This document shows positions 1-64,000 of a DNA stretch of 64,000 nucleotides, piece after piece (the first letter of the stretch is position 1; the number at the start of each line of letters is the position of its first letter). A program made the translations under genes and the position numbers. This DNA is from an uncultured Poribacteria bacterium. GTDB lineage: Bacteria; Poribacteria; WGA-4E; WGA-3G. The DNA lies in contig OX639973.1 of NCBI GenBank assembly GCA_951828385.1, positions 5,757,200 through 5,821,199 of the forward strand. The letters run 5' to 3'. Below the pieces are notes generated by a model, which was not told the origin of the DNA, did no database searches, and saw only the letters and a list, made by a program, of their open reading frames with translations.

Positions 1-1
1 A

Positions 2-802
2 TGGTATCTCTCAAATAACTGGCGAAACAAGTATTTCCGCGTTAACGCTTCGTACCTCGACATCGGTCCCCAATTTACGAGCGAAATGGGGTTCATGCAT
101 CGCAGGGACATACGATCACTCATGTTGAATACCAACTACGAAGTCCAAGTCAATCGGTACGGTATACGAGATGTCGGAGCAGGTTTCGCTGGGGGTTACT
201 TACTGGATCACGATAACACGACCATCGGTTGGGACATCGGGATCAGCGCGGATATAATTCGGTATTCAGACGACGGGCTCAATCTTGATTTTCGACGGTT
301 TTTTGACCGTGTCGATGAATCTTTCAGTATCAACGACGCTGAGATTCCTGCTGGTGATTACGAGATGAATCAGGTTTCGCTAAGAGGGTTCACCGAGAGT
401 AGCAGACCGTTTTCTGTATTCGCCCGCATAGATTATGGGGACTACTTTCACGGCAACCGCGTCGGGGTCAGCCTTGATAGTCAGTGGCGGATGACCTATC
501 AACTCGCGATCGAAACGCGATACCAACGTAATTGGATTAACCTCCCCGAAATCGACCTATTTACAACAAATGTTGTCGGGACACGTATCAGTTATGCCTT
601 AAACACACGTTTCTTTACCAAGTTGTATGCGCAGTGGAACGATAGCGCGGAACGGGTCAGCGCGAATTTTTTGCTTAATTACATCTATCGTCCGGGGAGC
701 GATTTTTACCTTGTGTACGATCAAGCGTGGGACACATCAGATGGTTTCCACGCACATGACTGGACGGTGTTGAGCAAATTTACATATTTATTGAGTCTAT
801 AG
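2..802 (+). CDS. C-terminal part of a DUF5916-type outer-membrane barrel protein (5' end outside window)
   Basis: The frame is open from the first bases of the window, so the gene starts upstream; an internal ATG at 86 is not the true start. The visible 266 residues alternate polar and aromatic residues as in beta-strands. They contain GPQFTSEMGF followed by HRRD, and later YRPGSDFYLVYD, which resemble the C-terminal barrel region of DUF5916 proteins (often with an N-terminal carbohydrate-binding-like domain, not visible here). The protein ends in hydrophobic residues (KFTYLLSL), usual for outer-membrane barrels. The family's function is unknown; the family call is from memory of motifs. Confidence 0.7.
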   Translation, partial: WYLSNNWRNKYFRVNASYLDIGPQFTSEMGFMHRRDIRSLMLNTNYEVQVNRYGIRDVGAGFAGGYLLDHDNTTIGWDIGISADIIRYSDDGLNLDFRRFFDRVDESFSINDAEIPAGDYEMNQVSLRGFTESSRPFSVFARIDYGDYFHGNRVGVSLDSQWRMTYQLAIETRYQRNWINLPEIDLFTTNVVGTRISYALNTRFFTKLYAQWNDSAERVSANFLLNYIYRPGSDFYLVYDQAWDTSDGFHAHDWTVLSKFTYLLSL

Positions 803-923
803 GGTTCGTAGATGCAGTTTTGCTTTAAAACAGAGACGGCTTTGATATTCTCGCTCAGATCGGTTAGAATCGTAGGTATCAAAACGACACGCAATTTCAA
901 AACTTAATGGAGGGATTTCAGAT

Positions 924-1502
924 ATGACCCAACCAGATAACTTTGCTGGACATAATATTCACTTGGAAACCGAACGCCTGAAACTTCGGCCATTTAAGGA
1001 TGCCGATTTTGATATTGCGGTACCTTTTTACAGAGATCCTGATTTTCTACATGCGATGGAAGGTGCCGTGCCTGACGAACCTGTGACGAGCGATTATCTC
1101 AAAAGCGCGGGTAAGGTGATGGCAAAAGACGGATTCCTGTTTGCTATTGTGGAAAAGGCAAGCGGACGTACCATCGGCGAGGTCTGCTTACAATGGATGA
1201 ACTTAGAGCGGGCAAAAATTGCGGGTGAAAAAGTGATGCGCTCACCTATCGGAATTTGGGACAAAACGTTGTGGGGTAAAGGTTACGGCAAAGAGGTCGT
1301 GCAATGCTTGATGGCGCACGCGTTTGAGAAATTGGGAATTGATCGGTTCTGTCCAGTGGATGTTGATGCCGATAATGCGCGCTCAAAAGCACTATGGGAA
1401 TCGCTCGGCTTCACCGTCGCAAGGGAAGTGGATGACGGAAAGACGTTAGACTTTGAGATGACACGCGCAAAATACGAGAAGGCGGCGCAAAGTAACACTT
1501 GA
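924..1502 (+). CDS. GNAT N-acetyltransferase, RimJ/RimL type
   Basis: A 192-residue protein that begins LETERLKLRPF near residue 14, the usual opening of RimJ/RimL-like acetyltransferases. The acetyl-CoA loop is seen as GKGYGKEVVQCLMAHAF (about residues 117-133), and the later DADNARSKALWESLGF is the typical GNAT motif B region. A good ribosome binding site (ggaggg) lies about 10 bases before the ATG. It probably transfers an acetyl group from acetyl-CoA to an amine, but the substrate cannot be read from sequence. It stands alone between the DUF5916 gene and a convergent dehydrogenase. Confidence 0.9.
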   Translation: MTQPDNFAGHNIHLETERLKLRPFKDADFDIAVPFYRDPDFLHAMEGAVPDEPVTSDYLKSAGKVMAKDGFLFAIVEKASGRTIGEVCLQWMNLERAKIAGEKVMRSPIGIWDKTLWGKGYGKEVVQCLMAHAFEKLGIDRFCPVDVDADNARSKALWESLGFTVAREVDDGKTLDFEMTRAKYEKAAQSNT

Positions 1503-1545
1503 ACAGAAACTCCGCCGCCTCCAAGACGCGACCCCTAAGAGCTGA

Positions 1546-2574
1546 CTAATCCCATGGATGCAGCACGACTTTACCGCATTCGCCTGTCGCCTGAAGTTCC
1601 CACGCCTTCTGTACATCACGCATCGGGAAGGTGTGTGTGATAAATGTGTCTAAAACTTCAGGTGAATTTTGGATGACCTGCATTAATCTTGGATAGACAC
1701 CGAGGTTGTAGTGCCAATTCCCACGTAGAACTAAGCCTTTCCGAATCATATCCCGACTTGCCGCAAGCGGAAATTCGCCACCTTCCCCAATGAACGTAAC
1801 CTGTCCTTTTCTTCGAGCTGCGTCAACCATCAACCGATGTGCTGCAGACGCGCCAGAGCAGTCTAATGCTTTGTCAATCCCGACACCGTCTGTCAGGTCA
1901 CGAATTTGATCAAGAATATCTTCATCATTTGGGTTCAAGACTTCGTCTGCTCCCAACTTCTTAGCGAGTTCGGCACGATACGGATGGCTTTCTACGCCGA
2001 TAACACGTGCACCACGGTAGTGTGCATTGACAATCCCACCTAACCCGACGGGACCTAAACCGGTAACCATGACCGTGTCCAACGAATTGACTTGCATCTG
2101 CTCCATCGCGCCGAACGTCGGTCCGAGTCCGCAGCACGCCATCCCAGCGTGTTCATAACTGACACCCTCTGGAATCGGAAATAACATATCCTCCATTTTG
2201 TGCATATACTGCGCATACGTTGCCGAAGCCACCTCTTCTCCGACGAGATCCCGGATACTTGGACGACTGCCTCCCATACAGTGGATGTGCTCACCAATGA
2301 CACACATCTGACATTTACCACAGGTGTTCTGGGGTTGAACAACCACGCGGTCCCCTACTTTGACGCGGCCGGGTTGTGCGACTTCCACAACTTCGCCAGC
2401 GGCTTCGTGACCGAAGTGCTCGCCGGTGCCACCATGTATGAACCCTTTATATTCCGTACACATCGGGACGGCGTGAATTTTGACGACGGCAACATCCCCT
2501 CCGGCACGCGGATCCGGTTTGTCAACGACACCACCTTTTTGATCACCAAACATTGCTGCTACTTTCATATACAT
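1546..2574 (-). CDS. Zinc-dependent medium-chain alcohol dehydrogenase
   Basis: A 342-residue medium-chain dehydrogenase/reductase. Catalytic zinc ligands are visible as MCTEYKG (Cys about 38) and GHEAAGEV (His-Glu about 54-55). The structural zinc lobe is CGKCQMCVIGEHIHC (four Cys, about 85-99). The nucleotide fold follows with VTGLGPVGLGG (about 170). It likely oxidises a secondary alcohol or polyol with NAD(P); the substrate is unknown. No strong ribosome binding site stands directly before the ATG; a short upstream reading frame with a strong one overlaps the start. Confidence 0.9.
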   Translation of the reverse strand: MYMKVAAMFGDQKGGVVDKPDPRAGGDVAVVKIHAVPMCTEYKGFIHGGTGEHFGHEAAGEVVEVAQPGRVKVGDRVVVQPQNTCGKCQMCVIGEHIHCMGGSRPSIRDLVGEEVASATYAQYMHKMEDMLFPIPEGVSYEHAGMACCGLGPTFGAMEQMQVNSLDTVMVTGLGPVGLGGIVNAHYRGARVIGVESHPYRAELAKKLGADEVLNPNDEDILDQIRDLTDGVGIDKALDCSGASAAHRLMVDAARRKGQVTFIGEGGEFPLAASRDMIRKGLVLRGNWHYNLGVYPRLMQVIQNSPEVLDTFITHTFPMRDVQKAWELQATGECGKVVLHPWD

Positions 2575-2632
2575 TTACGCCCAAAACTCTACGACACCTC
2601 ATAAGCCGGTTTTTATGCAGAGAGAAGGGCAT
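2543..2632 (-). CDS. Possible 29-residue leader peptide overlapping the dehydrogenase start
   Basis: On the minus strand an AGGAGGAGG sequence precedes an ATG that opens a 29-codon frame (MPFSLHKNRL..., ending NVW). It runs past the dehydrogenase ATG in another frame and stops 32 bases inside it. The dehydrogenase itself has only a weak ribosome binding site, so translation of this leader could bring ribosomes to it. There is no recognisable homology, and the frame could be chance. Confidence 0.3.
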   Translation of the reverse strand: MPFSLHKNRLMRCRRVLGVNVYESSSNVW

Positions 2633-2730
2633 TCCTCCTCCTAAGATGTGTTAATACCATAACACAGGCAGCCAAAATCGTCAAGGCAAAATTGATGCAA
2701 TTCACCATTCCACTATTCTGCCATGTCTTT

Positions 2731-2759
2731 TTGACAACCCCCGCGCAACATGGTATTAT
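2731..2759 (+). promoter_or_regulatory. Sigma-70-like promoter, far upstream of the LamG gene
   Basis: TTGACA, a 17-base spacer and TATTAT on the plus strand. It points toward the LamG gene that starts at 3053, giving a leader of roughly 290 bases, or it drives a small RNA. The 2633-3052 gap otherwise contains a second promoter-like site at 2916 and no gene I can support. Confidence 0.5.
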
Positions 2760-2915
2760 TTTAACCGAAGCTGCTATCTAAAGGATTATAGGCAACCTTA
2801 CTCATTAAGTACGCCGTACGCCCCATTTCGTGCAATAGAATATAAAGAATGCCCTATTTTGTGCAGTGCTGCGCTGCGTTTTGTAGAAAACTCCGCCAGT
2901 ATCGTATTGTTCAGA

Positions 2916-2944
2916 TTGGCACAGAATTTGCTAATAAATATAAA
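2916..2944 (+). promoter_or_regulatory. Probable proximal promoter of the LamG gene
   Basis: TTGGCA, a 17-base spacer and TATAAA on the plus strand, about 110 bases before the LamG start codon. Confidence 0.45.
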
Positions 2945-3052
2945 TAACGTGAGTCCAATGCCAGTGTGTAGATCGGTTTACTTCCACCATAAAAGTTATG
3001 GGTGGGTGGCAACTTAGATTATGTTAGCACTCTTTCAAAAGGAGCAATCACA

Positions 3053-3913
3053 ATGAAAAACGGAATCCATTTTCTGACATTTGCGATAATCATCGGTATG
3101 TTCTCACTCAATACGGCACCTGCATCTATTGTAACAGATGGACTGGTCAGTTATTGGCCCTTTGATAGAGTCCACATTATTAGCAAAACAGCAACAGATG
3201 TATGGGGTGACAACAACGGTACAATCATCGGAAATCCTAAAGTTGTTCCGGGTCAGGTAGGTGAGGCACTCGAATTTGATGGTGCTGGCGATTTTGTGAA
3301 CCTAACCACACTTGGAGATTTTGGCGGACAGTTTGGTACATCTTCGTTTGAAGCCTGGATCAAAACCACTAACAAAAAGGATTGGATGACACTCATTAAT
3401 ACACGTGGCATGGAATGTCCTAATTGGGGAATAGAACTCAATGGCGTTAATCGAAGAAATAGATTCGAGATTATGGAGGGAACGCTTCATCATTACATTG
3501 GCATTGGAAGCCCAGGAGGATGTGGCGGTGCTGGTAGCGGAGGAAGTGTGGGTATTTTTGATGGCGAATGGCACCACATTGTTTATACAAATGACTATAC
3601 GGTACATGAAGGCGGCGGAAACGGTAAAAGAATTGTCTATATAGACGGTGTATCCCGTTCTGCAAGCAACCATGGATTTGGAGGTAAGAACAGAGCATTT
3701 TCGCCATTCACAGCACCTGTTCATCTTGGTGCGAGAAAGTTTCCAGGGAAATCACAAGGTTACTTTACGGGTATGATTGATGAAGTCCGTTTTTACAATC
3801 GTCCGCTCACAGCAGATGAAGTGATCCAGAATTTTGAATCCACCGAACCTTATAACATTGCGCCCAAAGGCAAATTGTCAACTGTCTGGGGAGCATTAAA
3901 GACAAAATTATAG
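3053..3913 (+). CDS. Secreted LamG/concanavalin-A-like lectin domain protein
   Basis: The start is placed at 3053 because a ribosome binding site (aaaggagc) lies just before it and the protein then opens with a signal peptide (MKNGIHFLTFAIIIGMF...). The mature protein is one LamG-like jellyroll: LVSYWPFD near residue 34, EALEFDGAGDFV, SFEAWIKTT, GEWHHIVYT, and GMIDEVRFYNRPLTADEV near the end. Such domains usually bind glycans or act as adhesion modules in secreted proteins. The tail KLSTVWGALKTKL matches the tail of a second LamG gene at 15592-16350. Confidence 0.88.
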   Translation: MKNGIHFLTFAIIIGMFSLNTAPASIVTDGLVSYWPFDRVHIISKTATDVWGDNNGTIIGNPKVVPGQVGEALEFDGAGDFVNLTTLGDFGGQFGTSSFEAWIKTTNKKDWMTLINTRGMECPNWGIELNGVNRRNRFEIMEGTLHHYIGIGSPGGCGGAGSGGSVGIFDGEWHHIVYTNDYTVHEGGGNGKRIVYIDGVSRSASNHGFGGKNRAFSPFTAPVHLGARKFPGKSQGYFTGMIDEVRFYNRPLTADEVIQNFESTEPYNIAPKGKLSTVWGALKTKL

Positions 3914-3915
3914 TC

Positions 3916-4176
3916 TTATCCTCGCCTTAAAAGATCGGCTAAAGGTGTCCACTCACTGTTTTGAAATAATTCCGTAATAACGGCGTTTCCGGCACGCTTA
4001 AAGAGTTTATACGCCTTCGCGTTAGGCGCAGAGGTGAGAATGCGGTAGTGTTCCCCAACAATCTCAATTGCGGCGTTATTATCACAAGCGATGCCGATGC
4101 CACCCCGTTTTGCGATCACCTGTGAGAAGGAGGCTTCTCGCTTCTCAACGTGATAATGCGGACAGTAATTGCCCTT
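3916..4176 (-). pseudogene. Peptidase S51-like (dipeptidase E / type 1 glutamine amidotransferase-like) C-terminal fragment
   Basis: The frame is open from just after a TAA at 4177-4179 and encodes NYCPHYHVEKRE, then GGIGIACDNNAAIEIVGEHYRI and NAKAYKLF. This matches the C-terminal pattern of S51 peptidases: CPH-[FY]-x, then a gly-rich strand with D-[DN]-x-AA, then a short strand and A-Y. The catalytic Ser region and the N-terminal two thirds are missing, and no good ribosome binding site precedes the only possible GTG start (4119). I read it as the stump of a decayed gene; a functional small protein is less likely. Confidence 0.5.
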
Positions 4177-4362
4177 TTACTCGATTAAAAGTAGTAGGGA
4201 CACGCCGTGGGTTCTCCGTAACAAGTTGAACTCACGTTAACACTAACACCTTCGAGAAAAACTATCAAGTACATTTAGAAATTTAACTACATTTTCAGCA
4301 AATAATTGTGATAAAATAAAAGAAAGCCACAAAAAGTGTCCGCAATTTCTAAAGGAGGAAAG

Positions 4363-5118
4363 ATGGCACCTGAAGAAACAGGTTTAACACCTGCACAAAA
4401 AACGTTCTACGAGGAAAACGGGTATCTCATCCTCGAAAGTGTCTTCGCGGGTAAAGAATGCGAACGCTTCGTTGAACACCTTGAAGACCTTCACGCCGGA
4501 CGCAAGCAGCTTGACGGGTTTTTTCAGCAGGATAAATACGGAGCAAGGACCTTTAATCAGCATCTCTACGACCAACGCGTATTAGATTTACTTATCGATG
4601 CCCGCTTACATAAGCCGCTTTCGGACTGTTTTGGCGGGGAACCCGAAGGCATTCAAACGATGCACTTTTATGAAGGATCCGAGCATCCACTCCATCAAGA
4701 TCAATACTACTTACCAGACTGTATGTCGGCATGGATTGCGATGGTCAAAGTGGATAAGAACAACGGACCTCTCATAGTCCAGCCCGGTTCAAATAGGGGT
4801 CGGTTGATTACGCAAAACGACGTGCCTATGACGTTGCAACCCGGAGAGACGTACGAGCTGCAACAGCATAACCGTTATTTCCCGGCGGTCAAACAGGTCT
4901 TTCGCGAAAACGGTAAAGACGCGGTCCAGGTGTTGGTGAATCCTGGAGATGTAGTTCTGTTCAGCGGGAAATTGATTCATGGGGGTGCGCAGGTTTTGAA
5001 ACCGGGGACGCGTAGACATGCGTTGGCGTGCCACTACATCCCATACGCCTCTGAAAACTGGGAACGCGATTGGCCACGGATCTCATTCGACGGCAGCCAG
5101 CGGATTCATTATCGGTAA
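4363..5118 (+). CDS. Phytanoyl-CoA dioxygenase (PhyH) family oxygenase
   Basis: Fe(II)/2-oxoglutarate dioxygenase of 251 residues. The iron ligands are visible as H111-Q-D113 in HPLHQDQYYL and a distal His at about 206 in SGKLIHGG. An Arg in GTRRHAL (about 217) is placed to bind 2-oxoglutarate. The start at 4363 follows a strong aaggagga site; longer starts lack one. Substrates of bacterial PhyH proteins vary widely and cannot be inferred here. It is one of three PhyH genes in the window. Confidence 0.9.
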   Translation: MAPEETGLTPAQKTFYEENGYLILESVFAGKECERFVEHLEDLHAGRKQLDGFFQQDKYGARTFNQHLYDQRVLDLLIDARLHKPLSDCFGGEPEGIQTMHFYEGSEHPLHQDQYYLPDCMSAWIAMVKVDKNNGPLIVQPGSNRGRLITQNDVPMTLQPGETYELQQHNRYFPAVKQVFRENGKDAVQVLVNPGDVVLFSGKLIHGGAQVLKPGTRRHALACHYIPYASENWERDWPRISFDGSQRIHYR

Positions 5119-5155
5119 AGTCGGAGTAGCAAATCGTCAAAAAAGAAATTGAGAA

Positions 5156-5184
5156 TTGACATTTCACAGCTTGTGTGTTATTCT
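5156..5184 (+). promoter_or_regulatory. Sigma-70-like promoter for the 5234-8017 transcript
   Basis: TTGACA, exactly 17 bases, then TATTCT. It lies about 45 bases upstream of the strong ribosome binding site of the small frame at 5234 and so probably starts a transcript covering that frame and the protease. Confidence 0.65.
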
Positions 5185-5233
5185 TAATGGCTAAAGTCGA
5201 GGCAATTTAAGAATCCTTTTAGGAGGTGGAATT

Positions 5234-5389
5234 ATGCAGCAAAAAATCATTTCTGCACCAACACCCTTCTATCCCTCTTCGGACGGTAAACCTATGGCAG
5301 AAACGGACTGGCATCGCAAACTACTAATGGCGAAGGCGTTGGTAACCCTTGAACGCCTCCAAACCGAAAAAGACGACGCAATTAAATAA
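5234..5389 (+). CDS. 51-residue protein resembling the N-terminal tail of Uma2 nucleases
   Basis: An aggaggtgg site lies 3-4 bases before the ATG, and the frame stops 12 bases before the protease start, so the two are likely co-transcribed from the promoter at 5156. The central stretch FYPSSDGKPMAETDWHR resembles the leader seen in front of some Uma2 (DUF820) nucleases, but the nuclease domain is absent. It ends in a basic/acidic helix (LVTLERLQTEKDD). It may be an independent small protein or a translated relic; its role is unknown. Confidence 0.6.
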   Translation: MQQKIISAPTPFYPSSDGKPMAETDWHRKLLMAKALVTLERLQTEKDDAIK

Positions 5390-5401
5390 GGAGAAAAGAG
5401 A

Positions 5402-8017
5402 ATGCGACACCTATTGACTTTTTGGAGCTGTTTAACCCTAATAAGCGGTTATTGCTTTGCAGTGTCTGCTCAGGAAACAGCAAAACCCACGACACAGGAA
5501 GCACCCGCAAAAAAGAAAAAAGAGTTTGAAGATTTTTCTAAAGTTACTGAAGACAGTAAAAGCTACCAAGGCTTTTTCAAACTATACGAGAAGAAAGAGA
5601 ACCTCTATTGCGAAATTCAACCCTCACAATTGGACGAGCCTTTTCTATGCATGATTAGCCTTTCACGGGGTCTGGGGAGAGGATACCTCATCTCCGGGAT
5701 GACGATGGATGAGTGGTTGCTCGTCTGGCGGCGCGTTGGTGACCGTGTGCATCTCGTGCGAAAAAATGTGCGTTTCCGTGCTGATAAAGGGACACCGACT
5801 GCACAAGCGGTGGACTACAGTTACAGCGATTCTGTGCTGTTTTCTCTTAAGATTGAAAGCATACATCCCCAACGGCGGAGTCTATTGGTGAACATCGCGC
5901 CCGTCTTTATGTCCGATCTACCGCCGATAGCAGGGAGTATCGGTGGTGGTGCCCGATTTGATAAAACGCGTAGCACTTGGGGCACCATCAAGGCGTTCCC
6001 GAAGAACGTTGAGCTGCGGGTTCAAGCGGTTTACGCGGCGAGTGGCTCTATGACAACCGTCCCAGACAGTCGGGGTATCCAGTTGACACTACACTACAGC
6101 CTCTCTAAACTCCCATCAAACAACTATCGCTCCCGGATGGCTGATGACCGACTCGGACATTTTATGACCGTGGTCAAAGATTATTCGCTCCAAACCAGTG
6201 ACGCCCCTTATACTCGGTACGTCAACCGGTGGCATTTGGAAAAAGCAGATAAAAAGGCGAAACTATCGCCCCCGATGGATCCGATTATCTTCTATATCGA
6301 GAAAACGGTGCCACATCGTTTCCGTCCTTACATCCGCCAAGGGATCCTGGAATGGAACAAGGCGTTTGAAAAGGCAGGTTTTGTTGACGCGATTGAAGCA
6401 CGAATTCAGCAAGATTATGAGGATTGGGACCCCGAAGATGCACGCTATAACACCATCCGCTGGGTCGTTGATGCAGGCTTTGCTATTGGTCCATCCCGCG
6501 TGAACCCGTTGACAGGTCAGATATTAGACGCTGATATCCTGATCAGTGACGGGTTCATCAGATCCTGGCAGCGCGAATATACGACGTATTTTGATGAACT
6601 TGACCATGAACACGATCACCCGATAGATGATTCCTCACGGTTCCAGTGTCAGATGGCATCTGGATTGGCACGGCAGATGGGGTTCATGGCGAGCGTCTTG
6701 CAGGCGCGTGGCGTGGTCGGTGAAGATGGTGAGTTGCCGGAAGAATTTATCGGTCAGGCACTGAAATCACTGACGATGCACGAAGTCGGACACACGTTGG
6801 GATTACGGCACAACTTTAAAGCGAGTACGATCCATTCGCTTGACGACTTGAATAAGAAAAGCGATGAGGCACTTCTCGGTTCCGTGATGGAATACGACGC
6901 TGTGAATATCGCACCTGAAGGCGAAAAGCAGGGTGACTATTATACGACGACGATTGGACCGTGGGACTACTGGGTGATTGAATACGCTTACAAATCGATC
7001 GATGGCAGCAGCCCTGAAGCGGAATTGCCGGAGTTGCAGAAGATCGCTGCCCGCGTCGCAACGCCGGGATTGACGTACGGTACGGACGGTGATGCGTCGG
7101 CATATCAGAGCAGGGATTTAGACCCGCTGGTCAATCGGTGGGATCTGGGTTCGGATCCGCTCGATTTTGCGAAGCAACGTCGCGAGATTGTTGTTGAGCT
7201 CTGGGACAAGGTTGCTGACAAGGTTACAAAAGACGGAATGGGGTACCAGCGTGTCAGGCGCGCCTTCGGGTCACTGCTCGGTGAACACGGCTATTCGATG
7301 TACCTTGCGAGTCGTTATATCGGTGGACAGTACCACCACCGGGATCATCGTGGCGATGAGAACGGACGGCTGCCGTTCGTGCCTGTCCCGGCAGCGAAGC
7401 AGCGTGAAGCCCTTGAGTTCCTTAAAGAGCACGCGCTCTCGGACAAAGCCTTTGATTTCTCACCGGATTTGCTCAACAGTCTCGCGATCACGCGTTGGAG
7501 CGATTGGGGATCGAGTAGCGGGAGTTCTACACGGTTGGATTACCCGGTGCATAATGTTATCCTGCGCAATCAGACCCGTATCTTAGGACGCTTGCTCCAT
7601 CCGAACGTCCTCTCACGCGTTCAGGACACAGAGTTGAAGTTTCCGGAAGGTCAGGATGCGTTCACACTGCCAGAACTCTTCACGGGTATTACGGATGCGG
7701 TTTGGACAGAACTGGATCGGAATGTCGGAGAAAAGCAGTGGTCAAACACCGATGCATTCATCTCCAGTTTCCGTCGCGCGCTGCAACGTGAACACCTGAA
7801 GCAGCTTATCAAACTGATACTGGATGCGGATAGTGGCACTCCTGAGGATGCGAGGTCCCTTGCACGTCACCATCTCGGACAGATCAACAGTCGGATACAG
7901 GGTGTACTTCAAAATGCGCAAGGACGACTTGATGACTACAGTTTGGCACATCTCGAAGAATCACAAGTCCGGGTTACGAAAGCGTTGGATGCCAGTTTCC
8001 AAGTCCAGAAACGTTGA
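5402..8017 (+). CDS. Large secreted zinc metalloprotease (DUF5117-type metzincin)
   Basis: An 871-residue protein with a signal peptide (MRHLLTFWSCLTLISG...FAVSAQ). The zinc site is HEVGHTLGLRHN: His460, Glu461, His464 and His470, the HExxHxxGxxH pattern of metzincins. SVMEYDA about 30 residues later fits the Met-turn. The layout (an about 290-residue N-terminal domain, then the protease, then a long helical C-terminus) matches the bacterial DUF5117/DUF5118 zinc-protease group. It probably degrades or matures proteins in the periplasm or outside the cell. The start follows an aaggag site and the gene directly follows the 51-residue frame. Confidence 0.88.
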   Translation: MRHLLTFWSCLTLISGYCFAVSAQETAKPTTQEAPAKKKKEFEDFSKVTEDSKSYQGFFKLYEKKENLYCEIQPSQLDEPFLCMISLSRGLGRGYLISGMTMDEWLLVWRRVGDRVHLVRKNVRFRADKGTPTAQAVDYSYSDSVLFSLKIESIHPQRRSLLVNIAPVFMSDLPPIAGSIGGGARFDKTRSTWGTIKAFPKNVELRVQAVYAASGSMTTVPDSRGIQLTLHYSLSKLPSNNYRSRMADDRLGHFMTVVKDYSLQTSDAPYTRYVNRWHLEKADKKAKLSPPMDPIIFYIEKTVPHRFRPYIRQGILEWNKAFEKAGFVDAIEARIQQDYEDWDPEDARYNTIRWVVDAGFAIGPSRVNPLTGQILDADILISDGFIRSWQREYTTYFDELDHEHDHPIDDSSRFQCQMASGLARQMGFMASVLQARGVVGEDGELPEEFIGQALKSLTMHEVGHTLGLRHNFKASTIHSLDDLNKKSDEALLGSVMEYDAVNIAPEGEKQGDYYTTTIGPWDYWVIEYAYKSIDGSSPEAELPELQKIAARVATPGLTYGTDGDASAYQSRDLDPLVNRWDLGSDPLDFAKQRREIVVELWDKVADKVTKDGMGYQRVRRAFGSLLGEHGYSMYLASRYIGGQYHHRDHRGDENGRLPFVPVPAAKQREALEFLKEHALSDKAFDFSPDLLNSLAITRWSDWGSSSGSSTRLDYPVHNVILRNQTRILGRLLHPNVLSRVQDTELKFPEGQDAFTLPELFTGITDAVWTELDRNVGEKQWSNTDAFISSFRRALQREHLKQLIKLILDADSGTPEDARSLARHHLGQINSRIQGVLQNAQGRLDDYSLAHLEESQVRVTKALDASFQVQKR

Positions 8018-8062
8018 ATACTTACAGGTATTTTTTCTTTGCAGGCATTTAATTCTACATGG

Positions 8063-8087
8063 TAGGCGCGCTTTATAAGCGCGCCTA
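8063..8087. repeat. Perfect 11-bp stem hairpin after the protease gene
   Basis: TAGGCGCGCTT, loop TAT, AAGCGCGCCTA. No T-run follows, so it is not a classic terminator, although it may help end or protect the protease transcript. It belongs to the group of short palindromes with changing stems described in the findings. Confidence 0.75.
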
Positions 8088-8160
8088 TCGTCTGGAAAAA
8101 TAGGGTAAATCTGGTTAATTTGGTTCTATCGAATAAAGTGGACGACTGGGAGACAGAACA

Positions 8161-10017
8161 ATGAAAACAATATTGACATTCATCATTACCTTATCCTTCC
8201 TTTTTGTATCGTTTCCGCCGGATGCCTCTGCCGAAGACTATACCCAACTGGATTTACCTGAAGGTGCCAAAGCGCGGCTTGGTAAAGGTTTCATAGAGGC
8301 CCTCGCATATTCGCCAGATGGTAAAACACTTGCATTGGCAAGTAGTGTCGGGATTTGGATCTATGATACACATACGGGTACCGAAGTCGCCCTTCTCAGG
8401 GGACATACAAGCCTTGTCCGTTCTGTCGCATTTTCGCCCGATGGTGTCACCCTCGCAAGCGGCGGAGGCGGCGGTTATGGAGAAGATTACACCATTCGCC
8501 TGTGGGATAGCAAGACCGGAGAAGAGAAAAGAGTCCTTTCTGGGCATACAGAAAATGTACGTTCTTTAGCGTTTTCCCCGGACCGGAATACACTCGCGAG
8601 TGGCAGTGATGACGAGACAATTCAATTGTGGGACACAGCCAATGGACAACTCAAACAAACCCTTGCCGGGCACACAGACGCGGTCTATTCGATTGCGTTT
8701 TCTCGAGATGGGAAAACGCTCGCAAGTTCAAGTTCGGACCAAACGATTCGTTTGTGGAATGTTGACACTGGCGAACATAAAGATACCTTTTTAGGTCGTA
8801 CGAATACGGTGAGTTCCATCGCATTCTCCGCCGACGGTAAAACGCTGGCGGCGAGTGATAATTTGAGAATCCAGCTGTGGGACACTAAAACCGGACAATA
8901 CAGACTCACTTTCCCTGCCCATGCGAAAAAGGTAAATGCTGTAGCATTCTCTCCGGATGGACACATACTCGCGAGTGGCGGTGACGAGACAGTCCGGTTG
9001 TGGGATGCCCGCACCGGACAACACAAACAGACGTTTTCTGGACATACAGATCAAGTCTATTCAGTTGCGTTTTCTTCAGATGGGAGAACGCTTATAAGTG
9101 GGAGTTGGGACCTAACGATTCGATTGTGGGATGTCAACACTGGGGAACATAAAGATACGATTTCTGGGTACACGGAACTGGTATATTCCTTAGCCTTCTC
9201 CCCCGACGGCAAAACGCTCGCAAGCGGGTGTTCCGACACTGTTTGGTTGTGGGATGTAGATGCCAAACAGCACACGCGGACCTTTTCAGGATATAAAAGT
9301 GGTATAAATGCTGTGGCATATTCATCAGACAATCGTACCGTCGCGAGTGGAAGTAGGGGCGGCATGATCCAATTATGGGATACAGACACCGGCGAACGCA
9401 AGTTGACGCTTGAAGGACATACCGGTGATATCCATTCCGTAACGTTTTCACCAGATGGTTGGACACTGGCGAGTGGAAGTAATGATGGAACGATTCGTCT
9501 GTGGCATACTAACACAGGCAAACAGATTCAGACGCTTCTCGGACATGAGAAATATGTTTACTCTGTAGCCTATTCACCAGACGGACAGACGCTCGCAAGT
9601 GGAAGCAATGATGGAACAATCCGATTCTGGCATACAGTGCTCGGAGAATACAAATTGACCTTTTCAGAGCATTCAGATACTGTTCTCTCAATAGCGTACG
9701 CCCCGGATGGACAGACGCTCGCAAGTGGAGGTAGGGGTGTCCAATTATGGGATATAAAGACAAAACAACATACAGAGATATTGGGACAGAATATAGGTCT
9801 TATGAGGCTTCTCGTAGCATATTCCCCAAAAGGTGATATTCTTGCCATTGGAAGCGCAGATGGAAATGTCCGGTTGTGGGATACAAAGATAGGAGCATAT
9901 AAACAGATACTTGAAGGACACACGCTGCCTATTAAGTCAGTTGTATTCTCCCCAGATGGTCGCACACTTGCCAGCAGCAGCGATGACGGAACAATTCTGC
10001 TGTGGGAAGTTCCGTGA
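8161..10017 (+). CDS. Secreted 14-blade WD40 repeat protein
   Basis: A signal peptide (MKTILTFIITLSFLFVSFPPDASAEDY) is followed by 14 successive repeats of about 42 residues with the [24 protein letters not shown] pattern, filling the protein to its last residue. Fourteen blades fit two seven-bladed propellers. It has no catalytic domain and so is probably a scaffold for partners outside the cytoplasm. Its opening LDLPEGAKARLGKG is close to [12 protein letters not shown] of the WD40-metzincin at 53872-56901, so the two propellers are related. A gggag site precedes the ATG. Confidence 0.92.
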   Translation: MKTILTFIITLSFLFVSFPPDASAEDYTQLDLPEGAKARLGKGFIEALAYSPDGKTLALASSVGIWIYDTHTGTEVALLRGHTSLVRSVAFSPDGVTLASGGGGGYGEDYTIRLWDSKTGEEKRVLSGHTENVRSLAFSPDRNTLASGSDDETIQLWDTANGQLKQTLAGHTDAVYSIAFSRDGKTLASSSSDQTIRLWNVDTGEHKDTFLGRTNTVSSIAFSADGKTLAASDNLRIQLWDTKTGQYRLTFPAHAKKVNAVAFSPDGHILASGGDETVRLWDARTGQHKQTFSGHTDQVYSVAFSSDGRTLISGSWDLTIRLWDVNTGEHKDTISGYTELVYSLAFSPDGKTLASGCSDTVWLWDVDAKQHTRTFSGYKSGINAVAYSSDNRTVASGSRGGMIQLWDTDTGERKLTLEGHTGDIHSVTFSPDGWTLASGSNDGTIRLWHTNTGKQIQTLLGHEKYVYSVAYSPDGQTLASGSNDGTIRFWHTVLGEYKLTFSEHSDTVLSIAYAPDGQTLASGGRGVQLWDIKTKQHTEILGQNIGLMRLLVAYSPKGDILAIGSADGNVRLWDTKIGAYKQILEGHTLPIKSVVFSPDGRTLASSSDDGTILLWEVP

Positions 10018-10036
10018 AAGAGAATGGAAGAAATAG

Positions 10037-10963
10037 ATGGAAATTCTTCAATATACCGCCGATATGCAAGCACCCTTAACCCAATTTTACAATCACCTGA
10101 CTACGGACGTTCCGCACTGTTATCCCGTAAAGGAAGAAGAACTGGCTACTGCGATACGCGGGGTTACGACCGGTAAAGCCGATAAAAAAGAGGGCGGACT
10201 CGACTCCGAAACTGCCTTTATTGCAATGGTGAACAGTGCAGTGCAGGCGTTTATTCATGTCGGCATCGGTCAGGGTTGGGATCGCGACGAAAAGGACGTT
10301 GGTGTTATTCGGTTTTTTGGCTATGAACGCGGGGCGCGGCGCATTGGGCAAGCCGTGCTTGAAAAGGCTGAGGCACATCTGAAAACTTATGATATTTCCA
10401 AAATCTTCGCTTTTTCACAAGACTGCCGATACCGTTTCTATCATTTTGATCACGCTTATCTATCGGATGCACTCGACCAAGTTCAAGGGATCCTTGGGTT
10501 CAACGGATACCACCGCTCTGCAGGTGAAGTCTTTTTGGATTGGGAAGACTATTCCGTTACACCGGTCCCTTCAAGTTTGCCGGTAACACTTTCTATTGAT
10601 TGGAAGGATGGACGCGGACAACTCCCAAACTGCACTGTAAGAGCGTTTCAAGATGATAAAGAGGTCGGCGAGTGTTGGTCTGTCTCTGGTGGTGAGTTTT
10701 CATCGCATCCTGATGCACAAAATTGGCTTCACACGACTTGGCTCGGCATTGAAGATGAATTTCAGGGGCAAGGTTTAGGACGCTATCTACTCCAATACGA
10801 ACTTCAAGAGATGCACAAAGTCGGGTACCGGCACGCAGCGATTAGTACGAATTGGGAAAACTACCGCGCCTTCCTGTTCTATAGCAACTGCGGTTATCGG
10901 GTTGCAGATTGGACTTATGAGTTCGTCAAGGACCTCTCCGAAACACCAACACAGAAATGGTAG
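10037..10963 (+). CDS. Tandem GNAT acetyltransferase
   Basis: A 308-residue protein with two acetyltransferase-like folds. The second is clear: IEDEFQGQGLGRYLLQYELQEM (about 235-256) is the acetyl-CoA loop, followed by NWENYRAFLFYSNCGYR. The first half (about 60-170, ending GILGFNGYHR) looks like a decayed copy that lacks a clear Q/RxxGxG/A loop. It starts 20 bases after the WD40 gene and may share its transcript. The substrate is unknown. Confidence 0.82.
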   Translation: MEILQYTADMQAPLTQFYNHLTTDVPHCYPVKEEELATAIRGVTTGKADKKEGGLDSETAFIAMVNSAVQAFIHVGIGQGWDRDEKDVGVIRFFGYERGARRIGQAVLEKAEAHLKTYDISKIFAFSQDCRYRFYHFDHAYLSDALDQVQGILGFNGYHRSAGEVFLDWEDYSVTPVPSSLPVTLSIDWKDGRGQLPNCTVRAFQDDKEVGECWSVSGGEFSSHPDAQNWLHTTWLGIEDEFQGQGLGRYLLQYELQEMHKVGYRHAAISTNWENYRAFLFYSNCGYRVADWTYEFVKDLSETPTQKW

Positions 10964-10990
10964 TCTGTGATTGAGATCATCAGCACACTT

Positions 10991-11002
10991 AGGACTTACG
11001 CA
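10991..11002. repeat. Solo AGGACTTACGCA element end
   Basis: This 12-base sequence equals the terminal inverted repeat of the MITE-like element at 48081-48201. Here it is single, 7 bases from the stop codon of the methyltransferase, with no facing copy nearby. Confidence 0.5.
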
Positions 11003-11008
11003 ATTTTC

Positions 11009-11761
11009 TTACGAGTCGCGATTGATACACGCCGCTGGCGAGGTTTCAAACCTTCCCAGCAAACGAAGTGGCGTAAGGCTTGACCTCCATAATCGCAGCA
11101 TCTGATTGCCAGTTTTCTGCAAATGATACGGCACGCATTCAATTGTGGAATCAATCCCATCTTTTTTCAGTTCGCGAATAACGGGTAATACGAAGGGCGA
11201 AAAGCTATTGTTCACATCAACGAGCGGGAAAATTCGCACCTCGGTCCCAATGCGAAGGAGTTCTCGGACAGCGTCGAGATGAAATGCCAGATCCCGGTTC
11301 GCTGAGTAGAAAAAGAGGAGATGTGCGGAGAGCACGAGGTCAAAGTGTCGGTCAGGAAAGGGTAAATTTGGAAGTGCTGCGACTACATACCGTCCTTGTT
11401 GCCTGCCTGTCTCGAAATCTTGGCAGAACTCTTCCATCGTCTGTCTTCTGAATGCAACTAATTCACCAACAGACGAGAATCTTGTCCAGACGAATTTATC
11501 TCGGTTTCCGAAAGCTTGCGTGATGATATCTTTGTAGGTCTCCTGAATCCGTTCGCGTAATTTCGCCTCTGAAAACCGGTAAATCGGATCCACGGAGATT
11601 ATCGGCGTGCCGCGCTGATGCATTCCGGCATTGAACGACGCGGGACCACCGCCGACATCAATAATGTCGCGCGCCAAATCGTCCTCGGAGAGGTTGAACA
11701 TATCAAGGTATTCGTCAAACGATCGCCCCCACGGAACGATGTCTTCGTAGTGAAAACCCAT
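11009..11761 (-). CDS. SAM-dependent methyltransferase-like protein
   Basis: A 250-residue protein. The SAM-binding motif I is DIIDVGGGPASFNAGM (about 32-47), an acidic end of strand 2 follows (ISVDPIY), and motif IV/post-IV is FDLVLSAHLLFFYS. The first 30 residues (PWGRSFDEYLDMF) are typical of a bacterial group annotated only as class I methyltransferases. Substrate unknown. It is followed (upstream on the minus strand) by an unrelated nuclease-like gene 24 bases away. Confidence 0.8.
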   Translation of the reverse strand: MGFHYEDIVPWGRSFDEYLDMFNLSEDDLARDIIDVGGGPASFNAGMHQRGTPIISVDPIYRFSEAKLRERIQETYKDIITQAFGNRDKFVWTRFSSVGELVAFRRQTMEEFCQDFETGRQQGRYVVAALPNLPFPDRHFDLVLSAHLLFFYSANRDLAFHLDAVRELLRIGTEVRIFPLVDVNNSFSPFVLPVIRELKKDGIDSTIECVPYHLQKTGNQMLRLWRSSLTPLRLLGRFETSPAACINRDS

Positions 11762-11785
11762 GTTAATTATACCTACCGGAATCCC

Positions 11786-12391
11786 TCATGCTTTTTGGTT
11801 TACCATACTGGAAAGGATGCCGAGGATTTTGTCGCACCTTTCAATCGCGTACACGGACATATCAATATAAAGTTTTTGTCCGTCCAATTTGAGGAACAGC
11901 CATTCTGTGCCAGTAGTGGTAGCCCCATAGATACAAGAGATACTATTGCCTTTCTGATGATTAAAGCATTGCGCTGCGAGCATTTCAGCGACGCATTGCC
12001 CGATGCCAAGCGTCGGGTCAGCATTCTTTGCTTCAACGAGAACGATAACAGGTGCCTCTAAATAAAATTGTTCTGGCGACAGGCTTATCAAAAAATCGCA
12101 AGTGCCTGTTAACCCTTTTTCTGCATCAACACTGAAGTCTATCCCAGAAAAAAGACTGATATTACGATTGAATTGCTCGCGGAGTTCAACGAGGACATTG
12201 GTGACAATAAGTTCCGAGCGCGCCTTCTCTGTCCTTATAGCAACTGCTAACTGTACTTTTTTCGCCAATTCCGCAACGAGTGCTTCGCTCGGTGGCACGG
12301 GTTCTATGTTAGCAAAGATGTTTGCGGATTCAATTGTCTCTAATTGAAATTCCTCCCGTACCGTTTCTAAGGTGAAATTGCTATAAGCCAT
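11786..12391 (-). CDS. Hypothetical protein with a PD-(D/E)XK nuclease-like core
   Basis: The start is set at 12391 because the preceding bases hold a gagggagg site; the longer frame overlaps the PhyH gene. The 201-residue protein has a helical N-terminus, then GTCDFLISLS (Asp about 106) and VIVLVEAKNAD (Glu-x-Lys about 124-126), which fit the D...ExK core of restriction-like nucleases. A helix rich in Gln/Cys (AAQCFNHQKG) follows. Activity is not certain: it could be a dead nuclease fold or a defence-related enzyme. Confidence 0.6.
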   Translation of the reverse strand: MAYSNFTLETVREEFQLETIESANIFANIEPVPPSEALVAELAKKVQLAVAIRTEKARSELIVTNVLVELREQFNRNISLFSGIDFSVDAEKGLTGTCDFLISLSPEQFYLEAPVIVLVEAKNADPTLGIGQCVAEMLAAQCFNHQKGNSISCIYGATTTGTEWLFLKLDGQKLYIDMSVYAIERCDKILGILSSMVNQKA

Positions 12392-12407
12392 GGGAGAGCC
12401 TCCCTCT

Positions 12408-13451
12408 TTAATCAGCAGCCTCGACACCAATTTCCTGTAGAACTGCCACTGCCCGCTGTGCCAATTCGGTCGTTGCGTCACGCTTGATTGCACGGTTTAA
12501 GTGTATAATAGCACGTTCATCTCCATCCCTTGCCAACGCCAATGCTTCCTCAAACCCTTTGTTCCCGTAACTGAAATCTCTCGGAATGACAGTAAGATCA
12601 CGGTCTTTCCAGTAATACTTCAGATCATCGGACTCCCAATTGCGGTAAACATCTTCCCACTGAAGGGAATTGAAGATATTCAGGTGCGGTTCGAGCATGT
12701 GCTCAGCGATCGGGTCATCAACAGCTTGGTAGCGGTTGTCGAGCGACACGCGGAGCCGGTTTTCGGTCAAATTCGGCAGTGCTTTGTGGATAGTCAAAGC
12801 AGGGAAGATGAGCGTATCGCCAACTTCATAGTTCGTGGAGCGCCATTCGCCGGACAACTCGTCCTCATTAACGCACAGACTGCCAGCACCGAGCGAAAAG
12901 TGGTGCTCCATGACCGCATTGACCTTATGCGAACCGGGAAGGACCGCTAAGCCACCCAATTCTATCGGGCAATCTCCGACGGGTGCCCAGCAGGTATAGG
13001 TCTGAAAATTGCCTTGGAAATGGACGAAGTCTTGGTGTATCGGTGTTGTATGTGCGGTGTACTTCGGGAACCAGAGGCGCGCAATCTTCTGTGGATGTGG
13101 CAGTACCTCCCTACCGATAATTTTCTCCACCATATCAACGACTTCGGACCAGTGTCCGGAACGGTGGAACGCTTGTAATTTATACACTTCGTGGTATACA
13201 TCCGTGTATTCAGAATCACCTTCGGTACATTGCGTGGAAATATCGGCGATGCCGTCCATCGGGTCGGTGCCCGCGACGAGCCAACCGCCTTCCTGCATCG
13301 TCGTTAGCATCTCTCGCCGCAATGCCCAGAGTTTGTCAGGGTCTTGCAGCTGCTTGAAGAAGAGGTAACCTTCTTCTGAGATCCGGTGACGCAATTCTTC
13401 TGCATCATTCATCGCATCGTTGGATACGCGAAGTTCTTTTAAGGCTTCCAT
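12408..13451 (-). CDS. Phytanoyl-CoA dioxygenase (PhyH) family oxygenase, long form
   Basis: A 347-residue PhyH protein, longer than the other two in the window because of about 45 extra C-terminal residues that look like a short helical repeat (ALARDGDERAIIHLNRAIKRD). Iron ligands are H139-Q-D141 in TTPIHQDF and the distal His in LTIHKALPN, with the likely 2-oxoglutarate Arg in NRLRVSLD. An aaggag site lies 7 bases before the ATG. The downstream nuclease-like gene begins 16 bases after its stop. Confidence 0.88.
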   Translation of the reverse strand: MEALKELRVSNDAMNDAEELRHRISEEGYLFFKQLQDPDKLWALRREMLTTMQEGGWLVAGTDPMDGIADISTQCTEGDSEYTDVYHEVYKLQAFHRSGHWSEVVDMVEKIIGREVLPHPQKIARLWFPKYTAHTTPIHQDFVHFQGNFQTYTCWAPVGDCPIELGGLAVLPGSHKVNAVMEHHFSLGAGSLCVNEDELSGEWRSTNYEVGDTLIFPALTIHKALPNLTENRLRVSLDNRYQAVDDPIAEHMLEPHLNIFNSLQWEDVYRNWESDDLKYYWKDRDLTVIPRDFSYGNKGFEEALALARDGDERAIIHLNRAIKRDATTELAQRAVAVLQEIGVEAAD

Positions 13452-13468
13452 CTGACTTCTCCTTGGGT

Positions 13469-13690
13469 CTATTCGTGCGGGCGTCCGTTCTGTGACGGAG
13501 GCGGTTCATTGAAAGGGATGCCTTTTGCCTCGGCTGCGAGTCGGCGTTTATTCCAGGCGGCGATAGCTTGATATACCTCTGCACGCCCCTGTTCAATACC
13601 TTGTTCGATACCTTGTTCGATACCTTGTTCTTTGGCTTTTTCGAGGCTTTGTGCATGTTCAGCACGCCATTCGTTAAAACGTCTTAACAT
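13469..13690 (-). CDS. Small protein with EQGI tetrapeptide repeats
   Basis: I place the start at 13690 (MLRRFNEWRAEH), downstream of a promoter at 13769-13798; a GTG at 13717 is an alternative. The 73-residue protein has a charged helix with three to four EQGI units and a C-terminal tail rich in Pro. The tetrapeptides come from a 12-base DNA repeat (about 13591-13634), so the copy number could vary. Such segments occur at the C-termini of Rpn/PD-(D/E)XK transposase-like proteins, but no nuclease domain is present here. Function unknown. Confidence 0.5.
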   Translation of the reverse strand: MLRRFNEWRAEHAQSLEKAKEQGIEQGIEQGIEQGRAEVYQAIAAWNKRRLAAEAKGIPFNEPPPSQNGRPHE

Positions 13691-13768
13691 GATAAAGGAT
13701 CCCCGCTTTTTTCCATAGACCGGTTCTTTGTCTTCCTTCCTGGTTAGGTGGCGACTTTGGATATTTAT

Positions 13769-13798
13769 AGTATAGCACACACAAAATGAGAAATTCAA
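13769..13798 (-). promoter_or_regulatory. Sigma-70-like promoter for the 13690 and PhyH genes
   Basis: On the minus strand TTGAAT, 18 bases, TATACT. Transcription would begin near 13762, inside the longest possible frame of the small gene, which supports the shorter start chosen. Confidence 0.55.
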
Positions 13799-13851
13799 CT
13801 TTTTAAACGGCTATCGGCGATGAGCAGTCTGTTAAACTTATGCTTTCCAAT

Positions 13852-14676
13852 TTATTTCCCTCTATTTTCCGCAAACCAATTAACGGCGTAATCCACAATA
13901 GCACGTTGTGGCATGAGCTGGCAATTTGCGATGCCGACTTTGCCGTGCTGAACCACCTTGCCGGCATCGGAACGCAAAAAATCCGCACCGAGGCGATCGA
14001 AATCTGAATCGTCTACATCAATATCTTCAAAGGTAGTCCATGTTCTGGAACCCGCTTGTGAGATTGGGGCACCTTCTTGGACGACGCGTTTGCTCGGAAA
14101 ATCCGCTCGGTATTCTGCGAGGTGTATAGACGTATTGCTTGAATGCCCGACACCGAGAAGCAGGACAAAACCACCCAAATCGTAGATTCTCGCAAGCGGT
14201 GAATTCTCACCCATACCATAAGCTAAAGCGTGATTATTTACAATGGACGATGCTTGAGGACCGCGTGCGCAAAACGAACTCTGTGGATGCACACTGCGAA
14301 GAAGACCGCTTTGTTTTCGGAAGGTTTCAGCAATTTTACCCATTGAGCGGGTAGGCGTTAAATCGGGATCGTAAGCAGGCATCGTTTCGCGTATGGTTTG
14401 CCACCACGATTCAGGGACTGGCGGGTTCTCCCACTGACGTGGATCGCTGAGGTCGGTTGAATGGGCCGGCATCACAAGCGTCCCAGTGTCCCCCAAGACC
14501 TCCTGAAGCGCGATGATAACAGCGACAGCACCGCCGCAGACCCATCCGATCGCGCTCAAGGACGAATGAACGAGTAAAACCATCCCCTTTTTGACACCGA
14601 GTGCTTTAAAATCAGCCTGCAGTGATTCGACCGTAGCAAGCATTTTCGTTTTACAAACTACTTGACCTTCACGCAT
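13852..14676 (-). CDS. AAC(3)-like aminoglycoside N-acetyltransferase family protein
   Basis: A 274-residue member of the Antibiotic_NAT fold: GMVLLVHSSLSAIGWVCGGA (about 31-50), GTLVMPAHSTDLSDP, PTRSMGKIAETFRKQ and SVHPQSSFCARG, then GVGHSSNTSIHLAEYRA. The start at 14676 is preceded by ggaagg; the longer frame has nothing. The family includes aminoglycoside 3-N-acetyltransferases, but many chromosomal members act on other amines, so resistance should not be assumed. Confidence 0.88.
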   Translation of the reverse strand: MREGQVVCKTKMLATVESLQADFKALGVKKGMVLLVHSSLSAIGWVCGGAVAVIIALQEVLGDTGTLVMPAHSTDLSDPRQWENPPVPESWWQTIRETMPAYDPDLTPTRSMGKIAETFRKQSGLLRSVHPQSSFCARGPQASSIVNNHALAYGMGENSPLARIYDLGGFVLLLGVGHSSNTSIHLAEYRADFPSKRVVQEGAPISQAGSRTWTTFEDIDVDDSDFDRLGADFLRSDAGKVVQHGKVGIANCQLMPQRAIVDYAVNWFAENRGK

Positions 14677-14711
14677 TATTAACTTCCTTCCATAAGACAC
14701 TCGCGACGCGT

Positions 14712-15533
14712 TTATTTCGTGCCTACTGCAAGTATATGAGAACTCATGCCGAGTATCGACGGCTCTGCTTCAACCTTCCGAATGAAATCCAAAACAACGG
14801 CACGCTGGTCAGGATCCATCCAATACCTTTCAACCGACTTGAAAAGCCATGTGGGTCCCTGCACAGCAAGCGTCGCTTGATGCTGAAAACCGGCTTCGAC
14901 TAACTCGGAACGGAGTTCTTCTGGACGGTGAAGATATGCATCCGTAAAGAATTCTAAATTCTCAGTTGGGTTACGGTGATACCCCGTTTCGAGGTCGTGT
15001 TGAACAATATCTCTGGAGACCGAGTTACCCAACCGGTCCTTACAGAAAAAATCGAGTAGAGAGGCAAAACGCGAGATACCAGCGGCAACCATGATACCAC
15101 CGTTTCGTAATACGCGATACGCCTCTCCGAGTGCAAGCATCCGGTCGCTTTTATCAATGAGATGATAGAGCGGTCCCAATAACAGAACAGCATCCGCAGA
15201 CATAGACGCAAAACGCAGTGCCCGTGCATCGCCAAGCGATATGCTGGCAATCGGGGTTTCTGGTTGTCGGTCTGAGGCTTCTTTCGCCTGTTCAACATGT
15301 AAATCCACAGGGTCTACGAGGTGAACCTCATAGCCTGCCTTTGCTAACCAACAAGCATAGGGCCCCGCACCGCCACCGATGTCTAAAACGACTGCTGGTA
15401 GCGCGGGTAGATAGCGTGTGATAATCTCTTGGGTACGCGTAAATTCTATCTGTCCTCTGACATCATTCGTAAGTCTTTTCGACTCTTGCGTCTGTCTATA
15501 GAACGAAAGAATCTCATCTGAAGGTTTATGCAA
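14712..15533 (-). CDS. Class I SAM-dependent methyltransferase
   Basis: A 273-residue protein with motif I VVLDIGGGAGPYACWLA (about 44-60), motif II VHLVDPVDLHV and motif IV ADAVLLLGPLYHL. It starts with TTG preceded by an aggggg run, about 10 bases upstream. The ending region holds a helical substrate domain. The substrate is unknown. Its start abuts a copy of a dispersed repeat (15537-15573). Confidence 0.85.
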   Translation of the reverse strand: MHKPSDEILSFYRQTQESKRLTNDVRGQIEFTRTQEIITRYLPALPAVVLDIGGGAGPYACWLAKAGYEVHLVDPVDLHVEQAKEASDRQPETPIASISLGDARALRFASMSADAVLLLGPLYHLIDKSDRMLALGEAYRVLRNGGIMVAAGISRFASLLDFFCKDRLGNSVSRDIVQHDLETGYHRNPTENLEFFTDAYLHRPEELRSELVEAGFQHQATLAVQGPTWLFKSVERYWMDPDQRAVVLDFIRKVEAEPSILGMSSHILAVGTK

Positions 15534-15536
15534 CCC

Positions 15537-15573
15537 AAAAACCCCCTAAATCCGCCTTATCAGGCGGACTTTC
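15537..15573. repeat. Dispersed repeat with hairpin, also found inside the 48 kb MITE
   Basis: The segment AACCCCCTAAATCC, then CGCCTTATCAGGCGGACTTT, is nearly repeated at 48146-48180. The core GTCCGCCTGATAAGGCGGA forms a short hairpin on the minus strand, between the LamG gene and the methyltransferase start. Confidence 0.6.
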
Positions 15574-15591
15574 AACATATTCCAAAACCAA

Positions 15592-16350
15592 TTATCGGGT
15601 CTTTTTCACCCATGCCCACGTTGTTGCCAGTTTATCTCCGGGTTCAACAGCAAGTGGTTCGAGGTCGAGATCTTTGTTAACATCAATATAATTCGGTTTT
15701 CCAAACTCACCCTTGCCATCGTTTCCGTTTTTGGTATTATCGTTGGCATCGCCGTCATCGAAAGTATAGTGCGCGTTCAGGCCCTTTTCATCACCGTTGA
15801 GTACCTTCATCATGAACTCATTAATCTCTTCTTCGGTCCGAGCGACTTCCCAAATACGGATTTCGTCAATCGCTCCTGTACAGAACCAAGATTTACTATC
15901 ACCGACACCGATATACAGCGAGGCATCGGTTGCCGCTAATTCCTTTGCATCAAAAGGTAAAGCACCCTTCTCCTCTCCATCAATATATATCCGCATCTCT
16001 TTACCGTCCCAGACCCCAGCGACATGCTGCCATTGGTTCGGTTCCAATCCAGGGACATCAAGGATTTTCGTGCCGGGCCAGAGGACAAATCGCAACCCCT
16101 TTCCATTTTGGACAATTTCTGGAAAGATGTAATCCCTTTTGCCGCCCCAGTCCTTTGCGAGGCACTCGCCATTAGGCTTGCTCATGTTCATCCACGCTTC
16201 TATCGTTATCGCATCTTTGGGGTTTAAACTGTCACTGTTAGGGACTTCAATCGCCGTTTCGCCATCCAATTCGAGTGCCATATTTTTCGCGCAAAGTGCG
16301 TTAGGCATTACCAAGCCGATAGCGAGGGTTATAAAAAACAGAACTTTCAT
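15592..16350 (-). CDS. Secreted LamG domain protein
   Basis: A 252-residue protein with a signal peptide (MKVLFFITLAIGLVMPNALCA) and one LamG jellyroll: ALELDGETAIEVPNS, AITIEAWMNM, WQHVAGVWDGKEMRIYIDGE, GAIDEIRIWEVARTEEEI and HYTFDDGDANDNTKNGNDG. The C-terminus KLATTWAWVKKTR aligns with KLSTVWGALKTKL of the LamG protein at 3053-3913. aggagg lies 8 bases before the ATG. Probably a carbohydrate-binding or adhesive secreted protein. Confidence 0.88.
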   Translation of the reverse strand: MKVLFFITLAIGLVMPNALCAKNMALELDGETAIEVPNSDSLNPKDAITIEAWMNMSKPNGECLAKDWGGKRDYIFPEIVQNGKGLRFVLWPGTKILDVPGLEPNQWQHVAGVWDGKEMRIYIDGEEKGALPFDAKELAATDASLYIGVGDSKSWFCTGAIDEIRIWEVARTEEEINEFMMKVLNGDEKGLNAHYTFDDGDANDNTKNGNDGKGEFGKPNYIDVNKDLDLEPLAVEPGDKLATTWAWVKKTR

Positions 16351-16402
16351 AGTTTTCCTCCTGAATCGTCATTTTTCGGTTAGCAATTAGAACTCGTTCA
16401 AA

Positions 16403-17299
16403 TCATGATGCCAAATCGTCGAGCATCTGGCGGATGTTGTGTTCGCCACTATCAATAAATAGCGGTGCTAAGGGACCTCTACCGTGTAAGGTTTGAAGTA
16501 GCATATCAATCTGTATCATACGCTGCTGTGGTGTGTAGCACCTGAGCCACCTTTTAACGAAGTCACGCGCCGGTCTTGGGTTACCAGTCCTCAGCGAGCG
16601 AGTGCTTTTACGCCATGCCTGCCATCTGAAGGAGTGTCCGCAGCCTTGACATTCGAGTTTTTCGTCTTTCTTTTTTAAACTCTTGCGGTAATCCCGCCAT
16701 CGGCGTTTGTAGCCGCAGGCAGTACATTCGATGTTGCCGTGCTGATGGCGCGCGTCCGCTTGGCACTTCGGACATTGCAGCGCAGGACTGGATTTCCGAG
16801 CTCTGGCAACTGGATTTCTTGGCGGTGGATCTGGTCTCCGGACGAGGTTAAGGCAGTATGGGCAGGGCAAATGGATGCGGGTTCTCGCCGATTGCTTGTA
16901 GGCTTTTTGGGACCAAGTTTTACCACAGTCGCATCGCAACTCATCGGTTTTCTGTAGGACAGCACGACACTCAAAGCATCTCGGTGTATCACGCAGTGCT
17001 TGACGGCAATCGCGCCAGAGGAGCCGTTTGGTGCAATGTGTGCAGCGAAACCAGTTCTGGTGATGCCTTCCTTCGCCGGTACTAAAGAGTGGGTCAATCT
17101 GGCGTACTACTTTTGTCTTGCACTGCGGACAAGGCACTCGCCCTTCGCGGAAGACATCAGCGACTGTGGCGATGTCGGTACAGCGCGCATGAAGCTCCCA
17201 ACCGACATCGTGTAACAATAAATCATCGTAAATGCCGAGTCGGGCATATCGGTAAAGCCGACGGATTTTGATGGGTTTTACGCGAGGTGCCCAATCCAC
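16403..17299 (-). CDS. Protein built of serial zinc ribbons with W-x(n)-R tails
   Basis: I do not recognise this 298-residue protein as a named family. It starts with GTG behind an aaggagg site. It contains about four zinc-ribbon units, each with a knuckle like CPQC, CFEC, CPYC or CPKC followed by a second knuckle (CTHC, CDC, CTAC, CQGC). The second knuckle is followed by a tail such as LLWRDCRQAL, RRWRDYRKSL or FRWQAWRKST. The C-terminus (QRMIQIDMLLQTLHGRGPLAP...) is helical and lacks Cys. Lys/Arg content suggests nucleic-acid binding. It is probably cytoplasmic. Confidence 0.75.
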   Translation of the reverse strand: MDWAPRVKPIKIRRLYRYARLGIYDDLLLHDVGWELHARCTDIATVADVFREGRVPCPQCKTKVVRQIDPLFSTGEGRHHQNWFRCTHCTKRLLWRDCRQALRDTPRCFECRAVLQKTDELRCDCGKTWSQKAYKQSARTRIHLPCPYCLNLVRRPDPPPRNPVARARKSSPALQCPKCQADARHQHGNIECTACGYKRRWRDYRKSLKKKDEKLECQGCGHSFRWQAWRKSTRSLRTGNPRPARDFVKRWLRCYTPQQRMIQIDMLLQTLHGRGPLAPLFIDSGEHNIRQMLDDLAS

Positions 17300-17321
17300 A
17301 ATAGTGCCTCCTTAACATTGA

Positions 17322-17338
17322 TGCGGTTGCAAACCGCA
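17322..17338. repeat. Short palindrome TGCGGTT-GCA-AACCGCA
   Basis: A perfect 7-bp stem in the gap between the Gfo gene and the zinc-ribbon gene. The same stem sequence recurs at 63870-63896 in a longer hairpin. Confidence 0.6.
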
Positions 17339-17361
17339 CCTACCGGGTTTAGGGTTGTAGG

Positions 17362-18381
17362 TTACGCTGGAATTTGAATGACTTCTCCGGTTTCGATGCT
17401 ACGACTCATCGCCTCTAAGACGCGCATGTTCTGATAGGAGTCTTCAAGACTTGAGTGTGGTTGCGTCCCTGCTTGCAGCGATCTTGCCCAATGCTGCATC
17501 TCTTCGAGATAGCCGGGTCTGCCGATGCCGTGATATGCAGTGTTGAGGTCCCACTCTTCAGTCGGTGTATCTGCATAACCACCACCGAAGCCGAGCCATG
17601 TCGGATTACGATAACGGCGTAACTTGCGTGTCTCCAACACCTGAATCGCTTGATTGCCCGTGCCTTTGACAAAAACCATCGCTTCTAAAACCGGACCGGT
17701 GCCGAGCGTCATCGTGCCGATACCGCCGTTCTCGTAACGCAGGTTCACGGACATTGAGACGGTACTCGATGCGGCATCAACCGTGCCTGTCGCGTAGACT
17801 TCGCTGACCTGCCCCATAAAGAAACGCATGCAATCGGTGGGGTGGATGACCTGATCGAGCATGAAGGGCCACGCAAAAGGCGAGCCCGCCTCCTGAAGCC
17901 GGGGACCCGGTGCGAGGTATCGGGTATGGTATTGGTTGGTTTCACCGAACTCATCTTCGTCTATTAACTGTTTGGCAATCTGATGCGCGGGGGCATGTCG
18001 CCACATGGTGCCGACCATCCCCGTTTTGCCGGTCTCAATAGAGACATCAACGAGCATCTTCGCGCCTTCAGCGGTAGTCGCGGGCGGTTTTTCTGTATAG
18101 ATATGATAGCCTTGTTGGAGACACGCAATACCGATGTCCCGATGCAGTTTATCTTCTGGTCTACCCACAACAGCCACAGCGTAGAGATCTTCATTTTTGA
18201 ACATCTCGTTGTAATCGGTGTAGTGGCGGAGCGCGCCGAACCTTCGGGCATTCGACTCTGCTTTCTCCTCAACGAGGTCACACGTAGCAACAAATTCAAA
18301 CTCTGGCACCATCGGTATACACTGCTGCAATTGCGACGACATACCACCACAACCGATAAAAGCGATTCGGATTTTGTCCAT
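17362..18381 (-). CDS. Gfo/Idh/MocA family oxidoreductase
   Basis: A 339-residue NAD(P)-dependent dehydrogenase of sugars or related polyols. The Rossmann motif is IAFIGCGGMSSQLQ (about 5-18), and the signature YTEKPPATTAEGAKM (about 95-110) contains the conserved Lys. The C-terminal half (from about 130) is the alpha/beta domain with HPTDCMRFFMG. A ggag site precedes the ATG. The substrate cannot be inferred. It is one of four genes of the family in the window. Confidence 0.9.
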   Translation of the reverse strand: MDKIRIAFIGCGGMSSQLQQCIPMVPEFEFVATCDLVEEKAESNARRFGALRHYTDYNEMFKNEDLYAVAVVGRPEDKLHRDIGIACLQQGYHIYTEKPPATTAEGAKMLVDVSIETGKTGMVGTMWRHAPAHQIAKQLIDEDEFGETNQYHTRYLAPGPRLQEAGSPFAWPFMLDQVIHPTDCMRFFMGQVSEVYATGTVDAASSTVSMSVNLRYENGGIGTMTLGTGPVLEAMVFVKGTGNQAIQVLETRKLRRYRNPTWLGFGGGYADTPTEEWDLNTAYHGIGRPGYLEEMQHWARSLQAGTQPHSSLEDSYQNMRVLEAMSRSIETGEVIQIPA

Positions 18382-18419
18382 AGTGTTTTATTCTCCAATT
18401 CGTGTTTAAGTGAAGATCC

Positions 18420-18986
18420 TTATTCAAAAAGTTGCGCAACTCGACAGGCAAACCCTGGCACGACATCCTCACCGGTAAGTGTGTCAGCACCCGTAAACAC
18501 CTTAATGTCTGTTTCAGAACGATATACTGTTACTGTTTTCATGACAGATTCAACGACCCATACCATTTGGGTGCCTGCATCCAGATAAGCCTGTACCTTT
18601 TCAGTGATGCGCCACTGAACATCTGTTGGTGAGACGACTTCAACAGCAAAATCTGGTGGAATTGGGGACCCTTTACTCTCATCTTCAGGCAGGTGATCGG
18701 TTGAAATAAACGCCACATCCGGTTTCATCCCGCGTTCTCCCACTTTGAATCCTGCTTCTACATACACATCTCCTAACTGATTTTCGCTTACGTATGTAAA
18801 TAAATAGTGGGTGATTCTCGCACTAATCTTCGCATGTCCTAATGACGGAGACGACATCGGTACTAATTCTCCTTTAACGTATTCATATCCGTCTATATCG
18901 CGTGTAAGAAATTCCTCGACTGTCATCGTGGTGTGTTCAGGCGGGTGCATTTCTTGTGCGCCTTCGGAAACTTCTTGTAAATCCAT
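18420..18986 (-). CDS. Uma2 family (DUF820) restriction-like nuclease
   Basis: A 188-residue protein with the family layout: MTVEEFLTRDIDGYEYVKGELV near the start, GHAKISARITHYL, KPDVAFIS (Asp), DFAVEVVSPTD (Glu) and ITEKVQAYLDAGTQMVWVV. These give the D...E-x-V..K core of PD-(D/E)XK nucleases. I start at 18986, 7 bases after ggagg, not at the ATG two codons earlier. The family is abundant in cyanobacteria and some uncultivated phyla; its biological target is not known. Confidence 0.9.
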   Translation of the reverse strand: MDLQEVSEGAQEMHPPEHTTMTVEEFLTRDIDGYEYVKGELVPMSSPSLGHAKISARITHYLFTYVSENQLGDVYVEAGFKVGERGMKPDVAFISTDHLPEDESKGSPIPPDFAVEVVSPTDVQWRITEKVQAYLDAGTQMVWVVESVMKTVTVYRSETDIKVFTGADTLTGEDVVPGFACRVAQLFE

Positions 18987-19127
18987 TTTCATTCCTCCGT
19001 AATGTGTTTGCGGTCTAAAGCCCTTAGAACGTCTTCACGTGAAGATAGACAAGCAATCAAGAAAGTAAGTAGGTTTCTTTTCTAACGGCCATAAGGTTTA
19101 GCAAAAGGCAAAATGTGGAAAATCTAT

Positions 19128-19850
19128 TCACAAACTTATCCCCAATAGATCTGCTAACTCGTTAAAATCACTGGCGACAAGGTCAGAAGGGTGTGCGGTC
19201 ACCTCTCGGATATTGTCAGGTCCATATTCCAAAGGACGTAGCACGAGGGCCGTCTGAAAACCGACGGCTTGCGCGGCTCGGAGATCACCGGGATGCGCGG
19301 CGACCATCATGACTTGATTCGGAGATAAACCCAGTAGGTCTGCAGCGGTTTGATAAACTTCAGGGTCCGGTTTGTAATGCTGTGTTAACTCAGCGGACAA
19401 GATACAATCCCACGGCAGTCCAGCGAATTTTGCCATGTTCGTTAATAGCGCGACGTTGCCGTTAGAGAGCGGGGCGACGATATACCGCTTACGCAGCCGT
19501 TTCAAGCCACTGATAGCATCGGGCCAGGGTTTGAGCCGGTGCCAAACCTGATTCAGATGATCTTTTTCCGTTTCGTTTAAGCCGGTAATGTCAAACGCAT
19601 CAAGCAAATCCTCTAAGATGCGCCGATGCAGTGCGTCAATGTTCTGCCACGGTAATTCGCCACGCCGAACCTTGTCCATTGCGGGTCCATATCCGGCACG
19701 CCATTTCAAGGCGAACTCCGCCCAATCAATATCAATGCCGTGGGTATCCCCAAATTCTTTGCCTTCGGCAACGATTGAACTGTACCAATCCACGACTGTG
19801 CCGAAAATATCAAAGGTGAGTGCTTTGATGTCGGAACGTGCGCTTTGCAT
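19128..19850 (-). CDS. HAD superfamily hydrolase, haloacid dehalogenase type II
   Basis: A 240-residue protein. Motif 1 is ALTFDIFGTVVDW with the nucleophile Asp at about 14, motif 2 is PLSNGN (about 132), motif 3 Lys is in HYKPDPEVYQ (about 156) and motif 4 is MVAAHPGDLRAAQAVG. The sequence GTVVDW with an adjacent cap fits (S)-2-haloacid dehalogenases and relatives, but physiological substrates of such genes are seldom known. An aaggat site precedes the ATG. Confidence 0.88.
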   Translation of the reverse strand: MQSARSDIKALTFDIFGTVVDWYSSIVAEGKEFGDTHGIDIDWAEFALKWRAGYGPAMDKVRRGELPWQNIDALHRRILEDLLDAFDITGLNETEKDHLNQVWHRLKPWPDAISGLKRLRKRYIVAPLSNGNVALLTNMAKFAGLPWDCILSAELTQHYKPDPEVYQTAADLLGLSPNQVMMVAAHPGDLRAAQAVGFQTALVLRPLEYGPDNIREVTAHPSDLVASDFNELADLLGISL

Positions 19851-20025
19851 CGTCTTATATCCTTCCGATTCGCGTTCGCCTACAATTTGCCAAGAAGGTG
19901 TCCCATTTCTTCTTTTAACCTAATTCACATCATACACGAACCTGTTCTGATTGTCTATTGAATTTAGAGATTTACAGTTGCCAGTTGGCTAAGAATAGCA
20001 TATCCGATCTCGCCATGAAAATCCA

Positions 20026-20066
20026 CAAAAAAAGCACTCTGACGTGGGGTTGTACGCCAGAGTGCT
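20026..20066 (-). terminator. Rho-independent terminator of the sigma factor gene
   Basis: On the minus strand AGCACTCTGGCG, a 10-base loop, CGTCAGAGTGCT and a run of seven T. It lies 40 bases after the sigma gene stop. Confidence 0.85.
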
Positions 20067-20105
20067 AAACGGCTTATTGTTATCCGAAGTCGAAAGACTT
20101 CAATA

Positions 20106-20696
20106 TTATAAGTTCGCTCTATAGGGTGCTAAAAATTTCCGGAGTTGTTGAATCGCGGCGTTTTTTCGCGAGGCAACGGTACCAATCGGACATTCGAGGA
20201 GCGTCGCGACCTCCTGATACGACAACCCTTGAACTTCTGTCAAGCGGAACACCACTTGATGTTCCTTCGATAACTTAGCAATTGCAGCTTGAATCGCCTC
20301 GTAAGTTTCTTGGGCGATGATCAGTCCCTCCGGGGAGTAACGTGTATCCGCTATAGCAACAGCAATTGGGTGAGAGTATTCATTATCGTCTCCATACTGC
20401 GTATCCAATGATTCAACCTGAGGGGTCCTCTGCTCTTTCGCCAACTGTTTCAAACAGACATTCTTGGCGATGTGATACAGGAATGTTCTAAATTTGGCAA
20501 TAGGGCGGTACGACGGGACGCAGCGCCATAACCGTAAGAATGTTTCCTGACAGAGGTCTTCCGCAAGCGTTCGGTTTTTGACGAACCGATAGATAAAGTT
20601 TAAAGTGTTTGTATAGTGTCGATCGGTTAAAATTCGGAATGCGTCTCTGTTTCCATCCTTGACAGAGAGCATCAACTGCTCGTCAGTGTGTATCAT
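20106..20696 (-). CDS. ECF-type RNA polymerase sigma factor
   Basis: A 196-residue sigma-70 family protein. Region 2 is seen in HYTNTLNFIYRFVKNRTLAE (about 28-47) followed by DLCQETFLRLW, and region 4 in LSKEHQVVFRLTEVQGLSYQ with the helix-turn-helix EVATLLECPIGTVASR (about 155-185). The start at 20696 follows gaggag; the frame continues upstream 44 codons without support. No anti-sigma gene is adjacent, so its control is unknown; a leader frame upstream may matter. A terminator follows. Confidence 0.93.
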   Translation of the reverse strand: MIHTDEQLMLSVKDGNRDAFRILTDRHYTNTLNFIYRFVKNRTLAEDLCQETFLRLWRCVPSYRPIAKFRTFLYHIAKNVCLKQLAKEQRTPQVESLDTQYGDDNEYSHPIAVAIADTRYSPEGLIIAQETYEAIQAAIAKLSKEHQVVFRLTEVQGLSYQEVATLLECPIGTVASRKNAAIQQLRKFLAPYRANL

Positions 20697-20722
20697 GCTT
20701 GTCTCCTCAAATGAGGAGCGTT

Positions 20723-20989
20723 TCAAGCGAAGGCGCGTAACCCTCCTTCCATTCCAAGGTAGTGGAGGATGCCTGCTTGTTCGCTCCTTGGCCTGTGCCT
20801 TCTCCATAATCGAGTCGTAGTCCAACAACGGTGCACGTCGGCAGTTTTAGATGCCCGTGCCTTCCTTGAAGTGCGCTCTCCTAAAGCGCAATCTCTATCA
20901 TCGCTTCTACTACCGCTATTCCATATACTCTTGCCAACACCCCAGGTGTGAGGCGTTGCCGTTGTTAAACACAAAACACTTTGATACAT
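20723..20989 (-). CDS. Possible 88-residue leader frame upstream of the sigma gene
   Basis: AGGAGGG lies 8 bases before an ATG (20989) that opens 88 codons and ends 26 bases before the sigma start. The product (MYQSVLCLTTATP..., then Arg/Ser rich) has no recognisable domain and unusual composition. The ribosome binding site is among the best in the window. It could be a regulatory leader, a small Arg-rich protein or a false frame. The remainder of the 20990-21183 gap is AT-rich and empty. Confidence 0.4.
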   Translation of the reverse strand: MYQSVLCLTTATPHTWGVGKSIWNSGSRSDDRDCALGERTSRKARASKTADVHRCWTTTRLWRRHRPRSEQAGILHYLGMEGGLRAFA

Positions 20990-21183
20990 TATTATAACCC
21001 TCCTATTAGGTTACTCATCAGACAGGGGTAATATTCGGCACCCCTTTTTTTAGTCACAAAAAAACTCTTAATGGTTTAATCCATACATTTTGAAACAATT
21101 CATTTAAAATTGAAAAAAAATAGACTTTTGCAGTTTTAACCCCAATTTTTCCCCAATTTTTCAAGCGGTGCGCGGTATTTTCC

Positions 21184-22290
21184 TCACGCCACTTCTGGCT
21201 GAAACGGCTCTAAGGGTAGTGAAGGCTGCCCGGTTGTGAGCAATTCAGCGATCAGTTGCCCTGTAATCGGCGCGAGAAGAATGCCATTTTTGAAATGTCC
21301 CGATGCTAAGACAACATTGTCATACCCGGGTAGATAACCGAGTAGGGGACCTTTCTTGGCATAAGGCCGTAAACCCGCCCACGTTTGCACGAAGGCACTA
21401 TCTGCGAGTTGAGAGGCGATGGTAATGCCAGCGTCAATCATCTGTTTCGCTCCGTCTACCGTCGCGGTTTTGTCATAGCCGACAAATTCTACTGTCGCAC
21501 CGAGTAGAACTTTGCCATCCACCCTCGGCACGATATAGATGTCGAGTCCATCAACAACATGCTGAAAAAGTGGTGGCATCGTTTCAATGAGGACGATCTG
21601 GCCCTTCACAGGTTCAATCTGGATCGGAACGCCAAGTTGGGTCATCAATGTACCCGCCCAGCATCCAGCAGCAATCACGAAGGTATCGGCGTATAAGGTC
21701 TCACCATTCACAACAATACCAATGACACGTCCGCTTTCTTTGACAAAGTTCGTAACAGGGTTGCCTAATCGGAACTTCGCGCCGAGTTTCGCAGCGCCCT
21801 TTGCGAGTGCTGTCACCATCTTTGGGTTGCGTACCTGTGCGTCCTCAGGAAACAGCACCGCGCCAACGATAGACTTTGAGAGTGCTGGCTCTAACTGCCA
21901 TGCCTGTTCGGGGGTCAAGACTTCCGCTGAAAAGCCGCGTTTCACGCGTCGGTCCGCGAGTCCAATTAACCCGGCTGCTTCGGCTTGGTTGAAAAATACT
22001 GACAGTGTACCAGACTGAATAAACTCAATATCTATCTGGGTTTCCGCCCGGAGTTCTTCCGCTAACACCGGATAGCGTTCAAGGCTCGCACGACACAGCG
22101 TTGGATACGGCTCATGCGTTGAGGCGTGTGAGGTTAAAATCCCTGCGCCTGCCCAAGAGGCTTCTGTGCCGACGGTGGGTGCTTTGTCAATCAATAGCGG
22201 TTTTATGTCCCGCTTGGCAAGATTGTAAGCGATGGCACACCCGATAATACCGCCGCCGATAATGATAACATCCGCGTGATCTCGGTTCAA
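21184..22290 (-). CDS. thiO: Glycine oxidase ThiO (FAD-dependent, thiamine synthesis)
   Basis: A 368-residue D-amino-acid-oxidase-fold flavoprotein. The FAD motif VIIIGGGIIGCAIAYNLAKR (about 9-28) opens it, and LLIDKAP closes the Rossmann unit. EASWAGAGILTSHAS and RPYAKKGPLLGYLPGYDNVV (C-terminal) fit ThiO, which oxidises glycine to iminoglyoxylate for the thiazole of thiamine. The start is TTG, placed by ggagg 5 bases before it. No other thi gene is near. Confidence 0.82.
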   Translation of the reverse strand: MNRDHADVIIIGGGIIGCAIAYNLAKRDIKPLLIDKAPTVGTEASWAGAGILTSHASTHEPYPTLCRASLERYPVLAEELRAETQIDIEFIQSGTLSVFFNQAEAAGLIGLADRRVKRGFSAEVLTPEQAWQLEPALSKSIVGAVLFPEDAQVRNPKMVTALAKGAAKLGAKFRLGNPVTNFVKESGRVIGIVVNGETLYADTFVIAAGCWAGTLMTQLGVPIQIEPVKGQIVLIETMPPLFQHVVDGLDIYIVPRVDGKVLLGATVEFVGYDKTATVDGAKQMIDAGITIASQLADSAFVQTWAGLRPYAKKGPLLGYLPGYDNVVLASGHFKNGILLAPITGQLIAELLTTGQPSLPLEPFQPEVA

Positions 22291-22337
22291 GGTTTCCTCC
22301 GTTTTACCAAAAATCGCAACGACTACAAGTTATGGAT

Positions 22338-22366
22338 AGTTTAGCACATTCTCGGTCACTTGTCAA
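22338..22366 (-). promoter_or_regulatory. thiO promoter
   Basis: On the minus strand TTGACA, 17 bases, TAAACT, about 50 bases before the thiO start. I see no TPP riboswitch in the short leader. Confidence 0.65.
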
Positions 22367-22410
22367 TCTGGCTTGAGGCATTCCGCAGGGCCATTTAGTT
22401 TTAAGATTTG

Positions 22411-23013
22411 TCATAAGATGAGGTTAACTGCGAGTTTAGTTTCTGAAGCGAAAAGTCGCAATGTTTCAGCGATTTTTGTATATCCGTTAAAGCGTAAGAC
22501 CGACATGGCAGTGTTGCGTAAGGCTGCCATAACGTGAGGCATACTTCCCGTTCTTGCTTGTGAGGCATCTTCACGGAATGCTGTGTCTCTGACCTAATGG
22601 ACCTTGTTCTCTATAGTCCAATGTCCACGCTGGAGTTTGATCAAATCTTTTGCGGAAGCGACTTCTGGTGAGAGACTCGTTATACAATACTGTGTATGAC
22701 GGCTGACTTCACCTGTTTTCGTATTTTCTCTATGAGTTTGGTAGCGATAAACCTGTGCGATCCCTGGCCAGTTGATGTAATCTGTCAACACTGTGCTTGC
22801 TGTAACCGTGCGCGTTGTGATACACCCGCGTGCTTTTTCAACATCGGTATGTGTATCAAGATGTGCGCCTTCTTCGGTGTGTAGGTTCTCAAAGCGTCGC
22901 TTTTCAACTTCGGGTGTGTCTGTCTCCGAGAGGGGCAGGGTCATAGTTAGGTTTTCCTTGACATCTGGTCTCTTGTTATGATATGCTAATTCAGTAAAGT
23001 GTATTGATTTGTA
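22411..23013 (-). pseudogene. Decayed ISAs1 family transposase (C-terminal half, one in-frame TAG)
   Basis: The minus-strand frame from 23013 reads YHNKRPDVKENLTM, then TRTVTASTVLTDYINWPGIA, QYCITSLSP and RGHWTIENKVH, all hallmarks of ISAs1/H-repeat transposases. It meets TAG at 22594-22596 where the family has an aromatic residue, then continues in the same frame with VRDTAFREDASQARTGS and MAALRNTAMSVLR to a TGA at 22411. About the first half of the family length is missing. No terminal repeats were found. Confidence 0.85.
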
Positions 23014-23087
23014 TTACGTTAACTTGTGGTAAAAAATTACCGCTCGGAGTCTGGATGTACATGTGCCAACTGATTTGCCATTACGGA

Positions 23088-23546
23088 ATGGACATCTTAG
23101 AAATGACGGATCTTGAACTTTATGAGGTTGGGATTAAGGAGCTTACAGAACAACTTGGACCCGCGTATACTGCAAAATTTCTCCAGCAGTGCAAACCGAA
23201 TGAGTACGATTATTCTCTTGAGCGGCACAAATTGTTGGCAAACCAACCGGATATTGACACGATTGCAAAGCGTATCCAGCAACGAGAAGCGGAAGAACGC
23301 ATCAAAGCGGAGCGGATCGCTGCATGGCGCAAGGGCTTATTAGAACTCACCGATATTGAAATCTATGAACTCGCGCTTGAAATCCTTATAGACAAATTTA
23401 GTGTTTATGGGTTTATAAGGTTCTTCCAACAGCATTTCAAAAACCTCAATGCTGATCAGGCCATCGATCCGCCGCAGCATTTGCCAGATGGCGGTGCCAG
23501 CGTAATGCCTCCCTCGCAGCTGCACGAATCTGAACCGCAGGATTGA
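23088..23546 (+). CDS. Protein with an internal duplicated ~35-residue domain
   Basis: I cannot name this 152-residue protein. It has two copies of a helical unit: MTDLELYEVGIKELTEQLGP then AYTAKFLQQ at the start, and LTDIEIYELALEILIDKFSV then YGFIRFFQQ at about 85-115. Following the first unit is EYDYSLERHKLL, a pattern I recall from cyanobacterial hypothetical proteins. The tail is Pro-rich and disordered. The start is uncertain (23055, 23088 and 23103 are possible). It is followed 38 bases later by a small acidic gene and might be a two-gene unit. Confidence 0.6.
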   Translation: MDILEMTDLELYEVGIKELTEQLGPAYTAKFLQQCKPNEYDYSLERHKLLANQPDIDTIAKRIQQREAEERIKAERIAAWRKGLLELTDIEIYELALEILIDKFSVYGFIRFFQQHFKNLNADQAIDPPQHLPDGGASVMPPSQLHESEPQD

Positions 23547-23584
23547 AGGGAAGCACTTAGAATGCTTTGATAGAGAGACAAACA

Positions 23585-23791
23585 ATGAAACAGAACGAAT
23601 TTACGCCAGATTGGGATAAAGAACGCGGACAAAGTGTCAGCGCGTCCTACGAGCAACAAACAGAAGATGAAGCCGTTGCCGACGATGAGGCTGCATCGCA
23701 GAATGAATTCAACGTGCTGCTGGAAGTCCTTGCGGAATTGGGACCCGCCGTGTGTGAGTGGATCCTTGAGGCCTTAGTTGATAGTCAATGA
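23585..23791 (+). CDS. Small acidic hypothetical protein
   Basis: A 68-residue protein: an acidic, disordered first half (TEDEAVADDEAAS) and a hydrophobic C-terminal helix (FNVLLEVLAELGPAVCEWIL). Its final GPAV segment loosely resembles the domain repeat of the preceding gene. The ribosome binding site is weak. It may be a partner of the gene at 23088. Confidence 0.5.
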   Translation: MKQNEFTPDWDKERGQSVSASYEQQTEDEAVADDEAASQNEFNVLLEVLAELGPAVCEWILEALVDSQ

Positions 23792-23915
23792 AAAAGAGAG
23801 TAAGGTGCCTAATAGATACATTAACGGTGATTTTGAGTTCGAGAAAAAAGAAAAATAGTTATTCAAGTTATGCAGTCTTCGTCATAAAATAAGAGAGGAT
23901 TACCAGATTATTCCT

Positions 23916-24851
23916 ATGAAAATAGCAAATGCCCCATGTTCGTGGGGCGTGCTTGAGTTTGAATTAGACGGTGAAGCACCCGGTTACGCACAAGTATTAG
24001 ACGAGATGCAGGCCATCGGTTATATCGGCACCGAACTCGGAGATTGGGGATTTATGCCGACAAATGCGGGTCAGCTCCGCGACGAACTCGCGAAGCGACA
24101 ATTAACGCTGTTAGGTGTGTTTGTAGGGGTGGCACTCGCCGATGCGAAAACGCATGCCGCGGGTGAAGCGACAGCACTGCGTCACGCCCGATTGTTAGCA
24201 GATGTCGGCGGAAAGACGCCGTTCATCGTGCTTTCAGATGATAACGCCACCACGGAACTACGCACCTACTATGCCGGTCGTGTCCGTCCTGAACACGGGT
24301 TAACACCAGCACAGTGGGATACTTTTGTACAGGGCACACATCGGATCGCGCAATCGGTCCGAGACGAGACTGGACTTCGCACCGTTTTTCATCCGCATTG
24401 TGCAGGGTATATAGAGACAGCAGCGGAGGTGGATACATTGATGGAACACACCGATCCGAATCTCGTTGGGTTATGTTTCGATACCGGACATTACCGATTC
24501 GGTGGCGGTGATCCGCTTGAAGCGTATGCTCGGCATGCCGACCGAATCTGGCATGTCCATTTCAAGGATTGCCAGCCTGACATCGCTGCCCGTTCTCGGA
24601 AAAATGAGTGGGATTACTTTGCATCTGTCGGAAACGGTGTTTTTTGCGAATTAGGCAACGGAGATGTCGATTTCCCTGCGTTCCTTACGGAGTTGCGAAG
24701 TCGGGATTACGACGGTTGGATTGTCGTGGAGCAAGATGTCCTACCGGGGATGGGAAGTCCTTATGAGAGTGCGGAACGGAACCTTCGGTATCTAAATTCA
24801 ATCCTATTAAGAATAAAAAACAACGTTAGCGTTAGGAGTAATATTAGATGA
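23916..24851 (+). CDS. Sugar phosphate isomerase/epimerase, IolE-like
   Basis: A 311-residue TIM-barrel protein of the AP-endonuclease-2 fold. The opening IANAPCSWGVLEFE is the hallmark of inosose dehydratase (IolE) and its relatives. Metal ligands fit VVEQDV (Glu near 272), FDTGHY (about 190) and HVHFKD (about 208). The stop overlaps the next start (ATGA), so translation with the downstream dehydrogenase is coupled. IolE would dehydrate 2-keto-myo-inositol, but other xylose-isomerase-like activities are possible. The ribosome binding site (agagga) is distant from the ATG. Confidence 0.78.
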   Translation: MKIANAPCSWGVLEFELDGEAPGYAQVLDEMQAIGYIGTELGDWGFMPTNAGQLRDELAKRQLTLLGVFVGVALADAKTHAAGEATALRHARLLADVGGKTPFIVLSDDNATTELRTYYAGRVRPEHGLTPAQWDTFVQGTHRIAQSVRDETGLRTVFHPHCAGYIETAAEVDTLMEHTDPNLVGLCFDTGHYRFGGGDPLEAYARHADRIWHVHFKDCQPDIAARSRKNEWDYFASVGNGVFCELGNGDVDFPAFLTELRSRDYDGWIVVEQDVLPGMGSPYESAERNLRYLNSILLRIKNNVSVRSNIR

Positions 24852-25867
24852 ACAAACCTTCAAAAATCCGTGTCGGTCTTATCGGTGCTGGACGTATCGG
24901 TAAACTTCACCTTGAACACCTTGCCCAGAATATACCAGAAGTTGAATTGACCACGATTTGCAGCTTAAACCTCTCTGACATAAAATCCCTCGCCGAACAG
25001 TATAATGTCCCGAAAGTGACAACCGATTACAATACCCTCTTGGCAGACCCGGAAATTGATGCAGTGCTTGTCACCACGCCAACGAATACGCACGTCAAAA
25101 TCAGTCAAGCCGCCGCGAAGGCAGGGAAACATATTTTTTGCGAGAAACCGATCGCGCTTGACTTGGCGCAGATTGACGAAACCTTGGCGATTGTGGAAAA
25201 GGCAGGCGTGAAGTTTCAGGTCGGTTTTAATCGTAGATTTGATGCGAGTTTTAAACGTGTGCGTGAAGCGGTTACCTCTGGCGAGATTGGTGAGCCGCAC
25301 ATCATGCGGATTACGAGCCGAGACCCGGCACCGCCGCCGATTGAATACGTCAAGGTCTCCGGCGGCATTTTTCTTGACATGACGATCCACGATTTCGATA
25401 TGGCGCGCTATCTGATTGGGGATGAGGTGGTTGAGGTCTACGCAGCGGGCGGGGTGCGCGTTGATCCGAAAATTGGCGAGGCTGGCGATATTGACACGAC
25501 AGTTATCACCTTACGATTCCAGAATGGGGTTATCGGAACAATCGATAACAGTAGAGAGGCTGTCTACGGCTACGACCAGCGAGTTGAGGTCTTCGGCGCG
25601 AAGGGGATGGTTACGGCGGCGAATCCACTGACAAATACCGTTACCTTTAGCGGTAGCGACGGGAGCCGTGCGGCATCGCCCCCATATTTTTTTGTGGAAC
25701 GCTACAAATCGGCATTTCTCTCGGAATTGCAAGCGTTCTTTACATGCATCCAAGAAGACACACGACCAGCAGTTACAGGGGCGGATGGGCGTGCACCTGT
25801 CGTGATAGGTTTTGCAGCCTTGAAATCGCTTCGCGAAAATCGTCCCGTCCGTTTGTCGGAAATTTAG
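24848..25867 (+). CDS. iolG: Inositol 2-dehydrogenase-like Gfo/Idh/MocA oxidoreductase
   Basis: A 339-residue protein whose Rossmann motif VGLIGAGRIGKLHLEHL and later EKPIALDLAQID, QVGFNRRFD, GGIFLDMTIHDFDMARYL and the NSREAVYGYDQRVEVFG segment match myo-inositol 2-dehydrogenases closely. It is translationally coupled to the IolE-like gene. The pair suggests conversion of an inositol to its keto form and on to a dehydrated product. No other iol genes are present. Confidence 0.85.
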   Translation: MNKPSKIRVGLIGAGRIGKLHLEHLAQNIPEVELTTICSLNLSDIKSLAEQYNVPKVTTDYNTLLADPEIDAVLVTTPTNTHVKISQAAAKAGKHIFCEKPIALDLAQIDETLAIVEKAGVKFQVGFNRRFDASFKRVREAVTSGEIGEPHIMRITSRDPAPPPIEYVKVSGGIFLDMTIHDFDMARYLIGDEVVEVYAAGGVRVDPKIGEAGDIDTTVITLRFQNGVIGTIDNSREAVYGYDQRVEVFGAKGMVTAANPLTNTVTFSGSDGSRAASPPYFFVERYKSAFLSELQAFFTCIQEDTRPAVTGADGRAPVVIGFAALKSLRENRPVRLSEI

Positions 25868-25889
25868 TGGTAGGCTCTGAGCAGATGCC

Positions 25890-26618
25890 CTACTCACCAC
25901 CGACATCACCGACTTCGATTTCGATTTCATCTCGATTTCGGATACGTTCCACGAGTCCGTCCCGGATGTCCACAATCCGGTCAGAGACATCAAGCATCTT
26001 CAGATCGTGCGTTGCCGAGATGACAGTGACACCCTGCTCGTTATTCAGGCGTTTAATGAGATCAATGATCTCGCGTCCCGTAATTGTATCGAGGTTTGCT
26101 GTCGGTTCATCGGCGAGGATAATGCTCGGATCGTTGGCAAGTGCTCTCGCGATAGCGACGCGTTGACGCTGCCCGCCTGAGAGTTCATCGGGGAGATGGT
26201 ACATCCTGTCCCCTAAGCCTACCATATCCAGCAACTTTTCTGCTCTTTCATTGCGATCTTTCTCAGAAATCCCAGCGAAAATCATAGGCAGCGTTACGTT
26301 TCCGTGCGCGCTCCGAACGTGCAGCAGGTTGTAACTCTGAAAGATGTAGCCCACGCGGTGGCACCGAAACGCCGCAATCTGTCTTTGCGAAAGTTGGGAC
26401 ATGTTTTGCCCGTCGATGTAGACCTGTCCCTCTGTGGGGCGGTCAAGCGCACCGATCATGTTAAAAAGTGTGGATTTACCGGAACCGGAGGGACCCATAA
26501 GCGAGATATACTCGCCACGTTCAATCTCAATATTAATGCCGTCCAAAGCACGAAGAATGTTTGAACCCATGCGATATTCTTTGACAACATCTTCAGTTTT
26601 CACAACGATATCATTCAT
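25890..26618 (-). CDS. ABC transporter ATP-binding protein, MacB/LolD type
   Basis: A 242-residue ATPase with Walker A GPSGSGKST (about 40-48), signature LSGGQRQRVAIA and Walker B IILADEPTANLD, plus HDLKM (H-loop). The layout and PTEGQVYIDGQNMSQLSQRQ match the LolD/MacB branch. It lies 16 bases downstream of the permease gene that begins at 27311 and probably pairs with it. The last residues (RIRNRDEIEIEVGDVGGE) are an acidic extension. Confidence 0.92.
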   Translation of the reverse strand: MNDIVVKTEDVVKEYRMGSNILRALDGINIEIERGEYISLMGPSGSGKSTLFNMIGALDRPTEGQVYIDGQNMSQLSQRQIAAFRCHRVGYIFQSYNLLHVRSAHGNVTLPMIFAGISEKDRNERAEKLLDMVGLGDRMYHLPDELSGGQRQRVAIARALANDPSIILADEPTANLDTITGREIIDLIKRLNNEQGVTVISATHDLKMLDVSDRIVDIRDGLVERIRNRDEIEIEVGDVGGE

Positions 26619-26633
26619 AATTTTCCTCCGTGC

Positions 26634-27311
26634 CTATACCTCGGTACGCATCGCTTCAGCCGGTGGGAGTTTCGCAGCACGCCACGCAGGGAACGATGAA
26701 CCGATGACTGCCAAAATCATGCCGAGTATACATCCAATCAGAATGACGACTATCACACCGAGCTGCATCGGTCCGTTTTCAGGCTGCGCTGGTAATAGCG
26801 GGAAATAGAAGAATAAGTCTAACCCATAGTCTTTAAGTCCTAAAAGTACTGCACCCAGTGTGCCGAGGAGTGCACCGATCAGTGCCCCAGAGAACCCTTG
26901 GAATCCTGATTCAAGTAGGAACAGTCTAACCACGAAGCCATCTAATGCACCGAGACATTTCATTGTACCGATCTCACGGAAACGCTCTGTTACTGCCATC
27001 AGCATTGAGTTTGCGATACCTACCACACAGACAATCAAGGACATAACAATGAGCCATATATCTTTTGTGGAAATACCTTGTTCCGTTGTCTCTTCAAAAG
27101 TGTTAATTGTTGATTGTCGTCCGCTCTCCTGTAGCGCGATACCGATTTCGTTGTTCGTCCATACCGAGACCAAAAACGCAATACCCAGTGTGATGCCGGC
27201 TGTTGTGATGATTGAACGACCAAAACGGATTTTTAAACTCTGAAAACTAATCCGTAGCGATTCTACGAAAGGCAGATCAATCTGTTCTTCAATTGGTGTT
27301 CTTTGCTGCAA
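26634..27311 (-). CDS. Short FtsX/MacB-like ABC permease
   Basis: A 225-residue integral membrane protein. It begins with a cytoplasmic helix and a first membrane segment (IITTAGITLGIAFLVSVW). Only about 50 residues later come three more segments with ANSMLMAVTERFREIGTMKCLGA and PAWRAAKLPPAEAMRTE, the FtsX-domain signature. The long periplasmic domain between the first and second segments of MacB is nearly absent. The start is TTG with aaggag upstream. Probably an exporter or lipoprotein-related unit with the ATPase at 25890; it may need a separate adaptor. Confidence 0.85.
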   Translation of the reverse strand: MQQRTPIEEQIDLPFVESLRISFQSLKIRFGRSIITTAGITLGIAFLVSVWTNNEIGIALQESGRQSTINTFEETTEQGISTKDIWLIVMSLIVCVVGIANSMLMAVTERFREIGTMKCLGALDGFVVRLFLLESGFQGFSGALIGALLGTLGAVLLGLKDYGLDLFFYFPLLPAQPENGPMQLGVIVVILIGCILGMILAVIGSSFPAWRAAKLPPAEAMRTEV

Positions 27312-27457
27312 ATCTCTGTCTCCTTATTTTTTGTGTCTATGAAGATATTGTATCAAATTTACAATTTCAAGTCAAGTTTTTCATGCATATTACATACGCA
27401 ACGGTGTTATTCAGTTTCCCCTTAATCTTGACCTTCCCCAGGAGACGCTTGCTGTAG

Positions 27458-27475
27458 GCGAGACTTCCGGGTCGC
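27458..27475. repeat. Short palindrome with ACTTCC loop
   Basis: GCGA, a GACTTCCGGG loop region and TCGC; the core ACTTCCxxGT recurs in palindromes at 34758 and 46835. It lies in the gap between the permease and the 27554 gene. Confidence 0.45.
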
Positions 27476-27501
27476 GATGCCGCTGATTGCCTCTATAGCA
27501 T

Positions 27502-27530
27502 TGACTTTTCAATTTTTCGTTGGTATACTG
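27502..27530 (+). promoter_or_regulatory. Promoter of the 27554 gene
   Basis: TTGACT, 17 bases, TATACT, ending 23 bases before the gene's ATG. Confidence 0.65.
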
Positions 27531-27553
27531 ACGCAAAGGCAGGTACAAAACCG

Positions 27554-28162
27554 ATGCTTCAAAAGTTTTTATTTTCTCTGCTACTATTGTTATCTGTCGG
27601 TATACTGCATTCGAGTACACCGATTTCCGCACACGACGCTTTCTATCCACACCATCGTGAGGATTTTGAGAACATGGCGCGCCGTCGCGAATTACGAACA
27701 ACTGTCCTTCTCAGCACAGTTGTTTTTCTCTGTGTGCTTGGGGCAGTTGTTTACGTTGCCTTGCGAAGAAGTACAGATGATACTGATGTTGACGAAGTTG
27801 ACGCGAAAACGGTTCAGGAACGCTTGAGGGATGCCGCAAATGGAGCCGCGCGTGCTGCGCAACAGGTACTTGACACCACGGGCGATGTCGCGGAAGCTGC
27901 CACAGCATGCTTTACAACCTATGCTGAGGCATTTGGTGTAACATGGCGGCCCCCTTCTTATGAACAGCGTCGTCCTGAATCAGTGCCGTACCAGATGCGA
28001 TGCAAAATTGGGGCGGATGTTGTCACCCTCAGCATTGGGACGCAAGTCGTTCAATTGAAGGTAGAGCACACACCCCCTAAAATAGGTTTGAGTTCGCAAG
28101 AAGCATCAAAAAGTGTGAGTGCAACTGTTGTACTGGAAAGATCCGGTAAAGGAGAAGAATAG
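27554..28162 (+). CDS. Unknown membrane-anchored protein
   Basis: I do not recognise this 202-residue protein. It has a signal-like N-terminus (MLQKFLFSLLLLLSVGILH) and then a membrane helix at about 48-70 (TTVLLSTVVFLCVLGAVVYVA) followed by an Asp-rich stretch, an Ala-rich helix (AANGAARAAQQVLDTT) and a mixed C-terminal half. A later ATG at 27674 is also possible, but the promoter at 27502 points to the first. It is convergent with larB. Function unknown. Confidence 0.65.
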   Translation: MLQKFLFSLLLLLSVGILHSSTPISAHDAFYPHHREDFENMARRRELRTTVLLSTVVFLCVLGAVVYVALRRSTDDTDVDEVDAKTVQERLRDAANGAARAAQQVLDTTGDVAEAATACFTTYAEAFGVTWRPPSYEQRRPESVPYQMRCKIGADVVTLSIGTQVVQLKVEHTPPKIGLSSQEASKSVSATVVLERSGKGEE

Positions 28163-28173
28163 AAGATTATCGG

Positions 28174-28923
28174 TTACTTCGTGAGTCGGTTGATGAGTGA
28201 GGCACTATAGCCTGCACCGAAACCGTTATCAATGTTGACAACGGTGACACCGGAGGCGCAGCTATTTAGCATGCCTAACAAGGCAGCGAGTCCACCGAAA
28301 CTTGCACCGTAACCGATGCTGGTGGGGACAGCAATCACGGGACAATCCACCAACCCACCCACAACGCTCGGAAGCGCGCCTTCCATCCCCGCAATAACGA
28401 TGATAACGCGGGCTGTCAGAAGTTTTTCGTGGTTGCTGATGAGGCGGTGTAAGCCTGCTACACCGACATCGTAAAGGCGTTCCGGTGCGTTTCCCATCAT
28501 CAATACCGTTTCAGCGGCTTCCTCTGCAACCGGTAGGTCGGACGTGCCGGCAGAAACAACGAGAATCCCCGGTGTACCTTCCTCTTCAGATTGGGAAACG
28601 CTAATCGTGCGCCCGAGGTCGTTATAGCGTGCCGCAGGTTGGATGGCTTTTACGGCTTCATACATGTCCGGGGTAGCGCGAGTTGCAAGGAGGGGGTGTC
28701 CCGCAGCGAGAATGCGTTCACTAATCTGCTTGACATGTTCAACGGTCTTCCCTTGACAGAAAATGACTTCCGGGAACCCTGTACGCAGCTGACGATGGTG
28801 ATCAATTTTTGAGAACCCTAAATCTTCAAACGGAAGCGTGCGAAGAGATTGCAGCGCGTCATCCACTGCAATCTCTCCACCTTTAACCTCTTCAAGCAGG
28901 GCTCTTAACTTTTCAATTTCCAT
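28174..28923 (-). CDS. larB: LarB, pyridinium-3,5-biscarboxylic acid mononucleotide synthase
   Basis: A 249-residue member of the LarB/AIR-carboxylase fold. [17 protein letters not shown] (about 52-68), [20 protein letters not shown] (about 129-148), [27 protein letters not shown] and [12 protein letters not shown] are the family's motifs. LarB makes the first intermediate of the nickel-pincer cofactor by carboxylating nicotinic acid adenine dinucleotide. LarC and LarE are not nearby. I start at 28923 because GGGAGGG is 6 bases away; that site lies in an IS605 right end. Confidence 0.9.
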
Positions 28924-28932
28924 TGACACCCT

Positions 28933-28952
28933 CCCACAGATAAATCAGTGGG
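28933..28952. mobile_element. IS200/IS605 right-end hairpin upstream of larB
   Basis: On the minus strand CCCACTGAT, AT-rich loop, ATCTGTGGG (one mismatch), followed by AGGGTGTCA. This matches the right end of IS200/IS605 elements downstream of tnpB. The GGGAGGG that follows is the ribosome binding site of larB. No left end or tnpA is present. Confidence 0.65.
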
Positions 28953-28969
28953 ATTCCTCCGTTCCTGCT

Positions 28970-29112
28970 TCAACGTCCACAGCCTCCAAAGTGAGGTCTT
29001 ACACGGACTCCACAGGCGTTTAGACTCTCCGCCTGCCCGACGGCGAGTAAGTTGGTGGCAGGAGAGGTGGAACTGGTCCCACCACAGCTAAAGTTAGCAT
29101 CCTGAGAAAAGA
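28970..29112 (-). pseudogene. TnpB C-terminal remnant
   Basis: The minus-strand frame reads DANFSCGGTSSTSPATNL, then AVGQAESLNACGVRVRPHFG and GCGR before TGA at 28970. The segment SLNACGVRVRP fits the C-terminal end of IS605 TnpB proteins, after the zinc ribbon; the RuvC and zinc-ribbon parts are gone. It runs up to the stop of the YtxH gene at 29116, so the rest has been deleted. This DNA also corresponds to the 3' region that yields omega RNA in live elements. Confidence 0.68.
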
Positions 29113-29115
29113 CCC

Positions 29116-29526
29116 TTAGGCTTTGTCAGTCGCCTCTTCGTCGGTTCCGTCATTGCTGCCAACGCCCGGGATGGACTCGGCAATTTTAGCGCGGACATCC
29201 GCAGAAACTTTACGACCCGCTTCTACGGCAGTCTTTACCTGTTCACCTGCTTCATGGAGACGTTCTTTTGAGGTATCTACGATGCCGTGAACGCTCTCTT
29301 TGCTTTGTTCCACGAGCGTCTGAGCACCTTCTCGTGCGCTACTGGCAGCTTGATGCGCAATTTCAACCGTCCGGTTTTTCGCGTCAACTGAGGTGTCGCG
29401 AATTTTCTGTCGGGTCTCCTTACCGGAACTCGGCGCATAGAGCAAACTCACCACCGCGCCTGCCATAAAACCGGTGAAAAAAGCGAAGACCAGTGTTAGC
29501 CCGTTGTTCTGTCCATTATTGCTCAT
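29116..29526 (-). CDS. YtxH domain protein
   Basis: A 136-residue protein with one N-terminal membrane helix (LTLVFAFFTGFMAGAVVSLLY) that contains the Gly-rich YtxH pattern, then APSSGKETRQKIRD and a long polar amphipathic helix with repeats (ESVHGIVDTSKERLHEAGEQ). YtxH proteins are small stress-linked membrane proteins of unknown mechanism. aaggat lies before the ATG. It is followed upstream by another membrane-anchored coiled-coil gene of similar style. Confidence 0.88.
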   Translation of the reverse strand: MSNNGQNNGLTLVFAFFTGFMAGAVVSLLYAPSSGKETRQKIRDTSVDAKNRTVEIAHQAASSAREGAQTLVEQSKESVHGIVDTSKERLHEAGEQVKTAVEAGRKVSADVRAKIAESIPGVGSNDGTDEEATDKA

Positions 29527-29760
29527 TTTTTTATCCTTTCTACTTCGGTTAAGTCTATTTTGATGCTGCTTACAAGCAAAAACTTATAAATTAAAAATGG
29601 TACTGCTTGCAAGCCCAAAATTAGTGTTAAAGTTTACGAAAATCAGCGTTAAAAGTTTCAATTCTTGTGTTTATCTGTTAGTGTAATTTAAGAACGCGTT
29701 CCATCATAATTAAACGTTTAAGGCTCCATAAAGTTGACATTCAGATTTTGCCGAATTCGT

Positions 29761-30318
29761 TTATGCGTTAGACGCGTCGTCTATCGGTGTATCTGCTTCT
29801 GGTGCCTGTGGCTGTGTAGCAGTGAAACTGTCCCATCCCGCTTTGATGCCTTGCCACAAACTTACGATATCTGCAAGTGAAACCGCTATCTGATTACGGA
29901 AAAACGTCGCCTGTTCAATCGTCTGTCCAGAAAAACCACTTACTTTCTGAACCAGTTCTTCAAGTTGTTGAATGCTTTGATTCAGGGCACCACTCATTTC
30001 TTGGATATTATGCACAGTCGGTTGAATTTCCGATTCGCTGATCCCTTGTAAGGACGCTGTCAACCCGTTTAGGTTTTGTAGCAGTTCGGGGAGCTCCGCG
30101 TTTATCGCTTTCACCGTCTTATCCACATCAGTAACCAATTCCCCGATTTCCTGATTGACTATGTTTTCTACGGAGTTCAAAGTGTTTCGGATGCTATTTA
30201 GCGAATTGCGAAAACTACCAACTGCTGCGCAGAGATACCCCGCAAGGGCTGTAAGCGCAAGCAGCAAAACACCGAGACTAAATTTCCAAAAAATAGAACC
30301 CATAAGACTCCAATCCAT
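29761..30318 (-). CDS. DUF948-like membrane-anchored coiled-coil protein
   Basis: A 185-residue protein with an N-terminal membrane helix (FWKFSLGVLLLALTALAGYL) and a long helix rich in Ile/Leu/Asn heptads (FRNSLNSIRNTLNSVENIVN...), ending in an acidic Pro/Ala tail. The layout fits DUF948 proteins, which often sit next to YtxH genes as here. aaggggg is 5 bases before the ATG. Its role may be in the envelope; not known. Confidence 0.75.
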   Translation of the reverse strand: MDWSLMGSIFWKFSLGVLLLALTALAGYLCAAVGSFRNSLNSIRNTLNSVENIVNQEIGELVTDVDKTVKAINAELPELLQNLNGLTASLQGISESEIQPTVHNIQEMSGALNQSIQQLEELVQKVSGFSGQTIEQATFFRNQIAVSLADIVSLWQGIKAGWDSFTATQPQAPEADTPIDDASNA

Positions 30319-30410
30319 AATTCCCCCTTTACACGATCGCTGTAGAACACTGCCCCATGGTAGATGAATTTTCAGACGTATTTACTTTCAAGGATGCGTA
30401 TCCTACAAAC

Positions 30411-33068
30411 TTAAGTTTGAAGTTGTTTTTTTACAATTTCACCCGCTGCAGCAATCGCGGCGTTCACTTTGCTCGGATTTTTGCCGCCACCTTGTGCGAG
30501 TTCAGGACGACCACCCCCGCGACCGTCTGCTAACTGTGTTAATTCAGAGATAATTTTGCCTGCCTGCAAACCACGATTTTTCACCAAATCTGAGGTTACA
30601 CCAACCACAAAGGCGACCTCGTTTCCAGTCACAGCCGCAAGTGCGACAACACCCGATTCTAAGCGGTTCTTGAGTTCATCAACGAGCCGACGCAACCCGT
30701 CTCTATCTGTGTCTGCAACACACGAAGCGACAACCCGAACATCTTCTACAAGTGTCGCATCTTTGACTAAAGCATCAACGTTACCGAGCGCGTGTTGGCT
30801 CTTGAGTTCCTGAAGCTGCTGTTCCAACTCCCGTTGTTCTTGCAATAGCCGTTCGATCCGTTCGAGCAAATCCGCTTTGGGGGCTTTCAATAGTCCTGAT
30901 GCCTTAGAAAGCAGCGCAGTCTCTTCTTGAATATTAACCGCCGCTGCACCTCCCGTCAGTGCCTCAACGCGCCGGACCCCTGCGGCGATGCTGCTTTCAC
31001 TCATAAGTTTCACGAAACCGAGCTCGCCAGTTGCACCGACATGCGTGCCGCCACAGAGTTCAACGCTATAGTCTCCAGCTTGCACGACGCGAACGATATC
31101 TCCATACTTGTCCCCGAAGAAGGCTAACGCGCCTTTTGCTTTTGCGTCGTTCAGCGGCATTTCATTGATAGAAAGCGCATCATTTTCACGAATTTTTTCG
31201 TTGACGAATGCCTCAATCTCGCGTAGTTGATCCGCTGAGACAGATTCGTAATGGGAAAAGTCAAATCGGAGTCTACCGGCTTCAACGAGTGAACCTGCCT
31301 GCCCGACATGTGTTCCGAGTATTTGCCGTAATCCGCTGTGTAGGAGATGCGTTGCGGTGTGGCTCACTGCAACGGCACTTCGGTGTTCGGTATCAATATT
31401 TGCGTGCACAGCAGTATAGGGTGTAATTTCACCCGCAAGTACCTTACATTTGTGGACAACCAGATCCGCGGAGGGTCTGAATGTGTCTTGCACAACCAAT
31501 TTTGCGTTTTGGCTCTCAATTGTGCCAACATCGCCGACTTGCCCACCAGACTCGCCGTAGAAAGGCGTGCGATTCAACAGCACGAACACCTCGTTACCCT
31601 CTTGCGCACTACCTATCGATTCCGCGTCGGCAATTAAAGCGACAATCTCTGCGTCAATGTGGTCTCGCGTGTAGCCGACAAATTCCGTTTCGCCGTGCTC
31701 TTTGAGGATTTCTGCATAGATAGAAATCTCTTCGTCTTTCGTACCGCCTCTCGCCTCCCATGCTGCCCGTCCACGCGCGCGTTGCGCCTCCATGCTATCT
31801 GCAAAGCCTGCATCGTCTACAGTAAACCCGCGTTCACGGGCAAGTATCTCGGTCAAATCGAGCGGGAAACCGAACGTATCGTGCAACTCAAAGGCACGCT
31901 TGCCATCAAGTTCGGTGTTGTTTTCTGCTGTGAGTGTATCAAACGATTGATCGAGGAGTTCTAAGCCGCGTTCAATTGTTTGATGAAAACGATTTTCTTC
32001 ACCTTGAATCGTTCGGGTAATAAATTCACGCCGTGGTAGAACATCAGGGAATACATCACCGAGCAATTCGATAACGTTATCAACGAGTCGGTAGATAAAT
32101 GCTTCGTTCATCTCTAATTTTTTGCCGTAAAGCACAGCGCGCCGCAAAATTCGGCGGATGACATAACCGCGCCCTTCGTTAGACGGCATTACACCATCCC
32201 CGATTGCAAACGTCAGACACCGGATATGATCAGCGATAACTCGATGCGGTAAGCCACGTTCATCATCAAAATAAGCGGTGTCTGACATATCAGCGATGGT
32301 TGATAAGAGCGGTGTAAAGAGATCCGTCTTGTAGTTTGAATCGACACCTTGCAATATAGAGGTAATCCGCTCAAAGCCCATACCTGTATCTACGTGCGTC
32401 GCAGGCAGCGGCTCAAGCGCACCGCTTTCGTTCCGATTGTATTGGATAAACACCAGATTCCAGATTTCTCGGAACCGATCGCTGATGTTCGGACCGGTGT
32501 TCGGGTCATTCGTGGTTTCAGGATAGGCTTCAACCCCCATATCAACAAAAAGTTCGCTGCAGGGTCCGCAAGGGCCCGTCTCTCCCATTTCCCAAAAATT
32601 GTCCTTATCGCAGCGACGGATACGCGAAAGCGGGATATCTGTCTCTTGGAGCCAAAGTTGCTCTGCTTCGTCATCTTCAAGATAGACTGTTGCCCAGAGA
32701 AGTTCCTTTGGAATCTGCCAGAGGTCGGTTACCAATTCCCATGCGAAGGCGATCGCTTCCTGTTTGTAGTAATCGCCAAATGACCAGTTTCCTAACATCT
32801 CGAAGAAGGTATGATGGCTTGGCGAATAACCGACCTCTTCAAGATCGTTATGTTTACCGCTGACGCGTAGACATTTTTGCGTATCGACAGCACGCGTGTA
32901 CTCCCGCTGCCCGATACCGAGAAACACATCTTTGAATTGGTTCATACCGGCGTTGGTAAACAATAACGTCGGGTCCTCTGCGGGTATCAAGGAGGCACTT
33001 GGGACGATCGCGTGTCCGTGTTTGCGGAAGTATTCTAAGAAACTATCTCTGATTTCATCTGATGTCAT
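30411..33068 (-). CDS. alaS: Alanyl-tRNA synthetase
   Basis: An 885-residue protein of normal length. The class II catalytic domain starts SDEIRDSFLEYFRKHGH, with PADPTLLFTNAGMNQFKD-like motif (here PAEDPTLLFTNAGMNQFKD) and DNFWEMGETGPCGPCSELF. The editing domain holds HTATHLLHSGLR and CGGTHVGATGELG (zinc ligands), and the DHHA1-like C-terminal domain ends GGGRPELAQGGGKNPSK. Attaches alanine to tRNA-Ala. It is preceded by its own promoter and by recX. Confidence 0.97.
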   Translation of the reverse strand: MTSDEIRDSFLEYFRKHGHAIVPSASLIPAEDPTLLFTNAGMNQFKDVFLGIGQREYTRAVDTQKCLRVSGKHNDLEEVGYSPSHHTFFEMLGNWSFGDYYKQEAIAFAWELVTDLWQIPKELLWATVYLEDDEAEQLWLQETDIPLSRIRRCDKDNFWEMGETGPCGPCSELFVDMGVEAYPETTNDPNTGPNISDRFREIWNLVFIQYNRNESGALEPLPATHVDTGMGFERITSILQGVDSNYKTDLFTPLLSTIADMSDTAYFDDERGLPHRVIADHIRCLTFAIGDGVMPSNEGRGYVIRRILRRAVLYGKKLEMNEAFIYRLVDNVIELLGDVFPDVLPRREFITRTIQGEENRFHQTIERGLELLDQSFDTLTAENNTELDGKRAFELHDTFGFPLDLTEILARERGFTVDDAGFADSMEAQRARGRAAWEARGGTKDEEISIYAEILKEHGETEFVGYTRDHIDAEIVALIADAESIGSAQEGNEVFVLLNRTPFYGESGGQVGDVGTIESQNAKLVVQDTFRPSADLVVHKCKVLAGEITPYTAVHANIDTEHRSAVAVSHTATHLLHSGLRQILGTHVGQAGSLVEAGRLRFDFSHYESVSADQLREIEAFVNEKIRENDALSINEMPLNDAKAKGALAFFGDKYGDIVRVVQAGDYSVELCGGTHVGATGELGFVKLMSESSIAAGVRRVEALTGGAAAVNIQEETALLSKASGLLKAPKADLLERIERLLQEQRELEQQLQELKSQHALGNVDALVKDATLVEDVRVVASCVADTDRDGLRRLVDELKNRLESGVVALAAVTGNEVAFVVGVTSDLVKNRGLQAGKIISELTQLADGRGGGRPELAQGGGKNPSKVNAAIAAAGEIVKKQLQT

Positions 33069-33101
33069 TATGTAGAAAATCTCCTATTATTCCTATGCCA
33101 A

Positions 33102-33130
33102 ATTATAGTCAATTTTTGTAGAGAAGTCAA
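33102..33130 (-). promoter_or_regulatory. alaS promoter
   Basis: On the minus strand TTGACT, exactly 17 bases, TATAAT, with about 30 bases of leader to the alaS ATG. Confidence 0.75.
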
Positions 33131-33183
33131 GAGAAAAACGGATACGAAGATGCGGTTGCGGTGCTTGTATAGAATGCCGCGCG

Positions 33184-33864
33184 TTAGAAAATCTGTTCAA
33201 GCACGTACCGAACAATGTCGGATCCGAACCCGCGCCGCGCCAAGAATCCGTGGAGCCGTCGCTTAGCGACATGCGTTGGTAGCCGTTTATACTGTTTCGC
33301 TCGTTTTTGTGCAATTTCAAGCGCGACTTTTGTTTCGTCTTCGGTGTCTACCGTCGCTATAACCTGTTCAGCGGTCTCTCTGTCGATCCCTTTGTCAACC
33401 AGTTCACGCTTAAGCAGCGTTTTTCCCCTCGGATTCGATTTTTGCCTGCGGACTATCCAATTTTCGGCATACTTGCGATCGCGAATATGGCCTGAACGAA
33501 TCAATTCCGCAATAGATGTTTCAATCGCGTCTGATGAAAAGCCTTCTCGTTCAAGCTGCCGTTCCATCTCACTTTTGGTATATGTTTTCGGCTTGAGTGC
33601 GGGGCCGGAACCTTCTATTTTGCCTGTTGTGGCGTTATCTTTCTCTTCACGAAGTAGTTTTAACGCACGGTTCTTCGCACGCATGACTTCATCCGCTGCG
33701 ATGATCTTTTCGATGACTTCGGCTTCAATCTCTAAACCGATACGCAGCCCAAATTTTTCGACCAAAGATGCGTGAATCACAACAAAAGGGGCACCATCAA
33801 GAAAAATTTGTTGATGTGAGGGCAATTCAGGTGATGCCTGAATATCAGTAATTTTCTGTTTCAT
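33184..33864 (-). CDS. recX: RecX family regulatory protein
   Basis: A 226-residue protein. The N-terminal 80 residues form an extra domain (IFLDGAPFVVIHASLVEKFG) seen in longer RecX forms, and the three-helix RecX repeats follow: RSGHIRDRKYAENWIVRRQK, GKTLLKRELVDKGIDRETAE and THVAKRRLHGFLARRGFGSD. RecX restrains RecA filaments. The usual recA neighbour is not in view, but the recX-alaS order is common in bacteria. Confidence 0.88.
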   Translation of the reverse strand: MKQKITDIQASPELPSHQQIFLDGAPFVVIHASLVEKFGLRIGLEIEAEVIEKIIAADEVMRAKNRALKLLREEKDNATTGKIEGSGPALKPKTYTKSEMERQLEREGFSSDAIETSIAELIRSGHIRDRKYAENWIVRRQKSNPRGKTLLKRELVDKGIDRETAEQVIATVDTEDETKVALEIAQKRAKQYKRLPTHVAKRRLHGFLARRGFGSDIVRYVLEQIF

Positions 33865-33873
33865 AGCGGCTCT

Positions 33874-34023
33874 CGGCTTTCGGAGACCGTTAGCCGTCAG
33901 CGGTCAGAAACCTGAATCAACGCTGAATGCATATAGGGCGTTCAGCGGGTAGGGGCTGTGGCGGTTACCATTTCTGATACCGCCACAGGTTCCCTCTTTG
34001 CCGAAAGCCGACTGCTGACGGCT
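33874..34023. repeat. Multi-hairpin intergenic element between thuA-like gene and recX
   Basis: Nested inverted pairs: CGGCTTTCGG (33874) with CCGAAAGCCG (34001); AGCCGTCAGCGG (33892) with CTGCTGACGGCT (34012, imperfect); CGCTGAA (33921) with TTCAGCG (33941); and a perfect 10-bp stem CTGTGGCGGT (33956) with ACCGCCACAG (33979). No coding frame. Confidence 0.6.
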
Positions 34024-34029
34024 CTTCGT

Positions 34030-34662
34030 CTATTCGCCCCCGTTGCTGCCTGCCCAGAGGGCACCGCGCTGCAGGAGCGTTCCAAACATCTCGTGCTGGC
34101 ACGCCGAAGGATCATGACCGAGCGCGAGGTAGAAAACTTTACCTTCGCCCCAATTCTTGGTCCATGCCACAGGAGCCGCGGCACCTTTCCACAAGGCGGA
34201 TGCCAGTATATGATTCCGAGGATCATAATCGAGGATGTACTGCTCATCTGTCACGACGAATTCGTCAAGGTCTTCAGTGATTTCGTGCTCGCCATCAACG
34301 ATGCTGACTTGGTAGTCACGGTAGCGCGGATGTGTAACAAAATAGCCACCTACCATTGAGCGGTATTCTGGACAGCCGCGGAACGAATCTGCCGCTGAAT
34401 GGACACCGACATATCCCTTACCTGAAGCGATGTGGTTGAGCAAACCGTTCTTTTGTGCGTCCGAAATCTCGCCGACTGTGTAATAGAAAACGATAAGATC
34501 GTACGGGTCCAAATTCGGTGAAACGAGCGCGTCGAGGTCTTCCTCGACTCTCGTAATCTCAAATTCATCTCGCTGTGAAAGCACGTTCACGATTGCGTCG
34601 CTACAACCTTTCCAATCATGAATCGCACCACCTGCGAAAACAAGTGTGTTAATTTTTCCCAT
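34030..34662 (-). CDS. ThuA domain protein (trehalose-utilisation type)
   Basis: A 210-residue single-domain protein: TLVFAGGAIHDWKGCSDAIV (about 6-25), YDLIVFYYTVGEIS, GKGYVGVHSAADSF (His/Ser, about 88-101), YRSMVGGYFVTHPRY, DEFVVTDEQYIL and GEGKVFYLALGHDP. This is the ThuA glutamine-amidotransferase-like fold linked to trehalose or other disaccharide oxidation. Catalytic activity is uncertain. It is often found near Gfo genes, though none is adjacent here. A TATAAT promoter precedes it. Confidence 0.88.
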   Translation of the reverse strand: MGKINTLVFAGGAIHDWKGCSDAIVNVLSQRDEFEITRVEEDLDALVSPNLDPYDLIVFYYTVGEISDAQKNGLLNHIASGKGYVGVHSAADSFRGCPEYRSMVGGYFVTHPRYRDYQVSIVDGEHEITEDLDEFVVTDEQYILDYDPRNHILASALWKGAAAPVAWTKNWGEGKVFYLALGHDPSACQHEMFGTLLQRGALWAGSNGGE

Positions 34663-34694
34663 TTTCGTTAGCCTCCTTGCTATATGATATTGCT

Positions 34695-34724
34695 ATTATA
34701 CCACACGTGCAAAAATACACACAA
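34695..34724 (-). promoter_or_regulatory. Promoter of the ThuA gene
   Basis: On the minus strand TTGTGT, 18 bases, TATAAT, about 30 bases before the ATG. The -35 match is modest. Confidence 0.5.
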
Positions 34725-34757
34725 ACTTTTTTTAGTGCCTTAACGCTTCTTATAGGA

Positions 34758-34773
34758 GCGACTTCCCGGTCGC
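34758..34773. repeat. Short palindrome GCGAC-TTCCCG-GTCGC
   Basis: Shares the ACTTCC loop core with the palindromes at 27458 and 46835 but has a different stem. Confidence 0.5.
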
Positions 34774-34804
34774 GCCCTCACTGACTGCTAACTGCCTCTC
34801 TGGT

Positions 34805-34833
34805 TTGCATCACGAGAGGTACTGTGATATAAT
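34805..34833 (+). promoter_or_regulatory. Promoter of the WD40 gene pair
   Basis: TTGCAT, 17 bases, TATAAT. It points to the gene at 35025 with a leader of about 185 bases, which contains the palindrome at 34916. Confidence 0.65.
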
Positions 34834-34915
34834 AAAATGGATATTAGAAACATCTGCTACCTCGGTATCTCTAAGCGGATTAGAATGGAACTCAAAAGCG
34901 GTGTAGTTTGTAGTA

Positions 34916-34931
34916 GCGCAATTCATTGCGC
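34916..34931. repeat. Palindrome GCGCAAT-TC-ATTGCGC
   Basis: A perfect 7-bp stem preceded by TAGTA, in the leader of the WD40 pair. Confidence 0.5.
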
Positions 34932-35024
34932 GCTGCGTAAGTCTTGGTGTAGGTAGCAGCATTCCCTTTCGGACCTTTGATCTCAGTGAAGATATGGCAG
35001 ATTTGGGAAAATAGTGAGGTTAAA

Positions 35025-36296
35025 ATGCAATCCAAAAAACTGTTCGTGTTGTTCATCGCATCCGTTTTTGTTATCGGTCTCTTGGGACTTTCCATCTGGT
35101 ATCGGTGGAACACCGATCAGAAATTGGCGCAACAACGAATTCCAGAACTTACACCGAGTGCCGAGTTTAACCACGGACCCCCTCAGATTGAAGATGTTGC
35201 AATTTCTCCTGTTAACTCAGATATGATCGCGAGTGTAGGTCCTATAACTTCAGACACCTTTACAAGCAACGGTGAGGATAGCGTCCTAAAAGCGTGGGAT
35301 CCACGTGACAATAAGGGTAGCATCATAAAAGTATGGAATCGCAACAATGCGAGTACTCCAATCCTAATGCTGACTGACCACCGCGGCAAAGATTATATCG
35401 CGTTTTCGGCAACTGGTGAACGGCTTATCAGTGGAAATACTTCGACACTTGTGTTTTGGGATGCAGCTTCAGGGGCTAAAATTAATGTTTTTGATATCCC
35501 CTCTGGCACAGCGAATTTTTCACCCAACAGACACCTCCTCGCGACTCTCTCTAACGACATCAAACTCTGGGATATCCGCAGCCTGAAGGAGATAAAACCG
35601 ATAGTCGTACTACCACCAAAAATGGGCGGACAGCCGCTGTCACACGAAGAGGCACGGTCAGCCCGCCATCATAATGAAACAATCAATCAGTCCTATCGCG
35701 TAATTGATTTTTCATCAGATGGAAAGTGGATTGCCGCTGGTGGGAGCATGTACGAGGTTGATAGAAAGATAGGGCAAGGTGTGGTGAAAATCTGGGATTT
35801 ACAACACAGGCAACTTGTCAAAATCTTTCCAAGAGCACTTCCAAAAGGTGTTAAACTTCAACCTAACACGGATTACAGCGATATCCGATCTATTAGTTTC
35901 TCTCCGGACAACCGCTTTTTTGCGAGTGTAGGTTCGTACGGATACACTATATGGACACTCCCAGAGTGGCATATTCATTGCGATGTCCGCGCACAAACCG
36001 CTAGCGAACCGATATCTTTTACACTTGATGATGGAACACAAATCGGCACCGGTGTCGGCCAACCAGTTCAATTTTTTAAAGATCTGGCATTTTCACCTGA
36101 CGGTAAGATGTACGCAGTTGCAGAGAGTAAAATAGTAACCCTCTACTCAAGTGAAAGTGTTACCCCTATCGCCTTACTAAACGGTGGCAGATTTTTAAAC
36201 GTAGTGAAATTCTCACAGGATAGCAGTATACTTGTCAGTGGCGGCAGAGATGGCATTGTCAGGCTTTGGGATGTAGGAGGCCTAAATGAAAAGTAA
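35025..36296 (+). CDS. Membrane-anchored WD40 protein (first of a tandem pair)
   Basis: The start at 35025 follows gaggt; the longer frame lacks support. The 423-residue protein opens with a membrane anchor (MQSKKLFVLFIASVFVIGLL...), then a WD40 propeller of about seven loosely conserved blades (VFWDAASG, IKLWDIRS, VKIWDLQH, IRSISFSPDNRFF, VRLWDVGG). Its N-terminus resembles that of the next gene (shared KxSKKL start, and AEFNHGPP versus AKFNHGPS). The two are paralogues and overlap by 11 bases. Confidence 0.85.
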   Translation: MQSKKLFVLFIASVFVIGLLGLSIWYRWNTDQKLAQQRIPELTPSAEFNHGPPQIEDVAISPVNSDMIASVGPITSDTFTSNGEDSVLKAWDPRDNKGSIIKVWNRNNASTPILMLTDHRGKDYIAFSATGERLISGNTSTLVFWDAASGAKINVFDIPSGTANFSPNRHLLATLSNDIKLWDIRSLKEIKPIVVLPPKMGGQPLSHEEARSARHHNETINQSYRVIDFSSDGKWIAAGGSMYEVDRKIGQGVVKIWDLQHRQLVKIFPRALPKGVKLQPNTDYSDIRSISFSPDNRFFASVGSYGYTIWTLPEWHIHCDVRAQTASEPISFTLDDGTQIGTGVGQPVQFFKDLAFSPDGKMYAVAESKIVTLYSSESVTPIALLNGGRFLNVVKFSQDSSILVSGGRDGIVRLWDVGGLNEK

Positions 36297-38394
36297 AAAA
36301 TTGTTACTGTTGTTCGTGATTTTGGCTATAGTTGTTGGGGGTGTGGTATTTTTTAGTGTGCGTCCACAGTATCAAGCTTTGGGCCCGCAGGAGTTCTTGA
36401 AGCCTCCCGAAAAGCCTGCGCTCCTTGCTAAGTTTAACCACGGGCCCAGTCTAATTTACTCTGTGGCGTTTTCACCAGTTGATGCTTCTCTTGTCGCGTG
36501 TGCAGATAAGGACGGAATCATAAAGTTGTGGAACATAAATAACACTACAGATCCAGTGAGGATTCTTAGTCATCCCGGCCGGTATGTTTCCATCGGCTTC
36601 TCTCCGACAGGAGAATTGCTTGCGAGTTGCGGCTTCGGAACGCTTGTATTATGGGATGTGGCTTTAGGAAAAAAGATCAATTCTCTTGAGAGTTCCTACC
36701 GTGAATTCGCCTTTTCTCCGGATGGGCAACAACTCGCGACAGTTCGCAATGAGCTGAAACTTTGGGATATTCGGAATCCAAAGGAAATCACTGAGGTCGA
36801 TACTTCACCTTTCAATGAAGCAGGACAAGTCAATGGTTGGGGATGCGCCGTAGATATTTCTCCAGATGGTAAATGGGTCGCCATCGGATACACCAATGGG
36901 GTCATCAACGTTTTGGATCTACAGACCAAACAACTTGTTAAGACCTTAAAAACATCTCTGTCAGATATGGAATTTCTCAAATTCTCTCCAGATAACAAAT
37001 TCTTGGCGAGTGGCGGGTCTGAGTTGTTCATGAAGGGCAACAAATATTGGAAAAGTAACAGTCCGTATGGTTACCTCATGTGGGAATTACCGGAATGGCA
37101 ACGCCATGGAGAGGTAAAACGCGGACACGTCGAAAATTTGGTGTTCTCGCCAAATGGAAAGATGTGCGCGTCGGCAAATCACCAATCTTTTTCCGGAAGG
37201 GGTGTGGAAATCTGGTCAACTGCGACTGGTGCGCCAATCACCTCATTACCCATAGAGGCGCGGGATGTGTCGTTTTCACACGACGGGAATATCCTCGCCA
37301 CCGGGGACGACGAGGGCGTTCTCCGTTTGTGGAAATTTACACCACAGCAATTGGAGCATGCCACTACCCCGAACGACATCATACGGATTCTTTATCTCTT
37401 GCCGAAAGATAAAGAACCTCCGTCGAACATAATAGCAAAACTTGATAAATCTATAAGAAAGGTTCAAGACTTTTATGCCAAAGAGATGGAACGCCACGGA
37501 TTCGGCAGAAAAACTTTTACATTTGAAACCGATGAAAGTGGCAAAGCGAAAATATATCTTGTTGAGGAACAACACATTCCAACTTTTGATATATTGAATT
37601 TGATGAAGAAGCAACAGGTTCCAGATTTTGATATGTCAAACGATATCTGGCTTGCAGTTGTTGAAGGTGAAGCGGACTTTCCGCTGGGAGCCTTCCACGG
37701 TCAAAATGAGGGATTTCAGTATCCTACCAATCATGGAGTGACTTCAGGAAACAATATCTGGGGAGATATGGTAGGGGGAATCACCCACGGGAAACTTGTT
37801 TTGCTCCCTGCTGCCAATGGTGAATTTGGCTGGAAAGTTACAGCATACGAACTTAAGTATGTGTTTGCCTGTACCATACATCCCTATAGCCTGTTAGATA
37901 TATACGGTTCTGGATACACTTGGTTGTACCTCAATGAACCAAACGCGTTAAAGCGTTTTCTTATGCGTGTCAACGGTAGGAAACCGCGGGGAAAAGACTG
38001 GGTGCAATTATCTAAATGTGAAGCCGAATGGTTGAATAAGAGTCGTTTCTTTAACCCAAACCAACCTTTCTTTGATAAACGCCCTGGAATTGGAATGCGT
38101 GTGTCCGAACTGGATGCAAAAAATTCGCGACATTTTCAATTTGAGGTTACAGATGAAGATGGGATACATCAAGTCCAACTGTTTGTAGATGTTAGTGAAG
38201 AACCGTGGAGAGTCAGAAAAAAAATTAAAGATTGTCAAATACTAAACGGTAAAACGCAATCAACCGTTGAATTTGAAATATCTAATCCGAAAATAAAAAA
38301 CGTTGAACTTCGGATGGTTGATATGTTTGGTAACATTGCGTCCCGAAAATTCCAAATTAAGGACGAGACACCAGAATCGCCCGAAACTCCTTAA
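36286..38394 (+). CDS. WD40 protein with an inactivated metzincin-like domain
   Basis: A 702-residue protein: N-terminal membrane anchor (MKSKKLLLLFVILAIVVGGVVFF), WD40 blades to about 360, then a domain that matches the protease of the 53872 gene part by part: KVQDFYAKEMERHGFGRKTF, and a Gly-rich segment before GWKVTAYELKYVFACTIHPY. There the zinc motif of the relative ([13 protein letters not shown]) is replaced, so the zinc His are lost. A final Ig-like strand domain (HFQFEVTDEDGIHQVQLFVD) also matches the relative. No dockerin follows. Confidence 0.82.
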   Translation: MKSKKLLLLFVILAIVVGGVVFFSVRPQYQALGPQEFLKPPEKPALLAKFNHGPSLIYSVAFSPVDASLVACADKDGIIKLWNINNTTDPVRILSHPGRYVSIGFSPTGELLASCGFGTLVLWDVALGKKINSLESSYREFAFSPDGQQLATVRNELKLWDIRNPKEITEVDTSPFNEAGQVNGWGCAVDISPDGKWVAIGYTNGVINVLDLQTKQLVKTLKTSLSDMEFLKFSPDNKFLASGGSELFMKGNKYWKSNSPYGYLMWELPEWQRHGEVKRGHVENLVFSPNGKMCASANHQSFSGRGVEIWSTATGAPITSLPIEARDVSFSHDGNILATGDDEGVLRLWKFTPQQLEHATTPNDIIRILYLLPKDKEPPSNIIAKLDKSIRKVQDFYAKEMERHGFGRKTFTFETDESGKAKIYLVEEQHIPTFDILNLMKKQQVPDFDMSNDIWLAVVEGEADFPLGAFHGQNEGFQYPTNHGVTSGNNIWGDMVGGITHGKLVLLPAANGEFGWKVTAYELKYVFACTIHPYSLLDIYGSGYTWLYLNEPNALKRFLMRVNGRKPRGKDWVQLSKCEAEWLNKSRFFNPNQPFFDKRPGIGMRVSELDAKNSRHFQFEVTDEDGIHQVQLFVDVSEEPWRVRKKIKDCQILNGKTQSTVEFEISNPKIKNVELRMVDMFGNIASRKFQIKDETPESPETP

Positions 38395-38415
38395 TTTCAC
38401 GAAAAAGGAAATCAC

Positions 38416-38928
38416 ATGCCCAAAAAAATCGCCATCTTCCCCGCAAGCTTTGACCCCGTCACGAACGGTCATGCAGACCTTATTGACCGGATTTGCAACC
38501 TCGGTGTTTTCGATGAACTGATTGTTGCGATTGGTGTGAACCCCGCCAAACCCGCACGTTTCACGCTTGAGGAACGCACCGAGATGCTTGAAACCGTTAT
38601 CCAACCGTATCCGCAAGCCACGATTGATGGCTATACCGGATTGACAGTGCATTACGCGCAGGCACGCGGCGCGTGTGCTATCATCCGCGGACTACGCGAA
38701 ATCTCAGATTTTGAGTGGGAATTCAAGATGGCACGGATGAATCAGCAGATTGCACCAGATATTGATACCCTCTTTATGATGGCGAACACGCAGTACGCGC
38801 ATATCAGTTCAACACTCGTGATGGAGGTCGTCCAGATGGCACAGCGAAAGTTAAGCGAAGAAAAGTTACGGGAGATGGTACCAGAAATCGTCGTCGAATT
38901 TATTAAACGAAAATTTGATGTGCTGTAA
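38416..38928 (+). CDS. coaD: Phosphopantetheine adenylyltransferase
   Basis: A 170-residue nucleotidyltransferase with the TNGH motif at 16-19 in PASFDPVTNGHADLI, RGLREISDFEWEFKMARMN and HISSTLVMEVVQ near the end. It transfers AMP from ATP to 4'-phosphopantetheine in CoA synthesis. The usual ISSTxVR has Met in place of the Arg here, and the end is slightly longer than usual. An aaaagga site precedes the ATG. It follows the WD40 pair by 21 bases. Confidence 0.92.
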   Translation: MPKKIAIFPASFDPVTNGHADLIDRICNLGVFDELIVAIGVNPAKPARFTLEERTEMLETVIQPYPQATIDGYTGLTVHYAQARGACAIIRGLREISDFEWEFKMARMNQQIAPDIDTLFMMANTQYAHISSTLVMEVVQMAQRKLSEEKLREMVPEIVVEFIKRKFDVL

Positions 38929-38935
38929 GTGATTG

Positions 38936-39072
38936 TCAGTCGTCGGTTTTCAGTTATCAGTTAAGGATTCCGCTTTTGGAACTATCTCTGCAAACTTAGA
39001 GCACCTTAGAAAGAAGTAAATTGTTACATGAAACCTCTTAACCGATAACTGGCGACTGATAACTGACAACTG
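38936..39072. repeat. Long inverted repeat between coaD and the TonB receptor
   Basis: CAGTTATCAGTTAAG (38951) faces CTTAACCGATAACTG (39037) with one mismatch, and outer GTCAGT and ACTGAC sequences extend the arms. It sits between convergent genes and may form a bidirectional terminator or be a MITE-like relic. No coding frame. Confidence 0.6.
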
Positions 39073-41430
39073 TTAAAACCGATTATCTAAACTCAAACTC
39101 ACATTGAACCCCGGCGAATTGATACCAGACCCGTGCTGACGATACCGCTTATTAAGTAGATTGTCAAGTGAGAGTGTCAAACGTGTGGTATCAAAGAGTT
39201 TGACACCCCCGCGGATATTCAGTGTAAACCATGCCGGTGTCCCCGCATCTATAGCGGCACCGTTGGAATCAAATTCGACTGCTGCTGGGTCGCGTGTTGA
39301 TCCCTGAATTCGTGGGTCGCGGATGTCGCTCCGGTTCAGTCTTCTCTGTTCGGCTGCGCCGCGCACAAAGAACATCGCCCAATACTGTGTATTCAATGGC
39401 TCCCACTGGATACCAACGATGCCGTTCAACGGAGGTTCTCTTCGGGTACGTGCTTCCCAAGGTTTCTCAGGATCCGGTGCTTCACCAGCAATCGTGAGGA
39501 TTTCACCACGGAGCAAAGCTACATTACCAAAAACCGAGAACGTAGGCTGAATCGGAACGAGTCCCGCGAATTCAACCCCCTGAAACTGTGCTTCATCAAT
39601 GTTATCAAACACGAGTACGTCAATATCCGGATACTCTCTGATTAAATCTTGATGCAATTGAGGGATCGCTTGTCCCGCGTATGCTTCTTGAACAGGTTTC
39701 CGCCCAACCAAATCGCTAACCCGGCTGTAGAACAGCGTTAAAGCACCACGGAAGTAGGAATGTTGTGCCTTCAGACCCGCTTCAACTGTCCATGAAGTCT
39801 CCGGTCTCAAATCCGGACTCGGTGCTGTAACACCCTCATTAGTAACTTCGACTGCCGTTGTGTCATTTAGGGAAGGCGCGCGGAAGGCTGTCCCGAAGCT
39901 GCTGACAAAGTTCAGTGAATCTATCAAACTGACAACCACGCCAGCACTCCCCGTCAAACTGTTGTCGAACACATTGAACGCATCAAAAGCCGGATCTCGA
40001 ACGGACAGATCAGCGTTGGTCTGATAAAACGTGGCGCGTCCGCCGAGTGTGAGTTCGACACGCTCGTGCACCGTAATTTCATCTTGAAGATACAGACTCG
40101 CATCCCAGAACTGAGAACCGTTAATGAAGCGTCCTTTTTCATTGTCAACATCTTCCGTGCCACCATCAGTTTTGACCGTCTGACTCTGGATCGTATCGAA
40201 ATAGAATTCAGCGCCACCGACCAAACGTTGCTTCGGAAGAATTGAACTCACCGCTTGCGCACTCAAACCAATCGTGTTAACTGTATCGTATCGCTGCCGT
40301 CGCGCTGTTGCACCGCGGACCACTTCGTTGCGTCCCTCTTTTTGGCGATGATAAGAGGCTGTCACTCGGAACGCGTCAATGTTCGCTTCTACCGGGTTAA
40401 CTATATAGTTCGCATAAATGAGGTCACGATCTTGCGGCTCAAAAAAGAACTCGGCAAACTCTTGCGGCGCGATTTTATCATACCGCGGTGTTTGCGGCTG
40501 CCGCCACATCTGGTAAGCAACGTTTATATTGCTTGTATCGTTCAGTTGATACCCAAATTTTGCATCCGCGTTAAAGGCTCTCCAACCCAACGGACCTTCA
40601 GTTTCAATGAGCCATCTCTCAGGGATGTTATCCTTTGGCAGTTCACTTACCTCATCGTAGTCATAGAGTTTCACGCCACTCGGCATATCGTCCACTATTT
40701 CATACTTCCGATTCTTGTAGTGGAGGTCATATCCACTTCCGGGCGTTACATCGCCGTAGTCTCGCACCCCGCCACCAACAAGGAAACCAAATGGACCTTG
40801 GTTCCCTGATACTTCTAACCGCCCAAGTTTTTCCTGTGTAGCGGTTGAGTAGCGAGCAAGGAGTCGTGGATGTATAGCCAAGGTTTCCTGTGATGGATCA
40901 ATCAGAACGTTTTTGGTAAAGAAACTGACAACCCCACCCATAGCACCGCTACCATAGAGCGTGGAACTGGAACCGAGTAACACCTCCGCACGTTCTAACA
41001 TCTCTGGCGCAATCGTTGCTGTGTATTGATTGGGACCCGAACGGAATGTTGAATTATTGAGACGGACCCAGTCAACGTGTGTTGAGCTTTGGTAACCTGT
41101 TAAGCTCCGAAGCATCGGTGAGCCTTGTCCAACTGTTGTCTCCTGAGCGATTACGCCAACAGAATCACGAAGCAGGTTTGACGCGTGCTCCGCATTGGAG
41201 CGTTCCAATTGTTTCAAATTAAGAATTGTAATGGCGTTAGGGGTCTTGAAAGGCTCTTTCTCAGCGCGTGTCGCTGTAACTGTTACTTCCTCCACCTCCA
41301 CAACTGTCTCCTCTTCCACAACTTTTTTGTCAGTTTTTTTATCAGTATGTTTTTTCGCGAACGTAGGTGGAATCCAAATTACGGATAGAATAAAACTTGT
41401 AATAAGAAAAAGATGAAGTGATTTTTGCAT
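39073..41430 (-). CDS. TonB-dependent outer-membrane receptor
   Basis: A 785-residue protein starting at 41430 with aggagg upstream; the longer frame is rejected. A signal peptide (MQKSLHLFLITSFILSVIW) is followed by a Glu-rich stretch with VEEVTVTATRAEKEPF (TonB-box-like) and a plug with ILNLKQLERSNAEHASNLL and LERAEVLLGSSSTLYGSGAM. The barrel ends in TTRLTLSLDNLLNKRYRQHG and a final Phe. It probably takes up a siderophore, vitamin or glycan. No transporter genes are adjacent. Confidence 0.94.
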   Translation of the reverse strand: MQKSLHLFLITSFILSVIWIPPTFAKKHTDKKTDKKVVEEETVVEVEEVTVTATRAEKEPFKTPNAITILNLKQLERSNAEHASNLLRDSVGVIAQETTVGQGSPMLRSLTGYQSSTHVDWVRLNNSTFRSGPNQYTATIAPEMLERAEVLLGSSSTLYGSGAMGGVVSFFTKNVLIDPSQETLAIHPRLLARYSTATQEKLGRLEVSGNQGPFGFLVGGGVRDYGDVTPGSGYDLHYKNRKYEIVDDMPSGVKLYDYDEVSELPKDNIPERWLIETEGPLGWRAFNADAKFGYQLNDTSNINVAYQMWRQPQTPRYDKIAPQEFAEFFFEPQDRDLIYANYIVNPVEANIDAFRVTASYHRQKEGRNEVVRGATARRQRYDTVNTIGLSAQAVSSILPKQRLVGGAEFYFDTIQSQTVKTDGGTEDVDNEKGRFINGSQFWDASLYLQDEITVHERVELTLGGRATFYQTNADLSVRDPAFDAFNVFDNSLTGSAGVVVSLIDSLNFVSSFGTAFRAPSLNDTTAVEVTNEGVTAPSPDLRPETSWTVEAGLKAQHSYFRGALTLFYSRVSDLVGRKPVQEAYAGQAIPQLHQDLIREYPDIDVLVFDNIDEAQFQGVEFAGLVPIQPTFSVFGNVALLRGEILTIAGEAPDPEKPWEARTRREPPLNGIVGIQWEPLNTQYWAMFFVRGAAEQRRLNRSDIRDPRIQGSTRDPAAVEFDSNGAAIDAGTPAWFTLNIRGGVKLFDTTRLTLSLDNLLNKRYRQHGSGINSPGFNVSLSLDNRF

Positions 41431-41725
41431 GGTAGTCTCCTCCTTCGGATTTAACCGTTTGTGAATCATGGGCATTTTACGCCATCTGTGGCCTATAGGC
41501 AAATATATCTGCAAATTGTATGCCACCCCAAATTTTATATGAAATTGGCGAATTGTCAATCCATTTTGGACATAATTTGTGCTATACTGTTCATTTATGG
41601 GACAGTTTTTATCAGATGCTGTCCAGCATATCTGACTCTCGCATCAAAAATTAACGCTTGCGTTTTGCGATAGGGTGTGATAGGTTACATTACATAACTC
41701 CATAAATCCAAAAGAGGTTCAACAA

Positions 41726-42775
41726 ATGGCACATTTCAGATTAACTTTCGTTTTGATGGCATTCGCTATACTGTCCAGTGGAATCGCTGTATCAGAAGAT
41801 CAAGATACGTCAAAGGGTGGTGCTATCTCAGGGCACGTCAAAGATACAACACTTCTTGAAAGTCCAATTAGGGGAGTTCGGGTAGTGTTTGTAAACGCAG
41901 ACGTTTTAGAATTTGAAACGCGAACTGATGCAGACGGTGATTATGAACTTGCTGGTTTACCAGCCGGTCGCTACCTTGTCAACCTCTTCAAACCAGGATA
42001 CGAAGATCGTGTAGCAAAACCTGTCACAGTCATTGACGGTGGACGCCATTATGTACCAATGACGATGAACAAATTTGAAAATGTAATAAATATGATCGGG
42101 AACTTTCTCGGTGTTGATAGAAACCGAAGGGGTGTGCTCCGATTCAGTGTTTACAGTAACACGAAACCTGCTGTTCAACTTGAAGGGATTGAGATTAAAA
42201 TCACCGCTGATGGGCCTGATCCGCTGGTAGTAACTGGCATCTCGAACGCGCTCGGACAATACCGAAGCGATGGGTTGCCATCCGGTGGGTACGTAGTGAC
42301 AATCGATAACGACGATTACCATGTCGTATGCCCGGTGACTGTTTACAAGGACAGAATTACCAAAACGCATATACAACTCCCCGATCCCAATCAAATTGCC
42401 GATGCCAACGTTCCACCAGCCCCGGAATTGGACGCGTTAAAGGGAAAGAATATTATCCGTGGCAAGGTGAATGAGATGACCCCCTTTCCGACCCTGTTGA
42501 GTGGTGTTGAAGTCGAAATTCGGGGCGTGGATGGAATTGCCTTTAAAGGCACGACCAACGCCGATGGAGAATACGAATGTATAGGTTTGCCAGCAGGTCG
42601 CTATCTGATTGACCTCCATAAAGATGGGTACATTGACCGGAAAGGTGTCCCCATAATTGTTACAAATAATGGAAATCACGTCGCCGCCGTTGTTGAAGAA
42701 GCTATGTTTGCCAGTTATGTCGCTGTTGCAAGCGGTGGTCTCCTTGAACTCACACATGGAATGCGGAAACAATAG
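41726..42775 (+). CDS. Secreted protein with three carboxypeptidase-regulatory-like domains
   Basis: A 349-residue protein with a signal peptide (MAHFRLTFVLMAFAILSSGIAVS). Three beta-sandwich units follow, marked by TRTDADGDYELAGLPAGRYL (about 72-91), GISNALGQYRSDGLPSGGYV and TNADGEYECIGLPAGRYLID. Such modules (CarboxypepD_reg) are frequent in surface proteins as stalks or binding domains. The next gene has a related layout. Its promoter is not clear; the 41431-41725 gap holds only AT-rich sequence. Confidence 0.85.
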   Translation: MAHFRLTFVLMAFAILSSGIAVSEDQDTSKGGAISGHVKDTTLLESPIRGVRVVFVNADVLEFETRTDADGDYELAGLPAGRYLVNLFKPGYEDRVAKPVTVIDGGRHYVPMTMNKFENVINMIGNFLGVDRNRRGVLRFSVYSNTKPAVQLEGIEIKITADGPDPLVVTGISNALGQYRSDGLPSGGYVVTIDNDDYHVVCPVTVYKDRITKTHIQLPDPNQIADANVPPAPELDALKGKNIIRGKVNEMTPFPTLLSGVEVEIRGVDGIAFKGTTNADGEYECIGLPAGRYLIDLHKDGYIDRKGVPIIVTNNGNHVAAVVEEAMFASYVAVASGGLLELTHGMRKQ

Positions 42776-42849
42776 CATTGCTAAGTCGACGCGCTTTCAA
42801 AGCGTCCTTGCCGAAGATAGGTTTACTGGGGCATTTAAAAGAGAAACAG

Positions 42850-44097
42850 ATGCTGCATTTTAGGGTAACCCTCATTTTAGTTGTGTGTGTAGTTCTGTAT
42901 ATCGCTGGAGCCGCCGCGCAGAAACCAGACACGCTGGGTGAAAAAGGCATTGTCCATGGATATATTATAGATACAACCCCTGCGCAGCTGCCTATTGTTG
43001 GTGTGCGTGTTCAGATTGACAACGGAAAAGGGCATATTTTTGAAACAACGTCTGCCGAAACAGGTGAATTCGCATATAGAGATATACCCGCGGATGATTA
43101 TCTGATTAATATCCGCAAGTCTGGATACCAAAGTCGAATTGGGAAGCCGGTGTCAGTCACCAACGGTGGCGTTCATTATGTTCCCCTTACAATGAACAAA
43201 CGAGAGGATATATTCACCAAATTCCAGAATTTGTTCAGGTCCGAAGAACCGCAAGGTGGCACGCTTCAATTACAAGTTACAACACCATCTCCGCAATCTG
43301 TTCCGATTGAAAACGCTGAAGTTGAAATTCGGCAACTTCGTGGTGACGAAGATGACTCCTCAAATAAAGTCGAAATTATAGGAACATCTGACGCGGATGG
43401 ACAGTATCGGCACGACAATTTACCATCGGGACTTTACTTCGTTACCGTTGGTAAGGACAGTTATCATACTACAATTTCGATGACTGTTCGAGAAAATCGG
43501 ATGACGACTGCCGCTGTAAAATTGCCCATTTCTAATGGGACCGCGGACGCCAACGTTTTACCTTCACACGAGACAGACACAAAATGGGTTATTCGTGGTG
43601 AAATTTTTGAGACCGATTTTCAACAAACCCCGGTAAGTGATGTTAGGGTCACGATTAGAAATATAAACTTGAAACAATCTATAGACGCTTTATCCAATGC
43701 GGATGGCGAATACGAGTTTGGCTTACTTCCAGGGCACTACAGCATTTTCCTTTATAAAGGCGGGTATGAGCACACAATTAGACTTTCTGAGGCAACTGCT
43801 GAGAGTAGACAAAGCAATGTCACTGTAATTAAAGAAGGCATGTTCGTTGTTTACAAGGCTGTTGCGAATGGGAACGTGCTTACGCTTAAACACGGCGTAT
43901 CGAAGGAACAGAGAAGTTTTTTCGAGAAATATGGGAGAACGATTCTGGGCACGCTTTTCTCCACAATCATCGCTGGTATATTAGGCTGGTTCGTTCAAGC
44001 CTTTGCAAGGCACTTAAACAGACATCAACGGTCCTTAAACGAACGTCGACGAAACTTACACAAACGTCAACGTCAACAGTACTTAAACGAACGTTGA
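42850..44097 (+). CDS. Secreted carboxypeptidase-regulatory-domain protein with C-terminal membrane anchor
   Basis: The start at 42850 opens a signal peptide (MLHFRVTLILVVCVVLYIAG). Domains as in the previous gene follow, with SAETGEFAYRDIPADDYL, TSDADGQYRHDNLPSGLYFV and LSNADGEYEFGLLPGHYSIF. A membrane helix near the end (TILGTLFSTIIAGILGWFVQ) precedes a very basic cytoplasmic tail made of repeats of SLNERRRNLHKRQRQ type, encoded by a repetitive DNA stretch (44025-44097). It is a paralogue of 41726-42775 with an added anchor. Confidence 0.82.
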   Translation: MLHFRVTLILVVCVVLYIAGAAAQKPDTLGEKGIVHGYIIDTTPAQLPIVGVRVQIDNGKGHIFETTSAETGEFAYRDIPADDYLINIRKSGYQSRIGKPVSVTNGGVHYVPLTMNKREDIFTKFQNLFRSEEPQGGTLQLQVTTPSPQSVPIENAEVEIRQLRGDEDDSSNKVEIIGTSDADGQYRHDNLPSGLYFVTVGKDSYHTTISMTVRENRMTTAAVKLPISNGTADANVLPSHETDTKWVIRGEIFETDFQQTPVSDVRVTIRNINLKQSIDALSNADGEYEFGLLPGHYSIFLYKGGYEHTIRLSEATAESRQSNVTVIKEGMFVVYKAVANGNVLTLKHGVSKEQRSFFEKYGRTILGTLFSTIIAGILGWFVQAFARHLNRHQRSLNERRRNLHKRQRQQYLNER

Positions 44098-44120
44098 CGA
44101 AAAAACAATCAGGAGTCAAT

Positions 44121-45122
44121 ATGTCAAAACAGAAATTAAATTTTGCATTCATCGGATGTGGTGGCAACGCACGTGGACACGGGCGCAGTGTCTCCAGTGT
44201 TGAAGACGTAGACATTGTTGCACTCGCGGATCCGAGTACGGGTTCACTCGATGCCTTCAAAGAAACTGTCGGTTTAGACGATGCGCTGCCTACCTACGCC
44301 GACCACGTTGAGATGTTAGCCGCTGTCAAACCCGATGCTGTCGTTATTAGTTCACCGCACGGACTCCATTTTCAGCATATCATGGATGCACTTGATGCTG
44401 GATGCCATGTGCATACCGAAAAACCGATGGTCTGCACGGTGGATCATGCTAAGCGGGTAATTGCGAAAGTTGAAGAGACGGGTTTACACCTAATGATCGG
44501 CTACCAAAGGCATCTAAGCCCGACCTATCAATACTGCCGCAAAGTCGTCCAGAGTGGTGAACTGGGACGTGTCAATTTCGTCTCGGCACATCAATCGCAG
44601 AATTGGTATCGCAATCAGCAGGGAAAATGGCGACAAGACCCGTTCCTCGGCGGTGGTGGACAACTCAACGATTCAGGGAGCCACCTCATCGACATTCTCC
44701 TCTGGGTATTAGAAGCGAGTCCCGAAACCGTCTTCGCGATGATAGACAACTTAGATATTGAAGTAGATGTGCTCACCGCAATGTCAATCAAATTTGATAC
44801 CGGTGCTTTGTGCAATATCAGCATTGTCGGACACGCTTACGGCGGTGTTCGTGAAGCATTTTCTATCTGGTTGGAAGAAGGCGCGTTACATCTTCGTGAA
44901 GGCGAACTCCTTCGTCAGGAACAAGACGGTAAACCGCAACCCGTTGACGAATCTGAAATGCCGGCATCAGGGAATAAGGATGTTGCTTTCATTGAGATTA
45001 TCCGCGGTGAACGGACAGAGAACCCGATCGGTGTTGAGAACGGGTTGCGTGTTATCCAATTAACCGAAGCCGCGTGGCAGTCCGCCGAACTCGGTAGACC
45101 CGTCAAGGTGGATCTGAGTTGA
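44121..45122 (+). CDS. Gfo/Idh/MocA family oxidoreductase
   Basis: A 333-residue protein with FAFIGCGGNARGHG (about 6-19), HTEKPMVCTVDHAKRVI (about 95-111) and the C-terminal domain GGGGQLNDSGSHLIDILLW. An aggag site 5 bases before 44121 sets the start. It begins 23 bases after the previous gene and is followed after 4 bases by an ABC ATPase, so the three genes 44121-46655 form an operon. Substrate unknown. Confidence 0.9.
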   Translation: MSKQKLNFAFIGCGGNARGHGRSVSSVEDVDIVALADPSTGSLDAFKETVGLDDALPTYADHVEMLAAVKPDAVVISSPHGLHFQHIMDALDAGCHVHTEKPMVCTVDHAKRVIAKVEETGLHLMIGYQRHLSPTYQYCRKVVQSGELGRVNFVSAHQSQNWYRNQQGKWRQDPFLGGGGQLNDSGSHLIDILLWVLEASPETVFAMIDNLDIEVDVLTAMSIKFDTGALCNISIVGHAYGGVREAFSIWLEEGALHLREGELLRQEQDGKPQPVDESEMPASGNKDVAFIEIIRGERTENPIGVENGLRVIQLTEAAWQSAELGRPVKVDLS

Positions 45123-45126
45123 GCTA

Positions 45127-45882
45127 ATGCTTGATGTCCAAAACCTGTGCAAATCTTTTGGAAAAAAGCCGTTTCTTACAGAACTCACGTTTCAGGTAGC
45201 AGCCGGTGAGTGCCTCGTTCTGCTCGGCAGAAATGGCGCAGGTAAAACGCTCCTGCTCAACATCTTGGCAACTCTGGTTGAACCGACATCGGGGACCGTC
45301 TCTATTGCTGGCGTTGATGCGTTTGCGAACCTGAAACAGGCGCGTCCATCTATCGGGTATATCCCTATCACTTTTGACGGGTATCCTGAATTATCCGTCG
45401 TGGATTATCTCAATTTTTTCGCCGCTGCATACAAATTGGAAAAGCGCGAGCGTGCCTCAGCGATGGATGCTGTACTTGAATTAATGGACATCCCACACTT
45501 GCGTGGCGTTAAAATGGGTGACCTGTCAACAGGAGAAAAACAACGACTCTTATTCGCTAAAACTTTTCTGCACGAACCGCAGCTGTGGCTGCTCGACGAA
45601 CCGCTCACGCCTCTTGATCCGAGTGGACAGGTCGAGATGGTGGAGCTCCTTGGGGAACTCCAAGCAATGGGCAAGACAGTCATAATTGCTACCAATCGCC
45701 TTGAAGATGTTGCTAAGGTGTGCAATACTAATTCGCAGCGCGAAAACTTTGTCGGAATACTGAACAACGGTAGGTTTGCTGTTTTTAATAGGTTTAGTGA
45801 GTTACAGCAAGAGGTTACGGAAGTCGACAGTCCCTCGCCAAATTGGTTTAATGCGCTCTTTTTGGAGGTTACAAAAACATAA
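45127..45882 (+). CDS. ABC transporter ATP-binding protein, CcmA-like
   Basis: A 251-residue ATPase with Walker A LLGRNGAGKT (about 32-41), signature LSTGEKQRLLFAKTFL, Walker B LWLLDEPLTPLD and an early-aromatic DVQNLCKSFGKKPFL. The class is close to CcmA/ABC-2 exporters. No permease gene is in the operon; instead it lies between a Gfo and a PhyH gene, overlapping the latter by one base (TAATG). Its permease partner must be elsewhere, or it has another role. Confidence 0.9.
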   Translation: MLDVQNLCKSFGKKPFLTELTFQVAAGECLVLLGRNGAGKTLLLNILATLVEPTSGTVSIAGVDAFANLKQARPSIGYIPITFDGYPELSVVDYLNFFAAAYKLEKRERASAMDAVLELMDIPHLRGVKMGDLSTGEKQRLLFAKTFLHEPQLWLLDEPLTPLDPSGQVEMVELLGELQAMGKTVIIATNRLEDVAKVCNTNSQRENFVGILNNGRFAVFNRFSELQQEVTEVDSPSPNWFNALFLEVTKT

Positions 45883-46655
45883 TGTCAGATATAGGAAAAT
45901 TCTTTCAAGAAAACGGATACTATTTCGCTAAAGGGGTCTACTCACCGGAGGAGATCAAGACAATGGAAAGCGATTTTGATCGGGTGGTGGATCAACTCCT
46001 TAAGAGCGATGAAAATGTCAACGCACGGTGGGGGGGCAGGTTGATGGATGCCCTTGACGGCGGCGAATCCGTTATTATCCATACCCACAATATCCAGAGT
46101 TTTTCTGGGGTCTGGATGCAGGCATTCATGCAAGAGAAGTTTCTGGATGCCACCGAAGCCATCATTGGACCGGATATCATGCTGCACCACTCCAAGCTTT
46201 TCTGTAAGCCGCCAGAAAAAGGCGCGCCGTTCCCGATGCACCAAGATTGGCAATACTTTCCCTCTGTCAAAGACAGCATGATAGCCGCGATTATCTACGT
46301 CTCGGAGGCTACTGATGAGATGGGGTGTGTCCGCGTCTATCCAGGTTCCCACAAGCAGCTCGGACGCACTGACGGTATGATGGGAAGTGGGGCGAATGTT
46401 GAAATTACGGAAAAATATCCTATCGAGGACGCGACCGTTTTGGAAGCCGAGCCGGGAGATGTGCTTTTCTTTAGCTACTTCACCCTACACGGATCAATGC
46501 CGAATCGCTCAAACAAAACGCGAAAAAGTGTGCTCGTTCAAATGCATGCCGGAGACGATGAAATCGAATCCGAAAATCGCCATACCAACGTCCAATTGGT
46601 ACTGCGTGGATGGAACCATCTCGCAACCCGTTCTTCTGTGGGTGGGATTAAATAA
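45882..46655 (+). CDS. Phytanoyl-CoA dioxygenase (PhyH) family oxygenase
   Basis: A 257-residue Fe(II)/2-oxoglutarate oxygenase with H120-Q-D122 in FPMHQDWQYF and a distal His at about 201 in YFTLHGSMPN, then NRSNKTRKSVLVQ for the 2-oxoglutarate Arg. The ATG overlaps the ABC ATPase stop by one base, so translation is coupled. The operon as a whole has a dehydrogenase, an ATPase and an oxygenase. Confidence 0.92.
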   Translation: MSDIGKFFQENGYYFAKGVYSPEEIKTMESDFDRVVDQLLKSDENVNARWGGRLMDALDGGESVIIHTHNIQSFSGVWMQAFMQEKFLDATEAIIGPDIMLHHSKLFCKPPEKGAPFPMHQDWQYFPSVKDSMIAAIIYVSEATDEMGCVRVYPGSHKQLGRTDGMMGSGANVEITEKYPIEDATVLEAEPGDVLFFSYFTLHGSMPNRSNKTRKSVLVQMHAGDDEIESENRHTNVQLVLRGWNHLATRSSVGGIK

Positions 46656-46834
46656 ATCAAGGGCATTTTGGTCTATTTGGTTATTGGGTGGGTCTAAATG
46701 TTTTTAGGGCTTTAACCATTGACGCGTCTTCCACATTTTTTAAGGAATCCGGGGTTGATAGTTAACGCCAGTTTGATTAATCATTTCGGTTGTGTTGCGG
46801 TGCTATTTTCGCATCACAGAGACGTCAATTGTAG

Positions 46835-46854
46835 CACAAACTTCCCAGTTTGTG
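46835..46854. repeat. Palindrome CACAAACT-TCCC-AGTTTGTG
   Basis: A perfect 8-bp stem with the TCCC loop; its flank GTAG and loop core are shared with other palindromes of the window, but the stem sequence is different. It lies in the 46656-47054 gap, which otherwise holds only the two repeats listed next. Confidence 0.6.
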
Positions 46855-46936
46855 GCGTATATGATGTCCATTAACAGTGGACGCTACATAAGTCCAACAT
46901 TTATCAAACTCACGTTAGTTAAGCAAATCACTGGGT

Positions 46937-46948
46937 TGCGTAAGTCCT
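46937..46948. repeat. Solo TGCGTAAGTCCT element end
   Basis: Reverse complement of the AGGACTTACGCA end of the 48081-48201 element; no facing copy was found within the gap. Confidence 0.5.
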
Positions 46949-46962
46949 ATTAGAAAAACGAA

Positions 46963-47050
46963 ACGTAGCCCGTAATGAAATGGAGGGCGGCACTACGGAA
47001 TAGCACTTCAAATTCCTAACCCGCTTTGACCGAACCGCAAGGAAAATTAA
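46963..47050. repeat. Dispersed ~85-bp repeat, copy 1, providing the downstream ribosome binding site
   Basis: Shares CGTAGCC, GCACTTCAA, ACCGCAAGG and AATTAAAAA in order and spacing with 52746-52836. The AAGGA in its 3' end is the ribosome binding site of the Gfo gene at 47055. Confidence 0.65.
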
Positions 47051-47054
47051 AAAA

Positions 47055-48050
47055 ATGATTAGAGTCGCAAAAATTAGTATGGCGCATGTCCACGCTGGTG
47101 GCTACGCCCGAAAACTTCACGAAAACCCTGAGACCGAACTCGTCGCTGTCTGGGACGAAGAGGAATACGGCGGGAAAGAGGCTGCAGAACAATATGAAGT
47201 CCCGTTCTACACCGATCTTGATGAAATTCTCAGCCGTGACGACGTAGACGCAGTCGCTGTGGATGCGATCACATCTGACCATCCGCGCGTAATGATCGCC
47301 GCTGCTGAAGCCGGTAAACACATCTTTACTGAGAAGGCGCTCGCGATTACCGTCGCCGAATGCGATCCGATTATTGATGCCGTTGAGAAAGCCGGTATAA
47401 AGTTCATGATTTCGCTGCCTTCGCGTGCGAACCCTGAAATCCTGTTCGCGAAAAAGGCGATCGACGATGGACTGCTGGGGGACATCACATTCGGTAGAGG
47501 ACGGATTGCACATTCTGCCGCACTGGATAGCTGGTTCAGCGGCACAAGTGCTTGGTTCGCGGACCCAGTACGCGCAGGAGGTGGCGCCCTCTTTGATTTA
47601 GGGTGTCACCGTGTTGATGTGATCCGATGGTTAATGGGTGAACCTAAGAGTGCAATTGCGAAGATTAACAACTTTACAGGCAATTTCCCGATTGACGACA
47701 ACAGCGTTTCCGTCGTTGAATTTGCAAACAAAGCACTCGGTGTGATTGATGTCGCGTGGACACACCGTTCCGGTCCGAATATGCTTGAGATTTACGGCAC
47801 AGAAGGTTCGTTTACTGCAGGGCACGGCGAGATGCATTTCCAAACCCGCAAACTCTCTGATGAAGAGAAAGCGGAATACATCGCCAACGCACCGGCTGCA
47901 CCGCCTGAACCGATGCAACAGTGGATTAACGCTATCCTTCGCGATGAACCGATGACGATTACCATCCAAGATGGACGGAACCTCACAGAGTTGATGCAGG
48001 CAGTCTATATGTCGGCTGAACAGGGACAGTCAGTCGATTTTCCACTCTAA
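47055..48050 (+). CDS. Gfo/Idh/MocA family oxidoreductase
   Basis: A 331-residue protein. The nucleotide-binding start is unusual (IRVAKISMAHVHAGGYARKL: His in place of the second Gly of the GxGxxG loop), followed by FTEKALAITVAEC (about 92) with the conserved EK and then GGGALFDLGCHRVDVIRWLMG. The changed loop may alter cofactor binding. A dispersed repeat provides its ribosome binding site. Substrate unknown. Confidence 0.88.
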   Translation: MIRVAKISMAHVHAGGYARKLHENPETELVAVWDEEEYGGKEAAEQYEVPFYTDLDEILSRDDVDAVAVDAITSDHPRVMIAAAEAGKHIFTEKALAITVAECDPIIDAVEKAGIKFMISLPSRANPEILFAKKAIDDGLLGDITFGRGRIAHSAALDSWFSGTSAWFADPVRAGGGALFDLGCHRVDVIRWLMGEPKSAIAKINNFTGNFPIDDNSVSVVEFANKALGVIDVAWTHRSGPNMLEIYGTEGSFTAGHGEMHFQTRKLSDEEKAEYIANAPAAPPEPMQQWINAILRDEPMTITIQDGRNLTELMQAVYMSAEQGQSVDFPL

Positions 48051-48080
48051 GGTGCTATGCTAAACTCACGTTATATACTT

Positions 48081-48201
48081 CAGGACTTACGCAAATTGGG
48101 CAAATATCGGATATTTAAACGCAAAAAGTAGGAATTTCCATCCTTTAAACCCCCTAAATCCCCCTTATCAGCGGGACTTTAAGAGGAAATGCGTAAGTCC
48201 T
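48081..48201. mobile_element. MITE-like element with 12-bp inverted ends and ATACTT direct repeats
   Basis: AGGACTTACGCA at 48082-48093 faces TGCGTAAGTCCT at 48190-48201. ATACTT flanks both sides (48075-48080 and 48202-48207), as expected for a target duplication. The interior has no frame and carries the repeat also found at 15537. It lies 30 bases upstream of the toxin gene. Confidence 0.7.
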
Positions 48202-48237
48202 ATACTTGAATGTGCGAAAGGATGTGACCAATTCAGT

Positions 48238-48522
48238 ATGTATATTGAGGATTGCATCTGGCTCCCTGACATCTTAATTAAACTTTTCGTGAAGCACCAT
48301 GTCACACAAAGGGAAGTTGAAGAAATATTTTTCAACCGTCCGAAATACCGTTTTGTTGAATCAGGATATAGGAAAGGGGAAGATGTGTATTCTGCTGCTG
48401 GACAGACAGATGCCGGCCGCTACCTGATTGTATTCTTCATTCAGAAAGAGAAAAATCTTGCACTCATTCTGAGTGCCCGCGATATGGATCAAAAGGAGAG
48501 AAGAAGGTATGAAAGAAAATAA
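48238..48522 (+). CDS. BrnT-like ribonuclease toxin
   Basis: A 94-residue protein with the BrnT plan: IKLFVKHHVTQREVEEIFFN, then GRYLIVFFIQKEKN and LALILSARDMDQKERRRYER, the ISARxxxxxERRxY signature of BrnT RNases. It overlaps the downstream CopG-like gene by 14 bases, in the usual toxin-antitoxin order for this family. The ribosome binding site (aagga) is somewhat distant. Its transcription may be affected by the element just upstream. Confidence 0.78.
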   Translation: MYIEDCIWLPDILIKLFVKHHVTQREVEEIFFNRPKYRFVESGYRKGEDVYSAAGQTDAGRYLIVFFIQKEKNLALILSARDMDQKERRRYERK

Positions 48523-48784
48523 AGACGAACAGGTTACCAGTATATCTAAGGCACGAACTCTGGAGGAGATAGCCGACTATTGGGACACGCATAGCTTGGC
48601 TGACCACTGGGATGAAACACATGAAGTCAATTTTGAGGTTCGGATGCAGCGAAAGTGTCGTGTAACACTTACCCCAGAAATCTATGAAAAAATTGAAAAA
48701 CAAGCCCTGGAACAGGGAGTCTTACCGGAAACTTTGGTTAACTTGTGGTTAGCTGAACGCCTCCACGCGATCGAATCATCGTAG
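48509..48784 (+). CDS. CopG-family antitoxin-like protein
   Basis: A 91-residue protein with TLEEIADYWDTHSLADHWDE (the CopG/BrnA-partner N-terminal pattern), then a ribbon-helix-helix-like VEVRMQRKCRVTLTPEIYEK (here FEVRMQRKCRVTLTPEIYEK) and KIEKQALEQG. The start at 48509 is preceded by aaggaga; the upstream Met in the longer frame overlaps the toxin more. It probably neutralises the toxin encoded just before and represses the pair. Confidence 0.75.
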   Translation: MKENKDEQVTSISKARTLEEIADYWDTHSLADHWDETHEVNFEVRMQRKCRVTLTPEIYEKIEKQALEQGVLPETLVNLWLAERLHAIESS

Positions 48785-48946
48785 ATAATAATCGCCTGGC
48801 ACAACTATAAGTCATACCCTTCTATTTGAGCAGATTGCATAACGAATGTTATTCAGAAGTCCCCGAAAAGGGTTTCCTCCAAGAGATATGAATATATGAT
48901 TTTAGATTTTACTTTATCTGTCCACTAACCCAAATTGAGGAATATC

Positions 48947-51442
48947 ATGCAAGACTACCAACCTATTTCACTTTCCGCTTTGTGTAATGTAGGTGCAGAG
49001 ATTATCGGTGCGAACGCAACGCCGGGGATCGGGGCACAGACGTTTCACGGGCTGCCTTTTGAAATCGCTGAAGGCGCAACCTGTTTCTTGGGATTTGGCG
49101 AGGATATTAACGCCGATTCTATTCAAATTTCTGTCAATGCCAGCCCGAAGCGGGTGATTTTTGTGCATCGGCTGCTTGAGTCACGCATTCCTGAAGGTGA
49201 ACCGATTGGCAGGCTCATTGCCAATTATGTTTTCCGTTATACCGATGGTGAAACAGTCAGCGTCCCGATTCGCGAACGCTTTGAGATCGGCAGTGTACCA
49301 CAGGGTTGGGGACAACAGACCTTCCTTGCGATACCTGACCGGAAGGAAAGTTTGGCATCGCGGCACGAGGGACCTTGGGGGAGCGCAGGCAACCGACAGA
49401 CAGAGGTGAGCCAAGGGACACCGCGCGATTACTATTTGTGGGTGTGGAAGAATCCGAGGGACGGCGTTGAGGTTGCGTCAATTGAAATCCAACCGCAGGA
49501 ACGGCGTTTTATTGTTGCAGCAATCACACTCGGTTATCTCGACGAAGACCCGATACCGCGGCGTCCACGCCGCGAAGTCAAAATCACGCTTCCGCAATCT
49601 GATGATGCCGACAAACCTTTTGATATGGAAGTCAATGTCGACCGTGGCGTTGCGACTTATCCGTACCCACTACCCGAAAACTCACCTGATGCGTTTATCA
49701 ACGACGATTTCAAAGGCTGGGGTGAATCCCAAAACAACAAGAGCAGTCCGGCGTATGTTGAAGTGTCCGCGACTCCCTCCGCAAGTGTTGAAGTCAAAAA
49801 CCAAGGTAAGACGCTTGGCACTGTCAATTGGGGGGAAGTCGAAGAAAAAGGGGCTGTTCAACCCAACGAACGGGTTAAGGTAGAGGTCATCGACTCTGGT
49901 AGGAACTGGGTATATACCACTGTAATTGACGACGATACGAACAAACCGGTGCCGTGTCGTGTCCATTTCCGTTCGCCACACGGTGTGCCGTACGCACCAC
50001 ACGGACACCATGCACACGTCAATTCAAACATGGGCACATGGCACGTAGATGTCGGGGGTGATGTGCGACTCGGACAGATTAGTTACGCCTACATTGATGG
50101 CACGTGTCAGGGATGGCTCCCTCGCGGTGAAGTTATCGTGGATGTCGCCCGCGGCTTTGAATATACGCCTTTGCGAACCACTGTCAACATAGAACCCGGA
50201 CAACGCGAGTTAACACTCCGCTTAAAGCGGTGGTGCAATATGAACGCCGAACGCTATTTCAGTGGCGACACGCACGTTCATTTCCTCTCCACGCAAGGCG
50301 CGCATACCGAAGCACAAGGCGAAGACCTCGGTGTGGTCAATCTTCTCCTCTCACAGTGGGGGCATCTCTTTACGAATACAGAGGAGTTTATTGGAAGACC
50401 TACGACCTCTGCGGATGGGCGGAGCATCGTCTACGCGACGCAGGAGAATCGCCAGCATGTCCTTGGGCATCTCACGCTGCTCGGCTTGAAGGAGCAGGTC
50501 GCACCGTGGTGTTCGGATGGTCCCGGAGAAGCCGAACTCGGTGGAAATATGGAAGTCACGCTTTCACATTGGGCGGATGCGTGTCACGCGCAGGGTGGTA
50601 CTGTTGTTTTACCGCATATTCCGAATCCGAATTGCGAACCAGCGACGCTTATCGCTACGGGACGCGTGGATGCCGTCGAATACCTCACCAACGCTATGTA
50701 CGGACACCTTGAGTACTATCGTTATCTTAACTGTGGCTATAAATTGCCACTCGTTGGTGGGACGGATAAGATGAGTAGCGATGTGCCAGTAGGTGTCTAT
50801 CGCACTTACGTTCACATTCCTGACAACGAGGAATTCAATTACGATAACTGGTGCAAATACATGAGTGCCGGAAACACGTTCCTCAGCGGCGGTCCCATGA
50901 TCCGCCTGACCGTCGATGGACAGCCCATCGGTAGCACAATCAACCTACCCGGTAACGGTGGCACGGTTGAGGTTGAAGCCTCCGCGGATTCCATCTTCCC
51001 TATCCATACTTTGCAAATTGTACAAGCCGGACAGGTCGTCGCTTCCACTGAGGACAAAGATGGCAAAGCGCATTTGCATCTGAAAGCCAATCTGAAGGTA
51101 GACAAACATTCGTGGATTGCGGCGCGATGTGGTGGACCTAACTACGCACAAGCCGTCCCGCACTACGATGGATGGGGACGCGGTATCATTGCGCACACCT
51201 CGCCTGTCTATATTGCAGTCGGCGGTGAATGGTGGATGTTCGATCCAGAAACAGCGAACTATATGCTAACCTTGATTGAAGGTGGGTTGTCCTATATCCA
51301 GCAGACCGCGCGCCATCATGAACACGGCACGGTGACGCACCACCACGGTGAGGATGACCATTTGGAATTCCTTTCTCGTCCGTTCCAAGAAGCACGACAG
51401 GCAATTCACCGTCGGATGCACCAATTCGGTATCCCGCATTAG
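48947..51442 (+). CDS. CehA/McbA family PHP-like metal hydrolase
   Basis: An 831-residue protein without a signal peptide. The N-terminal part is beta-rich; a PHP-like domain starts near residue 435 at YFSGDTHVHFLSTQGAHTEA, with His ligands in DTHVHF. Further signs are GHLTLLG, CHAQGGTVVLPHIPNPN and GGTDKMSSDVPVG. CehA/McbA proteins hydrolyse esters or other small molecules, but this long form may be a structural or polymer-associated enzyme. The start follows tgagga. Confidence 0.75.
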   Translation: MQDYQPISLSALCNVGAEIIGANATPGIGAQTFHGLPFEIAEGATCFLGFGEDINADSIQISVNASPKRVIFVHRLLESRIPEGEPIGRLIANYVFRYTDGETVSVPIRERFEIGSVPQGWGQQTFLAIPDRKESLASRHEGPWGSAGNRQTEVSQGTPRDYYLWVWKNPRDGVEVASIEIQPQERRFIVAAITLGYLDEDPIPRRPRREVKITLPQSDDADKPFDMEVNVDRGVATYPYPLPENSPDAFINDDFKGWGESQNNKSSPAYVEVSATPSASVEVKNQGKTLGTVNWGEVEEKGAVQPNERVKVEVIDSGRNWVYTTVIDDDTNKPVPCRVHFRSPHGVPYAPHGHHAHVNSNMGTWHVDVGGDVRLGQISYAYIDGTCQGWLPRGEVIVDVARGFEYTPLRTTVNIEPGQRELTLRLKRWCNMNAERYFSGDTHVHFLSTQGAHTEAQGEDLGVVNLLLSQWGHLFTNTEEFIGRPTTSADGRSIVYATQENRQHVLGHLTLLGLKEQVAPWCSDGPGEAELGGNMEVTLSHWADACHAQGGTVVLPHIPNPNCEPATLIATGRVDAVEYLTNAMYGHLEYYRYLNCGYKLPLVGGTDKMSSDVPVGVYRTYVHIPDNEEFNYDNWCKYMSAGNTFLSGGPMIRLTVDGQPIGSTINLPGNGGTVEVEASADSIFPIHTLQIVQAGQVVASTEDKDGKAHLHLKANLKVDKHSWIAARCGGPNYAQAVPHYDGWGRGIIAHTSPVYIAVGGEWWMFDPETANYMLTLIEGGLSYIQQTARHHEHGTVTHHHGEDDHLEFLSRPFQEARQAIHRRMHQFGIPH

Positions 51443-51486
51443 ATGAATGTGCTATCCAGTTTCAAAGTCCGGTATGCACTTAGATC

Positions 51487-51513
51487 GTAGGGGCGAGGTC
51501 ACCTCGTCCCTAC
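51487..51513. repeat. Palindrome GTAGGGGCGAGGT-C-ACCTCGTCCCTAC
   Basis: Thirteen pairs with one G-T wobble in the arm. Flanks GTAG/CTAC are shared with other palindromes. Downstream of the CehA/McbA gene, possibly a 3' structure. Confidence 0.7.
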
Positions 51514-51570
51514 AACGAACCTATTCCAAAATTCTAAGAGGCCAAACCAGTAATTTTAGACAGTTCTTGT

Positions 51571-51680
51571 AGGTTGGGTTGAGCGGTGAAAGACAGATAG
51601 TCATCAGATTTCAAAGGAGATACTGTTTTCCAATGAACCGTCGATAGAAATAGGCATAGCGAAACCCAACAACCCAACCA
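51571..51680. repeat. Inverted-repeat element GGTTGGGTTGAGC...AACCCAACC
   Basis: The left arm GGTTGGGTTGAGC (51572) and the right arm AAACCCAACAACCCAACC (51663) enclose about 70 bases without a frame. It fits a MITE-like or dispersed intergenic repeat just before the dehydrogenase start. Confidence 0.55.
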
Positions 51681-51700
51681 TACTATCATTGGGGGTAAAC

Positions 51701-52675
51701 ATGCCAAAAGAATTAATAGCCGTTGCGCCACGACAACCTGTTTTGCAAGAATATGAGGACGGGCCCGTTCCTGCGGATAGTGTCCGAGTTCAAGTCGAAT
51801 TCGGGGCACCCAAACGCGGCACCGAACTGACAGCATACTACGGATACAACAACGCAAACTTTCCGCTCAGACTTGGGAATATGTGTGTCGGAAAAATTAT
51901 TGAAATCGGAGACGACGTTGAAGGTTTCACAATTGGGGAACGCGTTGCCAGCCACGGGCACCTCAAAGAGACACATACATGGGACGCAAACCGGCTTCTC
52001 AAGATGCACGATCAGATGACGTGGAAAGAGGCGGTCTGCTACGATCCATTGCATTTCGCAATGTCCGCGATTCGCGATGGAAAAGTCCGCGTCGGTGAGC
52101 GGGTGGCTGTCTTTGGACTCGGTGCCATTGGGTTGATGACAGTACAGATGGCACGGATCGCAGGGGCGGACTTCGTCGCGGCGGTAGACCCGATCGAAAG
52201 ACGGCGGAAAGTCGCTGAAAAGACTGGCGCGGAACTTGTTATTGATCCAACCGCCTCTAATACCGGCGAAGTGCTCAAAGAAGTGACCGGAGGCCTCGGC
52301 GTTGATGTGGCTGTAGAAACAAGCGCAATCTACGAAGCACTTGATGACGCGCTTCGCAGCGTCACGTTTGAAGGAACAATCGTCTACGCTGGACGCGCGA
52401 AAGCGTGCACCGGGGGGCTTGACCTCGGTGCTGTCGCGCATGTCAACATTCCGAATATCATCTTTGCGCGCGCCAACAGTGATCCGAACCGCGATCATCC
52501 ACGCTGGAATTTCAGACGAATTGTTGATACTTGTTGGAAATGGCTTGAAGAAGGCAGATTTGACTGCGAAGACGTTGTTGACCCGGTGGTGCCGTTTGAA
52601 GATTCAGTCGAGGCTTACATAGAGATGGACAATCATCCGGAACGGAGCGTCAAATTGGGGGTGTCCTTCGGTTGA
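51701..52675 (+). CDS. Zinc-type medium-chain dehydrogenase/reductase
   Basis: A 324-residue MDR protein. The start at 51701 follows ggggg. It has VQVEFGAPKRGTELTAYYG, GERVASHGHLKETHTW, and the Rossmann GERVAVFGLGAIGLMTVQMA. The structural Cys4 zinc lobe is absent, and the catalytic Cys of typical alcohol dehydrogenases is replaced (GAPKRGTE), so it may be a quinone-oxidoreductase-like or BchC-like enzyme. Substrate unknown. Confidence 0.85.
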   Translation: MPKELIAVAPRQPVLQEYEDGPVPADSVRVQVEFGAPKRGTELTAYYGYNNANFPLRLGNMCVGKIIEIGDDVEGFTIGERVASHGHLKETHTWDANRLLKMHDQMTWKEAVCYDPLHFAMSAIRDGKVRVGERVAVFGLGAIGLMTVQMARIAGADFVAAVDPIERRRKVAEKTGAELVIDPTASNTGEVLKEVTGGLGVDVAVETSAIYEALDDALRSVTFEGTIVYAGRAKACTGGLDLGAVAHVNIPNIIFARANSDPNRDHPRWNFRRIVDTCWKWLEEGRFDCEDVVDPVVPFEDSVEAYIEMDNHPERSVKLGVSFG

Positions 52676-52745
52676 GGTTTTTTAGGTATTAGGTTTCGCT
52701 CTGCGCTCCGCTTCGCTTACACGTAGGTTTCTGGTGATGCTAAAG

Positions 52746-52836
52746 ACGTAGCCTGCAACAACGGCGCAGGCGGATATACGAAAAGGCACTTCAATATCCA
52801 AACCTACTTTACCAAACCGCAAGGTATAATTAAAAA
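52746..52836. repeat. Dispersed ~85-bp repeat, copy 2
   Basis: Second copy of the repeat at 46963-47050; here it ends at the stop of the convergent EamA gene. Confidence 0.6.
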
Positions 52837-53727
52837 TTACTGATAGGCAATCAAAAAAATGCCGAGGACCATCACAACAGCAGCGATGAATCGGCGTTTT
52901 GTGTAAGTCTCTTTCAGGGCGTACCCACCGAGCAAAACAACGAAAATGACTGAACACTGCCGAACCGCGGTTACGTAGCTGACCTTTTCTGTCATCAAGA
53001 CGTAGAGGATGAGCGAATAGGACATCAACGAAAGTACAACAACAACGAGGGCCCGTTTCCACTCTGTGCGCCCAATCTCGGCAATCTGCGGGTGTGGGAA
53101 CCGGACGAGGCAGGACAACCCGTAAAAGACTTGCGAGATACTGTTCTCCATTAAATAGTAGGTCACGGCTCGCCACAAAGGGGCATCCGTCGAATAGCGA
53201 TGAAATTCAGACATCCCTTGTTTGTCTATCAGTGAGTATCCAATGACGCTCGCCAGGGTTGCATAAGCCCAGAGGGCATCAGGTTTGCCAAGGTAACGAA
53301 ACAACGTCTTGAACTGGATGCGCGCCTCGCGTTGCTGATAGAGTATTATGGATGCCATTACACATAAGATGCCGACCATGCCTTGTGCTGAAATTCGTTC
53401 CTTCAAAAAAAGAAAGGCAAAGAGTGGCAAGAAGGCTGGTGCAGCACGTGTAATTGGATAAACAAACGAAATCTCGCCAACTGTATAGGCGTGTGTCAAA
53501 AACAGACGATAGAACAGATGAACCAGCGCGGAGGCAATAATATAGACCCATACCGGTTTCGGAATTACCGGTTGCTTGATACCAAAGGCAACGAGCGCTA
53601 TTACGACGGTGTAAAATCCGCACCAAAAAAACAGAATTCGTGTATCTCTGCTGGATTTGCTGTAGAAGTTCCATAAGGCGTGGCAAAATGCTGACAGCAG
53701 AATTAAGGCAATTGAAGTCGGGTGCAT
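52837..53727 (-). CDS. EamA/DMT family transporter
   Basis: A 296-residue protein with about ten membrane segments (SIALILLSAFCHALWNFYSK at the start, then a repeat of the same pattern in the second half). Segments such as VYPITRAAPAFLPLFAFLFL and VRQCSVIFVVLLGGYALKET are the paired EamA motifs. It probably exports or imports a metabolite. It stands alone, with convergent and divergent neighbours. Confidence 0.9.
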   Translation of the reverse strand: MHPTSIALILLSAFCHALWNFYSKSSRDTRILFFWCGFYTVVIALVAFGIKQPVIPKPVWVYIIASALVHLFYRLFLTHAYTVGEISFVYPITRAAPAFLPLFAFLFLKERISAQGMVGILCVMASIILYQQREARIQFKTLFRYLGKPDALWAYATLASVIGYSLIDKQGMSEFHRYSTDAPLWRAVTYYLMENSISQVFYGLSCLVRFPHPQIAEIGRTEWKRALVVVVLSLMSYSLILYVLMTEKVSYVTAVRQCSVIFVVLLGGYALKETYTKRRFIAAVVMVLGIFLIAYQ

Positions 53728-53871
53728 AAAGTTTGTGCTACAAAGTCCGTTTGTGGGAATGATATTAGAATTATATTACACTTCATGGTGGGTGTCAATT
53801 TTTTTCAAATTCCCAAGGTAGAACGGTACGTTTGTAGAAAAACCAGCGGCGTGATATATCTTAGGTGTCCG

Positions 53872-56800
53872 TCAATTCATTCCATTCGCAACCAACACAA
53901 GATCTTGTATGTTCACAACACCGTCCCCGTTTACATCTGCGCTGTCTGCGGGTTCCGTCTGCCCTAAGTTCGTAGCAACGATAACCAAATCCAAGATGTT
54001 CACGACACCATCGTCGTTTAAATCCAGATGGCTTTTTGGGTCCGCCTCCATCCTCTGCCACGCCTGTTTCACATTTCCGAACACATCCACGACCTGAACC
54101 CCTACAAGTGTCCCAGGCGTTACACTTGATTGAGGAACAATAAATTCAATCGTTTCCGCTTCGCCGCTTACGCGTTGGCATGCTAACAGCTTTATCCCTT
54201 GGATCGGATCTTCGGGTGTCGAAGGCGTAATCAACTGTGCTTGATGTAACCCATCCGGATCGGTTACCTCAAAACGGAAACGAACCGTATTTGACGAAGT
54301 GAAAAGTGGGGGGAGCCGTTGAATCTCCGTCGGCACAATCTCGTTTTGAAGCGTGCTAAAGGCTGGATGTACACTTAAAGATGCCGCAGCGCATGTGGAG
54401 AGTTTGCCAAGATAGCCGCTGCTGGCAGCCATCAGATTAGGCGCGCTGAAATCGTGATACAACCCCAAGGCATGCCCTAACTCATGCGCAACAATGCGAA
54501 AACTGAAACAATCCCCCGCAGCGGGGAGCATCGCGGCACCACCTCCCGACTGATGGACACCACCGAGCCCGCAAATATTGCGCCCTAAAATATCGCTCTC
54601 TATCTCAAAAAAGAGGAGCAGGATATTCTTGGACCTGTCAAATTGCGTCCCAATTTCTTCAAAAATTTTATCAAAAGGCGAACTCTGATAATATTCTGCA
54701 GAGAATTGCCCTTCTATCTCGTGTACAACCGTAGTCCCGGTTGCATCCGTTTCAAGTGTGAAGGTTTTTATGCCGAAGCCGTGGTTTTCCAACTCGCGCG
54801 CATAGAACAGTTGGACATCCTTTATCACCCGATCCGCTTGTGCAGCGATCCCTGACTGCGGTGCGCGGTCATTGGGACGAAAATAGATGATCTGTACTTT
54901 TGGCTGCCCCGTATCTTGGCGTTGAAGGTGTGAAATCGCTGCTTGTAATTGCTGCTCTTGTGCATGCAATTTGGTGAAATCCCACAAGATAACGGTGCCA
55001 TCTTCGCTGCCACTCGCAAGTATACTACCATCCGGTGAAAACGCTACAGCACGGATTGTATGTGCATGTCCGGTGAGCGTACCGATGGAATGTCCCGTCC
55101 CAGCATCCCACAAACGAACGGTGCCGTCTTCACTCCCACTTGCAAGTGTGATACCATCGGGTGAAAACGCCACAGAATGGACGCTGTAATCATGTCCGAT
55201 AAGAACGGCTTTCGGTCGCCTTGTGTCAGCATCCCACAAACGCACTGTATTGTCTTGACTCCCACTGGCGAGGGTGCTGCCATCGGGTGAGAACGCCACA
55301 GAAGTCACCCAACGCGTGTGTCCCGTTAGGGTGGCTTTGGGTTGTCTTGTGTCAGCATCCCACAAGCGCACGGTATTGTCTCGACTTCCACTGACGAGCG
55401 TGTTACCATCGGGCGAAAACGCGACAGCAGTCACCCAACGCCTGTGTCCGCTTAGGGTGGCTTTGAGTTGTCTTGTATCGGCATCCCACAAGCGCACCGT
55501 ACTATCTCCGAAGCCGCCACTACTCGCAATTGTGCGACCATCCGGCGAATACGCAACACCATCCACTGAAGCGGTATGTCCGATGAGTGTGCCAACGGAA
55601 CTACCTGTGGCAATATCCCATAAATGCACTGTCCTGTCCCCAGCACCGCCAGTGTTAGCGAGTGTGCGACCATCGGGTGAAAATGCAATAGATTCTACCC
55701 GATCGGGATGCGCAGCGAATGTCGTTAGGCTCCCGCCGGTGAGAGGGTCCCACACACGCACCCCCCCGTCTTCACTCCCACTGGCAAGCGTTCCCTCGGC
55801 GGAAAACGCCACAGAAGTCACCGAGTCGGTGTGTCCAGCGAACGTAGCCATCGGTTGTTCCGTAGTAGCGTTCCACAACCGGATGGTGCCGTCTTCACTG
55901 CTACTGGCGAGCGTATCACCCGCCGGCGAATAGACGATAGAAATCACTGTGCGTGAGTGTCCACTGCGTGTAGTTCTCAGCTGCCCCGTGTTCGCATCAT
56001 AGAAGCGGACGGTGCCGTCTCCACTCCCACTCACGAGCATGTCACCTGTCGGCGAGAACGCCACAGAAGTTACGCCGTCAGTGTGTTCAGCGAGCATGGC
56101 AATAGGTTGTGCTGTGTCGGCATCCCATAACCGGACGGTGCCGTCTCTACTGCCGCTGGCGATGCGTCGCCCATCGGGTGAATACGCCACGGAAGTCACC
56201 CAGCCGGTATGCAGCGTGAGCGTGGTGATCGGTTGACCTGTGCCAGCATCCCACAACCGCACTGTGGCATCTTCGCTGCCACTGGCGACCTGCTGCCCAT
56301 CGGGTGAATACGCAACCGAAGTCACCCAGCGCGAGTGCCCGACAAGTGTTTTTTTCAATTGGTGGGTGTCCGTATCCCACAACCGTACGGTGTTATCCCA
56401 ACTGCCACTTGCGATTGTGTCACCCTGCTGCGAGTATGCGACCACAGCCACCCGATCGGTATGCCCAGAGAGTGTAGCAATGGGTTCACCCGTGTCCGTA
56501 TCCCATAAACGCACTGTATCATCTTGAAGTCCACTTGCAAGCACGCTCCCATCGGGTGAATACGCGACGCTGAGAACAAAACCTGTCCATCCACCGAACA
56601 AAGGCAGTGCTTCACGCGTATTCACATCATAGTGCCAAATCCCAATGCCACTCGCTACCACGAGTTGTGTACCGTCCGGTGAATAGGTGATCCCATTTAT
56701 TTTCCCTCTGCCCAAACGCGCCGTAGCCCCTTCAGGAAGGTACCCGTGCGAAGTGTTTTGTAAACTTACGATTGAAATAAGGATGAGGCTTAATACAAAC

Positions 56801-56901
56801 CTGAAGTTCGCAAGTGTGCTAAAGTTATGTCTGCGGGCACAACGCCTTGTGCAAAAGCGGTGTCCCCGGTCTGAAAAACGGATTGAATTCAAGAATACCA
56901 T
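53872..56901 (-). CDS. Secreted WD40-metzincin-dockerin protein
   Basis: The start at 56901 follows a ggcaggt site. After a basic leader and a hydrophobic segment ([20 protein letters not shown]) come 14 WD40 blades (about residues 60-660). A protease domain follows: [34 protein letters not shown] and [20 protein letters not shown], with HExxHxxGxxHD and a Met-turn NLMAASS. An Ig-like domain ([15 protein letters not shown]) and a type I dockerin pair ([34 protein letters not shown]) end it. Likely an extracellular protease on a propeller scaffold, close to 36286-38394. Confidence 0.85.
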
Positions 56902-56997
56902 TATTACCTGCCATTTGTATTGTTCCTTCAGAAGATAAAAAGGACGGATACAAAGTTCCGTCCTTAACATTTGAAGCCACTTGTTATGAACGCAGTC

Positions 56998-59055
56998 TTA
57001 CTTGAGGATGAGCATCCTGTGTGTCGCGGAGAAATCGCCTGCTGTCAGTGTATAGAAATACAAACCACTGGCAACCGCCTCGCCCATCTCATTTCTGCCA
57101 TCCCAATACGCCGCACGACTGCGCGTTTGATACACCCCCGCAGCCTGATGCCCTATCTCCAGGTGGCGCACCAACCTGCCCTGTGTATCATAGATACTTA
57201 TCTGCACAACACTCTGTTTCGCAAGCCGATAAGGGATCCACGTCTCTGGATTAAACGGATTCGGATAATTCGCCAAGAGTGCTGTAGATTTTGGCACCAA
57301 GGTCGCCAAGAGCTGTTCCAACACTTGAAGCCCGCGTTCATAGCTATAAGGCTGCGCTGCCACTGATGTTTCGATTGCGCTCTCAGCAACGGCTTGTTTC
57401 GCCGATTCCACCCACTGCTGCACGTGCGAGGCATGAAGGGCTTGAGCAGACGGTGCCGCCGCAACACTCCCCAAACTATTTGCAACCAAAACTAAGTCCT
57501 GGATATTGATCTCACCATCACTGTTCAGGTCAACCTCCACCACGCCAGACTCACCAAGGTGCGAAGCAACTAACACTAAATCCAATATGTTCACGGTCCC
57601 ATCAGCATTCACATCTCCCATGAGCGATGCCTGCGGATAGCCGGGGGTCCCCAACGCACTCGCTGCGGGTACACCATCATCGTAACCAGGACCAGACTGG
57701 TATTTACTCGCCACCCAGGCTTCGGCTTGATACCCTAACGCATCCGGACGCGCACGATACCAGGCGGCATCCGTCGTTAGCGGGGGTGCCGTCGGCGGTA
57801 TCTCATGACCAAAGAAGTAATTCCCTACACTGTCTTCCCACCCCGTGTCACTTCGCAACAACAACGTGAAATGCGTCTGCGGTAATATCAGCCCCGCATC
57901 AACGAGGGATACGACATTCCCCTCTGGAATGGAGAGCGGCATCTCAGGCACATCTGGGTCGGTGTTCACGAGCAGGAGCAACCCGCCCGCAGGCAGCACC
58001 GTTCCCGCCGGAAATGTAACGACACCCGCTCCGTCACTTGCAACGATGTGCACTTGCCAGCCATCCAGCGTGACATCCGCATCGCTGACATTTCGCAGCT
58101 CCACCCAGTCGTGAGTATCGGTCATGGCGTTGCGGAGTTCGTTGAAAATTACCCGATCCATCGCCAGGGCATCGGCGATACGCGACCGCTCTTCACTGCT
58201 GATATCCGGCAAGGCATCTGCCTCGCCGAAACCTTGCCCGTAGACAGCAGGCAAACAGTCGCTCGGTTTTTGAATCGTCTGGAAGGAAAGGATATAGCCG
58301 GGTGGGCAGCTGGTGTCGGGACCATTCGTGACTTTGATGGTGACATCTATTGATCCCTCTACGCCTGAATTCGCTTCGGCATCAATCCTTACCGAATACG
58401 AATTCTGCCTTTCATAGTCGAGTGATGCTTTGGTTTGCAACTGACCGGTTTCGCTGTCAATATTAAACGATCCGGCATCGGGCCCGCGAAGAACGTAATC
58501 GTCCCGAGAAGATCTGAAATTTGAAGCTGTTACCGCACTTCCGATGTTTGTGTTCGCCCCTGAATTTTCCTGTATCGATCGAGTGGTGCTGCTCCCGTCC
58601 GAAAAACTCAGTTTTACGTCCGTCACCTTGATTGTGACATCAATAGAATCCGCATCGCTGTAGTCGATTATCGGTCCGCTAACGTGATCCGACAGCGGAC
58701 TAATTTCGCCGCTTTGCACGGTAACTGTTACCGAATATGAAGTTTTCGTTTCATAATCGAGTGCCGCCTTGACTTTCAACTGCCCATTGTTGCTATCAAT
58801 GCTAAACGATGCTGCATCCGGACCTCGGAGCACGTACCTGCCGTAATTGCCGCGGTTATGTGCCCAAACAGCACTTCCGATGTTTGTGTTTTCCGCTGTG
58901 CCTTCCCCTACCGAACGGCTTGCGGTGTCATCGTGAAAATGCGGTGGTAGATTCCGAGCTTCGTCAGCATAACCAATACCTGCTATGATGCTCAGTGACA
59001 ACACTGCTGCAAAAATCAACGCTATCGTTATTCTAAGCAAAATTCCGCTACGCAT
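56998..59055 (-). CDS. Secreted cadherin-like, lamin-tail, dockerin, FlgD/T9SS-like protein (array member 1)
   Basis: The start at 59055 follows aaggag. A signal peptide (MRSGILLRITIALIFAAVLS) is followed by two cadherin-like units (SFSIDSNNGQLKVKAALDYE, SFNIDSETGQLQTKASLDYE). Then come a lamin-tail domain (VIFNELRNAMTDTHDWVELR), a dockerin pair ([34 protein letters not shown]) and a C-terminal sorting-type domain (NYPNPFNPETWIPYRLA, GRNEMGEAVASGLYFYTLTA, ending RMLILK). Part of a three-member array. Confidence 0.85.
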   Translation of the reverse strand: MRSGILLRITIALIFAAVLSLSIIAGIGYADEARNLPPHFHDDTASRSVGEGTAENTNIGSAVWAHNRGNYGRYVLRGPDAASFSIDSNNGQLKVKAALDYETKTSYSVTVTVQSGEISPLSDHVSGPIIDYSDADSIDVTIKVTDVKLSFSDGSSTTRSIQENSGANTNIGSAVTASNFRSSRDDYVLRGPDAGSFNIDSETGQLQTKASLDYERQNSYSVRIDAEANSGVEGSIDVTIKVTNGPDTSCPPGYILSFQTIQKPSDCLPAVYGQGFGEADALPDISSEERSRIADALAMDRVIFNELRNAMTDTHDWVELRNVSDADVTLDGWQVHIVASDGAGVVTFPAGTVLPAGGLLLLVNTDPDVPEMPLSIPEGNVVSLVDAGLILPQTHFTLLLRSDTGWEDSVGNYFFGHEIPPTAPPLTTDAAWYRARPDALGYQAEAWVASKYQSGPGYDDGVPAASALGTPGYPQASLMGDVNADGTVNILDLVLVASHLGESGVVEVDLNSDGEINIQDLVLVANSLGSVAAAPSAQALHASHVQQWVESAKQAVAESAIETSVAAQPYSYERGLQVLEQLLATLVPKSTALLANYPNPFNPETWIPYRLAKQSVVQISIYDTQGRLVRHLEIGHQAAGVYQTRSRAAYWDGRNEMGEAVASGLYFYTLTAGDFSATHRMLILK

Positions 59056-59091
59056 AGTCAACTCCTTTTGTTGTTTTGTTGTGGACAAACT

Positions 59092-61521
59092 TTATTTGAG
59101 GATGAGCATGCGACGTGTCGCGGAGAAATCGCCTGCCGTCAATGTATAGAAATACAAACCACTGGCAACCGCTTCGCCCAGCGCATTCCTGCCATCCCAG
59201 TACGCCGCACGACTGCGCGTTTGATACACCCCTGCAACCTGATGTCCTATCTCCAGATGCCGCACCAACCTGCCCTGCGTATCATAGATACGGAGCTGCA
59301 CGTCGCTGCCTTTCGCAAGCCGATAAGGGATCCACGTCTCTGGATTAAACGGATTCGGATAGTTCGCCAAGAGTGCTGTAGATTTTGGCACCAAGGTCGC
59401 CAAAAGTTGTTCCAACACTTGAATCCCGCGTTCATAGCTATAAGGCTGCGCTGCCACCGATGTTTCGATTGCGCTCTCAGCAACCGTTTGCTTTGCGAGT
59501 GTCACCCACTGCTGCACGTGTGAGGCGTGAAGCGTCTGGGCAGACGGTGCCGCCGCAACACTCCCCAAACTATTCGCAACCGCAACCAAATCCTCGGTAT
59601 TAACAGTTCCATCGCCGTTCACGTCCGCCTCCGGTGCCGCCGTTTCACCAAAACGCGAGGCAACAGACACTAAATCCAATATGTTCACAGTCCCGTCCCC
59701 GTTGACATCTCCGATGAGAGATGCCTGCGGATAGCCGGGGGTCCCCAACGCACTCGCTGCCGACACACCCTCATCGTAACCGAGACCCTCCTGATAGCCA
59801 CTCGTTATCCATGCCTCCGATTGATACCCGGGCACATCCGGGCGCGCACGATACCAAGCAGCATCCGTCGTCAGCGGGGGTGCCGTCGGCGGGATCTCAT
59901 AGCCGAAGAAGTAATTGCCGACACTGTCTTCCCAAGACGCATCACTTCGCAGCAACAGCGTAAAATTCGCCTGCGGTAATATCAGTTCCGCATCAACGAC
60001 GGATACGACCTCCCCCTCTGGCATCGATAAAGGCATCTCAGGGGCATCCGGGTCGGTGTTCACGAGCAGGAGCAAGCCGCCCACCGGCAGCACCGTTCCC
60101 GCCGGAAATGTAACGATACTCGTTCCTTCATCCGTAAGGATGCGCACTTCCCAACCATCGAGCGTGACATCCGTATTGCTGACATTTCGGAGCTCCACCC
60201 AGTCGTGGGTGTTGGTCGTGGCGTTGCGGAATTCGTTGAAGATGACGCGATCCATCGTCAGTGCAGCGGCGATACGTGCCCTCTCTTCGCTACTCACACC
60301 CGGCAACGCATCTGCTTGCCCTTGTTGTGTGCGTTCTAAAAAAGTGAACGTATACTCAGCCGTGTCGAAGGTTAGTCCTTCGATCAGGTTTCCCGAAACG
60401 GGGGATTGCACGCTGAGTGTGACCGTTGCCCCCGGAATGGTTCGCCCTTTCTGATTAGGATCTGCCTGCGTAATAGATCCCTTAGTCTCCCAGACGTCAC
60501 TACCAGCAGGCTTAGTCGATCCACCCACATAAAGTGTATAATCCTCTGCTGCAGTTGACGGATCCACCGCAAGTGTTATTTCCCCTTGCCCACGGAACTC
60601 AGTATCGGGTTCTTTGAGAGTGAAATGAACACTCTCAGTCAGACCTGTCGTCTCTGTACCGGGATCAACGTCAATGTATGTGTATGTATCGTCAGAGGGG
60701 GTGAGCAACGCAACGGTTACAGTCGGATATACGGCTGTTCTTTGACTTGACCCGCTAAAGGTGATGGTAACCTCTGCACTAATCTCGCGAGCGTAGCTAG
60801 TTGTGCCGGTGAGTGTTACCGTAACCGTTGCTCTAGGTGCGGCAGGCTTCTGCCAAATAGTTATTACGCTCGGAACGAGACCGGCAAGGTGGCCCGTTAC
60901 GTAACCACTTTTGGCCTCTTCTGGTTCAAAACTGAAAGAAACCGTTGGTCTTGCCCCCACGTATGTGTAGTGGATACCAACCATCTCATCGTTAAATCGT
61001 ATGCCCTCACCAAAATCAGCACGATTAGTGATGGTTATGCGTTCTGTAAACGGATCAAAGTTTACAGCCTGGCGCAGTTCGTCGGGGATCACCACGGCAT
61101 CGTGATTAAGATTTGCATCTTCACCATCAACTCCAGCAGCCCTTATTGTGCCACCATTCAATTCTAAGCTATTGCTACTAATCGAGATACCGTCTCTATC
61201 CTCGTCAGATGCTTGTACCGTGTAGTAGAGTCTGAGTGTTGTCAAATCAGTTGCCTCGTAATAGGCATATTTAGTGGTTCCACCGATATTCAGTCCCAAT
61301 CGTGGCGTGCCTGTCACAGTCACGTTATCGTTAAACGTAACCCACACTTCGATCTCGTCACCTGCCTCATAGGGACCGTAGCTTTCAATAAAAATACCCC
61401 TCACGGTCGGGGCTGATGCTGCAGGTAAAACCCCGTATAGGAAAACAAAAACAACTATACTTGTTACGAAAAATGTCAATTTCTTTGATAGCGAGAGCAT
61501 CGCTGCGTTGCTAAACATCAT
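59092..61521 (-). CDS. Secreted Ig-like, lamin-tail, dockerin, FlgD/T9SS-like protein (array member 2)
   Basis: The start is placed at 61521 behind a ggagg site. The signal peptide (KKLTFFVTSIVVFVFLYGVL) is followed by a SwmB/Ig-like unit (YEAGDEIEVWVTFNDNVTVT, GTPRLGLNIGGTTKYA), further Ig-like strands with Thr/Val-rich repeats, and the same lamin-tail (VIFNEFRNATTNTHDWVELR), dockerin and C-terminal domains as its neighbours. The head is unrelated to that of member 1, while the rear half is nearly the same in DNA. Confidence 0.85.
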   Translation of the reverse strand: MMFSNAAMLSLSKKLTFFVTSIVVFVFLYGVLPAASAPTVRGIFIESYGPYEAGDEIEVWVTFNDNVTVTGTPRLGLNIGGTTKYAYYEATDLTTLRLYYTVQASDEDRDGISISSNSLELNGGTIRAAGVDGEDANLNHDAVVIPDELRQAVNFDPFTERITITNRADFGEGIRFNDEMVGIHYTYVGARPTVSFSFEPEEAKSGYVTGHLAGLVPSVITIWQKPAAPRATVTVTLTGTTSYAREISAEVTITFSGSSQRTAVYPTVTVALLTPSDDTYTYIDVDPGTETTGLTESVHFTLKEPDTEFRGQGEITLAVDPSTAAEDYTLYVGGSTKPAGSDVWETKGSITQADPNQKGRTIPGATVTLSVQSPVSGNLIEGLTFDTAEYTFTFLERTQQGQADALPGVSSEERARIAAALTMDRVIFNEFRNATTNTHDWVELRNVSNTDVTLDGWEVRILTDEGTSIVTFPAGTVLPVGGLLLLVNTDPDAPEMPLSMPEGEVVSVVDAELILPQANFTLLLRSDASWEDSVGNYFFGYEIPPTAPPLTTDAAWYRARPDVPGYQSEAWITSGYQEGLGYDEGVSAASALGTPGYPQASLIGDVNGDGTVNILDLVSVASRFGETAAPEADVNGDGTVNTEDLVAVANSLGSVAAAPSAQTLHASHVQQWVTLAKQTVAESAIETSVAAQPYSYERGIQVLEQLLATLVPKSTALLANYPNPFNPETWIPYRLAKGSDVQLRIYDTQGRLVRHLEIGHQVAGVYQTRSRAAYWDGRNALGEAVASGLYFYTLTAGDFSATRRMLILK

Positions 61522-61578
61522 AATCTGCAACCTCCATTGGTCAGTTTCAGTTAACTAACTTTAGTAAAATTTACAATC

Positions 61579-61712
61579 AGGACTTACGCCCAAAGCCTGT
61601 ATTGCGGATGAAAGGATGGAAGATGAAACGGAAGGCTGGAAGCCCCTTCCAGCCTTCTATCCTTCCAATCTTCCGATCCTTCAAGCAAAGGAAGAGGTTT
61701 TGCGTAAGCCCT
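61579..61712. mobile_element. MITE-like element with AGGACTTACGC ends between array members 2 and 3
   Basis: AGGACTTACGC (61579) faces GCGTAAGCCCT (61702), with ACAAT nearby on both sides (61573 and 61714). Inside is a perfect 11-bp stem GAAGGCTGGAA (61631) and TTCCAGCCTTC (61647). It is in the gap between two co-directional genes of the array and may act as a terminator. Confidence 0.6.
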
Positions 61713-61725
61713 AACAATATTTCAC

Positions 61726-63504
61726 TTATTTGAGGATGAGCATCTTCCGGGTCGCGGAGAAATCGCCTGCTGTCAGTGTATAGAAATACAAACCACTCGC
61801 AACCGCTTCGCCTAACGCATTCCTGCCATCCCAGTACGCCGCACGACTCCGAGTCTCATACAACCCCGCAGCCTGATGTCCCATATCAAGATGCCGCACC
61901 AACCTGCCCTGCGTATCATAGATACGGAGCTGCACGTCGCTGCCTGTGGCAAGCCGATAAGGGATCCACGTCTCCGGGTTAAATGGATTCGGATAGTTCG
62001 CCAAGAGTGCTGTAGATTTTGGCACCAATGTCGCTAAGAGCTGTTCCAACACTTGAATCCCGCGTTCGTAAGTATAAGGCTGTGCTGCCACTGATGTTGG
62101 AGCACGATCAGTAACCACTTGCTTCGCGAGTTCCACCCACTGCTGGACGTGTGAGGCATGAAGTGCTTGCGCAGACGGTGCCGCCGCAACATTCCCGAAG
62201 CTATTCGCAACCGCAACCAAATCCTCGGTATTGACAGTTCCATCACCGTTCACGTCAGCCTCCGGTGCCGCCGTTTCACCAAAACGCGATGCCACAAACA
62301 CCAAATCCAGGATGTTCACAGTCCCATCACCGTTGACATCTCCCATGAGCGATGCCTGCGGGTAGCCGGGGGTCCCCAACGCACTTGCTGCTGGTACACC
62401 CTCATCGTAACCGAGACCCTCCTGATAACCACTCGCTACCCAGGCTTCGGCTTGATACCCGAGTGCATCCGGGCGCGCACGATACCAGGCGGCATCTGTC
62501 GTCAGCGGAGGTGCCGTTGGTGGTATCTCATAGCCGAAGAAGTAATTGCCGACACTGTCTTCCCACGCTGCATCACTTCGCAGCAACAACGTGAAATTCG
62601 TCTGTGGTAATATCAGACCCGCATCAACAACGGATACGACGTTCCCTTCTGGGCTGGAGAGTGGCATCTCGGGTGCATCCGGGTCAGTGTTCACAAGCAG
62701 CAGCAAGCCGCCCGCCGGCAGCACCGTGCCAGCCGGAAATGTAACGATACTTGTTCCTTCATCCGTAAGGATGTGCACTTGCCAACCCTCAAGCGTGACA
62801 TCTACATCGCTAACATTTCGCAGCTCCACCCAATCGTGGGTGTCAGTGGTGGTGTTTCGGAGCTCGTTGAAAATCACGCGATCCATTGCCAGAGCATCGG
62901 CGATACGCGACCGCTCTTCACTACTCACAGTCTCCAACGCATCGGCCTCTGCCGTTGTATCGGTGGGGGCTTCCGATTCACTGACCGTGATGGTGACATC
63001 AATTGTGTCAATCGCAGTCCTTCGAATCTTTATTTGTCCCCCCGCATCAACGGACGTTACGACTTTATCAATACTGACCGTTACTGAATAGGAGGTACGA
63101 TCAAGTGGCCGCCCGACCCTTATCTGACCCGTTGACTTATCTATGCGAAAGGAGACCCAATCCCAATTAGTATCAGACGGCGGAAGGGCATAGTGGATAG
63201 CCTCGCTCGCTGCCGGAGTGACCGGTGCTAAGAGTGGCGGATCTATCGGCTGCTCATCCCCCGGATCTATCGGATACTCCTCTCCCGGACTGATATCCCC
63301 AAAATTATGCGCCTCCACCGGATCTCCGACGAATGTGCCTAACGCTGCGCCTGCCGCGACAGTTCGGGTCGTGCTATCCTCCTCAAAATGTATGCCCTCA
63401 TCTTCTGTCTCATGTGCAAAACCGAGACTCGTTATGCCGTAGATTAAAAACATCACAGCGAAAGTGAGTATCCATATTTTTCGGTTCACAATCCATTCTT
63501 TCAT
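61726..63504 (-). CDS. Secreted cadherin-like, lamin-tail, dockerin, FlgD/T9SS-like protein (array member 3)
   Basis: The start at 63504 follows aaggag (10 bases). The signal peptide (MKEWIVNRKIWILTFAVMFL) is followed by an acidic, Pro-rich linker and a short cadherin-like unit (SFRIDKSTGQIRVGRPLDRT). The rear half repeats the lamin-tail (VIFNELRNTTTDTHDWVELR), dockerin (DVNGDGTVNILDLVFVA) and sorting-type domains of members 1 and 2 almost word for word, ending KMLILK. It has the shortest head of the three. Confidence 0.85.
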   Translation of the reverse strand: MKEWIVNRKIWILTFAVMFLIYGITSLGFAHETEDEGIHFEEDSTTRTVAAGAALGTFVGDPVEAHNFGDISPGEEYPIDPGDEQPIDPPLLAPVTPAASEAIHYALPPSDTNWDWVSFRIDKSTGQIRVGRPLDRTSYSVTVSIDKVVTSVDAGGQIKIRRTAIDTIDVTITVSESEAPTDTTAEADALETVSSEERSRIADALAMDRVIFNELRNTTTDTHDWVELRNVSDVDVTLEGWQVHILTDEGTSIVTFPAGTVLPAGGLLLLVNTDPDAPEMPLSSPEGNVVSVVDAGLILPQTNFTLLLRSDAAWEDSVGNYFFGYEIPPTAPPLTTDAAWYRARPDALGYQAEAWVASGYQEGLGYDEGVPAASALGTPGYPQASLMGDVNGDGTVNILDLVFVASRFGETAAPEADVNGDGTVNTEDLVAVANSFGNVAAAPSAQALHASHVQQWVELAKQVVTDRAPTSVAAQPYTYERGIQVLEQLLATLVPKSTALLANYPNPFNPETWIPYRLATGSDVQLRIYDTQGRLVRHLDMGHQAAGLYETRSRAAYWDGRNALGEAVASGLYFYTLTAGDFSATRKMLILK

Positions 63505-63557
63505 GATAATAAACTCCTTTGGTAATGAGCTGCTCTCGTCCAACCTATTTGAAAAAC

Positions 63558-63576
63558 GGACGAGGAGACCTCGTCC
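63558..63576. repeat. Palindrome GGACGAGG-AGA-CCTCGTCC
   Basis: A perfect 8-bp stem just upstream of array member 3; another stem in the same style as 51487. Confidence 0.6.
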
Positions 63577-63869
63577 CCTACGGGACAGACGTTTTGATGG
63601 CACAACCTAACAGGTTTGCGGCGTACTTGAAGAAACACTTTCTTCGCATTGGATTTTAGCGTTTGCAAAAACCCCAGATGCGACGTGCATCATGCTACAA
63701 AAGAGCGGCCCGCGTAAGTATTATACATTGTAAGTCAATTTATTAAATACATAAAAAATTTATATAGTATTGACTTAATATGTAGAAGTATAATACAAAT
63801 GTGGATAATATGTCAAATTAAAAAGAGAAAGGATGGTGATTTAGAGATTGTTTCTACAAAATTGGAACC

Positions 63870-63896
63870 TAGGGTGCGGTAGCAAACCGCACCCTA
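63870..63896. repeat. Palindrome TAGGGTGCGGT-AGCAA-ACCGCACCCTA
   Basis: A perfect 11-bp stem with a 5-base loop; its inner GCGGT/ACCGC equals that of the 17322 palindrome. Confidence 0.7.
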
Positions 63897-64000
63897 AGCG
63901 TCAATTTTAGAGACAACACCCGTCGCGGGCCCCAGGGCCGGTAGGTTCGGTTTGATGAACTTTAAGTATTTATCAAGTTCACCAGAGAAAACCCAATCCT

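Follow-up and report, generated by a model that had tools for sequence, protein, structure and literature searches.

Insertion sequences that alter the expression of host genes are known, usually as promoter donors. In IS200/IS605 elements, tnpB-only (IS1341-like) elements and ends-only derivatives (PATEs and MITEs), as in the family described here, intact copies carry subterminal hairpins at both ends; the family also has, like the IS200/IS605 group, a right end that forms the boundary between guide-RNA scaffold and guide, and may share with that group insertion 3' to a short target without duplication. Described ends-only derivatives include some that retain the right end together with the final bases of tnpB (PMC7290912), RAGATH-18 RNAs have been reported solely with IS607 TnpBs (PMC11061315), and TnpB processes the scaffold-bearing mRNA of its own gene (PMC10278001). 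Here we describe a locus in a 6.66-Mb Poribacteria-type genome (G000) at which, as with expression-altering insertion sequences, a transposon end gives a host gene, larB, a cis signal. Unlike the promoter-donating elements, it contributed a Shine-Dalgarno (SD) motif and one base of the start codon. Compared with the IS200/IS605 group, the larB copy has no left end, occupies the start codon and has a scaffold that resembles the RAGATH-18 type. The case is resolved: instead of a promoter, the transposon end brought a signal for translation initiation, and it restored the start codon into which it had inserted; within the part of the open-access literature that was covered, we found no described case of an SD motif supplied by an insertion sequence.

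The right-end relic and its family

On the minus strand of the window (the whole 64,000-nucleotide stretch of DNA analyzed), larB is preceded by alaS, a gene of unknown function and a ytxH-like gene, in that order. The identity of larB is firm (profile match of 297.3 bits against a cut-off of 175), and the ytxH-like gene is its probable operon partner; in four congeners, the ytxH stop codon overlaps the larB ATG (TAATG). Features are collected in Table 1.

Table 1. Features at the ytxH-larB junction (window coordinates)
Feature	Position	Strand	Basis or remark
larB	28174..28923	(-)	nickel pincer cofactor biosynthesis protein LarB, 249 aa; NF033503
larB ATG	28921..28923	(-)	A is the final transposon right-end base, common to the target; TG is host
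Right-end relic of TnpB-type transposon	28923..29047	(-)	homologous copies elsewhere in the genome and in the genus; missing from insertion-free relatives
GGGAGGG SD motif	28929..28935	(-)	core GGAGG, 28930-28934; spacing to ATG six bases
Subterminal right-end hairpin CCCACTGATTTATCTGTGGG	28933..28952	(-)	sequence, family-copy alignment, fold
Guide-RNA (omega/reRNA) scaffold, four helices	28962..29047	(-)	covariation in 18 sequences
18 bp at left breakpoint of relic	29048..29065	(-)	no convincing match in relatives or transposon copies
ytxH-like gene	29116..29526	(-)	upstream of larB, same strand; PF12732, 62.7 bits

As a sequence-only reading of this DNA had proposed, a transposon right end lies directly before larB, with the hairpin CCCACtgatttatctGTGGG followed by AGGGTGTCAATG. 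The relic is 125 bp long and consists of guide-RNA scaffold plus right end, its last bases being TCAA at 28923-28926. Its matches to copies in its own genome reach E values of 1.8e-48 (93%) and 5.2e-34 (86%), so the resemblance is not due to chance; the 93% match extends over 127 bp at C1:4987843, the 86% matches are at C1:4273775 and C1:3418143, and a copy in congener G012 (L140) is 95% identical. The element had been taken to span 28924-29112, which holds for 28924-29047, whereas 29048-29112 contains no recognizable transposon and the last base of the relic, 28923, falls outside that interval; in alignments with insertion-free relatives, 29066-29112 matches their ytxH-larB spacer. The relic has no left end, and a search of the relic for a promoter and a terminator found neither. 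L140 (G012:C607:473-595) is itself a second orphan scaffold plus right end with no left end, and its first base is the same as that of the larB relic.

Full-length copies with the same type of right end, suggested as a check, were found in the genome: C1:4273775 (L003) and C1:3418143 (L004) are the right ends of elements of ~1.4 kb, each with a hairpin-bearing left end (CCCAATCCTTTAGGATTGGG in L003), a promoter-like TTGACA..TATAAT and a single tnpB, without a recombinase gene. The tnpB of L003 encodes 358 aa from its ATG, and the domains of the full-length-copy tnpB are OrfB_IS605, TNB and HTH_OrfB; the scaffold follows the tnpB stop (NLKHLAVGLAES*), and then comes the right end CCCACTGCTTTAGCTGTGGGAGGAAGTCAA. 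L002 is a ~390-bp derivative in which the left end, promoter and scaffold are present and tnpB is absent. Subterminal hairpins occur at both ends in L003, L004 and L002, and the right hairpin is also found in the larB relic. The sequence-only reading saw the last codons of a TnpB and its stop in the relic. However, tnpB in L003 and L004 ends with TAA ahead of the NACGV stretch and the copies nearest to the relic, L002 (93%) and L140 (95%), have no tnpB; the "SLNACGVRVRP" stretch is therefore best read as guide-RNA scaffold.

The family is part of a larger population. Across the whole genome there are 57 TnpB zinc-domain matches (54 in long open frames) against 12 matches to Y1 TnpA, and the genome is rich in tnpB-only elements; the 12 Y1 matches, which lie elsewhere in the genome, could act on the relic family in trans. 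Elements of 365-435 bp without tnpB, similar ones being present in congeners, include L077 (G000:C1:about 4987580-4987970), L115, L126/L158, L146, L151 and L117. Those of the L077 type retain the left end, the TTGACA..TATAAT promoter, a structured ~160-nt leader, a complete guide-RNA scaffold that always begins at the same CTCGC hairpin, and the right end, and they look like guide-RNA-only mobile elements that would depend on TnpB and TnpA in trans.

Insertion junctions and the rebuilt start codon

In intact copies, the left junction is TGAA^G(G/A).. (the caret marks the junction) at 25 of 28 distinct sites, and right ends read ..TCAA^, followed by unrelated host DNA. In the closest relatives, G010 and G029 (LarB 98% identical, larB DNA 95%), the larB start reads ..TTAAATGAA^TGGAAATTG, that is, an empty site AAATGAA^TGGAAATTG (AAATGAA^TGG), and the window reads ..GTCAA^TGGAAATTG, with the right junction between the A and the TG of the ATG. 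Given the target TGAA^, the right end TCAA^ and the relatives' AAATGAA^, it is the final A of the transposon that rebuilds the larB ATG. The rebuilding is mechanical, as a right end that reads SD, spacer and ..AA makes an ATG wherever TG follows the target. The window aligns with G010 and G029 up to 29066 and again from 28924, with 141 bp replacing 42 bp, and the left end of the relic is therefore gone.

For the full-length copies, the insertion-free site of L004 is natively TGAA in G029, G010 and G005. That of L003 is TTAG or TTAA in relatives, not TGAA, which is found at the copy itself; this exception may reflect a point change or a relaxed target. L003 (G000:C1:4272528) is inserted where relatives have the stop codon of a trpD-like gene, at its 3' end, and the end of the protein is altered.

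The insertion had been called old. It is, however, absent from all sampled congeners, G010 and G029 included, and one genome only has the relic; judged from these comparisons, the relic is young relative to the genus and the insertion recent. We infer the following order of events. A TnpB-type transposon with IS605-like ends, more likely a tnpB-less derivative than a full transposon, would have inserted between the A and the TG of the larB start codon, directly 3' to a TGAA target that overlaps this codon; its right end, finishing in GGGAGGGTGTCAA, would have restored the ATG and placed the SD motif at a good distance; and a later deletion would have taken the bulk of the element, including its left end, along with ~42 bp of spacer between ytxH and larB. 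This history of insertion, start-codon rebuilding and deletion, with larB now started through the transposon's SD motif, is the reading that we consider probable.

That GGAGG is instead ancestral host sequence, and its likeness to a transposon end accidental, is barely credible. Some genomes of another family in the order do have GGAG at spacing 10 before larB, but the relic shares 93-95% identity over 115-127 bp with dispersed copies, both target and end signatures match, no such leader occurs in 33 congeners, and the flank comparison with relatives refutes an ancestral origin. Homology and flank comparison likewise rule out an SD motif that arose by chance.

The Shine-Dalgarno motif and larB initiation

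As had been claimed, no SD-like motif other than GGGAGGG, which the right end contributed, lies immediately before larB. Its GGAGG is complementary to the 3' end of 16S rRNA, which in this host ends GGATCACCTCCTTTCT and contains the CCTCC anti-SD, and lies within 5-9 bases of the start (spacing 6). Its duplex with the 16S 3' end has an energy of -10.7 kcal/mol; the congeners average -1.9 and reach -5.6 at best. In a sample of 400 kb of genome plus the window, an SD of at least 5 nt precedes 40% of 256 first ATGs, compared with 7% of 1277 internal ATGs, and, for this genome, a GGAGG six bases from the start ranks as strong. A GTG at 28927-28929 was rejected as the larB start: it overlaps the SD motif and is unconserved.

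The comparison with insertion-free relatives, which had been proposed as a check, gives the same larB start codon and no binding site: the ATG is conserved across 33 congeners, a GGAG-type core within range is present in 0/33, and most of their larB leaders end TTAAATGA-ATG or similar. Because these relatives share the start and not the SD motif, the motif came with the right end. On the preferred reading, ribosomes on a ytxH-larB transcript would pair with GGAGG and begin at the rebuilt ATG, and sister species would start larB at the same ATG without an SD. Since larB has a GGAG of its own at spacing 10 in some genomes of the other family, an SD may have been lost from larB in this genus and then regained from a transposon in one species.

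The claim that the insertion became the 5' signal of larB stands at the level of sequence, where an SD motif was gained, and falls short in that no necessity is implied: larB is presumably translated in the 33 relatives that have no SD there, and the motif may therefore have been added without being needed. Carried further, the same insertion history would have left a neutral relic, with SD-independent initiation of larB kept and the motif of no material effect. The SD-less congeners conserve both larB and its start, the relic is private to one species and the CCCAC..GTGGG hairpin covers part of GGGAGG; yet GGAGG at spacing 6 is a strong motif in a genome that uses SDs, and we regard this outcome as unlikely, though by no means far-fetched. 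Since the first G's of the motif are paired within the hairpin, about two base pairs must open; its loop-closing pair, C-G in other copies, is A-U in the larB relic, and since both sides have changed, the hairpin persists. The effect on translation can be tested directly, since sister species have the same ATG and no SD.

How general the event might be was judged from right ends of the searched form directly followed by ATG, of which there are three places in 38 genomes. The other two ATGs open no gene (frames of 21 and 2 aa), which speaks against a general "portable start" effect; only the larB ATG opens a gene, making larB a single event.

The guide-RNA scaffold in the leader

In an alignment of 18 scaffolds, 99.4% of cells are paired, compared with 41-50% when partners are slid, and double changes occur at six pairs, covariation that supports a conserved four-helix RNA structure ending at the right end. 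A single-sequence fold of the leader is no stabler than shuffled sequences (z -0.49), and the scaffold assignment therefore rests on covariation, not on energy. There is a weak RAGATH-18 (RF03064) match at 28962-29016, with 28.3 bits under the Rfam gathering threshold of 44.9; genome-wide, RAGATH-18 matches at E<=1 are three, the larB relic and two other tnpB-less copies, all under threshold, and an Rfam search of the full-length copies returned nothing above gathering.

IS607 elements of the same genome that encode a resolvase-type TnpA also have, after tnpB, a scaffold homologous to this one (78-91% over 60-69 bp). As with IS607 TnpBs that use a RAGATH-18-derived reRNA, the scaffold core CCUGUGGAG...UGAAgCAGGAA comes after tnpB and does not overlap it; in contrast to IS607, the Rfam score of the larB scaffold is sub-threshold, the ends of the relic family are of the hairpin type and its full-length copies have no recombinase gene. 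The same RAGATH-18-like scaffold, with sub-threshold Rfam scores, is seen in IS607 copies (L074, L075) and in L003 and L004, with their IS605-like ends. A scaffold common to IS607 and IS605-like elements would contradict the statement that RAGATH-18 is confined to IS607 (PMC11061315). The larB leader also illustrates that guide-RNA scaffolds can end up within host mRNA leaders.

With such a scaffold in the leader, a TnpB encoded elsewhere in the genome might bind or process it, cover the SD motif and start and so affect larB, or the first larB codons might act as a guide. The relic has kept the scaffold structure whole, the genome contains intact tnpB copies whose scaffolds are similar, and processing by TnpB of its own scaffold-bearing mRNA is known (PMC10278001), but the scaffold is just 86% identical to the nearest tnpB-bearing genome copies, and we hold such control to be highly improbable. 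In its fullest form, with an orphan guide-RNA scaffold as the larB leader, TnpB tuning larB translation and the first codons serving as a guide against insertion-free alleles (TGAA^TGGAAATTG...), TnpB regulation of larB would be a testable idea of low probability, with very little expectation that it is correct.

Elsewhere in the window, at 56998-63603 (-), three adjacent large paralogues have long, near-identical C-terminal halves (RVIFNE..WVELRN..GW; ANYPNPFNPETWIPYRLA..DTQGRLVRHL segments), probably the product of a recent tandem expansion.
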